Shown here: piece after piece, positions 1-49,874 of the stretch | Layout: each line of letters opens with the position of its first letter | Numbering within the stretch: position 1 is the first letter of the stretch | Source: Micrococcales bacterium | GTDB taxonomy: Bacteria > Actinomycetota > Actinomycetes > Actinomycetales > Microbacteriaceae | Length of the DNA stretch: 49,874 bases | NCBI GenBank assembly: GCA_016212425.1 | Contig: JACRGJ010000113.1 | Span: 1 to 49,874 of the forward strand | Direction: 5' to 3' | Program-made: the position numbers and the translations under genes | The notes under the pieces: model-generated | Seen by the model: only the letters and a program-made list of their open reading frames with translations | The model's database searches: none | What the model was told of the DNA's origin: nothing

Positions 1-333
1 CGTCGGGCCCTCCCAGCCGATCGAGGGATGCGCGGCCACGCCGAAGGGCTTGTCGACGACGACGATGTCGTCGTCATCCGCCACGATGCGCAACTCCGGC
101 ACCGGCTGCGCGACGATCCGCGGCGGCTCCTTCGGCATCCACTCCACCTCGAGCCACGCGCCGCCGGTGAGGCGGTCCGACTTGCCGAGCTCCCGCCCGT
201 CCAGGTGTGCGCCTCCCGCGTCGAGCACGTCGACGGCGAAGCTCCGTGAGAACCCGAGGAGCCGGGCGAGCGCCGCATCCGCCCGCTCCCCCGTCAGCCC
301 GTCCGGCACGGCCAGTGACCGGCGCTCGGTCAC
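1..333 (-). CDS. RluA/RluD-family 23S rRNA pseudouridine synthase, partial (N-terminal 111 residues)
   Basis: The coding sequence runs off the left edge of the window, so only the first 111 residues are present. It starts at GTG 333-331, overlapping the lspA stop as GTGA, which implies translational coupling. Residues 1-60 look like an S4 RNA-binding domain (LTGERADAALARLLGFSR, later HLDGRELGKSDRLTGG). Residues 84-110 hold the family motif DDIVVVDKPFGVAAHP, which precedes the catalytic domain; the catalytic Asp (HRLD) would lie beyond the window. Enzymes of this family isomerise uridines in large-subunit rRNA. lspA followed by an rluD-type gene is a common bacterial pair. The exact rRNA target cannot be told from this fragment. 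Confidence 0.88.
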   Translation of the reverse strand, partial: MTERRSLAVPDGLTGERADAALARLLGFSRSFAVDVLDAGGAHLDGRELGKSDRLTGGAWLEVEWMPKEPPRIVAQPVPELRIVADDDDIVVVDKPFGVAAHPSIGWEGPT

Positions 334-1088
334 GTCGCCGGGGACCCCGCCGCGGGGCGTGGGGGGATGCGGGTGCCGTCGAGTCGTACTCCGCGGAACG
401 TCAGGATCAGGAACAGAGCCGCCGCGGTGCAGACCCAGACATCGGCGATGTTGAAGACCGCCGGGAATCCCCACACCTGCAGGTAGTCGACGACGCTGCC
501 CTGCCCTGCACCCGGGGGCCGGATGAAGCGATCGGTCGCGTTGCCCAGCGCCCCGCCGAGCACGAATCCGAACACGACGCCCCAGACGACCGAGCGGATC
601 CGTCGCGCGAACCAGATCACGAACGCGATGACCCCGAGCGCCACGAGGGTGAGGGCCCAGGTGTACCCGCTGAACGAGGAGAAGGCCGCACCCGAGTTCT
701 GGAGGTAGCGCAACTGCAGAACCTCGCCGAGCACCGGCACCGTCTGCCCGAGGGACATCGACGCGACGACGGCGGCCTTGATCCCCTGATCGATCGCGTA
801 GAGCACGGCGGCGATCACGAAGATCAGCACCAGGATCCGCGGGCTGAATCTCCGCGGCGACGCCGCGCTGCCTCGCTCAGGCGAACCGGACGACTCGAGC
901 GAACTCGACGACTCGAGCGAACTCGACGACTCGGACGGGCTCGGACGTTCGGACGTGCTCGCAGGCGTGGACGGACTCGCAGGCGTGGACGCGCTCGCAG
1001 GCGTGGACGCGCTCGCAGGCGTGGATGGACTCGCAGGCGTGGACGGTCCGGACGAAGGAGCGTCGTCCCGCTCAGCGGGCGCCGGCAC
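330..1088 (-). CDS. lspA: Lipoprotein signal peptidase (signal peptidase II) with low-complexity N-terminal tail
   Basis: Membrane aspartyl protease that cleaves signal peptides of diacylated prolipoproteins. Four hydrophobic segments are visible, with the two catalytic Asp motifs: GNATDRF and FNIADVWV. The second usually reads N-[VI]-AD-[SA], so VWV after it is a small deviation. Before the first membrane segment (ILVLIFVIAAVLYAIDQ) lie about 80 Ser/Thr/Pro/Glu-rich residues from 18-bp DNA repeats; normal LspA lacks such a tail. There is no internal ATG before the first membrane segment. The frame is open up to GTG 1145; GTG 1088 is chosen because it cuts the overlap with divIVA to 17 nt. 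Neither start has a clear ribosome binding site, so the tail length is uncertain. Confidence 0.85.
   Translation of the reverse strand: MPAPAERDDAPSSGPSTPASPSTPASASTPASASTPASPSTPASTSERPSPSESSSSLESSSSLESSGSPERGSAASPRRFSPRILVLIFVIAAVLYAIDQGIKAAVVASMSLGQTVPVLGEVLQLRYLQNSGAAFSSFSGYTWALTLVALGVIAFVIWFARRIRSVVWGVVFGFVLGGALGNATDRFIRPPGAGQGSVVDYLQVWGFPAVFNIADVWVCTAAALFLILTFRGVRLDGTRIPPRPAAGSPAT
891..944. repeat. 18-bp tandem repeat inside lspA 5' region, 2 perfect plus 1 degenerate copy
   Basis: Copies at 891-908 and 909-926 are identical (plus strand CGACTCGAGCGAACTCGA); 927-944 is a diverged third copy. In the lspA frame this encodes a Ser/Leu/Glu-rich six-residue repeat. The period is a multiple of three, so copy-number change would keep the frame. 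Confidence 0.85.
955..1044. repeat. 18-bp tandem repeat inside lspA 5' region, five copies
   Basis: Five consecutive 18-bp units (955-972, 973-990, 991-1008, 1009-1026, 1027-1044) share the core CTCGCAGGCGTGGA and differ only at a few positions. In the lspA frame each encodes a six-residue Ser-Thr-Pro-Ala-Ser-Pro/Ala unit. It lies just downstream of the divIVA stop. It is a minisatellite in coding sequence, not a CRISPR, since there are no spacers. Confidence 0.9.
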
Positions 1089-1929
1089 CGCTCTGCGGAT
1101 CGCCCGCGTGCACCGGCTGCTCGGTCGGTGCGACGGCGAATCCACCCGTGGTGACGTGCGGGTGGTCGTCGGCGGCCTCCTCGGCCTCTCTCCGGACTCC
1201 CGAGGTGTGCTCGAGCTGCTCGAGCTGAGCCTGGATGTAGGTCTTGAGCTTCTGGCGGTACTCGGCCTCGAACGCGCTCAGCTGATCGATCGCGGTCTGC
1301 AGCTCGGACCTGCGCGACTCCAGCTCCCCGAGCTGGGTGCGGGTCTGCTCCTCCGCCTGAGCGAGCTGGGTGCGGCTCTGCTCATCCGCCTGAGCGAGCT
1401 GCATACGGCTCTGCTCGTCGGCGTGGGCGAGCTGCGCCCTGCTCTGCTCCTCCGCCTCGGCGACGACCCGCGCGGCGGTGGCGTGGCCCTCGGCGATGAG
1501 GGCGTCGCGGCGCTGGATGCCCTCCCGCACGTGCTCCTCGTGGAGTCGCCGGGCGAGCTGCAGGAGGTTGTTGGTCGACGTGGTGTCGGAAACGTGATCC
1601 TCGGGCTGGGCCGCGACCGGCGCGGGCACCTCGGCGGACGGCTGCACCGCCGCGGGCTCCGGCTCGGCAGGGGCGACCGGCTCGGCTGCGACCTCGGCCG
1701 GCGCAGCCTCCTGCGCAGCCGGGGCGGATGCGCCACCCCGCTGCAGCTCGTTGATGCGCGCTTCGCCGGCGATGAGGCGCTGTCGCAGCTCCTCGTTGTC
1801 CTGGTTCAGGCGGCGCAGCTCGACCACGACCTCGTCGAGGAAGTCGTCGACCTCGTCCTGGTCGTAGCCTTCCCGGAACTTGGTCGGGTTGAACCGCTTG
1901 TTGACGACATCCTCGGGCGTCAGAGCCAT
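1072..1929 (-). CDS. divIVA: DivIVA/Wag31 polar growth and septum-site protein
   Basis: Coiled-coil scaffold that marks negatively curved membrane at poles and septa and directs polar wall growth in actinobacteria. The N-terminal membrane-binding domain is clear (MALTPEDVVNKRFNPTKF, then GYDQDEVDDFLDEVV). An Ala/Pro/Glu-rich linker spans about residues 66-115, and a second coiled coil runs from about 120 to 240. Residues 159-202 are four 11-residue repeats (A-[DE]-E-Q-[ST]-R-x-Q-L). The start ATG 1929 has GAGGAA 8 nt upstream; a GTG one codon earlier is also possible. It lies downstream of sepF with a 135-nt gap instead of the usual yggT gene, and a hairpin in that gap suggests partly separate expression. 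Confidence 0.95.
   Translation of the reverse strand: MALTPEDVVNKRFNPTKFREGYDQDEVDDFLDEVVVELRRLNQDNEELRQRLIAGEARINELQRGGASAPAAQEAAPAEVAAEPVAPAEPEPAAVQPSAEVPAPVAAQPEDHVSDTTSTNNLLQLARRLHEEHVREGIQRRDALIAEGHATAARVVAEAEEQSRAQLAHADEQSRMQLAQADEQSRTQLAQAEEQTRTQLGELESRRSELQTAIDQLSAFEAEYRQKLKTYIQAQLEQLEHTSGVRREAEEAADDHPHVTTGGFAVAPTEQPVHAGDPQSGAGAR
1324..1455. repeat. Four 33-bp tandem repeats within divIVA
   Basis: Four in-frame 33-bp units encode AEEQSRAQLAH, ADEQSRMQLAQ, ADEQSRTQLAQ and AEEQTRTQLGE in the second coiled coil of DivIVA. The 11-residue period fits a hendecad (right-handed) coiled-coil segment. The nucleotide copies are close but not identical. Confidence 0.88.
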
Positions 1930-2026
1930 CACTGTTCCTCACATCTGTCGAGCCGGAAGCGCGGCGACCACGCTAGCAAGAACCCCCGGTGGCGGAGCCC
2001 GGCTATCAGAGTACCGCGACAGGAAG

Positions 2027-2048
2027 GGCCCGCCACGATCCGCGGGCC
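2027..2048 (-). terminator. Hairpin between sepF and divIVA (candidate terminator or attenuator)
   Basis: GGCCCGC (2027-2033) pairs with GCGGGCC (2042-2048) around an 8-nt loop, 16 nt past the sepF stop. On the minus strand it is followed by CTTCCTGTCG, only a weak U-rich tract, so partial termination or RNA processing is more likely than complete termination. Confidence 0.45.
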
Positions 2049-2064
2049 ACCTGATCCCCGAGCG

Positions 2065-2511
2065 CTACCGGGCGAAGAACGCGGCCTCGACCTCGGACTC
2101 GGCCTCCGACTCCTGCCCGCTCACCGCGATGTGCTGGGGTGAGAGGAGGAAGACCTTGCTCGTGACCCGCTCGATGGTGCCGTAGAGACCCTGGGAGAGG
2201 CCGCTCGCGAAGTCGATGAGCCGACGCGCATCGCCCTCGCTCATCTGGCCGAGGTTGATGATCACCGGCACGCCCTCGCGGAAGCTCTCGGCGATCGCTC
2301 GGGCATCGCGGTACTGCCGCGGGTGCACGGTGAGGATCTCGTTGAGCTCACCGTGGGTCGGACGGGTCACCGGGGTCGGTCGGCGCAGGGGGGTCACCGG
2401 GGCGCGGGACCCCGTCGCCGCGGGCTGCTGCTGAACGGGCGCCTCGGGCTCGTCGTACTCCTCGTCCGCCAGACCGAGGTAGACCATGGTCTTGCGCAGC
2501 GGGTTCGCCAT
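2065..2511 (-). CDS. sepF: SepF cell division protein
   Basis: Membrane-associated protein that anchors and bundles FtsZ filaments; it is the main FtsZ membrane tether in actinobacteria, which lack FtsA. The 148-residue product starts [18 protein letters not shown], the amphipathic N-terminal membrane anchor. A disordered Pro/Gln-rich linker (about 22-50) follows, then the DUF552 SepF core with [19 protein letters not shown] and [21 protein letters not shown] 2511 was chosen over upstream in-frame starts because it has GGAGGA close upstream and fits family length. It sits in the ftsZ-yggS-sepF-divIVA order typical of actinobacteria. Confidence 0.95.
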
Positions 2512-2545
2512 CTGATTCCTCCGGGGATCGGTGCCTGGCTCGAGA

Positions 2546-3223
2546 TTAACGAGGCTCGGGCCGTTTTCCCGTGATTGCCGTTCCGATCCGAAGGTGTGTC
2601 GCGCCCTCGAGGATCGCCTCGCGGTAGTCCTGCGACATGCCGGCCGAGATCGCCGTCGCTGCGGGCTCGAGACGGCGGAGGCGCTCGGATGCGGCGCGCA
2701 CCCGCGCGAAGGCACGGCGCGGATCCTCCGCCAGCGGGGCGACCGCCATCACGCCGCGAAGGCGCAGGCCGGGCGCCGTCAGGATCCGTTCGACCAGCGC
2801 CTCCATCGCATCCGGAGCCACCCCGCCCCGCCCCGGGTCGTCGGTGAGGTTGAGTTGCAGGAGGACGTCCAGGGTCTCGTCGGCCGCGGGGTTCGCGAGT
2901 GCGTCGACGACGCTGTCCCGGTCGAGGGAGTGCACCGCGCTCGCGTAGCGGCGGACCTGACGCGCCTTCTTCGACTGGAGCTGGCCGACGAAGTGCCAGC
3001 GCAACGCCAGCTCCGATAGCTCCGCGGCTTTGGCCTGCGCCTCCTGGTGCCGGTTCTCCCCCACGTCGCGGACCCCGAGGTCGGCGAGCTCACGGACCAG
3101 CGCCGCGGGATGGAACTTGGTGATCACGATGCGGGTGATCTCGACGGGATCGCGTCCCGCCTCGCGGGCGGCGGCGGCGATGCGCGCATCCGTCTCGGCG
3201 AGCCGGTCGCCGAGCGCGCTCAC
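2546..3223 (-). CDS. YggS/PROSC-family PLP-binding homeostasis protein
   Basis: Single-domain pyridoxal-phosphate-binding alanine-racemase-fold protein, 225 residues, that affects PLP and amino acid homeostasis rather than catalysing a known reaction. The PLP lysine is in [11 protein letters not shown]. Other family signatures are [18 protein letters not shown], and [12 protein letters not shown] followed by [10 protein letters not shown]. The start is GTG 3223, 34 nt after the ftsZ stop; the ORF is open further upstream but that extension lies inside ftsZ and has no family similarity. YggS between ftsZ and sepF is standard in Gram-positive dcw clusters. Confidence 0.92.
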
Positions 3224-3257
3224 GGTCGTCCCGGTCCCACGGTGATCGGGGGCCGGA

Positions 3258-4445
3258 CTACTTGAGGAAGTCCGGCACGTCGAGGTCGTCGTCGTCGTCG
3301 AAGTCGCGGTCGACCCGGGGGGTCGTCGGTGCCTCGGGCTCACGGCTCCAGCTCGGCGCGGCCGCGACCGGCTCCGGGGCGGGGATGGCCGCGGGCGTCG
3401 ACGCCAGCGGCGGTGCGACGGCTGCGGTCCCCTCGCCGGGTCCGGGGATGCCCGCGTCGAGGAAGCCGCCGGCCATATCGTGCGGCCGGGCGGAGGGCTC
3501 TCCGCCGTCGAAGCCGGCCGCGATGACGGTGACGCGGACCTCGTCGCCGAGCGTGTCGTCGATGACCGCGCCGAAGATGATGTTCGCCTCCGGATGCACC
3601 GCCTCCTGCACGAGCCGAGCGGCGTCGTTGATCTCGAAGATGCCGAGATTCGATCCGCCCTGGATGGAGAGCAGGACACCGTGGGCGCCGTCGATGGAGG
3701 CCTCCAGGAGCGGGCTGTCGACGGCGAGCTCGGCCGCCTTGATGGCGCGGTCGGCACCGCGGCTGGCGCCGATGCCCATCAGCGCCGATCCCGCACCCTG
3801 CATCACGCTCTTGACGTCGGCGAAGTCGAGGTTGATGAGCCCGGGCGTGGTGATGAGGTCGGTGATGCCCTGGACGCCGGCGAGCAGCACCTGATCGGCG
3901 GTGGAGAACGCCTCGAGCATCGAGATGCCGCGGTCGCTGATCTCCAGCAGCCGGTCGTTGGGCACCACGATGAGGGTGTCGACCTCCTCCTTCAGGCCGG
4001 CGACGCCCTGCTCGGCCTGGGCCTGACGGCGCTTGCCCTCGAAGCCGAAGGGCTTGGTCACCACACCGATCGTGAGCGCCCCGATCGCCTTCGCGATGCG
4101 GGCAACGACCGGCGCGCCCCCGGTGCCGGTGCCGCCGCCCTCGCCCGCCGTGACGAAGACCATGTCGGCGCCGGCGAGCGCCTCCTCGATCTCCTCGGCG
4201 TGGTCCTCCGCCGCGCGGCGACCGACCTCCGGGTCGGCGCCGGCACCGAGTCCGCGGGTGAGTTCGCGACCCACGTCGAGCTTGACGTCCGCATCGCTCA
4301 TCAGCAGCGCCTGGGCATCGGTGTTGATCGCGATGAACTCCACTCCGCGCAGGCCCAGCTCGATCATGCGGTTCACGGCGTTGACGCCGCCGCCGCCGAT
4401 GCCGACGACTTTGATCACGGCGAGGTAGTTCTGGTTGGAAGTCAC
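3258..4445 (-). CDS. ftsZ: FtsZ cell division GTPase
   Basis: Tubulin-like GTPase that forms the Z ring. The tubulin signature GGGTGTG is at residues 103-109, and [15 protein letters not shown] and NTDAQAL near the N-terminus complete the nucleotide site. A T7-loop region ([11 protein letters not shown]) carries catalytic acidic residues. After about residue 315 comes a Pro/Ala-rich linker of about 60 residues, then the conserved C-terminal peptide [10 protein letters not shown] that binds SepF. Length 395 is normal. GTG 4445 is preceded by AAGGGG. A 159-nt gap upstream of it, the largest inside the cluster, probably carries a dedicated promoter and an inverted repeat. Confidence 0.97.
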
Positions 4446-4462
4446 GTCCGGCCCCTTCGAGT

Positions 4463-4498
4463 GAAAACCTTCAACCTCTACCTGAGCCTGAAGTTTTC
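4463..4498. promoter_or_regulatory. Inverted repeat upstream of ftsZ (candidate operator)
   Basis: GAAAACCTTCA (4463-4473) and TGAAGTTTTC (4489-4498) form a near-perfect inverted repeat with one bulged base and a 15-nt centre, ACCTCTACCTGAGCC. It ends 18 nt before the ftsZ start codon, in the leader or core promoter. The strand CTTCAACCT...ACCTGA resembles the element upstream of the MerR gene at 36650. Either protein binding or an RNA hairpin is possible. Confidence 0.5.
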
Positions 4499-4604
4499 CT
4501 CACTGTTGTGTGCGGTGTTCACGGTAGGCGTCGCGTCCGGCGGCCGGCCCGAGGCGCGCGCGTGTCGCGCGAACACGCTCGTCGGATCGAAGGCGATCGC
4601 CTCT

Positions 4605-5528
4605 TTACGAGGCCCTGAAGATCGCCGTGCCCGGAGAGGCGACATCGAAGCTGCCCGCCTGCCCGGCCAGCCACTCCGGCATCCGCGTCAGGGTCTGCGC
4701 CTTGGCGGCGGGGTCGTCGGCGCTGCCCCACTCCACGATCTGGCCCGTGCCCGTGACGGTGAAGCTGACGTCGTCGGCCGTGCGTGCGGTCACGGTGTCC
4801 ACCCGCGACAGCAGGTCGGGAGGGAGGGTGAGCAGCACGCGGGTCATCGCCCGGAAGGCGATCCCATCCACACCCTGCGAGGGGGGAAGAGTGAGAGCCG
4901 CGATCCCGGCGGGCCGGCCCAGACTCGATGCGACAGCGACCCCCGCCGGATCGACGAGCTCGAAACCCGCGCCGGAGTCGAGCGCCGCCACCGGCTGCCG
5001 CTCGACGACGCGGATCAGCAGGGAGTCGGGCGGCACGATCTCGGTCGAGTAGCTGCGTATGAGGGGGAACGCGCCCAGCTCGGCCCCGATGCGCTTCTCA
5101 TCCAGCAGCGCGAGCGGGGTGCCCAGCTGCCCGTCCACGGCGCCGCGGAGCTGGCTCGCGCTCAGACGGGAGGTGCCCTCCACGCTGATCCGGCGGAGGG
5201 CGAGGAGCGGTGAGTAGACCGCGCCGACGATCATCACGGCCAGCAGCAACGCGAGGGATCCCGCGGTGGCGACCGCGATGCGGCGGCGCCGGGTGCGCCG
5301 CGTGAACCGGCGGACCTCCGCCTTCTCGGCACGCCGACGGGCTCGCGCCGCGGAACGCAGCTCGGCCCTGGCCGAGCGCACGCGGACCGGGCGCGCCGGG
5401 GGCGCGGGCGCCGGATCGGGGGGACGCGGCCTCCGCGGGGTGGCGGCCGGTCGGCTCAGGGTCGCGGTCCTGCCCCGGGCAGGCGCAGCCGGCTCGGCCG
5501 GTCGGTCGAAGCCCTCGGGACGCTTCAC
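4605..5528 (-). CDS. ftsQ: FtsQ/DivIB divisome protein
   Basis: Bitopic membrane protein of the FtsQLB complex that licenses septal wall synthesis. It has a long basic, Pro/Arg-rich cytoplasmic region (residues 1-84), one membrane segment (about 85-107, [20 protein letters not shown]), and a periplasmic POTRA domain beginning [20 protein letters not shown], then the beta domain ([23 protein letters not shown]). It starts at GTG 5528, overlapping the murC stop (GTGA). The 307-residue length is normal for actinobacteria. Confidence 0.93.
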
Positions 5529-6958
5529 CGCGCGCCACCCGGGGGGATGGCTCCGAGGGAGCCGAGGAGCTGCGGGATGATGCGGTACACGTCGCCGCAG
5601 GAGAGCGTCACGACGAGGTCGCCCTCCCGCGCGATCGACGCGACCCGGTCGGCGGCCTCCTGCCAGTCCGGCAGGTAGTCCACGCGGGACGGCTCGGCGA
5701 AGCGTCCCGCGACGGTGGCGCCGGTGACCCCGGGGATCGGGTCCTCGCGCGCCCCGAACACGTCGAGCACGACGGTGTGGTCGGCGAGCGACTCGTAGGC
5801 CGAGGCGAACTGCCCGGCCATCAGCCGGGTGCGGGAGTACAGGTGCGGCTGGTGCACGGCGATCACGCGGCCTTCGCCCGCCACCTCCCGCGCCGTCCGG
5901 AGCGTCGCCTCGACCTCGGTGGGGTGGTGGGCGTAGTCGTCGAAGACCCGCACGCCGCGCACCTCGCCGTGCAGCTCGAACCGGCGACCAGTGCCGCCGA
6001 AGCTCTCGAGGGCGCGTGCGCTGTCGGTGGGCGGGTAGCCCATCCCGACGAGCACCGCGAAGGCACCCGCGGCGTTCGTGCCGTTGTGCTCGCCGGGCAC
6101 CCCGAGGCGCAGCACATGCTCGCGGCCGAGGTGGCCGAGCCGCAGCGTGACGCCGCCGGCATCCGCCTCGATGGAGAGGATGTGGACATCGCTGCCGGCG
6201 GCGCGCCCGAAACGGACGACGCGGCGGGCCGCGACCCGTCGCGTCACGGCGACCGCTCCGGGGTCGTCGGCCGAGACGACGACGAGCTCGCGCGCCGCGT
6301 CGGCGAAGCGCACGAACGCGTCCTCGAACGCCGCGGCGTCCCCGTAGTGGTCGAGGTGGTCCGCATCGACATTCGTGATCAGGGCGACGGCGGTGTCGTA
6401 GAGGAGGAAGGAGCCGTCGGACTCGTCGGCCTCGATCACCCAGAGGCCGTCCGACGTCGCGCCGTCGGGGCCCGAGCCGTAGTCCGAGCTGGTGCCGTAG
6501 CTCTGGATCACGCCGCCGTTGACGAAGCTCGGGTCGGCGCCGAGCTCCCGCAGGGCGGTCACGATCATCCCGGTGGAGGTGGTCTTGCCGTGAGCGCCGG
6601 CGACCGCGACCACCCGATGCCCGCGGGAGAGCCAGTGCAGCGCGTGCGCTCGATGCAGCACGGGGATGCCGCGCTCGAGGGCGGCGCGGTACTCCGGGTT
6701 GTCCTGCCAGAGCGCGCCGGTGACGACGACCGCCTCCGCGTCGCCGAGGTTCGCCGCATCGTGGCCGATGGCGATCTCCGCGCCGAGCCGGCGCAGCTCG
6801 TCCACCGCGTCGGAGCCGCGCAGGTCCGATCCGGTGACACGGTGGCCCGCGGCGAGGAAGAGTCGGGCGACCCCGCTCATGCCCGAGCCGCCGATGCCGA
6901 TGAAGTGCGTCGAGCCGAGCGCCGCCGGCAGGTCGAGGTCGAGGTCCGGGGAGATCAT
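5525..6958 (-). CDS. murC: UDP-N-acetylmuramate--L-alanine ligase
   Basis: Adds the first residue, L-Ala, to UDP-MurNAc in the cytoplasm. Rossmann motif [15 protein letters not shown] is at about 18-32, the ATP P-loop GAHGKTT at 121-127, and the central-domain signature [12 protein letters not shown] and [11 protein letters not shown] follow. The C-terminal domain has [16 protein letters not shown] and [11 protein letters not shown]. Length 477 is normal. The start ATG overlaps the murG stop as ATGA, and its stop overlaps ftsQ as GTGA. Confidence 0.97.
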
Positions 6959-8061
6959 CCGGCCAACCCTACGGTCGGCGTGGGCGCGGCGCTGTCGCGC
7001 GCGTCGAGCACGAGGTCGACCATCCGATCGGCTCCGTCACGCACTCCCTGAGCCGCGGCGCGGGCCGCCAGGTCGGCGATGCCGGCGCGGTCGGCGAGCA
7101 GCTGCACCCCGAGGGTCTCGATCCACTCGGGCGTGAAATCCGCGTCCCTGACGAGGATCGCCCCGCCCGCCTCGACGAGGTCGCGCGCATTGACGGCCTG
7201 CTCCCCGTTGCCGACCGGGTAGGGCACGAGCACCCCGGGCACGCCGAGCGCGGCGAGCTCGGCTACCGCCCCCGCTCCGGCGCGCGAGATCGCGAGGGTG
7301 GCCACGGCGAGGGCGAGTTCCATCCGGTCGCAGTACTCCAGGATGCGGTAGCCGGCAAGCCCGGGGTCGGCGACGGGCGAGCGCGATCCGGTCAGGTGCA
7401 GCACCTGCCACCCGCTGCCGATGATCGCGGGCGCTGCTGCCGCGACGGTCTCATTGATGCTCCGGGCGCCCGTGGAGCCGCCGGTGACGAGCAGCACGGG
7501 TCGGGTGCCGTCGAGCCGGAAGCGCGCGAGCCCCTCCGCCCGGGCGGCGGGCAGATCGACCCGCTCCAGCTCGCGGCGCAGCGGCATGCCCACGATCCGG
7601 GCGTGCGGCAGCCGGGTGGAGGCGAAGGTCACCCCGACGAAGGAGGTCAGGCGCGCGCCGAGCCGGTTCGCGATGCCGGGCCTGGCGTTCTGCTCGTGGA
7701 TGGCCAGCGGGCGGCGCTCGGCGCGGGCGGCGAGGTAGGCCGGTGCCGCGGCGTAGCCGCCCACCCCCACCACGACCTCGACGCGGCGCTCCCGCAGCAC
7801 TGTGCGGACCAGGTCGACGGAGCGCCGCAGAGAGCTCGGGAAACGCAGGGCTGCCGGCCCCGGGCGCCGGGGGAACGGCAGCCGGGGAACGGTGAGCAGT
7901 TCGTACCCGCGCTCGGGCACCAGCCGCGCCTCGAGCCCCTCGGCCGTCCCGAGCATCAGCACGTGGGCGTCCGGCTCCCGCTCGCGCAGGCGGTCGGCCG
8001 TCGCGAGCAGCGGGTTCACGTGCCCTGCCGTGCCGCCGCCCGCGAAGAGGAAGGTGGTCAC
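6955..8061 (-). CDS. murG: UDP-GlcNAc:lipid I N-acetylglucosaminyltransferase
   Basis: Peripheral membrane GT28 enzyme that makes lipid II from lipid I. The N-terminal [14 protein letters not shown] (residues 4-17) binds lipid I; the UDP-GlcNAc region has [15 protein letters not shown] and later [25 protein letters not shown] with [10 protein letters not shown]. The 368-residue length is typical. GTG 8061 was chosen because it overlaps the ftsW stop (GTGA); the frame stays open far upstream only as a shadow of ftsW. Confidence 0.96.
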
Positions 8062-9347
8062 CGCGCCGGCGCTTCCCGCAACCCGGTGTCCGCGGCGTCG
8101 GGGTGGTGCCGCGCGAAGGAGAGCACGATCCCGATCGCGGCCATGGTGCCGATGAGCGCGGTGCCGCCCGCGGAGACCAGCGGCAGGGGAACCCCGAGGA
8201 CGGGCAGCAGCCCGAGCACCACGGCGATGTTCACGAAGGCCTGCCCGATCACCCACACCATGACGCCGCCGACGACGACTCGGGGGAACATGTCGCGCTG
8301 CATCCGGATGATGCGCACGAAGGCGAAGGCGAGCAGCACGAACAGCAGCAGCACGACGATCGCCCCGACCAGCCCGAGCTCGTCCCCGATGACCGCGAAG
8401 ATGAAGTCGTTGTCGGCCGCGGGCAGCCACGACCACTTGACGATCGAGTTGCCCAGACCGCTGCCGAAGACTCCCCCGTGCGCCAGCGAGTACCAGCCCT
8501 GCAGGGTCTGGTAGCAGCTGGTGAGCGCGTCGTCCGGATTCGTGCAGCCCTGCAGCCAGACCTGGATCCGGTCGACCCGTGAGCTGCGGATCTGCGAGAG
8601 AGAGTAGGCCACGAGCGCGGCACCGAGGAGGAACACGGCGATGATCCGAAGGCGCACCGCCGCGAAGAAGTAGGCCGCCAGGACGATGGTGAACAGGATC
8701 ATCGCGGTGCCGAGGTCCCCGCCGCCGAGCACCAGTCCGATGGCGACGACGGCCACGGGGATGATGGGGATCGCCACGTGCTTCCAGTCCCGGAGGAGAT
8801 CCTGCTTGCGGGCGAGGATGGTCGCGAACCAGACGACCAGGGCGAGCTTGATGAACTCCGAGGGCTGGGCGGTGACCGGTCCGATGCGGATCCAGTTGGT
8901 GTTGTAGCCGTTCCCGTACCGGAGTCCGGGAACGTAGACGAGCAGCTGCAGGAACACGCTGCCGACGATCGCCGCCCAGGACCACCGGCGCCAGAACCGC
9001 ACGGGAAGGCGGGCCAGGATCAGCATGATCGGCAGCCCGATCAGGGCGAACAGGCCCTGGCGGGAGGCGCGCGCGAAGAAGTCGCCGCCGTCGGCGCCCG
9101 ACTGGATCGAGGACGACGAGAGCACCATGACGAGCCCGAATGCGACGAGGAACACTGTGGCCCCCAGAAGGAGGAAGTACTCGCTCGTCTCGGCCGCGAA
9201 GAGGCGGCGCACGGCGACGACCGCCTTCGCACCCTGCCGGGAGGCGGGCGCCTCGACGGGGCGGCGGACCCGAGGGCCGACGTCAGGGCCGGGCCGGTGC
9301 GCCGTCGGGCGGGTCGTCGTGCGGGGCCGCTCCGGTGTCGTCGTCAC
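8058..9347 (-). CDS. ftsW: FtsW SEDS-family septal peptidoglycan glycosyltransferase
   Basis: Polytopic SEDS protein that polymerises lipid II at the septum together with FtsI. About ten membrane segments are visible. SEDS signatures are RYGNGYNTNWIRIGPVTAQPSEF, GGGDLGTAM, and GVFGSGLGNSIVKWSWLPAADNDFIFAVIGDELG with the long extracellular loop before it. A basic N-terminal tail precedes the first membrane segment. GTG 9347 is preferred because of the strong AAGGGGGAG just upstream; ATG 9365 is in frame six codons earlier. Either start leaves a 65-83 nt overlap with the murD 3' end. Confidence 0.95.
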   Translation of the reverse strand: MTTTPERPRTTTRPTAHRPGPDVGPRVRRPVEAPASRQGAKAVVAVRRLFAAETSEYFLLLGATVFLVAFGLVMVLSSSSIQSGADGGDFFARASRQGLFALIGLPIMLILARLPVRFWRRWSWAAIVGSVFLQLLVYVPGLRYGNGYNTNWIRIGPVTAQPSEFIKLALVVWFATILARKQDLLRDWKHVAIPIIPVAVVAIGLVLGGGDLGTAMILFTIVLAAYFFAAVRLRIIAVFLLGAALVAYSLSQIRSSRVDRIQVWLQGCTNPDDALTSCYQTLQGWYSLAHGGVFGSGLGNSIVKWSWLPAADNDFIFAVIGDELGLVGAIVVLLLFVLLAFAFVRIIRMQRDMFPRVVVGGVMVWVIGQAFVNIAVVLGLLPVLGVPLPLVSAGGTALIGTMAAIGIVLSFARHHPDAADTGLREAPAR

Positions 9348-10860
9348 GGGCTCCCCCTTCTGCATGGCTTGTGGTGCGGCGTTCGGCGTACTCGCGGACC
9401 GCGTCGGCGAAGCGCCGGCCGCGATCCGCGTAGTCCGCGAACTGGTCGAATGAGGCTGCCGCCGGTGCGAGCAGCACGGTGTCGCCCACGCGGGCGAGTG
9501 CCGCCGCCGCCCGCACAGCCGCAGGCATCACCTGCTCAGTCTCGGGGGCGTGCACCTCGACGACCGGAACGCCCGGCGCGTGTCGCGCGAACGCGTCGAG
9601 CAGTGCCGCACGCTCCCGGCCGATGAGCACCGCGCCGCGCAGCCGCGGACCGGCCGCCGCGATGAGCGGCGCAACGTCGACGCCCTTGAACTGACCGCCG
9701 AGCATCCACACCACGGACTCGAACGCCGCGAGGGAGGCGCGGGCCGCCTCAGCGTTCGTGGCCTTCGAGTCGTCGATCCAGACGATCCCCTCGGCCTCCG
9801 CCACGCGCTCGGTGCGGTGCGGGGCGACCCGGAACGCGCGGATGCCCTCCCGGACCGCAGCCGGCGGGAGCCCGACGGCGCGGACGAGCGCCGCCGCCGC
9901 GAGGGCGTTCTGGGCCATGTGCGGCGAGGCGAGACCGGCGACGACGAGGTCGTCGACGGTGCCGAGTTCGAGGGCGGTGCTCCGGCGGTCGTCGAGGAAC
10001 GCCCGGTCGACGAGCACGCCGTCGACGATCCCGAGATCGGACGGAGAGGGGATGCCGAGGCCGAAGCCGACGGCGCGGGCGCCCTCCTGAACCTCCGCCT
10101 CCTCGACCATGCGCTCGGTGGCGCCGTCCGCGAGATTGTAGACGCACGCGACGCGCGTGTTCCGGTAGACCTTCGCCTTCGCGTCCCGGTAGGCGTCCGC
10201 CGATCCGTGCCAGGCGAGGTGGTCGTCGGCGAGATTGAGGCATACGCTCGCGAGGGGCGCCACCTCTCCCCCCTGACTCCGGGCGAACCAGTGCAACTGG
10301 TGACTGGAGAGCTCGACGACGAGCACGTCGAAGCCCTCGGGGTCGCGCACGGCATCGAGCACCGGCACGCCGATGTTGCCCACCGGGGCGGCCCTGACCC
10401 CGCCGGCGACGAGCATCGTCGCGGCGAGCTCGGTCGTCGTGGTCTTCCCGTTGGTGCCGGTCACGCAGAGCCACTCGGCGGCGCGCACCTTGTCCCGCAC
10501 GCGCCAGGCCAGCTCGATGTCGCCCCAGACGGGCAGCGACCGCTCCTCGGCCCAGCGGAGCAGGGGATGCCGGGGCGGATATCCGGGCGAGACGACGACG
10601 AGCTCGGGGTCGAAGTCCGCGAACGCCGGAGGGGCCCCGGCATCGTCGGCGACCGCCAGCCAGCGGGCGCCGATCACCGCGAGCAGGTCGACGTGCTCCG
10701 GCGAGCCGGAGGCGCCGCTCACGAGCACCTCCGCGCCGAGTTCGACCAGGGTGTCCGCCACCGAGAAGCCCGTCACACCGAGACCGAGGACGAGCACGCG
10801 CAGCCCGCGCCAGTCCGCATGCCAGCTGGTGAGAGCGGCGAGGTCGCGTTGCGCGCTCAC
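9283..10860 (-). CDS. murD: UDP-N-acetylmuramoyl-L-alanine--D-glutamate ligase
   Basis: Adds D-Glu to UDP-MurNAc-L-Ala. It has the N-terminal Rossmann-like segment RVLVLGLGVTGFSVAD, P-loop GTNGKTT at 135-141, VVELSSHQLHW, NLADDHLAWHGS, and the C-terminal HRTERVAEAEGIVWIDDSKATN and LGGQFKGVD motifs. It is 525 residues, longer than the usual 450-480. The extra length is a hydrophilic tail after about residue 495 (HAEGGARDDDTGAAPHDD) that overlaps ftsW. Starts at GTG 10860, 49 nt after mraY. Confidence 0.96.
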   Translation of the reverse strand: MSAQRDLAALTSWHADWRGLRVLVLGLGVTGFSVADTLVELGAEVLVSGASGSPEHVDLLAVIGARWLAVADDAGAPPAFADFDPELVVVSPGYPPRHPLLRWAEERSLPVWGDIELAWRVRDKVRAAEWLCVTGTNGKTTTTELAATMLVAGGVRAAPVGNIGVPVLDAVRDPEGFDVLVVELSSHQLHWFARSQGGEVAPLASVCLNLADDHLAWHGSADAYRDAKAKVYRNTRVACVYNLADGATERMVEEAEVQEGARAVGFGLGIPSPSDLGIVDGVLVDRAFLDDRRSTALELGTVDDLVVAGLASPHMAQNALAAAALVRAVGLPPAAVREGIRAFRVAPHRTERVAEAEGIVWIDDSKATNAEAARASLAAFESVVWMLGGQFKGVDVAPLIAAAGPRLRGAVLIGRERAALLDAFARHAPGVPVVEVHAPETEQVMPAAVRAAAALARVGDTVLLAPAAASFDQFADYADRGRRFADAVREYAERRTTSHAEGGARDDDTGAAPHDDPPDGAPARP

Positions 10861-10909
10861 GGCGCCCAGCGCGTCGCGAGGGGCCTCAGCAGCGCCCTCA
10901 GCAGCACCC

Positions 10910-12010
10910 TCATCGAACAGCCCACTCGAGGTAGAACACGCCGATGCCGGCGGCGACGCACATCCCGCCGATGATCCAGAACCGCACGACGACCGTGATC
11001 TCGGCCCAGCCCTTGAGCTCGAAGTGGTGATGCAGCGGGCTCATGAGGAAGACGCGCCGGCCGCCGGAGAGCTTGAAGTAGACGCGCTGGACGATGACCG
11101 ACCCGGTGACGATGAAGTAGATGCCGCCGATGAGCACCAGCAGCAGCTCGGTGCGGGTCAGGATCGCCAGGCCGGCGAGCGCCCCGCCGAGGGCGAGCGA
11201 GCCGGTGTCGCCCATGAAGATCTGCGCCGGAGAGGTGTTCCACCACAGGAAGCCGATGAGACTCCCGGCGATCGCGGCGGCGACCACGGCGAGGTCGAGG
11301 GGGTCGCGGACCGAGTAGCACTTGCTCGCGACGTCGACATCGAGGTTCGCGCTGCTGCAGGACTGGTTGAACTGCCAGAAGCCGATGGCGATGTAGCCCG
11401 AGAAGGCGAGGATCGCCGAGCCGGTGGCGAGGCCGTCGAGCCCGTCGGCGACGTTGACGCCATTCGAGGCGCTGACCGCGATGACGTTGGTCCAGACGAC
11501 GAACAGGATGACGCCGAGCACCGTTCCGAAGGCCGCGAGATTGAGCCACGGGATGTCGCGGATGAACGAGACGGCGGTCGAGGCCGGCCGCAGGGAGTAC
11601 TCGTCCTCGGGGGCCATGAGCGCGACGATCGCGAAGGTCGTGGCGATCACGACCTGCCCGGCGATCTTCGCCCACCCGCCGAGCCCGAGGCTTCGCTGGT
11701 TGCGCGTCTTCAGGAAGTCGTCGAGGAAGCCGACGGCACCGAGTCCGACCATCAGCAGGTAGACCATGACGCCGACGAGCGTCCACGGCGCGCCGATGAC
11801 CAGGTGCCCGACGAGGTAGCCGAGTCCCGAGCCGAGGATGAAGATGATGCCGCCCATGGTGGGCGTGCCGCGCTTGGCGTGATGCGACTGCGGGCCGTCG
11901 TCGCGGATGAACTGCCCCCAGCCGAGCCGGCGGAACAGGCGGATGAACAGGGGCGTCCCGAGGAGCGTGAACGCCAGCCCGAACCCGGCGGCGACCAGGA
12001 GCCCGATCAT
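10910..12010 (-). CDS. mraY: Phospho-N-acetylmuramoyl-pentapeptide transferase
   Basis: Integral membrane enzyme that transfers phospho-MurNAc-pentapeptide to undecaprenyl phosphate, forming lipid I. About ten membrane helices. Signatures are [12 protein letters not shown], the acidic pair [18 protein letters not shown] (usually TDGLDG; the Thr is Ala here), [12 protein letters not shown] and the histidine motif [13 protein letters not shown]. Length 366 is normal. The start ATG overlaps the murF stop (ATGA). Confidence 0.96.
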
Positions 12011-13476
12011 CCGCCGTCTCCCGGCACGGGATCCCCGATCGGCCCGGAAGCGGCGATCCGATCGCCGAGCACGCGCAGCCCCGCGGATTTGGAGGACTTC
12101 ACGAGGACGACATCCCCGGGCCGGAGCACCTCACGCAGCACAGCGTAGGCGGCGTCGTGGTCCGGGACGAGCACCGACTCCCCGTCCCATGACCCCTCCA
12201 GTCCCGCCGCGTGGTGGATGTGGCGGGCGCCGTCGCCGACGACGATGAGCTGCGCGATGTTCAGGCGCACCGCGAGCCGGCCGATCCGGTCGTGCTCCTC
12301 GTCGCTGAACTCGCCGAGCTCCGCCATCTCGCCGATGACCGCGATCGAGCGCCGCTCCCCCGCCGTCAGCTCGGCGAGGGTCTTCAGTGCCGCCGCGGTC
12401 GAGTCCGGGCTCGCGTTGTAGGCGTCGTTGATGACGGTGACGCCGTCGCCGCGCTCGAGCACCTCCATGCGCCAGCGCTCGGCCCGAGCCACCGTTCCGA
12501 GGGTCTGGATCGCGCGATCGAGGTCGAGCCCCCGCTCTCGCGCCACGGCGAGGGCGGCGAGGGCGTTGCCCACGTGGTGCTCGCCCAGGATGCGCAGGCG
12601 CACGGGACGCGCGATGCCGTCGGCCACGACGGTGAACCGGGTGCCGCCGGCATTGACCTCGATGTCCTCGGCGCGGACGTCGGCGCGCCGGGACAGTCCG
12701 AAGCGGACCACGCGCGCCCGGGTCTCGCCGGCCATCTGCTCGACCCGCGGATCGTCGGTGTTGAGCACGGCCACGGCCGTCGCCGGGAGGCCGGTGACGA
12801 GGCCCGCCTTCTCGCGGCGCACCTCCTCGACGCCGCCGAACATGCCCGCGTGCGCCATGCCGACCTTGAGCACCACCGCGATGTCGGGCATGACCATGCC
12901 GACCAGGCGGGCGATGTCCCCCGGCTGACCGGCACCCATCTCCAGCACCAGGTGACGGGTGCGCTCGTCCGCGCGGAGCATCGTCACCGGCATGCCGACG
13001 TGATTGTTGAAGGATCCGGTGGGGGCGACGGTCGGGCCGTCCGCGGCGAGGATCGCGGCGAGCAGGTTCTTCGTCGTCGTCTTCCCGTTCGACCCGGTGA
13101 TGCCGACGACATCCAGCCCTCCGGATGCGCGCAGCTCGGCGACGACCGTCCGCGCCAGGGCGGCGAGGGCGACCACCGCATCCGACACCACGATCTGCGG
13201 AACCGGGAGCTCGAGTTCGCGCTCGTCGATCACCAGCGCGGCCCCCGCCGCCGCCGCGGACCCGGCGAAGAGATGGCCGTCGGTCTCGGCACCGTGCATC
13301 GCGACGAACACGCTGCCCGGCTCGACGAGCCGCGAGTCGGTCTGCACCGAACCGCTGACAGGGGCCGCGTCGCGGATCGGCACGGCACCCGAGGCGGTGT
13401 CCTGCGGGGTCGCGGCGGGAAGCACCAGCCGGCCGGAGACCCGCTCGGCGATCCCGGCAAGGGGGAGCGGGATCAC
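12007..13476 (-). CDS. murF: UDP-MurNAc-tripeptide--D-alanyl-D-alanine ligase
   Basis: Adds D-Ala-D-Ala to complete the UDP-MurNAc-pentapeptide. The N-terminal substrate domain contains [19 protein letters not shown]; the P-loop [13 protein letters not shown] is at about 126-136; then [33 protein letters not shown] and the C-terminal [10 protein letters not shown] and [10 protein letters not shown]. 489 residues, normal. GTG 13476 overlaps the murE stop as GTGA. Confidence 0.96.
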
Positions 13477-15059
13477 GCCCAGCCCGCCTCACGCAGCGCC
13501 CGGCGCGCCTCGTCGCGAGCGGAGTACTCCGTGCGCACCCCGCGGATGTCGCGGTAGTCCTGGTGTCCCGGCCCCGCCCACAGGATGGCGTCGCCCTCAC
13601 GGGCCAGCCCGACGGCGGCCCGGATGGCGGCCTCCGGAGGGCTCACCTCGAGCGTCTGCTCCGGCTGGTGCTCGGCGAGCTGCGCCCCCTCGAGCAGGGT
13701 CGCGCGGATCGAGGCCGGGTCCTCGAAGCGCGGATGGTGGTCGGTGATGACCAGGATGTCGCTGCCCTCCGCCGCGACGCGGGCCATCTCGTGCCGCTTG
13801 GTGGCGTCGCGGTCGCCGTCGGCGCCGAAGACCATGATCGTGCGGCCGGGGGTGAAACTCCGGACGGCCGCGAGGGTGTTCTCGAACGCATCCGGACTGT
13901 GACCGAAGTCGACGAACACCGCGGGGCCGCGCTCGCCGGAGACGCGCTCGGTGCGGCCAGGCAGGTAGGCATCGACGCCGTCGGCGAGGGCGGCGGCGAC
14001 GCGGCCGAGCTCGAAGCCCGCCTCCAGAAGCAGGACGATCGCGAGCCCGGCATTCGCGGCCATGTGCCAGCCGATGATCGGGACCGTGGTCTCGATCGAG
14101 CGGCCGTCCCGCGCGGTCAGCCGGAGCCCGGTGCGCTCGGCCGACTCCGCGGTGACCTCGACCAGCCAGTCGGCGGCGGGGTCCGCGTCCGCCCCGCGCC
14201 GCCGGGTCGCGATCGTGGTGACGGGGATGCGGGTGTCGCGGACGACCCGCGCGCCCCACGGCGTGTCGAGCGACACGACACCGCGACGGGCATGCCGCGG
14301 ATCGAAGAGGGCGAGTTTGGCGTGGAAGTAGTCCTCCATGTCGGCGTAGTCGTCCAGGTGGTCGTGGCTGAGGTTCGTGAACCCGACGACGTCGAAGAGG
14401 ATGCCGTCGACGCGGCGCCAGGTGAGAGCCTGCGCACTCACCTCGATCGCGACGGCGCGCACCTCCTCCTCCCGCATCCGCGCCAGGAGCGCGTGCAGCT
14501 CGCTGGCCTCCGGTGTGGTGAGGCGGGAGACGTAGGTCGTGCCGCCGATGTGCCGTTCGGCGGTCGAGCTCAGTCCGGTCGTCAGGCCGAGCTGGCGCAG
14601 CATCCCCTCGAGCAGGTACACCGTGGAGGTCTTGCCATTGGTCCCGGTCACGCCGAACAGCACGGGCGGGTGCTCTCCCGTGCGGTAGACCCGGTCCGCG
14701 AGCTCTCCGAGCACGTCCCGCGGCGCCTCCACCGTGACGACGGGCAGCCCCGCGCCCGCGGCGATCGCCGCGCCCTCGGCGTCCGTCAGCAGCGCCACCG
14801 CGCCGGCCGCGCGGGCATCGGCTGCGAACTCTGCGCCGTGGCGGCGGAGGCCGCGGAGGCCGACGTAGAGGTCGCCGGGGCGCACCTCGGCGGAGGACAG
14901 CGTGATGCCCGTGACGGCCACCTCGCCGATGTCCCCGGCCGTCGGCACGCCGAGGCCCCGCACGATCTCGGAGAGTGACCGGGGGGTCGGATGCTCGGGC
15001 CGGATGACCGGCGGCATCCGAGAACCCACGTCGTCTCGCTTCCTTCCGCGCGCCGTCAC
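13473..15059 (-). CDS. murE: UDP-N-acetylmuramoyl-L-alanyl-D-glutamate--diamino/amino acid ligase with atypical selectivity motif
   Basis: Adds the third stem-peptide residue. The N-terminal domain has DLYVGLRGLRRHGAEF; P-loop GVTGTNGKTS is at about 136-145; FTNLSHDHLDDY and the carbamylated-Lys region YFHAKLALF are intact. The C-terminal domain has VDFGHSPDAFENTL and FGADGDRDATKR. The residue-selectivity motif at 440-444 is DHHPR, where DAP-adding enzymes have DNPR, so the substrate is probably not meso-DAP. Group-B peptidoglycans of Microbacteriaceae use Lys, Orn, Dab or Hse at this position. GTG 15059 overlaps ftsI; GTG 15029, with AGGAAG 9 nt upstream, and ATG 15017 are alternatives. Confidence 0.93.
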   Translation of the reverse strand: MTARGRKRDDVGSRMPPVIRPEHPTPRSLSEIVRGLGVPTAGDIGEVAVTGITLSSAEVRPGDLYVGLRGLRRHGAEFAADARAAGAVALLTDAEGAAIAAGAGLPVVTVEAPRDVLGELADRVYRTGEHPPVLFGVTGTNGKTSTVYLLEGMLRQLGLTTGLSSTAERHIGGTTYVSRLTTPEASELHALLARMREEEVRAVAIEVSAQALTWRRVDGILFDVVGFTNLSHDHLDDYADMEDYFHAKLALFDPRHARRGVVSLDTPWGARVVRDTRIPVTTIATRRRGADADPAADWLVEVTAESAERTGLRLTARDGRSIETTVPIIGWHMAANAGLAIVLLLEAGFELGRVAAALADGVDAYLPGRTERVSGERGPAVFVDFGHSPDAFENTLAAVRSFTPGRTIMVFGADGDRDATKRHEMARVAAEGSDILVITDHHPRFEDPASIRATLLEGAQLAEHQPEQTLEVSPPEAAIRAAVGLAREGDAILWAGPGHQDYRDIRGVRTEYSARDEARRALREAGWA

Positions 15060-16816
15060 CAGGTGAGCGGGATGTTCGGGGGCGTCGTGGTCGACGGGGG
15101 GATCCGATAGGTCTTGATGACCTGCTTCATGACCGCCGCGAACACGGGCGCTGCCGCCATCGACGTCTTGATCTTAGTCGGCTCGCCGAGGGTGACGACC
15201 ACCGCGTACTGCGGGTTGTCGACGGTGGAGATCCCGGCGACCGAGACGTTCCGCTCCTTCCCGTACGCCTTCGTCGCGGGATCGGCGACCTGCGCCGTGC
15301 CGGTCTTCGCCGCGATCCGGTAGCCCGGGATCGTGACGATCTTGGAGATGTTGCTGTATTCGGCGACCGTCTCCATCATGAGCAGCGTGTTCTGGGCGGC
15401 CTCGGCCGACACGACCCGGGTGCCCTCGGTCGAGGGCTGATCGGTGACGGTGCCGTCCGGGCGCTCGCAGCCCTCCGCGAGCGTCAGCGGAACGCGGACC
15501 CCGCCGTTGCCGAGCGTCTGGTAGAGCCCGGCCATCTGGGCCGAGGTGACCGAGATGCCCTGACCGAACTGCTGTGCCTTGTCGCTGATCACGTCGATCG
15601 AGGCGGGGTCCTGCACCAGTCCGCCCGACTCGCCGAGAAAATCGACGGCGGTCGGCGAGCCGAAGCCGAACTTCTTCAGGTACGCCGTGCGCTGAGCGAC
15701 GGGCAGTCGCTCGCTGATCACCGAGATACCGATGTTCGAGGACTGCTCGATGATTCCGGTGGCCGTCCAGCGCATCGTCGGATGCGCGAACACGTCGGTG
15801 ATGCGGGCGCCCGCGGGGAAGCCGGTGCTGTACTGGCTGGGCACGACGACCTGGTCGTACGGGGTGAGCTTGCCGGCGTCCATCAGCGACGCGACGGTTG
15901 CCGGCTTCATGATCGATCCGGGCTCGTAGGGCGAGGTGAAGAAGCGCGCGCCCCGGTTCTCGGGGCTGGTGGCGTCCACATCGTTCGGGTCGACGGTCGG
16001 GTACTGCGCGGCGGCCACGATGTCGCCGTCCTTGATCCGCACCACCGCGACCGTGCCCCACTTCGCCCCCTGCGCGAGCACCTGCTCCTGCAGCGCCTGC
16101 TGCGAGAACCACTGCAGGTCGGAGTCGAGGGTGAGCTTCAGCGTGCCGCCGTCCTTCGCCGCCTTCGTCACCCGGCTGCTGGCGGGGATCTGGACCCAGT
16201 CGGCGCCGTGTTCGTAGCTGGTCGAGCCGTTGCTGGAGGCCAGGCACGACTGGGCGCTCAGCTCGAGTCCCGCCAGCGGCGTGCTGCCGGTGCCGGTGAA
16301 GCCGACGAGATTGCCCGCGATGGCGCCCTGCGGGTAGCTGCGCGCGGGTTCCGGCTCGGAGGAGAGCCAGGCGAGCCCGAGGGCCTTCACCTTCTGGAAG
16401 GTGGCCAGCTTCACCGAGAGCACCAGGCGCACGTAGTTCTTCGTGGGGTCCGCGGTCAGCGCGCGCAGAATCTCCTGCGGATCGGCGCCGGTCAGTGCGG
16501 CGATCTTCGCCAGCGCGGTGCTGGGGTTCTCGCCTCGCGGCGGATTCGCGGCCCAGCTGGCGAAGGTGTTCGGCGCGGCGGTGATGTTCCAGCGCTGCAC
16601 GCTGTCGGCCAGGACGATCCCGTTCGCGTCGACGATGGAGCCGCGCGTGCCGTAGGTGATGTACGACGCCTTCTGGATCTTCGTCGCCTGCTGGGTCAGC
16701 GCATCCGCCCGGACGACCTGCAGGTCCACGAGCCGGGTGGTGAACACGCCGACGACCGCGACCGTCGCCAGCAGCGAGACGGCGACCCGCCGCCGCATGC
16801 TGCGCGAGAGGCTCAC
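15056..16816 (-). CDS. ftsI: Septal class B penicillin-binding protein (PBP3-type transpeptidase)
   Basis: Transpeptidase that cross-links septal peptidoglycan and partners FtsW. A short cytoplasmic stretch and one membrane segment (about 10-33) lead to the pedestal domain (TRGSIVDANGIVLA), then the transpeptidase domain with active-site S301-I-M-K304, SSN at 359-361 and KTG at 504-506. Length 586 is normal for actinobacterial PbpB. Its stop overlaps the murE start; its GTG start lies 32 nt after the FtsL-like gene. A Pro/Thr-rich tail ends the protein and no PASTA domain is present. Confidence 0.96.
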   Translation of the reverse strand: MSLSRSMRRRVAVSLLATVAVVGVFTTRLVDLQVVRADALTQQATKIQKASYITYGTRGSIVDANGIVLADSVQRWNITAAPNTFASWAANPPRGENPSTALAKIAALTGADPQEILRALTADPTKNYVRLVLSVKLATFQKVKALGLAWLSSEPEPARSYPQGAIAGNLVGFTGTGSTPLAGLELSAQSCLASSNGSTSYEHGADWVQIPASSRVTKAAKDGGTLKLTLDSDLQWFSQQALQEQVLAQGAKWGTVAVVRIKDGDIVAAAQYPTVDPNDVDATSPENRGARFFTSPYEPGSIMKPATVASLMDAGKLTPYDQVVVPSQYSTGFPAGARITDVFAHPTMRWTATGIIEQSSNIGISVISERLPVAQRTAYLKKFGFGSPTAVDFLGESGGLVQDPASIDVISDKAQQFGQGISVTSAQMAGLYQTLGNGGVRVPLTLAEGCERPDGTVTDQPSTEGTRVVSAEAAQNTLLMMETVAEYSNISKIVTIPGYRIAAKTGTAQVADPATKAYGKERNVSVAGISTVDNPQYAVVVTLGEPTKIKTSMAAAPVFAAVMKQVIKTYRIPPSTTTPPNIPLTW

Positions 16817-16848
16817 GCGTTCTCCGTTCCTGGGATGCCGGTGCGCGA

Positions 16849-17508
16849 TCAGCGGGTGGTCGGCGAGGGCAGCACGCCCGGCGTCGATGGTAGGGACGGG
16901 GCTGATGCGGTCGGCGCAGGCGCGCCCGCAGCACCCGGGTCCGCCAGGGCTCCGGGGGTGGAGATCCCTCCGCCCTCCGCCGTGGCCGCGTCGGCCGCCA
17001 TCGAATCCCTGGCCGCCTGGTCGGCGACCGCGTTCTGCGCGGCGAGGGCGGCAGGGTCGATCGCCGAGCCGGACAGGAGCGCGTTGGCGATGAGATTGCC
17101 GCTGGCGGTGAGGGATCCGCCGGCGGCGCTGGGCACGCCGGAGACCTGCCCGGAGCCCGCGTCGAGGAACACGGGGTTGCCGCTGGCGATCATGCCGAGG
17201 GCCTCCGCGTTGCGGGTGAGGTTCTGCGTCGAGCGGAGCACGTCCAGCCGCTCCCGGGTCGCGGACTGGGTGCGCGAATAGTCGCGTTCCTGCACCTGCA
17301 GCGCGCTGATGCGGTACGCCCCATCGGCGGTCGCGATGCTCAGCAGAAGCTGCGCCAGGAGGATCGCGCCGATCCCGCCGACGATGACGATCGCGTAGAC
17401 GAGCTTCGGGCGGGCGCGGCGTTGGGCCGCGGTGGCCGCGATCTCGAGGTGACGGGAGGGGCGCTCGTTCCGGCGCAGCGGCAGGCTGGAGTAGGCGGGC
17501 AGGCTCAC
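16849..17508 (-). CDS. FtsL-like bitopic division protein with long extracellular tail
   Basis: Position between rsmH and ftsI and the topology identify this as the FtsL-type divisome subunit (mycobacterial equivalent Rv2164c). Residues 1-35 are basic and cytoplasmic, about 36-59 is a membrane helix ([20 protein letters not shown]), and about 65-100 is a short coiled coil ([20 protein letters not shown]). [12 protein letters not shown] follows, the FtsL-like segment. The remaining 110 residues are Ala/Pro/Ser-rich and without recognisable fold, which is long for FtsL. Sequence identity with FtsL is weak; the call rests on context and architecture. GTG 17508 overlaps the rsmH stop (GTGA). Confidence 0.8.
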
Positions 17509-18476
17509 GCGGCCGCTCCCTTCGGGGTGGTGGGCGTCGGCAGTCGCTCGGCGGCGCGGAGCCGCACGGAGGCCGCTCTCGGGTTCGTCTCGCGCTCGGC
17601 GTCGCCGGCCTGCTCGGCGCCGCGGACGAGGAGCCGGAAACCGGGACGGTGCTCCGGCAGCTCCACGGGAAGTCCGCGGGGCGCGGTCGAGACGGTGACC
17701 GCGTGGAGAGCGCGCTTGACGATGCGGTCCTCGAGCGAGTGATACGCCAGGACGACGATCCGGCCTCCCGGCTCGAGCGCCTCGAGAGCGGCCGGGATGG
17801 CGGCGGCGACGCCGCCGAGCTCCTGGTTCACCTCGATGCGCAGCGCCTGGAACACGCGCTTGGCGGGATGCCCGGTGCGCTGCGCGGCCGCGGGGGTCGC
17901 CGCGGCGATCAGCTCGACGAGCTGGCCGGATCGGGTGAGGGGAGCGGTTGCCCGCCGCTCGACGATCCGGCGCGCGAAGCGCGGCGCCAGCCGCTCCTCG
18001 CCGTACTCGTGGAAGATCCGGCGCAGCTCCTCCTCGGAGTACTCCGCCAACACCTGCTCGGCGGTGATCCCGACGGTGGGGTTCATCCGCATGTCCAGCG
18101 GGGCATCTTGCGCGTACGCGAAGCCCCGCTCCGCGTCGTCGAGCTGCATGGACGAAACGCCGAGGTCGAACAGGACGCCGGAGACGGCCGCGATGCGGAG
18201 CGAGGCGAGCGCGTCGGGCAGCGCGTCGTAGGGCGCGTGCACGAGATGAACCCGGTCGCCGAAGGGCGCCAGCCGCTCCCCCGCCCGCGCCAGCGCGGCC
18301 GGGTCGCGGTCGATGCCGACGAACGCGAGACGGGGGAAGCGGTGCAGGAACGACTCGGCATGGCCGCCGAGGCCGAGCGTCGCATCCACCAGGACGGCGC
18401 CGTCCCGCTCCAGCGCCGGCGCGAGCAGCTCGACGCAGCGCGCGAGGAGGACGGGGATGTGGGAGAAGGCTTCCAT
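17505..18476 (-). CDS. rsmH: 16S rRNA (cytosine1402-N4)-methyltransferase
   Basis: SAM-dependent methyltransferase that modifies C1402 in the ribosomal P site. The N-terminal [15 protein letters not shown] precedes SAM motif I ([13 protein letters not shown]). [40 protein letters not shown] and the C-terminal [16 protein letters not shown] and [15 protein letters not shown] are all diagnostic. ATG 18476 fits the family N-terminus (323 residues); ATG 18512 in frame adds 12 unconserved residues. Neither has a strong ribosome binding site. It follows mraZ after a gap of about 100 nt. Confidence 0.96.
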
Positions 18477-18576
18477 AGCGAGAGGACCGCGGCCGTGGTG
18501 CCGGATCCCCATCCGCTGCCGCCTGACACCGGGGAAGTGATGTCAGGGAGCGCGGCTGAGGGTCGAGCGCCACGGA

Positions 18577-19008
18577 TCAGAACAGGCCCGGGATCACCTC
18601 TTCGTCGGTGTCCGAGAAGGCCGACTCGGTGTCGGCGAGGTATCGGTTCCAGGCGGAGGTTTCCCAGATCTCGGCGCGGGGGCCCGCGCCGATGACGGTG
18701 AGATCGCGGGTGAGGCCGGCGTAGTCGCGCAGCAGCGGCGGCACGGTGATGCGGCGCTGCTTGTCGGGGAGCTCCTGGCTCGCCCCGGAGAGGAAGACCC
18801 GCATGAAGTCGCGCGCCTTGCGGCTGGTCAGCGAGGCCTCACGCAGTTGCTCGTGCAGGGTCTCGAATTCCCGTGCGCTGTAGAGGAAGACGGAGTGCTC
18901 GAGGCCACGGGTCATGACCAGACCTCCGGAGAACTCGTCCCAGAACTTCGCCGGGAGCACGATGCGGTTCTTCTCGTCGAGCTTGGGGGCGAACGTGCCG
19001 AGCAGCAT
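18577..19008 (-). CDS. mraZ: MraZ transcriptional regulator of the dcw cluster
   Basis: AbrB-like DNA-binding protein with two SpoVT/AbrB domains; in other bacteria it binds repeats upstream of its own operon and represses it. The 143-residue protein starts [22 protein letters not shown] (first domain) and has [24 protein letters not shown] (second domain with the DKQGRI-like loop). ATG 19008 has GAGAGGGG upstream and gives the standard length. It is the first gene of the minus-strand dcw cluster, with its likely operator at 19046-19070. Confidence 0.96.
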
Positions 19009-19045
19009 CTCGACCCCTCTCCGCTCCGGCCCGGTGGAAGATGCC

Positions 19046-19070
19046 TCCACTCTACTCCACTTTCATCCAC
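19046..19070 (-). promoter_or_regulatory. MraZ-box: three direct repeats at 10-bp spacing, overlapping a candidate -10
   Basis: On the minus strand GTGGA occurs three times, at 19070-19066, 19060-19056 and 19050-19046, exactly 10 bp apart, i.e. on one face of the helix. MraZ of E. coli and Mycoplasma binds TGGGN-type repeats with this spacing. A -10-like TAGAGT (minus strand 19054-19049) sits inside the array, so bound MraZ would block polymerase. The -35 is not clear. Confidence 0.8.
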
Positions 19071-19096
19071 CATGGTCGAATATCCGACCCCGCGAG

Positions 19097-19112
19097 CCCC
19101 CGAATTCGGGGG
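19097..19112. promoter_or_regulatory. Perfect 16-bp palindrome upstream of mraZ
   Basis: CCCCCGAATTCGGGGG is a perfect palindrome lying 27 bp upstream of the MraZ-box. It could be a dimeric regulator site. As an RNA hairpin it would have almost no loop, so a DNA site is more likely if it is functional. Confidence 0.4.
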
Positions 19113-19149
19113 TCAGTCGCCGGTGAACCTCGTGATCGCCGGTGGAGGA

Positions 19150-19206
19150 GATTCCCACGGGTCCGTCCTCTCGACGGGACTCCCACGGCTCCGTCCTCCG
19201 GGCGGG
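19150..19206. repeat. Imperfect 28-bp direct repeat between mraZ and the DUF3040 gene
   Basis: TCCCACGG-N-TCCGTCCTC occurs at 19153 and again at 19181 with a similar flanking GGGA. No coding function is apparent. The rest of 19071-19222 shows nothing else recognisable. Confidence 0.5.
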
Positions 19207-19222
19207 ACGCGTTAAACGACGG

Positions 19223-19244
19223 AAGCCGACCCCGTGGGGTCGGC
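19223..19244 (-). terminator. Rho-independent-type terminator after the DUF3040 gene
   Basis: AGCCGACCCC (19223-19232) pairs perfectly with GGGGTCGGCT (19235-19244), a 9-10 bp GC-rich stem with minimal loop. On the minus strand it begins 22 nt after the DUF3040 stop and is followed by TTCCGTCGTTTAACG. It separates the DUF3040 unit from the dcw cluster. Confidence 0.8.
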
Positions 19245-19265
19245 TCTGATGGAGGGAGGTGGGGG

Positions 19266-19583
19266 TTAGCTGTCGTCGCCCGGTCGCGCGGATCCGCGAA
19301 GCGGTCCGCTCAGCCGTCGAAGCCGTCGCGGTGGCGCGATCGCGACGAGGGCACCTGCGAACATGCCGACGAATCCGACGACGCCGATCACCGGCTGACG
19401 CAGGGCGACGCCCACGATGAGGACCGCGACACCCACCAGGGCCACGACGGCCCCGAGGGCGATCGCCGCGTAGCTGGGCCGGCCCTGCCGAGCACCGACG
19501 GTGGCCACGTACTCCGCGTCACCCTGGTAGAGGTTGCGCTCCATCTCGTCGAGGAGGCGCTGCTCCTGCTCGGACAGTGGCAT
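19266..19583 (-). CDS. DUF3040 small membrane protein
   Basis: A 105-residue protein of the actinobacterial DUF3040 family, function unknown. MPLSEQEQRLLDEMERNLYQ is the family N-terminal signature. Two membrane helices follow (about 38-60, IALGAVVALVGVAVLIVGVAL, and 63-83, VIGVVGFVGMFAGALVAI), and then a basic tail (PPRRLRRLSG). Genes of this family often sit upstream of mraZ. ATG 19583 is preceded by AAAGG. A TAGAAT -10 on the minus strand (19646-19641) and a strong hairpin downstream make it a single-gene unit. Confidence 0.9.
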   Translation of the reverse strand: MPLSEQEQRLLDEMERNLYQGDAEYVATVGARQGRPSYAAIALGAVVALVGVAVLIVGVALRQPVIGVVGFVGMFAGALVAIAPPRRLRRLSGPLRGSARPGDDS

Positions 19584-19640
19584 CTCGTCGGCCTTTCGTC
19601 GGGCTCCACGGTCTCCGGGACGGCGGGCCGTAGAGGCAAC

Positions 19641-19669
19641 ATTCTAGGCTCGCGGCCCGGAACTAGGCT
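19641..19669. promoter_or_regulatory. Divergent -10 elements between DUF3040 and polyprenyl synthase genes
   Basis: Minus strand TAGAAT (19646-19641) would drive the DUF3040 gene with a leader of about 50 nt. Plus strand TAGGCT (19664-19669) ends 6 nt before GTG 19676, the spacing of a leaderless transcript. No convincing -35 boxes are visible. Confidence 0.55.
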
Positions 19670-19675
19670 AGGAGG

Positions 19676-20791
19676 GTGGCTGGGAGTTTGCGGCTGGTCG
19701 ACCTCGTCCAGGAGCGCATCGACGACTTCCTCGCACGTCGATCGGATCAGCTCGGGGAGATCTCCGGAGACCTGATCGACCTGGTGTCCGCGTCCTCGGA
19801 TCTACTCCGCGGCGGCAAGCGGTTCCGCGCGCTGTTCTGCTACTGGGGCTGGCAGTCGGTGGCCGGGAGCCCGCGCGATGGCCAGGAGGTGCCTGCCGTC
19901 GGCGCCGATGACCTCGGTCCGGTCGTCGCCGTGTCGGCGGCGCTGGAGCTCTTCCACGCCGCCGCGCTCGTGCACGACGACATCATGGATGACTCGGACC
20001 GGCGCCGCGGGATGCCGTCGATGCACCGCCGGTTCGAGGCGCTGCATCGGGAGCGCGGGATGCTCGGGGATTCCGAGCGGTACGGTCGCTCCGCCGCCCT
20101 GCTCCTGGGAGATCTGCTGCTGGGCTGGAGCGACGAGCTGCTCGATCTGGGCCTCGCCCGCGTGCCCGACGCGGATGCCCGCGCCGCGCGAGCCGAGTTC
20201 GTGCGGATGCGCTCCGAGGTGACGGCGGGCCAGCACCTCGACGTTCTCGAGGAGGGCTCCTGGCGGGAGCACGACGATCAGGAGCAGCTGCGCCGCGCGC
20301 ACCGGGTGATCCTCTACAAGTCGGCGAAATACAGCGTGGAGGCGCCGCTGGTGATCGGCGCGGCGCTGGCGGGGGCGGACACCGCCCAGCTCCTCGCGCT
20401 CCGCGGCTACGGCGTCCCGCTCGGAGTGGCCTTCCAGCTGCGGGACGATCTGCTCGGGGTCTTCGGCGATCCGGCGGTCACCGGCAAGCCCGCGGGTGAC
20501 GATCTGCGCGAGGGGAAGCGGACGGTGCTCATCGCCCTCGCTCGCCGCGAGCTGCCCGCGACGGCGGTCCGGCTGCTCGACGAGCTGCTGGGAGACCGGG
20601 AACTCGACGAGAGCCAGGTCGCGATGCTGCAGCGGACGCTCCGCGACAGCGGCGCGGTCGACCGGGTGGAGGAGCTCATCGCGCGCGACGTCGACCGCGC
20701 CGTCGGCGCACTCGGCGGAGCCCGGATCAGCGGTTCCGCACGCGCGGAGCTCGGCCGCCTCGCCGACGCGGTGACCCGCCGACAGCGCTGA
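19676..20791 (+). CDS. Polyprenyl (geranylgeranyl-type or longer) diphosphate synthase
   Basis: Trans-prenyltransferase that condenses IPP with allylic diphosphates. The first Asp-rich motif DDIMD is at 101-105 and the second (QLRDDLLGVFGD) at about 254-265. GGKRFRALF at 46-54 binds IPP, and KSAKYS is present. Ala residues 4 and 5 positions before the first motif suggest a product longer than C15, perhaps a menaquinone or carotenoid precursor (inference). It matches the position of idsA2 (Rv2173) next to Rv2175c and pknL in mycobacteria. AGGAGG directly abuts GTG 19676, too close to act as a ribosome binding site, so a leaderless start is likelier; TTG 19688 is the alternative. Confidence 0.93.
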   Translation: MAGSLRLVDLVQERIDDFLARRSDQLGEISGDLIDLVSASSDLLRGGKRFRALFCYWGWQSVAGSPRDGQEVPAVGADDLGPVVAVSAALELFHAAALVHDDIMDDSDRRRGMPSMHRRFEALHRERGMLGDSERYGRSAALLLGDLLLGWSDELLDLGLARVPDADARAARAEFVRMRSEVTAGQHLDVLEEGSWREHDDQEQLRRAHRVILYKSAKYSVEAPLVIGAALAGADTAQLLALRGYGVPLGVAFQLRDDLLGVFGDPAVTGKPAGDDLREGKRTVLIALARRELPATAVRLLDELLGDRELDESQVAMLQRTLRDSGAVDRVEELIARDVDRAVGALGGARISGSARAELGRLADAVTRRQR

Positions 20792-20825
20792 TGCGCACCC
20801 GGGTGGTCCGCGGGACGCTCCGGCG

Positions 20826-21167
20826 TCAGAAGCCGAGGGACTGCGCGACGCGACGCACCTCGGCCTTGCGCCCGCTGCGCAACGCGGCGATCGGCGTGGT
20901 GCCGAGGCTCTCCTGCACTCCCAGCAGCCAGGCCATCGAGTCCTCGTCGGAGTAGCCGGCGTCGGCGAGGACCGTGAGCGTGCCACGCAGCTCGCGGAGA
21001 GGTTCGCCCTCGCGCAGGAAGTCGGCCGGCACCTGCAGCACGCCCGCCCGGCGGACGCCCAGCAGCACGCCCTCCTCGAGCAGTCGTCGGACCCGGCCCT
21101 GCGGGATGCCGAGTTCGTCGACGAGGTCGGGGATGGTCAACCACACGGTGGGGTCGGCGTCCGTCAC
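20826..21167 (-). CDS. Rv2175c-family DNA-binding protein
   Basis: A 113-residue protein with an N-terminal winged-helix segment (WLTIPDLVDELGIPQGRVRRLLEEGVLLGVRR) and a C-terminal Rv2175c domain (LRGTLTVLADAGYSDEDSMAWLL, then DSLGTTPIAALRSGRKAEVRR-like). Rv2175c of M. tuberculosis is a DNA-binding substrate of the kinase PknL, encoded next to it. Here too a Ser/Thr kinase lies close by, but a LysM gene is inserted between. The N-terminal TDADPT threonines are possible phosphosites (inference). GTG 21167; convergent with the prenyl synthase, 34 nt apart. Confidence 0.85.
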   Translation of the reverse strand: MTDADPTVWLTIPDLVDELGIPQGRVRRLLEEGVLLGVRRAGVLQVPADFLREGEPLRELRGTLTVLADAGYSDEDSMAWLLGVQESLGTTPIAALRSGRKAEVRRVAQSLGF

Positions 21168-21248
21168 CCTGCCAGAGTGCCATGCCGAACGAACCCCCGG
21201 TGCGACGACCCCACCCCGCTATCACAGGAGTAACAGCAGCCACTCTGA

Positions 21249-21277
21249 TTGACACGCGTAGTCAACTGTGACAGGTT
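21249..21277 (+). promoter_or_regulatory. Candidate sigma-70-type promoter for the LysM gene
   Basis: TTGACA (21249-21254) with a 17-nt spacer to CAGGTT (21272-21277). The -35 is perfect and the -10 poor. The -35 also forms half of an inverted repeat, TTGAC-N7-GTCAA (21249-21265). Confidence 0.5.
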
Positions 21278-21311
21278 GATCCGACGTCGCCGCCGATCGG
21301 ATGGGGGTCCC

Positions 21312-22553
21312 TTGAAGCCGACGAGAACCGAGTCGACGCACGTGCTGCGCTCGACCGTGCCGATCGTGCTGGCGGGCGCCGTGACGGTGTCGCTCAGCCT
21401 CACCGGGCCGATCGAGTCGGCAGCAGCCGCGCGCACGCCTGCACCCGAGCGGTCCCCGCATGGGCGCCCCGCGACGACGCCCGGGCTCTCCCCGGCCGCC
21501 GCGGCGGTCCCGCGGACGATTGTGGCCGCGCCGGCGAGCTATTCGGTGGTGCGCGGCGACACCGTCTCCGGCATCGCCGAGCGGTTCGGTCTCTCGATTC
21601 CCGCGGTCCTGGCCCTCAACGGGCTCAGCTGGCGCTCACTGATCCACCCGGGCCAGGTGCTGCGCCTGACCGCTCCGAGCGTCGCCGCGCCGACGGCACC
21701 GGCAGCTCCCGCGGTGACCGCACCGATGCCGTCAGCCGGGTACACCATCCAGCGGGGCGACACCATCTCGGGCGTGGCCGCGCGGTTCGGCGTCCCCACC
21801 GCGCAACTGCTGGCGGCCAACGGCCTCGCCTGGTCCTCGATCATCTACCCGGGCCAGCGGATCGCCGTGCCCGGGACCGTGGGGATGGTCGCCGCCTCCT
21901 CGGTCACCCCGGCGCCCGCTCCCGCCGCGCCGGCGCCGCCAGCGACGACCACCGCCTACACCATCGTGCGCGGTGACACGGTGTCCGCGATCGCGACGCG
22001 GCACGGCATCAGCATCGACGCCATCCTCGCGGCGAACGGCCTGACCCGGGCCAGCCTCATCTACGCCGGACGGGTGTTGCAGATCCCCGCGGCCGGCACC
22101 GCGACCGCCGCGCGCACCGACGCCGGCACGCCGGCCCCGGCATCCGGCTCCCTGACTCCAGATGCCGTGGCGAACGTCCGCACGATCGTCCGGGTCGGCC
22201 GCTCCCTCGGCGTTCCCGAGTCCGGGATCGTCGTCGCGCTCGCCGCCGCGGCCCAGGAGTCGGGATTGCAGAACCTGCCCCACGGCGACCGGGACTCCGT
22301 CGGCCTCTTCCAGCAGCGCCCCTCGACCGGCTGGGGAACAGCGCAGCAGTTGCTCGACCCGGCATATGCGGCGCGGTTGTTCTACGGCGGTCCCTCGAAC
22401 CCGAACGCGGGCCGCACCCGCGGCCTGCTCGACATCCCCGGGTGGCAGGCGATGTCCGTGACCCAGGCGGCGCAGGCGGTGCAGATCTCCGCATTCCCCG
22501 ACCGCTACGCCCGGTGGGAGGCGCCGGCGCGCGGCTGGCTCGCGCTCGCCTAG
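21312..22553 (+). CDS. Secreted cell wall protein with three LysM domains and a lytic-transglycosylase-like domain
   Basis: Probable peptidoglycan hydrolase or remodelling protein. An N-terminal signal peptide (HVLRSTVPIVLAGAVTVSLS, ending near ESAAAA) is followed by three LysM domains (YSVVRGDTVSGIAERFGLS, YTIQRGDTISGVAARFGVP, YTIVRGDTVSAIATRHGIS), separated by Pro/Ala linkers. The C-terminal domain has AAAAQESGLQNLPHGDRDSVGLFQQRPS and QQLLDPAYAARLFYGG, typical of actinobacterial SLT-like domains with Glu in QES as likely catalytic residue. TTG 21312 is chosen as start because it gives a clean signal peptide after GGGGG; GTG 21342 is an alternative, and the longer TTG 21249 coincides with the -35 box. 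Confidence 0.85.
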   Translation: MKPTRTESTHVLRSTVPIVLAGAVTVSLSLTGPIESAAAARTPAPERSPHGRPATTPGLSPAAAAVPRTIVAAPASYSVVRGDTVSGIAERFGLSIPAVLALNGLSWRSLIHPGQVLRLTAPSVAAPTAPAAPAVTAPMPSAGYTIQRGDTISGVAARFGVPTAQLLAANGLAWSSIIYPGQRIAVPGTVGMVAASSVTPAPAPAAPAPPATTTAYTIVRGDTVSAIATRHGISIDAILAANGLTRASLIYAGRVLQIPAAGTATAARTDAGTPAPASGSLTPDAVANVRTIVRVGRSLGVPESGIVVALAAAAQESGLQNLPHGDRDSVGLFQQRPSTGWGTAQQLLDPAYAARLFYGGPSNPNAGRTRGLLDIPGWQAMSVTQAAQAVQISAFPDRYARWEAPARGWLALA

Positions 22554-22616
22554 TCCCGGTACAGCACGTCTCGGTCACGTCCCGCGTCGCGCAGGGGCAT
22601 CTGCGGATGGTCTCCC

Positions 22617-22622
22617 TACACT
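22617..22622 (+). promoter_or_regulatory. -10 element for a leaderless PASTA kinase mRNA
   Basis: TACACT ends 7 nt before GTG 22630, so transcription would begin at or next to the start codon. There is no ribosome binding site. Confidence 0.5.
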
Positions 22623-22629
22623 CGTGGGC

Positions 22630-24576
22630 GTGAGCGTCTCCACCTCCGATCCGATGATCGGCCGGCTGATCGATGGCCGGTATCAGGTGCGCTCGCGCAT
22701 CGCCCGCGGCGGGATGGCGACGGTCTATCTGGCCACCGATCTGCGGCTGGAGCGCCGCGTCGCGGTGAAGATCATGCACGGCCACCTCGCCGACGACAGC
22801 CAGTTCACCCAGCGCTTCATCCAGGAGGCGCGGTCGGCGGCGCGCCTCGCGCATCCGAACGTCGTCAACGTCTTCGACCAGGGGCAGGATCAGGAATCCG
22901 CGTACCTCGTGATGGAGTACCTGCCGGGGATCACCCTCCGGGATCTGCTGCACGACTACGGCGCCCTCACCCCCGAGCAGACCATCGATATCAGCGAGGC
23001 GGTGCTCTCCGGCCTGGCCGCGGCGCACAGAGCCGGCATCGTGCACCGCGATCTGAAGCCCGAGAACGTGCTGCTGGCCGACGACGGCCGCATCAAGATC
23101 GGCGACTTCGGCCTCGCCCGCGCCGTCTCGGCCAACACCGCCACCGGCGCGGCGCTGCTCGGCACGATCGCCTACCTCTCCCCCGAGCTGGTGACGCGGG
23201 GCGTCGCGGATGCCAGGAGCGACATCTACGCCGTCGGCATCATGATGTTCGAGATGCTCACCGGGGAGCAGCCGTTCAAGGGCGAACAGCCGATGCAGAT
23301 CGCCTACCAGCACGCCCACGACGCGGTCCCCGCGCCCAGCCGCGTGAACCACCGGGTTCCCGGACGACTCGACGAGCTGGTGCTCTGGGCCACCTCGCGC
23401 CAGCCCGACGACCGCCCCGCCGACGCGCGGGAACTGCTCGACAGCCTGCGCGACATCGAGCGCGACCTGCCGACCACCGCCCAGAAGACGGCGGTACTGC
23501 CCGCCCGCCCGCAGACGACCGCCGTCCTCCCCGCGCCCCGGGAGGTGGCTCCGGATGCCGCCACGCAGGTGCTCGGCGGTCGCCTCGCGCCCGCGGCGGC
23601 CACCGGCGTGGTCTCCGACAGCTCGGCGCAGCTCACGGCGGCGACGCGCCGCCGCCGGCGCCGCGGCGGGGTGATCGCTCTCGTCGTGCTGCTGCTGGCC
23701 GGGCTCGCCGCGGCCGCCGGGTGGTACTTCACGTTCGGGCCCGGCGCGCGCATCGGCGTCCCCCAGGTCGAGGGCCTCGACAGGGCGGTCGCGGTGTCCA
23801 CCCTCACGACCCAAGGCTTCGCGGTGGGCGCCGACCAGTCGGCGTTCTCCACCTCCGTCGCGGTCGGGAAGGTGGTGGGCACGGATCCCCCCGCCGGGAC
23901 CGCGCTCGACAAGGGCGCCTCGGTCTCCCTGCGGATCTCGAAAGGCCCGCAACCGTTCCCGCTGCCGGAGCTGTCCGGACAGGCCGAGCCGACGGCGATC
24001 ACCCTCGTGAAGTCGCATTGGAAGAGCCTCGAGAGCACCCGCGCGTTCAACGCGGACGTCCCGAAGGGCTCGGTGATCTCGGCTCTGGACGGCAGCGGCA
24101 ACCTCTTGACCACGGGCGCCGGCTACGGCGAGAAACTGCCGATCCAGCTCGTCGTCTCGGCCGGCGCCATCCCCCCGGTCGCCGGGCTCAGCGTCGCCGA
24201 CGCGACGGGGCGGCTCACCGACGCGGGTCTCCAGGTGGCCGAAGCGACGAAGCAGGAGGCCTCCGAGACCGTCCCCGAGGGGTCGGTCATCCGGATCGAC
24301 GGGGACATCGCGGCGATCAAGCCGAACGACACCGTCACCCTGGTGGCCTCGTCCGGGCCGCCGCCCGTCACGATCCCGGACGTGGTCGGTCAGACCTGGG
24401 CGAAGGCGAAGGCGGCGCTGGATGCGGTCGGGCTCAAGGCGAAGTTCAAGGACGGGATCAGCCAGTTCCTCTCCGGCGCCCCGACCGCATCCACCGTCAA
24501 GGCCATCTCCCCCGATCAAGGCACAACGGCCAGGAAGGGCGACACCGTCACGGTGACCCTGCAGATCGCGTCCTGA
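22630..24576 (+). CDS. PknB/PknL-type Ser/Thr protein kinase with four PASTA domains
   Basis: Transmembrane receptor kinase that senses muropeptides or lipid II and phosphorylates division and wall proteins. In the 648-residue product the kinase domain spans about 19-280: glycine loop IARGGMATV, ATP-binding K47, catalytic HRDLKPEN at 139-146, DFG at 159-161. A basic juxtamembrane stretch (RRRRRRGG) precedes one membrane helix (about 348-367). Four PASTA units follow; the second is degenerate. Locus position matches pknL (Rv2176), but mycobacterial PknL has no PASTA domains, so this resembles the corynebacterial form. GTG 22630 is preferred over GTG 22624 from the -10 spacing. Its TGA directly abuts the aroG stop on the other strand. 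Confidence 0.93.
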   Translation: MSVSTSDPMIGRLIDGRYQVRSRIARGGMATVYLATDLRLERRVAVKIMHGHLADDSQFTQRFIQEARSAARLAHPNVVNVFDQGQDQESAYLVMEYLPGITLRDLLHDYGALTPEQTIDISEAVLSGLAAAHRAGIVHRDLKPENVLLADDGRIKIGDFGLARAVSANTATGAALLGTIAYLSPELVTRGVADARSDIYAVGIMMFEMLTGEQPFKGEQPMQIAYQHAHDAVPAPSRVNHRVPGRLDELVLWATSRQPDDRPADARELLDSLRDIERDLPTTAQKTAVLPARPQTTAVLPAPREVAPDAATQVLGGRLAPAAATGVVSDSSAQLTAATRRRRRRGGVIALVVLLLAGLAAAAGWYFTFGPGARIGVPQVEGLDRAVAVSTLTTQGFAVGADQSAFSTSVAVGKVVGTDPPAGTALDKGASVSLRISKGPQPFPLPELSGQAEPTAITLVKSHWKSLESTRAFNADVPKGSVISALDGSGNLLTTGAGYGEKLPIQLVVSAGAIPPVAGLSVADATGRLTDAGLQVAEATKQEASETVPEGSVIRIDGDIAAIKPNDTVTLVASSGPPPVTIPDVVGQTWAKAKAALDAVGLKAKFKDGISQFLSGAPTASTVKAISPDQGTTARKGDTVTVTLQIAS

Positions 24577-25971
24577 TCAGCTCGGCTGGGCGCCGCGTTC
24601 CCGGTCGGCGGCGAGTTCCTCCGCGACCAGAAAGGCCAGTTCGAGCGACTGCATGTGGTTCAGCCGCGGGTCGCACAGCGACTCGTACCGGGTCGCGAGG
24701 GTCGCCTCGTCGATGTGCTCCGAGCCGCCGAGGCACTCGGTCACGTCGTCGCCGGTGAGCTCGATGTGGATTCCGCCCGGGAACGTGCCCGCCTCGCGGT
24801 GCGCGGCGAAGAAGCCCTGCACCTCGTCGACGATCTCCTCGAAGCGGCGGGTCTTGTAGCCGGTCGGCGTCGTGATGCCGTTGCCGTGCATCGGATCGGT
24901 GACCCACAGCGGCGTCGCGTCGAAGCGCGTGATCGCCTCCAGGAGCGGCGGCAGAGCATCCCGGATCCGCCCCGCGCCCATCCGCGTGATGAAGGTCAGC
25001 CGACCCGGCTCCCGGTCCGGGTCGAGCCTGTCGATCAGCCGCTCCATGTCGTCCGGCGTCGTGGAAGGGCCTAGCTTTACCCCGATCGGGTTCCGGATGC
25101 GCGAGAAGTAGTCGACGTGCGCTCCGTCCAGGTCGCGGGTGCGCTCGCCGAGCCAGAGGAAGTGGGCGCTCGTATTGACGGGGGTGCCATTGCGGGAGTC
25201 GATCCGGGTCATCGGGCGCTCGTAGTCCATGAGCAGACCTTCGTGGCTGGTGTAGAACTCCACGCGCGTGAGCTCGTCGAAGTCCGCCCCGGCCGCCTCC
25301 ATGAATCGGATGGCGCGGTCGATCTCCCGCGCGAGGCCCTCGTAGCGCTGATTGGCCGGGTTCGCGGCGAAACCCCGATTCCAGCTGTGCACCTCCCGGA
25401 GGTCCGCGAAGCCGCCCTGCGTGAAGGCCCGGATCAGGTTCAGGGTCGCGGCGGACATGTGGTAGCCCTGGATGAGGCGACGCGGGTCCGCCTCCCGGGA
25501 ATCGGGGGTGAAGTCGTAGCCGTTGACGATGTCGCCGCGGTAGGCGGGGAGGGTCACGCCACCCCGAGTCTCGGTGTCGCTCGAGCGGGGCTTGGCGAAC
25601 TGCCCGGCCATCCGACCCATCTTCACCACGGGCATCGAGGCCGCGTAGGTCAGCACGACCGCCATCTGCAGCAGCGTCTTCACCCGGTTGCGGATCTGCT
25701 CGGCCGTCGCGCCCGCGAAGGTCTCGGCGCAGTCGCCCCCCTGGAGCAGGAACGCCTCCCCGCGCGCCGCCCGGGCGAGCCGGGTGCGCAGGTTGTCGAC
25801 CTCCCCCGCGAACACCAGGGGCGGGAAGGTCGCGATCTCGGCGGAGGCCGCCGAGGCCTCCAGCGGATCGGGCCACTCCGGCTGCTGCTTGATCGGCAGG
25901 GTCCGCCAGAAGTCGAGGCCCTCGACCACGCCGGGGTCGGGGCTGACGACGGTCTCGGCGGGGATGGTCAC
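24577..25971 (-). CDS. aroG: Class II 3-deoxy-D-arabino-heptulosonate 7-phosphate (DAHP) synthase
   Basis: First shikimate-pathway enzyme: condenses PEP with erythrose 4-phosphate. Class II signatures include LQGGDCAETF (metal Cys), MPVVKMGRMAGQFAKPRS, YTSHEGLLMDYERP, GVKLGPSTTPDD, RMGAGRIRD, WVTDPMHGNG and IHIELTGDDVTECLGG. The 464-residue product is almost the size of M. tuberculosis AroG (462). GTG 25971 is chosen: TACGCT lies 8 nt upstream, indicating a leaderless start; GTG 25977 is the alternative. The longer frame upstream is unconserved and Arg-rich. Confidence 0.95.
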   Translation of the reverse strand: MTIPAETVVSPDPGVVEGLDFWRTLPIKQQPEWPDPLEASAASAEIATFPPLVFAGEVDNLRTRLARAARGEAFLLQGGDCAETFAGATAEQIRNRVKTLLQMAVVLTYAASMPVVKMGRMAGQFAKPRSSDTETRGGVTLPAYRGDIVNGYDFTPDSREADPRRLIQGYHMSAATLNLIRAFTQGGFADLREVHSWNRGFAANPANQRYEGLAREIDRAIRFMEAAGADFDELTRVEFYTSHEGLLMDYERPMTRIDSRNGTPVNTSAHFLWLGERTRDLDGAHVDYFSRIRNPIGVKLGPSTTPDDMERLIDRLDPDREPGRLTFITRMGAGRIRDALPPLLEAITRFDATPLWVTDPMHGNGITTPTGYKTRRFEEIVDEVQGFFAAHREAGTFPGGIHIELTGDDVTECLGGSEHIDEATLATRYESLCDPRLNHMQSLELAFLVAEELAADRERGAQPS

Positions 25972-25979
25972 GAGCACCG

Positions 25980-25985
25980 AGCGTA
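25980..25985 (-). promoter_or_regulatory. -10 element for leaderless aroG mRNA
   Basis: Minus strand TACGCT (25985-25980) ends 8 nt before GTG 25971. No ribosome binding site is present. A separate promoter here would detach aroG from plsC upstream. Confidence 0.5.
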
Positions 25986-26038
25986 CCGGCGAGCGGAGCG
26001 TGCGGCTGCGCGCGAGCTCCGGCCGGTCGACCGGTCCC

Positions 26039-26803
26039 TCAGGCGGTCTTCGCCGCCTTCGCCCGAGCCGTCGCCTCGGCCCGCAGCTTCTCGGCGGCAC
26101 GGGACCGGGCGCGCACGACGCGCGCCGACGGCTCCGCCTTCTTCACCGACGACGCGTAGACGTCGACGTACTCCTGGCCACCGAGCCGCGAGAGCTCGTA
26201 CATCATCTCGTCGGTGATCGACCTGAGCACGAATCGGTCGCCCTCCAGTCCGGCGAAGCGGGAGAAGTCCAGGGGCTCCCCGAAGACCAGACCGACCCGG
26301 CGCACCTTCGGCACGATCGTGCCCGATGGCATCACCTTGTCGGTGTCGATCATCGCGACCGGGATCACCGGCACGTGCGCCTCGAGCGCCATCCGCGCGG
26401 CGCCGGTGCGCCCGCGATAGAGCCGACCGTCGGGGCTGCGGGTGCCCTCCGGGTAAATGCCGAGCTGCCCGCCCGCGGCGAGCACCGCGAGGCCCGACTC
26501 CAGCGACGCCTCGGAGGCGCGGCCACCGGATCGATCGATCGGCAACTGTCCGATCGCCCGGAAGAAGACCCGCGTGAACCAGCCCTTGAGCCCGGTCCCG
26601 GTGAAGTACTCGCTCTTGGCGAGGAAGTGGATCGGCCGATCGATGGCGAGCGGCAGGAACACGGAGTCGATGAAGGAGAGATGGTTCGAGACGAACAGCA
26701 CCGGCCCGCTCTTCGGCACGTTCTCCAGCCCGCGCATCCAGGGCCGGAACGCCCCGAGGACGAGCGGACCGATCACCGCGTGCTTGAGGAAGAGGTAGAG
26801 CAT
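26039..26803 (-). CDS. plsC: 1-acyl-sn-glycerol-3-phosphate acyltransferase (PlsC family)
   Basis: Membrane-bound acyltransferase acting in phosphatidic acid synthesis. The catalytic NHLSFID box (H41, D46) and glycerol-phosphate-binding YPEGTRSPDG (EGTR at 119-122) are intact, with FLAKSEYF and VIPVAMIDTDKV between and after. An N-terminal hydrophobic segment and a basic Ala/Lys/Arg-rich tail flank the domain. ATG 26803 is preceded by GGAGG, and the 254-residue product has family length. It corresponds to Rv2182c, downstream of aroG in mycobacteria. It lies 29 nt after the glucokinase stop, so co-transcription is likely. Confidence 0.92.
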   Translation of the reverse strand: MLYLFLKHAVIGPLVLGAFRPWMRGLENVPKSGPVLFVSNHLSFIDSVFLPLAIDRPIHFLAKSEYFTGTGLKGWFTRVFFRAIGQLPIDRSGGRASEASLESGLAVLAAGGQLGIYPEGTRSPDGRLYRGRTGAARMALEAHVPVIPVAMIDTDKVMPSGTIVPKVRRVGLVFGEPLDFSRFAGLEGDRFVLRSITDEMMYELSRLGGQEYVDVYASSVKKAEPSARVVRARSRAAEKLRAEATARAKAAKTA

Positions 26804-26832
26804 CGCATCCTCCCGGCCGGGTTCCGCCGAGT

Positions 26833-27801
26833 CTAGAGCCCGGCGGCCGCGCCCAGGGTCTCGGCGCGGACCCGGGCGAGGTCCGCCGCCCCCACCGCGC
26901 CCGCGTCGTTGACCAGTTCCGCCGTGACGAACGCCGGCTCCGGGTGATAGCCGCGGGCCGGCACGTGGGCGAGGTAGGCCTCGCGGATCGGGCCCAGCAG
27001 TCGCTCCCCCGCCGCGGCGACGCCGCCGCCGATGACAAAGAGCTGCGGGTCGAGGATCGCTCCGATCGCGGCGCAGCCCTGGCCGATCCACGAGCCGAGC
27101 TCCCTCAGTGCGGCGAGCGCGCCGGGATCGTCGTCAGCGATCAGCCGCCCCACGCTGTGCCCGTCGAGGCCGCCGGCCTCGGCGCGGGCGGCAGCCAGCG
27201 GGAGGCCGATGCCGCCGGCATCCGCGATCTCGTTCGCCATGCGCAGCAGCGCCCGGCCGGCACCGTACTGCTCCAGACAGCCGCGCGCCCCGCATCCGCA
27301 CGGCAGGCCGCCCGGCACGACTCGCATGTGCCCGATCTCGCCGGCGGAGCCGAAGCCGCCGCGCAGCAGGCGATCACCGACGACGACCGCGCCGCCGACC
27401 CCGGTGCCGATCGTCAGCATCGTCATGTCGCTCACCATCCGACCGGCCCCGAATCGGAACTCCGCCCAGCCGGCGGCGTTGGCGTCGTTGTCGACAGTCA
27501 GCTCCATGCCCGTGAGACGCGTCTCGAGGCGATGCCGAAGGGGTTGGTTGCGCCAGCTGATATTGGGGGCGTAGTAGACCAGCGATTGCGTCACGTCGAT
27601 GAATCCGGGGGCCGCAACGCCCGCCACCGCCACGTCGTGCTCCTCGGAGAGCTCGCGGATCATCCGGATCACCAGATCGATGATCGCCTCGCCGTCGCCG
27701 GCGGGAGTCGCTCGGCGGTCGATGGCGATGAGCTCGCCGAGCTCGCCCACGACGGCCGCCGCGACCTTCGTCCCGCCGATGTCGATCCCGATCGCCCGCA
27801 C
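26833..27801 (-). CDS. glk: ROK-family glucokinase
   Basis: ATP- or polyphosphate-dependent glucose kinase. It starts VRAIGIDIGGTKVAAAVV with the phosphate-binding DIGGTK at 7-12. NDANAAGWAE contains the likely catalytic base D107, and ROK zinc ligands are H159 and C169, C171, C176 in GEIGHMRVV and PCGCGARGCLEQY. The 322-residue length fits. GTG 27801 has TAGACT 8 nt upstream, indicating a leaderless start. The longer frame to 27861 would run through the promoter. Divergent from the acyl-CoA synthetase gene. Phosphate donor and exact sugar cannot be decided from sequence. Confidence 0.9.
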   Translation of the reverse strand: MRAIGIDIGGTKVAAAVVGELGELIAIDRRATPAGDGEAIIDLVIRMIRELSEEHDVAVAGVAAPGFIDVTQSLVYYAPNISWRNQPLRHRLETRLTGMELTVDNDANAAGWAEFRFGAGRMVSDMTMLTIGTGVGGAVVVGDRLLRGGFGSAGEIGHMRVVPGGLPCGCGARGCLEQYGAGRALLRMANEIADAGGIGLPLAAARAEAGGLDGHSVGRLIADDDPGALAALRELGSWIGQGCAAIGAILDPQLFVIGGGVAAAGERLLGPIREAYLAHVPARGYHPEPAFVTAELVNDAGAVGAADLARVRAETLGAAAGL

Positions 27802-27809
27802 GAGGCCCG

Positions 27810-27846
27810 AGTCTAGGACGGGGTCGGCACCCCTCCCCGGTACACT
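27810..27846. promoter_or_regulatory. Divergent promoters for glucokinase and acyl-CoA synthetase genes
   Basis: Minus strand TAGACT (27815-27810) lies 8 nt before the glucokinase GTG. Plus strand TACACT (27841-27846) gives a leader of about 28 nt with AAGGAG before GTG 27882. One gene therefore looks leaderless and the other leadered. Confidence 0.55.
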
Positions 27847-27881
27847 GTGCTTGCTGTCCACTCGGTGCCGAAGGAGCTGCC

Positions 27882-29708
27882 GTGCGTGAATCGATCGTCC
27901 CCGCTCTCGTTCCCGCCGAGCCGGAGTGGAACGTCACCGACCTCCTCCTGCATCGGGTGCATTCCACACCCGACGAGCCGCTGTTCGCACTGCCGGACGG
28001 CGCAGGAGGCTGGAGCGACCTCAGCGCCCGCGCGTTCCACGCCCGGGTCGTGGCGCTCGCCAAGGGCCTGATCGCCGCGGGCATCCGGCCCGGCGACAAG
28101 ATCGGCATCATGTGCTCCTCGCGATTCGAGTGGACCCTGATCGATTTCGCCGTGTGGTTCTCGGGCGCAGTCCTGGTGCCGATATACGAGACATCCTCGC
28201 CTGCACAGATCCGCTTCAACCTCCACGACTCCGGCGCGACCCGGCTCATCGTCGAGACCGCGGAGCACTTCACCCGCTTCGACGAGATCGCGGACGAGCT
28301 GCCCGCCGTGACCACCGTGTGGCAGCTGCAGCGGGGCGACCTCGACACGCTCTCCGCCAGCGGATCGGCGGTGTCGGATGAGGTGCTCGAGCAGCGCAGG
28401 TCCGCCGCATCCGGCTCCGACCTGGCCACGCTGATCTACACGAGCGGCTCGACGGGCGTTCCGAAGGGGTGCATCCTCACCCACGCCAACTTCGTGGAGC
28501 TGACCCGCAACGCGGCCGTCGCGATGAAGGATGTCGTGGCGCCGGGCACCTCGACCCTCCTGTTCATCACCATCGCCCATGTCTTCGCCCGCTTCATCTC
28601 CGTGCTCGGCGTGTACACGGGTGTGAAGGTGGGGCACCAGGCAGACACCCGTCAGCTGCTGCCCTCGCTCGGCTCGTTCCGGCCCACATTCCTGCTCGCG
28701 GTACCCCGGGTGTTCGAGAAGGTGTACAACTCCGCCGAGCAGAAGGCGGAGGCCGGCGGCAAGGGGCGCATCTTCCGTGCGGCGGCCGAGACGGCCGTCG
28801 CCCACTCGAAGGCGCTGGACGCGGGGGTGATCCCGCTCGGGCTGCGGCTGCGGTTCGCCCTGTTCGATCGGCTCGTCTACGGCAAGCTGCGCGCCGCGAT
28901 GGGCGGGCGGGTGCGCTACGCGGTATCCGGATCCGCGCCGCTCGGTCCCCGTCTGGGGCACTTCTTCCGCAGCCTCGACATCCGCATCCTCGAGGGCTAT
29001 GGACTCACGGAGACGACGGCCCCGGCCACCGTGAACCTCCCCGACAGGTTCACGATCGGCACGGTCGGACCGGCTCTGCCCGGAGTGGCCATCCGCATCG
29101 CCGACGACGGTGAGGTTCTCGTGCGCGGAGTCGACGTCTTCGCCGGGTACTGGAACAACCCGGCGGCCACCGCCGAGGTGTTCGAGGACGGCTGGTTCCG
29201 CACCGGCGACATCGGCGCCCTCGACGACGCCGGTTATCTCACGATCACCGGCCGGAAGAAGGAGATCCTCGTCACGGCCGGTGGCAAGAACGTCGCGCCG
29301 GCCGGGCTGGAGGACCCGATCCGTTCGAATCCGCTCGTGGGGCAGGTGGTGGTCGTCGGCGACCAGAAGCCGTTCATCGCGGCGCTGATCACACTCGACG
29401 CCGAGATGCTCCCGGTGTGGCTGCACAACAACGGCGAAGACGCCGCGATGCCCCTCACCCGGGCCGCCGAGCACCCGAAGATCCTGGCCGAGATCCAGCG
29501 GGCGATCGACGCCGCCAACGAGCGGGTATCCCGGGCCGAGTCGATCCGCAAGTTCGTGGTCCTGCCGACGGAGTTCACCGAGGCGTCGGGGCACCTGACG
29601 CCCAAGCTGAGCATCAAGCGGAACGTGATCACGAAGGACTTCGCGGCCCAGATCGACTCGATGTACCTCGACACGCGGGACCGGACCCAGGGCGTCAGCC
29701 TGGCCTGA
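27882..29708 (+). CDS. Long-chain acyl-CoA synthetase (FadD15-type AMP-binding enzyme)
   Basis: Activates fatty acids via acyl-AMP to acyl-CoA. The P-loop YTSGSTGVPKG is near residue 186, AMP-binding GYGLTETTAP near 373, RTGDIG and GRKKEILVTAGGKNVAP (hinge and A8 region) near 443-472, and the C-terminal catalytic Lys in LTPKLSIKR. The 608-residue length is normal for the FadD15/FACL group. GTG 27882 follows AAGGAG by 5 nt. The gene corresponds in position to fadD15 (Rv2187). Its stop lies 8 nt from the convergent def stop, leaving no room for a terminator. Confidence 0.92.
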   Translation: MRESIVPALVPAEPEWNVTDLLLHRVHSTPDEPLFALPDGAGGWSDLSARAFHARVVALAKGLIAAGIRPGDKIGIMCSSRFEWTLIDFAVWFSGAVLVPIYETSSPAQIRFNLHDSGATRLIVETAEHFTRFDEIADELPAVTTVWQLQRGDLDTLSASGSAVSDEVLEQRRSAASGSDLATLIYTSGSTGVPKGCILTHANFVELTRNAAVAMKDVVAPGTSTLLFITIAHVFARFISVLGVYTGVKVGHQADTRQLLPSLGSFRPTFLLAVPRVFEKVYNSAEQKAEAGGKGRIFRAAAETAVAHSKALDAGVIPLGLRLRFALFDRLVYGKLRAAMGGRVRYAVSGSAPLGPRLGHFFRSLDIRILEGYGLTETTAPATVNLPDRFTIGTVGPALPGVAIRIADDGEVLVRGVDVFAGYWNNPAATAEVFEDGWFRTGDIGALDDAGYLTITGRKKEILVTAGGKNVAPAGLEDPIRSNPLVGQVVVVGDQKPFIAALITLDAEMLPVWLHNNGEDAAMPLTRAAEHPKILAEIQRAIDAANERVSRAESIRKFVVLPTEFTEASGHLTPKLSIKRNVITKDFAAQIDSMYLDTRDRTQGVSLA

Positions 29709-29716
29709 GGATCCGG

Positions 29717-30220
29717 CTACACCCCGGCGCGGAACCAGCCGGCCGCGCGGATCTCCCGCATCGCCTCGCGCTTCGTCTCGGGCTCGAGCCCCTCGATGTA
29801 GAGCCTCCCGTCGAGATGGTCCACCTCGTGCTGGAAGGCCTGCGCGAGCACCCCCTCCCCCTCCATGAGAACCTCGTCGCCGGTGAGGTCGACGCCGCGG
29901 ATGACCGCGCGGGGATGCCGGATGCGCGGGAAGTAGAAGCCGGGAACCGAGAGGCACCCCTCGTCGACGAGCTCAGGCTCTCCCGACAGCTCCACGATCT
30001 CCGGGTTCAGGACATACCCGACGGCGCCATCGACGTTCCAGCTGAACGCCCGCAGCCCGACCCCGCTCTGATTCGCGGCGAGACCGGCTCGCCCTGGGAC
30101 GGCGACCGTCTCCAGGAGGTCTTCCACGAGGCCCGCGGCACCGGGATCGCCGAGGCGGACCGGGTCGGTCCGGGAGCGGAGCACGGGGTCGCCGAACAGG
30201 CGGATCTGTCGCTCGGTCAC
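29717..30220 (-). CDS. def: Peptide deformylase
   Basis: Fe/Zn hydrolase that removes the formyl group from nascent N-terminal Met. Motif 2 EGCLSVP (metal C89) and motif 3 QHEVDHLDG (H131, E132, H135) are intact. Motif 1 reads GLAANQSG, with Asn where GxGxAAPQ is usual, a substitution next to the active-site Gln. The 167-residue product starts at GTG 30220, 16 nt after the ATPase stop; the longer frame would overlap that gene. It is probably co-transcribed with the MinD-like gene. Other deformylase genes may exist elsewhere, so this may be a secondary copy. Confidence 0.9.
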   Translation of the reverse strand: MTERQIRLFGDPVLRSRTDPVRLGDPGAAGLVEDLLETVAVPGRAGLAANQSGVGLRAFSWNVDGAVGYVLNPEIVELSGEPELVDEGCLSVPGFYFPRIRHPRAVIRGVDLTGDEVLMEGEGVLAQAFQHEVDHLDGRLYIEGLEPETKREAMREIRAAGWFRAGV

Positions 30221-30236
30221 GGGCGGATGCGGTCCT

Positions 30237-31448
30237 TCAGTCGCGGGTGGCCGGCAGGCCATCCAGTACGAGGGCGGCGAGCACCCGCGCCGACTCCCGG
30301 GTGAGGGGTTTGAGGTCGCGATAGCGCACCACCCCGCCCGCGGCGAGCTCCGGGTCGTAGGGGATTCGGACGACCTCCCGCACGCGCGAGCGGAAGTGCG
30401 ACTCGATCTCATCGAGCTTCACGAGGTTCGTCGCCTGCGTGCCCGTGTTCAACGCGACCACGGCGTTCTCGACCAGCCCGCGGTACCCGTTCGCCTCGAG
30501 CCAGGTCAGGGTCTCGGAGGCGAGCCGCGCCTCGTCGACGCTCCCGCCGGAGACGATCACCAGCTCGTCCGCGCGCTGCAGCGTCGCCCGCATCACCGAG
30601 TGCACGATGCCGGTGCCGCAGTCGGTCAGAGCGATCGAGTAGTACTTCGAGACCAGGTCGGCCACGACGTTGTAGTCGTCCTCGTCGAAGGCCTCGGACA
30701 GGAGCGGGTCGGTGTCGGATGCGAGCACGTCCAGACGGGTGGCGTCGCGGGAGACGTGCGAACTGAGCTGCCCGAAGTCCCGGATGCCGGGTGCGTGGTT
30801 CACGAGGTCGCGGACCGTCGAGTCCGTCTCCTTCTCGATGCGCTCCGCGAGCGTGCCGCGGTCCGGGTTCGCGTCGATGGCGATGATGCGGTCCTCCCGG
30901 ACGTGCGCCATGGCCATCCCGAGGAGGGTGGTGATGGTGGTCTTCCCGACACCGCCCTTGCGGGTGAGAACGGGGACGAAGCGCGTGCCGCCCTGGAGGC
31001 GCCTGTCGATCCGCGCATCCAGCGCCTTGCGCTCGCGCACCCGGGCCGAGTCGCCGATGTTGGCCAGGTGGAGAGTGCCGTTGTAGACCAGGGAGGGCCA
31101 GAACCCCTCGGGCGCGGGGCGGCGCCCCTTCCGGTCGAGCAGCCGCTCCTCGGTGAGCATCGCGGCCGGCTCGGGGCCCGCCGTACCCGAGCCGCGCGTC
31201 CGGCGGGAGTACATCGCCGTGTCGTCGGCGTGCGCGCCGCGACGCGCCAGGACCGGGATCGACGTGGTGCCGAGTGCTTCGGCGTCGGCGCGGACGGCGA
31301 CCCGGGAGATCTCGACGAGCGCCTCGTCCTCGGGGGTCTCATGCACGATCGCGGGCAGGTCGACGCTGATCGACACGCGGTCGGGCTCGTCGGGCTCGTC
31401 GGCGGCTATCGGCTCACCGAGGGCGGTGTCGCGACGGTCTTCGGTCAT
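30237..31448 (-). CDS. MinD/ParA-like P-loop ATPase with N-terminal extension, function unknown
   Basis: The 403-residue protein has an acidic, poorly structured N-terminus (about 1-110), a short conserved-looking segment (FWPSLVYNGTLHLANIG, about 116-132), then a deviant Walker A ATPase domain: KGGVGKTT at 164-171, IIAIDANPDRGTL, and ALTDCGTGI in the Walker B region. This resembles actinobacterial MinD-like proteins of the kind found near type VII secretion genes, but no such genes are here. ATG 31448 has AAAGGAG 9 nt upstream. A partition or polar-positioning role would be inference. Confidence 0.8.
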   Translation of the reverse strand: MTEDRRDTALGEPIAADEPDEPDRVSISVDLPAIVHETPEDEALVEISRVAVRADAEALGTTSIPVLARRGAHADDTAMYSRRTRGSGTAGPEPAAMLTEERLLDRKGRRPAPEGFWPSLVYNGTLHLANIGDSARVRERKALDARIDRRLQGGTRFVPVLTRKGGVGKTTITTLLGMAMAHVREDRIIAIDANPDRGTLAERIEKETDSTVRDLVNHAPGIRDFGQLSSHVSRDATRLDVLASDTDPLLSEAFDEDDYNVVADLVSKYYSIALTDCGTGIVHSVMRATLQRADELVIVSGGSVDEARLASETLTWLEANGYRGLVENAVVALNTGTQATNLVKLDEIESHFRSRVREVVRIPYDPELAAGGVVRYRDLKPLTRESARVLAALVLDGLPATRD

Positions 31449-31478
31449 CGGATCGAGCTCCTTTCGCCCCAGCCCTCC

Positions 31479-31484
31479 AGTGTA
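31479..31484 (-). promoter_or_regulatory. -10 element upstream of the MinD-like ATPase gene
   Basis: Minus strand TACACT (31484-31479) would give a leader of about 24 nt including AAAGGAG. The rest of the 124-nt gap to pyc shows no clear terminator. Confidence 0.45.
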
Positions 31485-31572
31485 GGGAGGGGCTGCGGCG
31501 TGCGCTCCGATCGGCACCGGAGGACCGCCCGCCCGACTCCGAGGTTCCCCGACATCCGCGGCGACCGGCTCG

Positions 31573-34500
31573 CTACTCGACGACGACGAGCAAATCGCCC
31601 GCGTCCACCTGCTGGGTCACCGGGATGGCGAGCCGCGTCACCGTGCCGGCCACCGGAGTCGTGATCGCCGCCTCCATCTTCATCGCCTCGATCGAGGCGA
31701 CCTGCTGGCCGGCTGACACCGTCTCACCCTGCGTCACCTTGAGCGTCACGACGCCGGAGAAGGGCGCCGGGATCTGCCCGGGACGTGCGGCATCCGCCTT
31801 CTCCGCCGTACTCACCTCGACGGCGATGGCGCGGTCGCGCACGAAGACGGGTCGCAGCTGGCCGTTCAAGGTGGTCATCACGGTGCGGATGCCCTTGTCG
31901 TCGGCCTCGCCGATCGCCTCCAGTCCGATGAAGAGATTGACCCCGCGGCCCATCTGGACGACGTGCTCGACCCCAGGACGGAGCCCGTAGAGGTAGTCCA
32001 GGGTGTCGACCGTCGAGAGGTCGCCGAACAGCTCGCGCGACTGGTCGAACTGCCGCGTCGGAGCCGGGAACAGAAGCCGGTTCAGGGTCGCCCTGCGGAC
32101 CGCACCCGTCTCCTCGAGGTCTCGCTCGTCGTCGGTGGTCAGATCGGCGGTGGCGAGCCGTACCGTGCGTCCCTCGAGCACTTTCGTGCGGAACGGCTCC
32201 GGCCAGCCGCCGGGCGGATCACCGAGCTCGCCGGCCACGAAGCCGATGACGGACTCCGGGATGTCGTAGCGCTGCGGATTCCGCTCGAAATCGTCCGGGT
32301 CGACATCCGCCGCGACGAGGGCTAGGGCCAGATCGCCGACGACCTTGGACGACGGGGTCACCTTCGGGATGTCGCCGAGGATGCGGTTCGCCGCCGCATA
32401 GCAGTCCTCGATCCGTTCGAAGCGGTCGGCGAGGCCGAGCGCGATCGCCTGCTGCCGCAGGTTGGAGAGCTGGCCACCGGGGATCTCGTGCCGGTACACG
32501 CGGCCGGTGGGACCGGGCAGCCCGGACTCGAAGGGGCGGTACGCCCCGCGCACGGCCTCCCAGTAGGGCTCGAGGTCGCTGACCGCCTCGAGGGATATCC
32601 CGGTGTCCCGCTCGGTGTGCGCGGTGGCGGCGACGAGCGCGGATGCCGAAGGCTGACTCGTCGTTCCGGCCATCGGCGCACTCGCCACGTCGACCGCGTC
32701 CACCCCGGCGCGACTCGCCGCGAGGAGGGTCGCGAGCTGACCCCCGGCGGTGTCGTGGGTGTGCAGGTGCACGGGCAGATCGAACCGCTCGCGCAGTGCC
32801 GCCACGAGCACCTCGGCCGCGCCGGCGCGCAGCAGCCCGGCCATGTCCTTGATCGCCAGGATGTGCGCTCCGGCCTCGACCATCTGCTCCGCGAGCCGCA
32901 GGTAGTAGTCGAGGGTGTACAGCTTCTCGGCGGGGTCGAGCAGGTCGCCGGTGTAGCAGAGGCCGACCTCCGCGACCGTCGTGCCGGTCTCGAGCACCGC
33001 ATCGATCGCCGGGCGCATCTGGGCGACGTCGTTCAATGCGTCGAAGATGCGGAACACGTCGATCCCGGATGTCGCCGCCTCCTGCACGAACGCACGAGTC
33101 ACCGCCGTCGGGTAGGGCGTGTATCCGACGGTGTTGCGCCCGCGCAGCAGCATCTGGATCGCGACGTTCGGGAGGGCCCGCCGCATCGCGTCCAGGCGCT
33201 CCCACGGGTCCTCGCCGAGGAAGCGGAGGGCGACGTCGTACGTCGCCCCGCCCCACGCCTCCACCGAGAGCAGCTGCGGGGTCATCCGGGCCACATGCGG
33301 CAGCACGGCGGCCAGGTCCCTCGTGCGAACCCGGGTCGCGAGGAGCGACTGGTGCGCGTCCCGGAAGGTGGTCTCGGTGGCGGCCAGGGCGGTCTGCTGT
33401 CGGAGGGCCGTCGCGAAACCGACCGGGCCCAGTTCCAGCAACCGCTGACGCGAGCCGTCCGGCGCAGGCGCGTCGACATCGATCGCGGGCAGCTTGAGGC
33501 GCGGGTCGGTAGCGCGTCCGATGTCGCCGTGCGGCTGATTGACCGTGACATCGGCGAGCCAGGCCAGCACCTTCGTGCCGCGGTCGCGTGACTCGACGTA
33601 GTCGAGGAGCTGTGGCCGCTCCTCGATGAACAGGGTGCTGAGGTCTCCGGCGATGAAGGCCGGATCCGCCAGCACGCCCTGGAGGAAGGGGATGTTCGTG
33701 GTGACGCCCCGGATCCGGAACTCGGCCAGGCCCCGTCGCGCCCGCGCCACCGCGGTGCCGAAGTCGCGGCCGCGGCACGTCATCTTCGCGAGCATCGAGT
33801 CGAAGTGCGGGCTGATCTGGGCGCCGGGATCGACCGTGCCGCCGTCCAGACGCACGCCCGCGCCACCGGGCGACCGGTAGGCCGAGATCCTCCCGGTGTC
33901 GGGACGGAAGCCCGCCGCCGGGTCCTCGGTCGTGATCCGGCACTGCAGCGCGGCGCCGTGCAAGCGGACGGTCTCGCGCGACAGCCCGAGCTCCTCGAGT
34001 GACTCCCCCGCCGCGATCCGCATCTGGGACTGCACGAGGTCGACGTCGGTGACCTCCTCCGTCACGGTGTGCTCCACCTGGATGCGCGGGTTCATCTCGA
34101 TGAAGACATGCTTCCCCGCCCGCTCCCCCACGGTGTCCAGGAGGAACTCGACGGTTCCCGCGTTGACGTAGCCGATCGATTCGGCGAAGGCGATCGCGTC
34201 GCGGTAGAGGGCGTCGCGGATGTCCTGGCCGAGATTCGGCGCGGGAGCGATCTCGACCACCTTCTGGTTGCGCCGCTGCACCGAGCAGTCCCGCTCGAAG
34301 AGATGCATCGTGTGACCCTGCGCATCCGCGAGGATCTGCACCTCGATGTGCCGCGGGCGAAGCACCGCCTGCTCCAGGAACATCGTCGGGTCGCCGAAAG
34401 CGGAATCCGCCTCCCGCATCGCTTCCTCGAGCGCCGGCCGCAGCGCCTCCCGCGTCTCGACTCGTCGCATCCCGCGCCCGCCGCCCCCGGCGACCGCCTT

Positions 34501-34971
34501 GGCGAAGACGGGGAACCCGATCCGGTCGGCCTCGGCCAGCAGCACCTCGATGTCGGTTGTGGCGGGACTCGAGTCGAGCACGGGCACACCGGCCGCGGTG
34601 GCGTGCTCCTTCGCGGTCACCTTGTTCCCGGCCATCTCGAGCACGCGACTCGGCGGCCCGATAAAGGTGATGCCGCTGTCCGCGGCCGCCCGCGCCAGTT
34701 CCGGATTCTCGGAGAGGAACCCGTAGCCGGGGTAGATCGCGTCGGCTCCGGCCGCTTTCGCCACGCGGATGATCTCCGCCACGTCGAGGTAGGCCCGGAC
34801 CGGATGCCCCTTCTCGCCGATCAGGTAGGCCTCGTCCGCCTTCAGCCGGTGCAGGGAGTTGCGGTCCTCCCACGGGTACACCGCGACGGTCTCGGCTCCC
34901 AGCTCGACGGCGGCGCGAAAGGCGCGGATCGCGATCTCGCCGCGATTGGCCACCAGGATCTTGTTGAACAT
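31573..34971 (-). CDS. pyc: Pyruvate carboxylase (biotin-dependent)
   Basis: Anaplerotic enzyme carboxylating pyruvate to oxaloacetate. The 1132-residue chain has an N-terminal biotin carboxylase (MFNKILVANRGEIAIRAFRA; KAVAGGGGRGMR; IEMNPRIQVEHTVTE), a central carboxyltransferase (WGGATYDVALRFLGEDPWERL; FRIFDALND; IKDMAGLL; LHTHDTAGG), and the C-terminal biotinyl domain with EAMKMEA, biotin Lys at about 1098. All key motifs are intact. ATG 34971 follows AAAGGACC and gives the standard N-terminus; an upstream in-frame extension is unconserved. It is divergent from a ParA gene. Confidence 0.97.
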   Translation of the reverse strand: MFNKILVANRGEIAIRAFRAAVELGAETVAVYPWEDRNSLHRLKADEAYLIGEKGHPVRAYLDVAEIIRVAKAAGADAIYPGYGFLSENPELARAAADSGITFIGPPSRVLEMAGNKVTAKEHATAAGVPVLDSSPATTDIEVLLAEADRIGFPVFAKAVAGGGGRGMRRVETREALRPALEEAMREADSAFGDPTMFLEQAVLRPRHIEVQILADAQGHTMHLFERDCSVQRRNQKVVEIAPAPNLGQDIRDALYRDAIAFAESIGYVNAGTVEFLLDTVGERAGKHVFIEMNPRIQVEHTVTEEVTDVDLVQSQMRIAAGESLEELGLSRETVRLHGAALQCRITTEDPAAGFRPDTGRISAYRSPGGAGVRLDGGTVDPGAQISPHFDSMLAKMTCRGRDFGTAVARARRGLAEFRIRGVTTNIPFLQGVLADPAFIAGDLSTLFIEERPQLLDYVESRDRGTKVLAWLADVTVNQPHGDIGRATDPRLKLPAIDVDAPAPDGSRQRLLELGPVGFATALRQQTALAATETTFRDAHQSLLATRVRTRDLAAVLPHVARMTPQLLSVEAWGGATYDVALRFLGEDPWERLDAMRRALPNVAIQMLLRGRNTVGYTPYPTAVTRAFVQEAATSGIDVFRIFDALNDVAQMRPAIDAVLETGTTVAEVGLCYTGDLLDPAEKLYTLDYYLRLAEQMVEAGAHILAIKDMAGLLRAGAAEVLVAALRERFDLPVHLHTHDTAGGQLATLLAASRAGVDAVDVASAPMAGTTSQPSASALVAATAHTERDTGISLEAVSDLEPYWEAVRGAYRPFESGLPGPTGRVYRHEIPGGQLSNLRQQAIALGLADRFERIEDCYAAANRILGDIPKVTPSSKVVGDLALALVAADVDPDDFERNPQRYDIPESVIGFVAGELGDPPGGWPEPFRTKVLEGRTVRLATADLTTDDERDLEETGAVRRATLNRLLFPAPTRQFDQSRELFGDLSTVDTLDYLYGLRPGVEHVVQMGRGVNLFIGLEAIGEADDKGIRTVMTTLNGQLRPVFVRDRAIAVEVSTAEKADAARPGQIPAPFSGVVTLKVTQGETVSAGQQVASIEAMKMEAAITTPVAGTVTRLAIPVTQQVDAGDLLVVVE

Positions 34972-35056
34972 CCGGTCCTTTCGAGAGGGCCGCGCCCCTG
35001 TCGGGACGACCGTCGGGTGGTCGCGCGGCACCCAGTCCCCCCGGGGGTGAGAGCGC

Positions 35057-35080
35057 TACGCTGATGTGTCCCACAGCGTA
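35057..35080. promoter_or_regulatory. Inverted repeat forming face-to-face -10 boxes between pyc and the ParA gene
   Basis: TACGCTG (35057-35063) and CAGCGTA (35074-35080) are perfect inverted arms around 10 nt. Each arm reads as a -10 hexamer TACGCT for the opposite direction, so the two promoters would overlap with nearly the same transcription start (about 35068-35069) and compete. It could equally be a dimeric operator. Confidence 0.5.
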
Positions 35081-35101
35081 CTGAAGGCGAGGTCGGTGGT
35101 C

Positions 35102-35926
35102 GTGCACGTACTGAGCGTGAGCTCCCTCAAGGGCGGAGTCGGCAAGACCACCGTCACCCTCGGACTCGCCTCGGCCGCCTTCGCGCGCGGGATCCCGACC
35201 CTCGTGGTGGACCTGGATCCCCAGTCGGATGTCTCGACGGGCATGGACATCGCGGTCGCCGGCCACCTCAACGTCGCGGACGTTCTCGCCTCCCCCAAGG
35301 AGAAGATCGTCCGTTCCGCCATCGCCCCCTCCGGCTGGACCCGCGGGCGCCAGGGCACCATCGATGTGCTCGTCGGCTCGCCGTCGGCGATCAACTACGA
35401 CGGACCGCACCCCTCGATCCGTGACATCTGGAAGCTCGAGGAGGCCCTGGCACACGTCGAGCAGGAGTACGAGCTGGTGCTGGTGGACTGCCCGCCCTCG
35501 CTGAACGCCCTCACCCGCACCGCGTGGGCCGCCAGCGACCGGGTCGCGGTCGTCACCGAGCCGGGGCTGTTCTCCGTCGCCGCCGCGGATCGCGCGCTGC
35601 GAGCGATCGAGGAGATCCGCCGCGGTCTCTCCCCGCGCCTGCAGCCACTCGGCATCGTCGTGAACCGCGCGCGGGTGCAGTCGCTGGAGCACCAGTTCCG
35701 GATCAAGGAGCTTCGCGACATGTTCGGACCGCTCGTCCTGAATCCGCAGCTCCCCGAGCGCACCTCGCTCCAGCAGGCCCAGGGCGCCGCGAAACCCCTG
35801 CACATCTGGCCGGGCGAAAGCGCGCAGGAGATGGCCCACTTCTTCGACCAGTTGCTCGACCGCGTCATGCGCACGGCCCGGATCGTCGCGGGCATGCCGA
35901 TGCCGGAGCCGGCGTCGGTCAGCTGA
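35102..35926 (+). CDS. ParA/Soj-family ATPase
   Basis: Deviant Walker A partition-type ATPase: VHVLSVSSLKGGVGKTT at the N-terminus with the signature Lys, then VVDLDPQSDVSTGMD, LVLVDCPPSLNALTRTAW and a final VNRARVQSLEHQF...LNPQLPERTSLQQAQ region. 274 residues, single domain. There is no adjacent parB or parS-like site, so it is an orphan ParA rather than the chromosomal parAB system. GTG 35102 or GTG 35096 are both possible after GAAGGCGAGG; the longer frame starts inside the promoter inverted repeat region. It is divergent from pyc. Confidence 0.87.
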   Translation: MHVLSVSSLKGGVGKTTVTLGLASAAFARGIPTLVVDLDPQSDVSTGMDIAVAGHLNVADVLASPKEKIVRSAIAPSGWTRGRQGTIDVLVGSPSAINYDGPHPSIRDIWKLEEALAHVEQEYELVLVDCPPSLNALTRTAWAASDRVAVVTEPGLFSVAAADRALRAIEEIRRGLSPRLQPLGIVVNRARVQSLEHQFRIKELRDMFGPLVLNPQLPERTSLQQAQGAAKPLHIWPGESAQEMAHFFDQLLDRVMRTARIVAGMPMPEPASVS

Positions 35927-36069
35927 GAACCCCGGCACAGCCCGAGGTTTCGCTGGCTCGCCCGCGCCTGAACCTGGAGCTCGTCTGCGACTCGGCGCAC
36001 CTCAGCCCGCACGATCAACGTGCTCCGACCTCGAATGGATTCCGGCGCGTTACGGGCAGCGAGCCCGGC

Positions 36070-36105
36070 TGGATCTTCTAGCTCGCCTGGATCTTCTAGC
36101 TCGCC
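36070..36105. repeat. Perfect 18-bp tandem duplication across a stop codon
   Basis: TGGATCTTCTAGCTCGCC occurs at 36070-36087 and 36088-36105. The second copy contains the TAG stop of the MerR gene (36098-36096); the first repeats the same stop in frame 18 bp later. The remainder of 35927-36069 shows nothing recognisable. Confidence 0.9.
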
Positions 36106-36650
36106 TGGGCCTTCGCGGCGCGGCGGCTGGCCAACTCATCGGCCGGGTCCTCGCCAGGAGTGCTGTCGATGCCGACGAGGGTCGACTCCACTTCGCGCAG
36201 CACCTTGCCCACGGCGATGCCGAACACGCCCTGCCCCTGACTGACGAGATCGATCACCTCGTCGTCGGAAGTGCAGAGGTAGACGCTCGCCCCGTCGGAC
36301 ATCAACGTCGTCTGCGCGAGGTCGCTGACGCCAGCCTCGCGTAGCTGGTTCACCGCTACCCGGATCTGCTGCAGGGAGATGCCGGTGTCCAGGAGCCGCT
36401 TCACGAGCTTGAGGACGAGGATGTCGCGGAACCCGTAGAGGCGTTGAGATCCGGAGCCGGCCGCGCCGCGCACGGTGGGCTCGACGAGCTGGGTGCGCGC
36501 CCAGTAGTCGAGCTGGCGATAGCTGATCCCTGCGGCGCGGGCGGCGATCGCGCCCTTGTATCCGGCGCTGTCGTCGAGTTCGGGCAGCCCGTCGGTGAAG
36601 AGCAGGCCGAGGTCGTACCGGGACTGTTCGCTCGGTCGGACTTCGTTCAT
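36096..36650 (-). CDS. MerR-family transcriptional regulator (Rv1830-like)
   Basis: A 184-residue regulator with an N-terminal extension (about 1-30), a MerR winged helix (YKGAIAARAAGISYRQLDYWARTQLVEPTVR, RLYGFRDILVLKLVKRLLDTGISLQQIR), and a C-terminal domain with YLCTSDDEVIDLVSQGQGVFGIAVGKVLREVE. No metal-binding Cys cluster is visible, so it is not a classic metal sensor. Position near the second MerR and the FHA gene mirrors Rv1830. ATG 36650 has GAGGAA 6 nt upstream. A palindromic element lies at 36665-36689, suggesting autoregulation (inference). Confidence 0.88.
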   Translation of the reverse strand: MNEVRPSEQSRYDLGLLFTDGLPELDDSAGYKGAIAARAAGISYRQLDYWARTQLVEPTVRGAAGSGSQRLYGFRDILVLKLVKRLLDTGISLQQIRVAVNQLREAGVSDLAQTTLMSDGASVYLCTSDDEVIDLVSQGQGVFGIAVGKVLREVESTLVGIDSTPGEDPADELASRRAAKAQAS

Positions 36651-36664
36651 CGCCGATTCCTCAC

Positions 36665-36710
36665 CCTCAACCTGAACTTGAACTTCAAGCCGGTGCACTG
36701 CCCACGCTAG
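36665..36710 (-). promoter_or_regulatory. Candidate promoter and MerR operator
   Basis: A perfect 13-bp palindrome CTTGAACTTCAAG (36677-36689) continues into CCTCAACCTGAA (36665-36676). Just upstream on the minus strand is a -10-like TAGCGT (36710-36705). The palindrome would overlap the start of transcription of the MerR gene at 36650, consistent with autoregulation. Confidence 0.55.
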
Positions 36711-36771
36711 CCACCGCGGCGGGGCCGGGCAAACACATCCGCTCGACTCCCTCGGCGTGTCGGCCGAAACC

Positions 36772-37470
36772 TCATCGCAGGCGGGTGAGCGCCGAGCGGA
36801 TCAGGCTCGAGCGCACGACCTCGAGTTGCCCGGCGATCTCGCGCGCCAGCTCCGCCGCCTTCGCCCGGCTCGAGGCGTCCTTCCGCCGCGAGACCGGAAT
36901 CAGCGCGCTCTCGATGAGCCCGAGCTCCCGCTCGGCAGCGGCCCGGAAACCGCGGAGATGCCGGGGCTCGATGCCAGAGCGCTGCAACTCGACGAGGGAG
37001 CGGAGCACGGCGAGCGCCTCATCTCCGTAGTGGTCTCCGGCCACGATCAACGACGCGGAGATCGCGTCCTGCAGCAGGAGCGAGGTCGCGCCCGCCTCCT
37101 TGATGAGCTCCTCGCGCGTGAGACGCCGGTCGACCGGCAGCATGGAGGGCGCGGTGACCTGCTGACCCCCGGGCAGCACGGGCTCGCGGCCGGCGTCGAG
37201 GTCGTCGAGGTAGCTGCGGATCACCTTGAGCGGCAGATAGTGGTCGCGCTGCATCGCGAGCACCAGACGGAGCCGTTCGAGGTCGGCGACCGAGAACTTG
37301 CGGTAGCCGGATCCCGTGCGCGCCGGGGAGATGAGGCGTCGCTCTTCGAGGAAGCGCAGCTTCGAGGGGCTGAGGTCCGGGAATTCCGGGCTCAGCCGTG
37401 CCAGGACCTGCCCGATGCTGAGCTGCGGCGACGCGCCCGACGCGCGCGCCGGGGAGGTGGCCGGCGCCAC
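36772..37470 (-). CDS. MerR-family transcriptional regulator (Rv1828-like)
   Basis: A 232-residue protein with a winged-helix domain at about 17-85 (LSIGQVLARLSPEFPDLSPSKLRFLEERRLISP, YRKFSVADLERLRLVLAMQRDHYLPL), and a C-terminal domain with LTREELIKEAGATSLLLQDAI. The arrangement next to the FHA gene matches Rv1828 beside garA (Rv1827). It starts at GTG 37470, sharing one base with the FHA stop (TAGTG), so translation is probably coupled. No effector site is recognisable. The 121-nt gap after it contains the promoter of the next MerR gene. Confidence 0.88.
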   Translation of the reverse strand: MAPATSPARASGASPQLSIGQVLARLSPEFPDLSPSKLRFLEERRLISPARTGSGYRKFSVADLERLRLVLAMQRDHYLPLKVIRSYLDDLDAGREPVLPGGQQVTAPSMLPVDRRLTREELIKEAGATSLLLQDAISASLIVAGDHYGDEALAVLRSLVELQRSGIEPRHLRGFRAAAERELGLIESALIPVSRRKDASSRAKAAELAREIAGQLEVVRSSLIRSALTRLR

Positions 37471-37970
37471 TAGCGCGCTGCCGCGACGAGATCGACGCGG
37501 GAGGCGTAGAACGTCAGTCGGAACTTGCCGACCTGTACCTCGGCGCCGTCGCTGAGGAGGGCCGACTCGATACGGACACCGTCGAAGTAGGTGCCGTTCA
37601 TGGAGCCGAGGTCATGGACCTGGAATGAGGTCCCCATCCGACGGAACTCCGCGTGACGCCGGGAGACGGTGACGTCGTCGAGGAAGATCTCGGCGTCGGG
37701 ATGACGTCCGACCGTCGTGACGTCGGAATCGAGCAGGAAGCGCGCGCCGACGTTCGGGCCGCGCCGAACGACGAGCAGCGCCGAACCGGAGGGCAGGGCT
37801 TGAACCGCCTCGACCTCTTCGGTGGAGGTGCCCGCCTCCAAAGCGGCCAGCTGCGCAGCGAACTCCCCCGTGTAGTGGGCAGTGGTGTCGGGCCCCGCAG
37901 GAGCAGAACGCTCGCGAGGCTCCCCCGGCACCTCGTCGCGTCCGGGTGCGCGCGCGGCGTCGTCGACCAT
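37470..37970 (-). CDS. GarA/OdhI-like FHA-domain regulator
   Basis: In mycobacteria and corynebacteria such proteins control 2-oxoglutarate dehydrogenase and glutamate metabolism and are switched off by Ser/Thr kinase phosphorylation. The 166-residue protein has an N-terminal tail with DTTAHY (T29, T30), aligning with the ETTSVF phosphoacceptor site of GarA/OdhI, and a FHA domain at about 75-150 with VGRH (87-90), SRRHAEF (103-109) and NGTYFDG (125-131). The PASTA kinase in this window could be its kinase (inference). ATG 37970 has GAGGAGGGG upstream. A gcvH gene, usual beside garA, is absent. Confidence 0.9.
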   Translation of the reverse strand: MVDDAARAPGRDEVPGEPRERSAPAGPDTTAHYTGEFAAQLAALEAGTSTEEVEAVQALPSGSALLVVRRGPNVGARFLLDSDVTTVGRHPDAEIFLDDVTVSRRHAEFRRMGTSFQVHDLGSMNGTYFDGVRIESALLSDGAEVQVGKFRLTFYASRVDLVAAAR

Positions 37971-37981
37971 CTGCCCCTCCT

Positions 37982-38584
37982 CTAGCGGTCCAGAGTAACG
38001 GAACTCGCCGATCCCGCCACCCGAGCGCCGTGGGCCAGCCGGACGGCCTCGCGGAGGTAGGCCCACCCTGCCCACCAGTACAGGAACGCACCCCAGATCG
38101 TCACTCCCCACCCGATCGGATTCGAGAACGGGGCGAGGTCGGGCACCGCCGCCCCGAGGAGCAGGACGGGGAACCCGAAGAGCAGGCAGAAGGTGCCCAT
38201 CTTGCCCAGGTGGTGAACGGGAAGAGGACCGTAACCGGCGTTGGCGAGCACCACGCCCAGCACGAGCAGCAGCACGTCGCGCAGCACGATGACCGCCAGG
38301 AACCACCAGGGGACGATGTGCGCCCAGGCGATCCCGAGCAGTGTCGACAGGATGAAGAGCCGGTCCGCCGCCGGGTCGAGAAGCTGACCGACCCGACTCA
38401 CCTGGCCGTATCGCCGCGCCACAAACCCGTCGAGGAAGTCCGTGATGCTCGACACGGCGACGATCAGCAGGGCGGACCCGTACCGCTCCACCGCGATGAA
38501 ACTCAGGAACACCGGGATGAGAAGAAGGCGGACGAGCGTCAGGAGATTCGGGATCGTCGCGATCCGCGAGCTGACGTCGGGCAT
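37982..38584 (-). CDS. CDP-diacylglycerol--glycerol-3-phosphate 3-phosphatidyltransferase-like protein (PgsA family)
   Basis: Integral membrane CDP-alcohol phosphatidyltransferase of phospholipid synthesis. The full motif D-x2-D-G-x2-A-R-x8-G-x3-D-x3-D is present (DFLDGFVARRYGQVSRVG, then QLLDPAADR). About six membrane helices in 200 residues. It starts NLLTLVRLLLIPVFL-like as in PgsA. Position matches pgsA2 (Rv1822) near garA. The precise alcohol acceptor (glycerol phosphate or phosphatidylglycerol for cardiolipin) is not certain. ATG 38584 is preceded by GGAGG 5 nt away; GTG 38590 is in frame. Confidence 0.88.
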   Translation of the reverse strand: MPDVSSRIATIPNLLTLVRLLLIPVFLSFIAVERYGSALLIVAVSSITDFLDGFVARRYGQVSRVGQLLDPAADRLFILSTLLGIAWAHIVPWWFLAVIVLRDVLLLVLGVVLANAGYGPLPVHHLGKMGTFCLLFGFPVLLLGAAVPDLAPFSNPIGWGVTIWGAFLYWWAGWAYLREAVRLAHGARVAGSASSVTLDR

Positions 38585-38817
38585 CGGCACCTCCGCTCCC
38601 GAGCATAGGGGGGCTTGATGGGCCTGACCCTCGCCGTCCCGGGGACGTCGCGTTAGAGCGGCTCAGTGGGCGCCGCCGCGACCCGTGAACGCCCCCGATG
38701 AGCGCGATTCGGGTTACTCTCCGGGGTGCCGCGCGGAGATCTCGGAATGGCCACGTCGTCCTCGCGGAGCGCGCGCTGCGGCGTCCTCCCCGGGGACCCG
38801 ACTGGCGCTCACCTGCG

Positions 38818-38846
38818 TTGACACGGGGCCGATCGACGGATAGATT
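38818..38846 (+). promoter_or_regulatory. Near-consensus sigma-70/SigA-type promoter of the polysaccharide locus
   Basis: TTGACA (38818-38823), an exact 17-nt spacer, and TAGATT (38841-38846). It is the best promoter in the window and drives the plus-strand sugar transferase gene. Confidence 0.85.
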
Positions 38847-38852
38847 GCGCAT

Positions 38853-39085
38853 CAGCGGCCCACATCTCCGGCTCTGCCCCCAGATCCGGTCGGACCGCCG
38901 TTGCTCGCATCGCCTCCCGTTGCCGCGTCCCCGCGCGGCAGATCGATCGTCACCCGCGGTCGTCACCCTCGAACCCGAACGTCGTCCCCCAACGACTTCG
39001 CCTGCCCCCCCGATCAGGTGAATATGCGCCCCCACGCACCCTTCCGTACTTCGGCGTCCGCTCCGTCACGACATCAGGTCACGCG
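38853..39085 (+). other. Long 5' leader of the polysaccharide locus
   Basis: From the predicted transcription start (about 38853) to GTG 39086 lie about 233 nt with no supported gene. It is C-rich, contains a hairpin GCCGCG-N6-CGCGGC (38922-38939) and a 13-bp-spaced pair of CGTCACCC repeats (38948 and 38961). No known riboswitch, JUMPStart or ops element was recognised. The stretch 38591-38817, upstream of the promoter, shows nothing recognisable. Confidence 0.5.
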
Positions 39086-40612
39086 GTGACCACCGTCGAT
39101 CCGCTCCGTGACGCCGGTGCCGCCTTCCTCAACGAGAACCGGCTCGCGTTCGCGACAGCGCCCGTCAGGCCACGAGAGTCGCGGACTGCGACCCGGCGAG
39201 CCCTCGACCGCTACACGGAACTCGTCCGTCTTCTGGACACGCTGGTCGTTCTGGGAGCGTGCGTGCTGGCCATGCTGATCCGTTTCGGCGTTCCCGATCC
39301 GGCCGTTCCGGGGGCGGAGCAGAGGATCAGCCTGTGGGCGGGGGCGGCGATCATCGCGGCCGTCTGGCTCGCCGCACTGGCCATCAACCGCACGCGCGAT
39401 GTGCGCGTCATGGCGACGGACAGTTTCGAGTATCGGCGAGTCATCTCGGCGACCGCCATGGTGTTCGGGGTGGCCGCGATCTTCATGTTCGCATTCGACA
39501 TCCGGTTCACGCGCACCTTCTTCGTGATCGCCTTGCCGGTCGGGCTCTTCGGTCTTCTGCTGTCCCGCCGGCTCTTCCGATCCTGGATCGCCGCGCAGCG
39601 GCGGCGCGGCCGGATGGCGATGTCGACGGTGGTCGTCGGCCCCGAGACGGACGTTCGCCAGGTCCTCAGCCAGCTGGGCCCAAGCACGGCTTCGGCCTAT
39701 CGCGTCGTCGCGGCGGTTCTCGATGAAGCGCCGAGTCGCGTCATCCGGATCGGGGGCGAGACCTTGCCGGTCTCCGACCAGATCGACGACATCGCATCGA
39801 CTGTCGTTCTCCACGACGCCGACGCCGTGATCGTGGCGGGTCAACCGAGGGGCGGCGGTGACTTCATCAAGAGACTCAGCTGGTCGCTCGAGAAGACCAA
39901 CGCGGATCTGATGATCGCGTCGCGGCTCGCCGACGTCGCCGGACCACGCATCCAGTTCCGACCGGCGGAGGGTCTACCCCTCATGCACGTCGAGCTGCCG
40001 ATCTATGAAGGCGGGAAACATCTCGTCAAGCGGCTTCTCGATATCGTCGTCGCGGGTGGAGCGCTGGTCGCTCTCTGGCCGCTGCTGGCCCTCATCGGCA
40101 TCCTGGTTCGCATCGACAGCAACGGCCGGGCGCTCTTCTCGCAGATCCGAGTCGGGAGGGGCGGGACCCAGTTCCGAATGTGGAAATTCCGGTCCATGGT
40201 CATCGATGCGGAGGACCGGCTCACGGAGTTGGGTGAGCACAGCGACGGGAACGGCGTGCTGTTCAAGATGCGCAACGACCCCCGGGTCACCGGTGTCGGT
40301 CGCGTGCTCCGTCGGTTCTCCCTGGACGAGCTACCGCAACTGTGGAATGTCTTCATCGGTGAGATGAGTCTCGTCGGTCCCCGCCCCCCTCTCATCACCG
40401 AGGTCGAGTCGTATGAGGATCACGTCCTCCGCCGGCTCTACTTGAAGCCGGGTCTCACGGGGATGTGGCAGGTGAGCGGCCGGTCCGATCTCTCGTGGGA
40501 GGAAAGCGTCCGCTTGGATCTGTTCTACGTCGAGAACTGGTCCATCACGGGTGATCTGCGCATCATCTGGCGCACCGCGAAGGTCGTGCTCCGGCCCCTC
40601 GGGGCGTATTGA
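39086..40612 (+). CDS. Initiating polyprenyl-phosphate sugar-1-phosphate transferase (WcaJ/WbaP/CpsE-like)
   Basis: Loads the first sugar phosphate onto undecaprenyl phosphate for polysaccharide assembly. The 508-residue protein has about four or five membrane segments in the N-terminal half (LLDTLVVLGACVLAMLIRF to FFVIALPVGLFGLLL), a CoA-binding-like cytoplasmic domain (STVVVGPETDVRQVL), another helix at about 320 and the C-terminal catalytic bacterial sugar transferase domain: KRLLDIVVAGGALVALWPL, RVGRGGTQFRMWKFRSM, DELPQLWNVFIGEMSLVGPRPP and LKPGLTGMWQVSGRS. GTG 39086; weak ribosome binding site. The sugar is unknown. First gene after the long leader. Confidence 0.92.
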   Translation: MTTVDPLRDAGAAFLNENRLAFATAPVRPRESRTATRRALDRYTELVRLLDTLVVLGACVLAMLIRFGVPDPAVPGAEQRISLWAGAAIIAAVWLAALAINRTRDVRVMATDSFEYRRVISATAMVFGVAAIFMFAFDIRFTRTFFVIALPVGLFGLLLSRRLFRSWIAAQRRRGRMAMSTVVVGPETDVRQVLSQLGPSTASAYRVVAAVLDEAPSRVIRIGGETLPVSDQIDDIASTVVLHDADAVIVAGQPRGGGDFIKRLSWSLEKTNADLMIASRLADVAGPRIQFRPAEGLPLMHVELPIYEGGKHLVKRLLDIVVAGGALVALWPLLALIGILVRIDSNGRALFSQIRVGRGGTQFRMWKFRSMVIDAEDRLTELGEHSDGNGVLFKMRNDPRVTGVGRVLRRFSLDELPQLWNVFIGEMSLVGPRPPLITEVESYEDHVLRRLYLKPGLTGMWQVSGRSDLSWEESVRLDLFYVENWSITGDLRIIWRTAKVVLRPLGAY

Positions 40613-40614
40613 TC

Positions 40615-41364
40615 GTGACAGTCACCCCGCTCTCGCAGGAGCGCACGTTTCGGGGAGTGATGCAGCGGCTATCCGCTGCCCAGAAACCGGGGCGCGGGGC
40701 ACCGCCCTACTCACGATGGGTGAACCGTCCTCTGGGGCGCGTCATTGCGGCGACCGCCTACCTTGTGGATCTGAAACCCAATCACGTGACGGCCCTGAGC
40801 GCCGCCTGCACGTTCACGGGGATCGCGCTGCTAGCCCTTGTGCCGCCGGTTCCGTGGCTGGGGCTCGTGGTCGGTGTGCTTCTCGTCCTGGGCTACGCCC
40901 TCGACTCCGCGGATGGCCAGGTCGCCCGCCTTCGCGGTGGGGGCAGTCTCGCCGGCGAGTGGCTGGATCACATGGTCGACGTGACGAAGACCTGTCTCCT
41001 GCACGTCGCCGTGCTGGTCTCCTTCGCCCGATTCGGATACCCCGGTGGCCCGGGGACCCTGCTGCTCCCGCTGGGATACCTCACCGTCTCCGTCGTGTCC
41101 TTCTTCGGGATCATGCTCGCAGACCAGCTGAAGCGGTCCCGCGGCGGCGCCACGACAGCCGGACGATCGCGCGGCAGGCTGCAGACCCTGGTCGCTACCC
41201 CGACGGACTACGGGATCCTCTGCCTCGTGTTCCTGCTCGCCGGGTGGAGAGACGGCTTCGTCGTGGCCTACGCGGTGATGCTGATCGGGCACTCCGCGGC
41301 TCTGCTGGCCGCCATCGCCAAATGGTGGCGGGATCTCACCCGCATGGACCACAACGGCGGGTGA
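40615..41364 (+). CDS. CDP-alcohol phosphotransferase in the polysaccharide locus
   Basis: Integral membrane enzyme that transfers a phospho-alcohol from a CDP-activated donor. The catalytic motif is complete: DSADGQVARLRGGGSLAG followed by EWLDHMVD, i.e. D-x2-D-G-x2-A-R-x8-G-x3-D-x3-D. About six membrane helices. It is distinct from the PgsA-like gene at 37982 and its neighbours are sugar genes, so the acceptor or donor may be a polyol for polysaccharide or a special phospholipid (inference). GTG 40615 is chosen; TTG 40609 overlaps the transferase stop (TTGA) and is equally possible. Convergent with the AKR-like gene, 14 nt apart. Confidence 0.88.
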   Translation: MTVTPLSQERTFRGVMQRLSAAQKPGRGAPPYSRWVNRPLGRVIAATAYLVDLKPNHVTALSAACTFTGIALLALVPPVPWLGLVVGVLLVLGYALDSADGQVARLRGGGSLAGEWLDHMVDVTKTCLLHVAVLVSFARFGYPGGPGTLLLPLGYLTVSVVSFFGIMLADQLKRSRGGATTAGRSRGRLQTLVATPTDYGILCLVFLLAGWRDGFVVAYAVMLIGHSAALLAAIAKWWRDLTRMDHNGG

Positions 41365-41378
41365 CGCGCGGCGAGCGC

Positions 41379-42275
41379 TCAGTCCGACACCGGAGCGAGC
41401 TCGTCCACCAGCGCCTTGGTGCCCCGGATATGCGCGGCGCTCGACGCACCGAACACGATCGACTCGATCCTCGGCTGCGCGAAGATCCACTCGAGTGCCT
41501 CCCGCGGCGGGATGGCTCCCGATGCGAACACGGACATCGCCACCGCGCGGAAGGATCGCGTCTCGAGCACGCGCTGATAAGCCTCGATCCCCCCCGACAT
41601 CCGGAACCCGATCTTGTTGATATTGGAGCAGACGATGGGGTTCTCCACACCGGCATCCTCGAGAGTGTCGAGGGCGGCGGGCAGATTCATCGTGATGAAG
41701 CCCGGCTCCGCGCCGTAACGCGAACGCACATGACGCGCGAAGATGGCGAAGGCGTCCGTGAAGCGGAGCCCGATCAGCATGTCGACGACGACGTTCTGCA
41801 GCCAGACGACCGGGGTGTCCAGGCCGCGGAACATCGCCATCTCGGCGTCGACCAGAAGCGTGATCAAGCCCTCGACGTCCTTCCGAGCGAGTGATCTCCC
41901 GCCTCGCACAGCGGCATCGAGAAGCCCGCCCTCGGGCAGGAAGCGACGGACCGCGCCGAGCATTCCGCTCTCGGTGACGGCATCCGCGTACTTGTGCGCG
42001 TATGGCATCCCGGGATAGAAGGTGAAGCCTGCATATCTGTCGGCGTCGGCCCGGACCCGTTCCACGACGTCCGCGACTCGGTCATGTGTCGTGCACATGA
42101 ACGTCGTGATGCCCGTGTCGTACGCGGTATCGATCACCTCCATCACGGCGTCGATTCCCTGGAATCGCATCGCCTGGGCGCGCGCCTTCTCCTCCGACAT
42201 GTGGTTGACACCGAAGAATTGGTTGTCGCCCAGGAGGACTCTCTTCATGACGTGTGCGCGAGCGGGCATGGTCAC
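41379..42275 (-). CDS. Uncharacterised aldo/keto-reductase-like TIM-barrel protein
   Basis: A 298-residue soluble protein. Conserved-looking blocks are VLLGDNQFFGVNHMSEEKA, VIDTAYDTGITTFMCTTHDR, FTFYPGMPYAHKYADAVTE, ITMNLPAALDTLEDAGVENP, VCSNINKIGFRMSGGIEAY and ESIVFGASSAAHIRGT. The last and the DTAYDTG segment recall aldo/keto reductases, but the usual Asp-Tyr-Lys-His tetrad is not evident, so a different chemistry is possible. GTG 42275 has GAGGAG 6 nt upstream and overlaps the Gfo/Idh stop (GTGA), which implies coupled expression. I do not know a function for this family. Confidence 0.75.
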   Translation of the reverse strand: MTMPARAHVMKRVLLGDNQFFGVNHMSEEKARAQAMRFQGIDAVMEVIDTAYDTGITTFMCTTHDRVADVVERVRADADRYAGFTFYPGMPYAHKYADAVTESGMLGAVRRFLPEGGLLDAAVRGGRSLARKDVEGLITLLVDAEMAMFRGLDTPVVWLQNVVVDMLIGLRFTDAFAIFARHVRSRYGAEPGFITMNLPAALDTLEDAGVENPIVCSNINKIGFRMSGGIEAYQRVLETRSFRAVAMSVFASGAIPPREALEWIFAQPRIESIVFGASSAAHIRGTKALVDELAPVSD

Positions 42276-43348
42276 TTCCGTCTCCTCAGACCTCGTCGCC
42301 GCGGAGCGATGACTGCGGTCCCCTCGACCTTCTCCCCGGCGGCGTCCCGCGTGAGAAGTTCGAGCGTGCGATCCGTGACGGCGGCGCTCGAGAAGTCGTT
42401 CAGGCCGCGGATCGCGCCCTCGTGCACCCGCGCGACGAAGGCATCCAGTTGCGCGCTGTACTCCTCACCACGCAGATAGAACCGCACAGGCTCGGTGAGT
42501 TCGGTGGTGTACCGGACGGTCCAGCCCGCGTCGTAACCATCGACCGCCGGGGCCGTCTCACGCCGATAGACCTGGATCTCCTGACGGTCCGCGTAGATGC
42601 GGCCGGCGGTGCCCGTGACGGTCATCCGGGTGGTCATCTTCCTGAAGGACTCGTCAGACCAGTTGACCGAGAGCTGCGCGTGAACGCCAGCCGGATATCG
42701 GATGGTGGCGTAGACCTCGTCCTCCGTCGACTCGGAGAAGATGCGTCCCAGGACGGTCCCGCCGACGCTCTCCGCTGGTCCGGCGTACCAGGCCAGCAGA
42801 TCCAGAGGATGAGCGGCGTAGTCGTAGAGACTCCCGCCCCCCTCGGCGCGCTGGCTTCGCCAGGTCGCCCCGCGGGATCGCAGCACGACGGGTCCGTACG
42901 CCTCGGCGTGGTAATGCGTCACGCGCCCGATCGCACCTGTTTCGAGTAATCGCTTCACTTCGCGGAAAGCTCCGACGAACCTGTTGTGGTAGCCCACCTG
43001 AGTGACGGCGCCGCGGTCGAGGGCGTACGCGGCCAGCTCCTCCGACTCGACGGCGCTCAGCGTCAGCGGCTTCTCGCAGAAGACGGCGATGCCCCGGTCG
43101 ATCGCCTGACGGACGATCGACGCGTGCAGCCGTGTGGGCGTCGCAACGATGACCGCGTCGATGTCCACGTCCTCCAGCGCTCGAGTCAGGTCCTTGTACG
43201 TGGCGAGCCCGGTGTATTTCCCCAGCACGTCCAGCACATAGCCGGCGGGATCGATGACGGCGACCACTGACACCGCCGGGTGAGCCCGGATCATGGCCAG
43301 GTGGGAAATGCCCATCTTCCCGAGCCCGACGACAGCGACCTTGATCAT
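42272..43348 (-). CDS. Gfo/Idh/MocA-family NAD(P)-dependent oxidoreductase
   Basis: Sugar or cyclitol dehydrogenase. The N-terminal Rossmann fold starts VAVVGLGKMGISHLAMI; ATPTRLHASIVRQAI and the cofactor-site FCEKPLTLS (EKP) follow; GYHNRFVGAFREVKRLL and GGGSLYDYAAHPLDLLAWY (with the catalytic-type D-x3-H) are in the C-terminal domain. 358 residues, normal. ATG 43348 overlaps the upstream glycosyltransferase stop (ATGA) and its own stop overlaps the AKR-like start, so the three genes form one tightly coupled operon. Substrates of this family range from inositol to UDP-sugars; none can be assigned. Confidence 0.9.
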   Translation of the reverse strand: MIKVAVVGLGKMGISHLAMIRAHPAVSVVAVIDPAGYVLDVLGKYTGLATYKDLTRALEDVDIDAVIVATPTRLHASIVRQAIDRGIAVFCEKPLTLSAVESEELAAYALDRGAVTQVGYHNRFVGAFREVKRLLETGAIGRVTHYHAEAYGPVVLRSRGATWRSQRAEGGGSLYDYAAHPLDLLAWYAGPAESVGGTVLGRIFSESTEDEVYATIRYPAGVHAQLSVNWSDESFRKMTTRMTVTGTAGRIYADRQEIQVYRRETAPAVDGYDAGWTVRYTTELTEPVRFYLRGEEYSAQLDAFVARVHEGAIRGLNDFSSAAVTDRTLELLTRDAAGEKVEGTAVIAPRRRGLRRRK

Positions 43349-44475
43349 CCGGATCCCCTGACCTGCGCGGTGAGCAACTCCTCATACTGCCCCGCCACGT
43401 GCTCCCACGTGAATTCCTCGAGGTGACGCCGCCGCGCGGCGGCCGCCAGACGACGGCGGAGTCCGGAGTCGCCGAGCGCCGCGCTGATCGCGTCGCGGGC
43501 GCCACCTTCATCCCGGAAATAGATGGCGGCCTCACCCGCGACCCAGCGGTTGTAGGAGTTGTCGTGCGCGATCACGGCGTTACCCGCGCCCAACGCCTCC
43601 ACAAGCGAGGGGTTGGTGCCGCCCACGGTGTGGCCATGCAGGTAGGCGAGAGAGTGGAAGCGAAGGGACCGGAGCACATCCGGGTCGTAGACGGACCCGA
43701 TGAAGTCGACCTCGTCGCTCGCCGCATCGAGGACCGCCCGGTGATACCGATCCTCGGTGGGACGGTAATCGCCGAGGACGACGAGCCGGACTCCGCGGGG
43801 CTCGGAGGAGAAGCCCCGCACCAATTCGAGGATGCTGTTCTCCGGGATGGGTCTGCAGATGAGGGTCAGGTACCGGCCGGGAGTCAAGCCGTGAGGGACC
43901 AGTGGTGCCGTGGGTGCGGCCTCAACAGTGTCGGCTCCGTAGGTGATGGTCGAGATCTTCGACGCGGGGGCGCGGCGCCGCAGGTAGGTCGCGATATCGG
44001 GATGATCGGCGATCAGAGCGGTGCCGACCCGGGCACCGATGCGCTCGTTGACGAAGAGGATCCACTGGCGAATCAGGCCCCAGCGAGCGCGCGACCACTC
44101 GATTCCGTCCATGTTGATCACGTTCGGGATGCCGCAGAGCCGCTGAAGGACGTTGAAGACAGCCGTGTTGTAACCGAACGTCAGGCAGAGGTCGGGCTCG
44201 CGTATGGCGTGGCGGATCGACCGCCAATCGAACGTGGTCGTTCCGAGCCAGCCGTCCCGCGATACCGGGATCGTGATGCGCTCGATCCCCTCCCACTCGT
44301 CCGCCGTCGGCGACCCCGTTCCAAGCGCCTGGCAGTAGACGATCACCCGCCACCCCCTCGCCACCAGATGACGCGCGACACGCTCCGCGGCCGTCTCGAA
44401 TCCTCCGTATGCCGCGGGCACGCCGTGCGTCCCCAGGATGCGCACGGTAGGTGGACCGGTATTGATGCGAGACAT
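43345..44475 (-). CDS. Glycosyltransferase with DUF1972 N-terminal domain (GT4-like)
   Basis: Cytoplasmic GT-B enzyme. VRILGTHGVPAAYGGFETAAE is the hallmark of the DUF1972 domain found in rhamnosyl- and related transferases. The C-terminal nucleotide-sugar domain has YLTLICRPIPENSI, VDFIGSVYDPDVLRSL and GHTVGGTNPSLVEALGAGNAVIAHDN with the donor-binding Glu. ATG 44475 (376 residues) begins just before the domain; an ATG nine codons earlier is possible. First gene of the minus-strand trio; a TATCCT-like -10 lies upstream. Confidence 0.9.
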   Translation of the reverse strand: MSRINTGPPTVRILGTHGVPAAYGGFETAAERVARHLVARGWRVIVYCQALGTGSPTADEWEGIERITIPVSRDGWLGTTTFDWRSIRHAIREPDLCLTFGYNTAVFNVLQRLCGIPNVINMDGIEWSRARWGLIRQWILFVNERIGARVGTALIADHPDIATYLRRRAPASKISTITYGADTVEAAPTAPLVPHGLTPGRYLTLICRPIPENSILELVRGFSSEPRGVRLVVLGDYRPTEDRYHRAVLDAASDEVDFIGSVYDPDVLRSLRFHSLAYLHGHTVGGTNPSLVEALGAGNAVIAHDNSYNRWVAGEAAIYFRDEGGARDAISAALGDSGLRRRLAAAARRRHLEEFTWEHVAGQYEELLTAQVRGSG

Positions 44476-44586
44476 GCGCTCCGAGGCGGGACGGGGGAGC
44501 ATTCGGCGGGCCGGAGACGCGCCGATCGGGACCCCTCAGGATACACGGCGCACGGTTGCCGCATCGACTCCGACGACAATGGAGCG

Positions 44587-45621
44587 GTGAGCAGCCCTGG
44601 AACCGCGTTGACTTTCGTCACGGTCTTCTACGGGGCCGAGATGGACCTGCTGCGCCTTCAGGCCCGATCGCTAGCACGACGTCTGGATCCGGATGGCGTC
44701 CGTGGGATCGTCGTGATCGACAACGGCTGGCCGCCGGTGCCGCCCGCAGCGCGAAACGCCATCCGGACGAGCTACGGGCCTCTCGCCGATCGCGTGTCCT
44801 TCCTCCGCAGCCGAGACGTGGCTGCCAGCGCCCCGGCGACCGAAGGCTGGCGCAGTCAGCAGCTGCTCAAGCTGCTGATCGCGCGCCGTGTCGAGACGCC
44901 GTACTACGTCGTCCTCGACGCGAAGAATCATCTCATCGGTCCGGCAGATCTGACCACCTTCGTCGGCCCTGATGGGCGTGCTCATCTCGCCACGCACCCG
45001 TACACCACTCATCCCCTTCGGGCGCAGTTGGCTACCGCAGTCCGTTACCTGGGCGGAGATGACGACGATGTCGTGGCCGCGGAGTCCTCGTCGGTGCCGA
45101 CTGCGACTCCTTTCGTCATGAGCACTCAGCTCACGCTCGACATGATGCACGACGTCGCCACCACGGCGGGGGCGCGATTCGAGACGATCTTCGAGCGCTA
45201 CGGGCTGACGGAATTCCTGCTGTACGGCTCGTGGCTCGACATCCGAGGCCCGGGGCGGACGACGATCTACGACGGGGTCGATATCCCCTCGCCCACCGTC
45301 TGGCCGAGCCGCCGGAGCATCGCGGGAGTGGAGGCGACCATCGCGGAGGCTGAGGCGGCGGGCTCGGCCTTCTTCGCCGTGCACCGCCAGGCTCTGGCGA
45401 AGTCGAATCCGGAGGTGCGATCGCGTATCGCGCAGTTCTGGGCCTCCCGCGGATTGTTCTCCGGCCACCAGGACGCCGCACGGTTCATCCGATCATTCCG
45501 ACGCCACTACCCTGCGGCGATGCTGGCGACGAGGGCGGCCGAGCGAGTCCGCGAACTCACGAAGGCAGCGACTCCCGGTGCTCGACAGCTTCGCGGTAGT
45601 ACCGACCCGGGCCCCCGCTAG
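44587..45621 (+). CDS. DUF6492-type putative glycosyltransferase
   Basis: A 344-residue soluble protein starting ALTFVTVFYGAEMDLLRLQARSL, a GT-A-like first strand. Later blocks are GIVVIDNGWPPVP, FLRSRDV, WRSQQLLKLLIARRVETPYYVVLDAKNHLIGP (a D-x-K-N variant of the metal-binding DxD) and ERYGLTEFLLYGSWLD. Assignment to the DUF6492 group is from recollection of such motifs. GTG 44587 has GGAG only 2 nt away and GACAAT ends 6 nt upstream, so it may be leaderless. The last 65 nt overlap the end of the convergent Wzc-like gene. Confidence 0.72.
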   Translation: MSSPGTALTFVTVFYGAEMDLLRLQARSLARRLDPDGVRGIVVIDNGWPPVPPAARNAIRTSYGPLADRVSFLRSRDVAASAPATEGWRSQQLLKLLIARRVETPYYVVLDAKNHLIGPADLTTFVGPDGRAHLATHPYTTHPLRAQLATAVRYLGGDDDDVVAAESSSVPTATPFVMSTQLTLDMMHDVATTAGARFETIFERYGLTEFLLYGSWLDIRGPGRTTIYDGVDIPSPTVWPSRRSIAGVEATIAEAEAAGSAFFAVHRQALAKSNPEVRSRIAQFWASRGLFSGHQDAARFIRSFRRHYPAAMLATRAAERVRELTKAATPGARQLRGSTDPGPR

Positions 45622-46942
45622 TGCGAGCATTGTTGATGACGATCCCCACCACGTTCGCGCCTGAAGCCTCGAGCTCCCGCACCGAGTTCACGGCCTGTTG
45701 CCGACGGGTGCGCCGCGCATCGACCACCACCAGCACTCCGTCGACCATAGGCGCGAAAAGGCTCGCATCGGCGACACTCAACACGGGAGGGGAGTCGAGG
45801 ACGACGACACCGTATTCCTCGAGTTCAGCCCCTCCTAGAAGACTTCGCATCGACGCGGAGGTGACGACCTCCGCCGGGTTGGGCGGAGTCGTCCCAGAGG
45901 GGAGAACCGACAGTCGCTGGGTCCGCCACGGCAACCGGGCCTCGTGGAGGGCGACTTCGCCGAGCAGCACGGTGGTCAATCCGACGGCACCCTCGACCCC
46001 GAGGTAGGCGGCGACGCGGGGTCGCCTCAGGTCGCCATCCACGAGCAGAGCCGCGTCGCCGGCGTCCGCGAAAGCCACGGCGAGGTTGATCGCGACCGTC
46101 GTCTTCCCATCCCCTGGCAGCGAAGATGTCACGAGCAGGCGGTGGAGTCGGCGATCAAGCGACGCGTACGCCAGGGCGGACCGAAGGCGACGGAACTCTT
46201 CCGCGGTCTGCGCAAGCGGGTCCTGGTCGACCGCGGGAGTGCGAGACGATCGACGGGAGATGCTGCCGAGCACCGGCTTGCCCGTGAGCGCCGCGAGCGA
46301 CTCGGGGGAACCGAGACGGGTGTCGAGCGTCGTCGCCGCGAAGGCGATCAGCACCCCGGCGAACAGCCCGACGACCAGGCCGAGGGCGACATCGAGGGGC
46401 TTGTTGGGTAGCGATTGGAGACGCGGGATCGGCGCTCTGTCGATCACCTCCGCCTTCACCGTCGGGGCGGAATCGGAGCCGGTGGGCGCCACATCCCGAA
46501 CCACCTCCACCAGACTGCTGGTGACCGCGTTCGCCAGACGCGCCGCGTCCCGGGGATCGAGCGAAGACGCGCGAATCTCGAGGACGACGGTGCTCTGCGG
46601 GATCGACACCTGGAGAGAACGAGCCAGCTGACGCGGCGAGGTGTTCAGTTCGAGATCGTCGATGACGGGCTGGAGCACCCGGGAAGATGTCGCCAACTGG
46701 GCGAAGGAGAGCATCTGATTCTGAGTGTACGTCGAGCCTTGATTGAGATCGACGGCATTACCGCCCTGGTTCAAGGCGAAGTAGAGAGACGCGGTCGACT
46801 CGTACACCGGCGGGGTCGCGAACGACACAGCGAGCGCACCCCCCGCGCCAAGCACCGACGAGACGACGATCAGCTGCCAGAAGCGTCTCAACGCGACGAG
46901 AAGCGCGTTCGGTCCGGCGACGTGTGTGTCCGGATTCACCAT
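45557..46942 (-). CDS. Polysaccharide co-polymerase / tyrosine autokinase (Wzz-Wzc-like)
   Basis: Controls chain length and export of polysaccharide. The N-terminal Wzz domain lies between two membrane helices (about 22-43 and 184-206, with LPNKPLDVALGLVVGLFAG). The C-terminal BY-kinase domain has Walker A SSLPGDGKTT, A' ALLVDGDLRRP and B VVLDSPPVLSVADAS. It is fused in one chain, as in Gram-negatives and many actinobacteria. The C-terminal tail has only one Tyr pair (GRYYREA) where many such kinases have a Tyr cluster. ATG 46942 is used; TTG 46945 is adjacent after GAGGA. Confidence 0.9.
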   Translation of the reverse strand: MVNPDTHVAGPNALLVALRRFWQLIVVSSVLGAGGALAVSFATPPVYESTASLYFALNQGGNAVDLNQGSTYTQNQMLSFAQLATSSRVLQPVIDDLELNTSPRQLARSLQVSIPQSTVVLEIRASSLDPRDAARLANAVTSSLVEVVRDVAPTGSDSAPTVKAEVIDRAPIPRLQSLPNKPLDVALGLVVGLFAGVLIAFAATTLDTRLGSPESLAALTGKPVLGSISRRSSRTPAVDQDPLAQTAEEFRRLRSALAYASLDRRLHRLLVTSSLPGDGKTTVAINLAVAFADAGDAALLVDGDLRRPRVAAYLGVEGAVGLTTVLLGEVALHEARLPWRTQRLSVLPSGTTPPNPAEVVTSASMRSLLGGAELEEYGVVVLDSPPVLSVADASLFAPMVDGVLVVVDARRTRRQQAVNSVRELEASGANVVGIVINNARTSGGPGRYYREAVEHRESLPS

Positions 46943-47014
46943 CAATCCTCGTGCTGCGATAACCGGACGCCGGGAATCGATTCGGTGGGCATGATCACCC
47001 GAAAGGGGCCCTGT

Positions 47015-47020
47015 TAGAGT
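47015..47020 (+). promoter_or_regulatory. -10 element upstream of the flippase gene
   Basis: TAGAGT in the 123-nt divergent region between the Wzc-like and flippase genes; predicted leader about 38 nt. No good -35 is visible. Confidence 0.4.
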
Positions 47021-47065
47021 AGCCGAAACCCGATCCGTCCCCCGCGCGCGCCTGAGTGAGGCCCC

Positions 47066-48385
47066 ATGAGTGCCCTGCTCGCCACGGGCGCGCGGCTCGC
47101 GACGATGTGCGTCTCACTCGTCTGCGGTGTGCTCGCGGCACGGCTCGTCATCGGCGAAGCTGGAGTCGAGTGGTTCGCCCTCCTCTCGCTTCTGGTCGCG
47201 TTGCCCGGTCTGATCTCCTTCTCCGACCTCGGCGCGGGCGCGGTCGTGGTCGGAGCCATCGCCACCTCCTCCGACGTTCGGCGCGACGAGCAGCTGATCG
47301 AACTCGTCACCTCGGTCGTCCGCATCATGCTCTGCTTCGCGGGCGCCGTGCTCGTTACGAACCTCGTCCTCGGCCTGACGGGCGGGTGGACGCTCATCCT
47401 GGGTAGCACCGGTGATCTCCCGGGTGCTACCGCGGGAGCCGTCGTCTGCCTCCTTGTCTGGGTCGCCACGGTGTCTCTCGGCATCTGGCAGAGGATCCTT
47501 CTGGGCCTGCGACGAAATCACCTCGTCATCCTTCTGCAAGGCCTGATCTCGCCGATCTCGCTCCTCGGCATCTGGATCATGCTGTCGCTCGGAGGACGAG
47601 GAGCTCGACCGTTCCTGGCCCTCGGGACCTTCATCGCGACGCTGGTGGTCGCAGTGCTCGGCCTTGTCGTCGCGCACCGCAGTACCGCGCCTCTTCTGAG
47701 GGAGACTGCGGGTCGGGTCTTTCATCCGCGCCGATTCCGGAGTGTTCGGGTGATGGACGTCGGGTGGGCGATGTTCGCCCAGATACTGGCCGCTCCGCTG
47801 TCGCTGACGGTACCGCGCTACATCCTCGCTCAGACGGCCAGCAGTAACGAGCTGGCTCGATACGCTCTGGCCGGTCAGGTGTTCTTCGCGCTGCAGGCCC
47901 TGATCGGAGCGGCCGGATTGACGCTGTGGCCGGCCTTCGCGCGAGCTCGTGCCGAAGGCGAACTCCGACGTGGGCCGGCGATCCCCTCATTGCTCTTCGG
48001 GGCGGGGGCGGTGGGAGCGACCACGATCACTGTGCTCATCGGCCCGTGGTTCTTCGGATTGCTGTCGAACGGGCAGCTCACGGTCCCCACCGAGCTGATC
48101 CTGTCCTTCGGAGCCATGGTCACCCTTCAGGCGGTGCTCTACCCGCTGGGGATGTTCATCATGGATGGGCCCGGCATCCGCTTCCAGGTCCTCCCGTCTC
48201 TCCTCTCTGCGGGATCCACTGTCGGATTGACCGTGCTTTTCGCTCCGCTGCTGGGGGCGCCTGGTCCGTTGCTGGCCTTCGCGATCTCCGTAGTGATCGC
48301 TCAGATCGTCCCCTACGCCCTCTACATCCGACGTCACCGTGACCGTCTCTACGGCCGACCTCGCGAGTCGATCGAGGCCCTCTGA
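47066..48385 (+). CDS. Wzx-like polysaccharide flippase (MOP superfamily)
   Basis: Polytopic membrane protein of 439 residues with about 12 predicted helices and no conserved catalytic motif. The beginning LLATGARLATMCVSLVCGVLAARLVIGEAGVEWFALLSLL and the FSDLGAG motif after helix 2 are typical of Wzx/RfbX flippases, which move lipid-linked repeat units to the outer face. ATG 47066 has GTGAGG upstream. Its 3' end overlaps the convergent polymerase gene by 37 nt. The assignment rests on topology and the surrounding wzy and wzc genes. Confidence 0.85.
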   Translation: MSALLATGARLATMCVSLVCGVLAARLVIGEAGVEWFALLSLLVALPGLISFSDLGAGAVVVGAIATSSDVRRDEQLIELVTSVVRIMLCFAGAVLVTNLVLGLTGGWTLILGSTGDLPGATAGAVVCLLVWVATVSLGIWQRILLGLRRNHLVILLQGLISPISLLGIWIMLSLGGRGARPFLALGTFIATLVVAVLGLVVAHRSTAPLLRETAGRVFHPRRFRSVRVMDVGWAMFAQILAAPLSLTVPRYILAQTASSNELARYALAGQVFFALQALIGAAGLTLWPAFARARAEGELRRGPAIPSLLFGAGAVGATTITVLIGPWFFGLLSNGQLTVPTELILSFGAMVTLQAVLYPLGMFIMDGPGIRFQVLPSLLSAGSTVGLTVLFAPLLGAPGPLLAFAISVVIAQIVPYALYIRRHRDRLYGRPRESIEAL

Positions 48386-49692
48386 GGAGTAGCCCCGAGG
48401 TTGCTCGTCTCCTCCCCGGACACGATGGCGGGGGCTGGCGGGATGGCAGGAGGCGCGAAGCCTGAAGAGACAGAGGCGCGTTGACCGGATCGTTGCGCAT
48501 CGAGAGCGACGGCGAGGCCCCCGACAAACCAGAGGAACATGCCGTACTGAGTGATCATGGCGACTCCGACGAGAGCGGGAATCTGAGCGGCGACCGCCAC
48601 GGACGCCGGGGTGGCGCGGCCTCGGACGACGAGCGTGACGACGGCCATGGCGGCCAGCACAACCAGGAGCAGCGCGGGGATCACACCGAATCGGATCGCC
48701 ACCACGAGCACGGCGTTATCGACCGAATTCGCGAAGTCGCCGAGGTAGACGCCAGACGAAACCGAGTTCAGCGAATCGGCGGAGCCGAAGGGGACGAGGC
48801 TGGGGAGGATGGAGAGCAGGTCGCCTCGGTATGCCGCACTTCCGGCCGCCTCCTGACCCGCATCGGAGAACACCGCGGTGAGCACCGGCAGCACGACAAT
48901 CGCGGTCAGGAGCCCAAGGGCGACGTACGCCACTCGCGCCGCTCGGGAGAGCGACCTCAGCAGCACCAGCGAGAGCGCGACGGTCAACGCGGCCGTCACC
49001 ATCCCGATACGACTCAGGGTCGCGATCGTGGCGATACTGACGAGTGCGGTCGTTAGCACCCGCAGCCAGCTTCGCCACGGAGACGCGAGGACGAACGCAG
49101 TCGATATCGCGAGCGACGCCCCAAGCGCGATGGAGTGGCCGAACGCACCCTCGGCGCGAAGGAATCCACCCCGGTCCTGGAGCGTCCCCCAGATCGCGTA
49201 CGACGGGCCGAGAGGAGGCAGTGCCACGAACGGATTCCGCCCCGTTCCGAACTCGACCAGCGCGAGGATCGCGGCGAGGACCGCGGCGACGGAGATCGTC
49301 GAGTAGAGGAAATCCGGGCGCACTCGTGCGACGACCACCCGCCCCCACAGGTAGGGAAGCACCCACTCCACCAGGGCGGTGACGGTAGAGGACAGTGCGG
49401 CTCTCCCGAGCGCGAAAAGGACCACCACCAGGACCGAGAACAGAGCGACGACAAGATCGGCCGGGGCCAAGCTCAGTCGATCGAGGTTCGAGACGACGGC
49501 GACCAGGGTGACGAGGGAGAGGAGAGCCCAGAACGGGCCGATCGTGACCCCGATCCACACCGGCGCGAAGAACAGCACCGCCATCCAGACGACCACGGTG
49601 AATCGGGGGAGGTGACGGCAGACCAGCACCGCGACGGCGGCCGCGAGAATCCCCAACATCGCCAGTGCGGCGGGCGCGATTGCGGCTGTCAC
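48349..49692 (-). CDS. O-antigen ligase/Wzy polymerase-like membrane protein
   Basis: A 447-residue protein with about 11 hydrophobic segments and a large extracytoplasmic loop (GTGRNPFVALPPLGPSYAIW to RAEGAFGHSIALG). The R-x-E-G-x-F-G-H pattern in the loop is common in Wzy/WaaL family proteins. It would polymerise repeat units flipped by the neighbouring Wzx. GTG 49692 follows GGGGGAG at a very short distance. A hydrophilic tail of about 50 residues (after ALDAQRSGQ) overlaps the flippase gene. Confidence 0.82.
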   Translation of the reverse strand: MTAAIAPAALAMLGILAAAVAVLVCRHLPRFTVVVWMAVLFFAPVWIGVTIGPFWALLSLVTLVAVVSNLDRLSLAPADLVVALFSVLVVVLFALGRAALSSTVTALVEWVLPYLWGRVVVARVRPDFLYSTISVAAVLAAILALVEFGTGRNPFVALPPLGPSYAIWGTLQDRGGFLRAEGAFGHSIALGASLAISTAFVLASPWRSWLRVLTTALVSIATIATLSRIGMVTAALTVALSLVLLRSLSRAARVAYVALGLLTAIVVLPVLTAVFSDAGQEAAGSAAYRGDLLSILPSLVPFGSADSLNSVSSGVYLGDFANSVDNAVLVVAIRFGVIPALLLVVLAAMAVVTLVVRGRATPASVAVAAQIPALVGVAMITQYGMFLWFVGGLAVALDAQRSGQRASVSSGFAPPAIPPAPAIVSGEETSNLGATPQRASIDSRGRP

Positions 49693-49726
49693 ACTCCCCC
49701 GTCCCGCGGGGTCACCATCCCCCCGG

Positions 49727-49874
49727 TCAGGCTAGCCCGATGACGCGGTAGGTGGAGTAGCCGAGGGTGCCGGTCGTGGTAGCCGAGCCGGCACGGGCGC
49801 CATGCAGACCCACATACCCCGCCCCCTGCAACGCCGGAGTCGAATCCGTCACCGTCAACTGCGGAACCGACGGC
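49727..49874 (-). CDS. C-terminal end of an unidentified protein, partial
   Basis: Only the last 48 codons and the TGA stop are inside the window. The fragment contains LTVTDSTPALQGAGYVGLHG and ends TGTLGYSTYRVIGLA. Its Gly/Thr/Ser-rich, beta-strand-like character resembles C-termini of LamG or concanavalin-like surface domains, but this is weak. It lies 34 nt upstream of the polymerase start, so the two could be co-transcribed. Confidence 0.55.
   Translation of the reverse strand, partial: PSVPQLTVTDSTPALQGAGYVGLHGARAGSATTTGTLGYSTYRVIGLA

Follow-up and report, generated by a model that had tools for sequence, protein, structure and literature searches.

The stretch of DNA analysed here, referred to as the window, covers 49,874 nucleotides of contig JACRGJ010000113.1 from a Micrococcales bacterium and contains a polysaccharide locus of the Wzx/Wzy type, as the earlier note on this sequence had suggested (Table 1). 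We focused on two minus-strand genes in this locus, which code for a Gfo/Idh/MocA dehydrogenase and for a protein referred to as AKR-like. The GTG start codon of the AKR-like gene overlaps the TGA stop codon of the Gfo/Idh gene in the sequence GTGA (ORFs 42275-41379 and 43348-42272). Another 4-nt overlap is located between the glycosyltransferase gene (44502-43345) and the start of the Gfo/Idh gene, and the three genes form an operon on the minus strand. The stop codon of the AKR-like gene is separated by 14 nt from the end, at position 41364, of a convergent gene for a CDP-alcohol phosphotransferase (CDP-AP). This gene starts either with TTG at position 40609, where it overlaps the sugar transferase gene that ends at 40612, or with GTG at position 40615. 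A second and stronger PF01066 gene is located at positions 37982-38590 on the minus strand (130.8 bits), and a third on another contig. The GTGA overlap, the 14-nt gap and the existence of a PF01066 gene distinct from the CDP-AP gene had all been described in the earlier note and were confirmed by the gene coordinates.

Table 1. Genes of the polysaccharide locus in the window, with positions, strands and supporting matches.
Feature	Position	Strand	Evidence
AKR-like protein, unnamed family, 298 aa, GTG start	41379..42275	-	ORF; no Pfam/NCBIfam match; predicted AKR fold
Gfo/Idh/MocA dehydrogenase, 358 aa, putative dedicated partner of the AKR-like protein	42272..43348	-	PF01408 90.6 bits, PF22725 84.7 bits
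Glycosyltransferase with DUF1972, 385 aa, heads the three-gene operon	43345..44502	-	PF09314 53.9 bits
CDP-AP, actinobacterial polysaccharide-locus subfamily, convergent neighbour	40609..41364	+	PF01066 35.8 bits; motif
Polyprenyl-phosphate sugar transferase, directly 5' of CDP-AP	39086..40612	+	TIGR03025 405 bits, above cut-off
Wzz and tyrosine-kinase chain-length protein, polysaccharide locus	45557..46945	-	PF02706, TIGR01007 above cut-off
Wzx-type flippase, polysaccharide locus	47066..48385	+	PF01943 29.7 bits, cut-off 28.2
Wzy-like polymerase, weak match	48349..49692	-	PF04932 E 0.011, below cut-off

We regard the ORFs for the AKR-like and Gfo/Idh proteins as real genes, since AKR-like homologues of 66-80% identity are present in the same Gfo/Idh-AKR order on 80 other contigs. 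The glycosyltransferase at the head of the operon scored 150.8 bits against the model for Cps2T-type rhamnosyltransferases, for which the cut-off is 500. A scan for promoters and terminators yielded one promoter-like site (0.7 expected) and no terminator (2.4 expected). A DUF6492 protein is encoded at positions 44572-45621 on the plus strand (51.4 bits), and a 265-aa ORF without a family match at positions 44671-45468 on the minus strand looks spurious.

Conservation and distribution of the gene pair

Relatives of the AKR-like gene were identified in at least 521 stretches of DNA. For the analysis of gene neighbourhoods, we selected 84 loci, of which 4 are from plasmids and 80 are from the most similar of the 521 genome contigs, so that the counts describe close relatives (66-80% identity); weak partial matches (L007-L009 and L016-L018, E-values of 1e-5 to 1e-3) were excluded as members. 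The loci span Actinobacteria, Proteobacteria, Acidobacteria and Bacteroides, as assigned from the record titles, although many are MAG contigs that are possibly misbinned (e.g. L038, Prosthecobacter). A Gfo/Idh homologue was present in all 84 loci and was located on the same strand in 83 of them, with at most 400 nt between it and the AKR-like match downstream. The single exception (L022) contained two small genes of the Alg14 and GT28C types in a space of about 1 kb between the Gfo/Idh and AKR-like genes; elsewhere these two genes stand upstream of the pair (e.g. L067 and L076). In 65 of the 84 loci, a start codon for the second gene was within 30 nt of the stop codon of the first, and overlaps of 4 nt were common.

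A less selected dataset consisted of 13 members retrieved by genome searches (L002-L006, L010-L015, L167 and L169, with L002 representing the same contig as L023). All 13 had a Gfo/Idh gene upstream, including members with 36-39% identity, and in L169 the Gfo/Idh match ended about 1 kb upstream of the AKR-like gene. The distance matrices of the two proteins were correlated (Spearman 0.69, compared with at most 0.19 when the data were permuted 300 times), a correlation that joint descent and transfer alone could produce. The mean distance was 0.29 for the AKR-like protein and 0.37 for the Gfo/Idh protein, indicating that the former is the more conserved of the two. The adjacency in 83 of the 84 loci, its persistence in distant members and the correlated distances support, at the sequence level, the suggestion that the AKR-like protein and one subfamily of Gfo/Idh proteins form a functional pair, and the link between the two genes proposed in the earlier note thus holds.

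The genes surrounding the pair were called with a simple greedy script, and the 27 loci for which no upstream gene was called are outside the counts. The gene directly upstream of the pair in the remaining 57 loci was of the DUF1972 type in 20 cases, DUF354 in 11, WecG in 5, GT28C in 3 and Alg14 in 1, such that 40 of the 57 contained a gene for a glycosyltransferase (DUF1972, WecG, GT28C or Alg14) or a DUF354 protein at this site. The downstream genes (47 of 66 scanned) belonged to mixed families, with GT4 types being the most common and CDP-AP accounting for 6 of the 47. Since the adjacent glycosyltransferase families vary by lineage and the downstream genes are mixed, no single glycosyltransferase that would use the product was found.

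The distribution of the AKR-like gene is sparse and patchy. The gene was identified in 6 of 59 relatives of the source organism, with its own genome included, and in 7 of 396 genomes in a sample of the phylum (E below 1e-50), three of which contained a homologue of 36% identity. Searches of two classes, both proteobacterial as judged from the titles of the starting records, yielded, beyond the starting genomes, one further genome of 369 in one class and none of 385 in the other. The proteobacterial members are 66-71% identical to the protein in the window, and for this reason the gene looks as if it has been spread by transfer. On the plasmids of Palleronia, Rhodovulum and Bacteroides thetaiotaomicron, the pair is located side by side in polysaccharide loci and the AKR-like gene is annotated as 'hypothetical protein'. 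Along with a Novosphingobium plasmid, these make up the four plasmid-borne loci (L019-L022), all of which have the Gfo/Idh gene upstream. In one genome (G452), the AKR-like gene was observed twice, in diverged versions that share 71% and 58% identity with that of the window and each have a Gfo/Idh gene upstream (L168 and L169). The pair is also present in a Duganella species and in Salinibacterium amurskyense DSM 16400, the latter of which contains CDP-AP as well. No relatives were detected among the phages and viral contigs searched.

A search of titles and the beginnings of abstracts, with subscription papers mostly outside its scope, retrieved no description of the pair, nor is it described in the accessible portions of PMC7874193, PMC7725333 and PMC12419801. 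As far as the searched literature shows, the Gfo/Idh and AKR-like pair is undescribed.

Features of the AKR-like and Gfo/Idh proteins

No Pfam or NCBIfam model matched the AKR-like protein, and none of the 81 members of its family matched any Pfam family, including PF00248, at E<=0.01. Structure prediction, one of the checks put forward in the earlier note, gave an eight-stranded barrel of the AKR-type alpha/beta class, with a mean pLDDT of 80 and a pTM of 0.81 for a model based on the 81 sequences, in which residues 93-127 are unreliable (pLDDT under 50). Almost every one of the first 50 PDB entries in the fold search was an AKR, and the Foldseek match to 6hg6 had an E-value of 3.9e-6. VIA-align yielded a Z score of 18.4 and an rmsd of 3.4 over 235 residues for YghZ (3n6q), with the leading entries tied, and distant AKRs also headed the list obtained with a viral fold library. 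When its profile was compared to that of seven true AKRs from the same genome, a weak match was obtained, with a global probability of 74% and the strongest local match in residues 253-289, which correspond to the last two strands (hhalign probability 69%). PDB profile matches at E<=1 included the true AKRs 6hg6 (0.18) and 8hwn (0.58).

Several other matches were judged to be due to chance. These were PDB profile matches to a PPR design (4.4e-6, repeats) and to cytochrome c1, and an NCBIfam match to 'thiol peroxidase Prx-SUH' in 10 of the 81 members (best E 3.6e-7). In a scan of 10 proteins, two matches to the latter model other than that with the best E-value had bit scores of 16.7 and 17.3 against a cut-off of 298. 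A match to UbiX in one of the 81 members reached 18.7 of 108.9 bits and was also dismissed. The term AKR-like, taken from the earlier note, is hence used here for the predicted fold and the weak profile match, while neither a Pfam match nor a full catalytic tetrad goes with it.

The catalytic tetrad of AKRs consists of Asp, Tyr, Lys and His. In the profile alignment with the seven true AKRs, which is weak, the Asp corresponds to Met60, the Tyr falls in a gap, the Lys corresponds to Lys95 and the His to Gln160; a distant member (L013) has Gly at the Lys95 position and His at the Gln160 position in this alignment. In the MAFFT alignment, which is likewise weak, the Asp corresponds to Pro91, the Tyr to Tyr96, the Lys to Arg124 and the His to Gln160. 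Asp and His were thus replaced in both alignments, whereas Lys and Tyr were each retained in one. Lys95 and Tyr96 are adjacent and invariant in the 81 members, and may hold part of the old AKR function.

The alignment of the 81 members contained 73 invariant columns, and invariant polar residues followed every one of the eight strands at the mouth of the predicted barrel (N18, Q19; H64; H94, K95, Y96; Q160, N161; T195, N197; N220; S248; S278). Seven of these (N18, Q19, Y96, T195, N197, N220 and S278) were still invariant in a set of 15 members with identities down to 35-36%. Since polar residues are invariant after each strand, the AKR-like protein is likely to have an active site, albeit one that differs from the textbook AKR site. 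It seems to represent an AKR barrel with a rebuilt catalytic tetrad, and a role as a reductase is doubtful given the replacement of Asp and His.

Catalysis in Gfo/Idh enzymes depends on residues in the motifs EKP and DxxxH. The corresponding residues K93 (EKP), D176 and H180 are conserved in the partner protein, with the catalytic K/D/H invariant, and together with the PF01408 and C-terminal domains they place the protein in the Gfo/Idh/MocA family. A comparison of its model (pLDDT 89) with solved structures showed that the nearest relatives are mostly dehydrogenases of sugar rings and cyclitols, with Z scores of 37.9 for levoglucosan DH, 36.6 for scyllo-inositol DH, 36.4 for WlbA with UDP-GlcNAcA and 35.0 for GenD2; KanD2, KijD10 and DgpA were also among the relatives. 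The scores were below the cut-offs for the myo-inositol 2-dehydrogenase IolG (TIGR04380, 120.5 of 355 bits) and for the archaeal UDP-GlcNAc 3-dehydrogenase (NF040723, 92 of 450 bits).

Distribution of the CDP-AP gene

The CDP-AP protein belongs to the PF01066 family and contains a perfect copy of the motif D-x2-DG-x2-AR-x8-G-x3-D-x3-D, as already observed in the earlier note. With the model for phosphatidylinositol-phosphate synthase (NF045883) it scored 26.1 of 170 bits, below the cut-off. The signature of its subfamily, D[SA][SA]DGQ[LV]AR..GEWLDH, was present in 27 of 28 members, with the other member ending at the edge of the stretch.

The earlier note had proposed that the AKR-like, Gfo/Idh and CDP-AP proteins could jointly produce the phosphate of a polyol or cyclitol and link it to a lipid or polymer. 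The three genes adjoin in the window, inositol dehydrogenases are among the relatives of the Gfo/Idh protein, and a CDP-AP gene was located within about 10 kb of the pair in 22 of the 42 actinobacterial loci. The neighbourhood comparison suggested as a check in the earlier note showed, however, that most homologues (61 of the 84 loci) have no CDP-AP gene nearby, and that only one of the 42 non-actinobacterial loci does (L053, an Acidobacteria MAG); these per-locus counts of CDP-AP are lower bounds, as several loci include contig ends. The distance to the AKR-like match was at most 100 nt in 9 of the 23 positive loci. Within the family and order of the source organism, all 6 genomes with the pair contained CDP-AP as compared to 12 of 53 without it (Fisher p 0.0004, uncorrected for kinship), and a lineage-specific link between the pair and CDP-AP is therefore possible. 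Two of the 7 genomes with an AKR-like gene in the phylum sample of 396 genomes contained CDP-AP, and six more contained CDP-AP alone.

Whole-genome searches at E<=1e-10 covered 50 genomes with the pair, namely all 38 non-actinobacterial genomes among the 80 and 12 of the 20 actinobacterial genomes that lacked CDP-AP locally. No member of the CDP-AP subfamily was found in 37 of the 38 and in 9 of the 12, that is in 46 of the 50. Conversely, 18 genomes contained CDP-AP and no pair. In 16 of these loci (all except those in G049 and G054), we identified homologues of the sugar transferase in 7, of the chain-length protein in 13, although some of these were weak, and of either in 15. The CDP-AP gene and the pair converge in the window, and in G020 they are separated by about 60 kb. 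Moreover, a search for an inositol-1-phosphate synthase (PF01658) gave no match in the source genome, which is 95.9% complete, whereas it was positive in 6 of 14 control genomes; this weakens the suggestion of an inositol-phosphate acceptor. Co-occurrence of the three genes holds only in a part of the Actinobacteria, CDP-AP was rejected as a third member of the module on the basis of its distribution, and we consider a joint polyol- or cyclitol-phosphate pathway to be very unlikely. The genome-wide absences and the occurrence of CDP-AP without the pair, mostly in polysaccharide-type loci, make CDP-AP look like a separate element of actinobacterial polysaccharide loci that often shares these with the pair.

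Other arrangements of the CDP-AP gene were also observed. It overlaps a gene for a DUF1972-type glycosyltransferase in three loci (L122, L123 and L128) and directly follows, in six others (L066, L084, L093, L098, L135 and L136), a gene that codes for a large protein of 1026-1428 aa, in four of which it overlaps the gene for this protein of more than 1000 residues (L093, L098, L135 and L136). A related large protein (L087:1-3153) contains fn3 and weak polysaccharide-lyase-type beta domains, and a link of CDP-AP to a surface protein is possible. In one locus (L148 of G013, 7237-7978 and 11785-12881), the matches to CDP-AP and to the DUF1972 glycosyltransferase are broken into several frame-shifted pieces, due to either decay or sequencing errors, whereas those to the AKR-like and Gfo/Idh proteins are each continuous.

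Proposed function and comparison with known systems

We propose, with a probability of about 50%, that the Gfo/Idh and AKR-like proteins act as a module of two enzymes and modify a sugar that enters the repeat unit of a polysaccharide of the Wzx/Wzy type. A nucleotide sugar would be the most likely substrate, although a free cyclitol is also possible since the solved relatives of the Gfo/Idh protein are only 17-28% identical to it and include cyclitol dehydrogenases. On the basis of what is known for its family, the Gfo/Idh protein would oxidise a ring hydroxyl with a nicotinamide cofactor, perhaps at C3, the position at which some of the closest relatives of known structure act. The pairing and the fold suggest that the AKR-like protein would act on the resulting keto sugar, either by stereospecific reduction from the other face, with epimerisation as the net result, or by a non-redox rearrangement or epimerisation. 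The product might then be used by the adjacent glycosyltransferase. More tentatively, we suggest that the protein represents an AKR-fold family with a rebuilt active site, which functions exclusively together with its own Gfo/Idh protein, makes a rare sugar that has yet to be placed in a pathway and has been transferred, also on plasmids, across at least four phyla.

In a strictly non-redox version of the second step, the AKR-like protein could be a barrel epimerase, isomerase or lyase that acts on the keto sugar, a reading that we find conceivable but rather unlikely. The replacement of the tetrad Asp and His in both usable alignments is in line with it, as are the invariant His64, His94, Lys95, Tyr96, Gln160, Asn197 and Asn220 at the strand ends and the presence, at rank 41 of the fold list, of SmbA (7b0e), which we take to be an AKR-fold protein that is not a reductase. 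In oxidative deglycosylation, barrel enzymes act after the oxidation by a Gfo/Idh enzyme. However, it is the last two strands that match true AKRs, with the motif FGASS in the window and VGASS in L152, and AKRs hold their cofactor in this region; Lys95 may also correspond to the AKR lysine. Another explanation, for which we see little likelihood, assigns the AKR-like protein a non-catalytic or regulatory role alongside the Gfo/Idh protein, for instance as a stabiliser or a nucleotide sensor. While the near-universal pairing and the degenerate tetrad would fit such a role, the many invariant columns, often with polar residues at strand ends, are typical of an active site, and the AKR-like protein is more conserved than its partner.

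New sugar-making routes account for part of the bacterial polysaccharide chemistry that has yet to be assigned. If the two proteins do form a sugar-remodelling module, a single biochemical result would allow hundreds of loci to be annotated, since the rarely separated pair marks the product in many genomes; at least 521 stretches contain relatives, some of them on plasmids of marine bacteria and of Bacteroides. The AKR-like protein would also provide a case of an AKR barrel in which the catalytic tetrad has seemingly been rebuilt.

Known systems resemble the proteins of the locus in part. The eight-stranded barrel is shared with the AKR superfamily (PF00248; YghZ, 3n6q, and Cbei_3974, 6hg6), whereas the AKR-like protein differs by having no Pfam match, a replaced catalytic Asp and His and an identity of only 14% to 3n6q. 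The CDP-AP protein has PF01066 and the full catalytic motif in common with AF2299 (E 3.5e-7), PIP synthase and archaetidylinositol phosphate synthase, but its scores with the NCBIfam models, 44.9 bits for a cut-off of 180 and 26.1 bits for a cut-off of 170, were far too low. The Gfo/Idh protein has the same fold and the same EKP and DxxxH motifs as WlbA, GenD2, KanD2, KijD10 and levoglucosan DH, while the identities are just 21-28%, with 28% for GenD2, and we know of no AKR-fold partner of the present kind in the pathways of these enzymes. Finally, oxidative deglycosylation by DgpA and by NAD-dependent glycosidases such as SqgA also involves the action of a Gfo/Idh enzyme on the ring of a sugar. 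These systems are catabolic, whereas the setting in the window is a biosynthetic polysaccharide locus.
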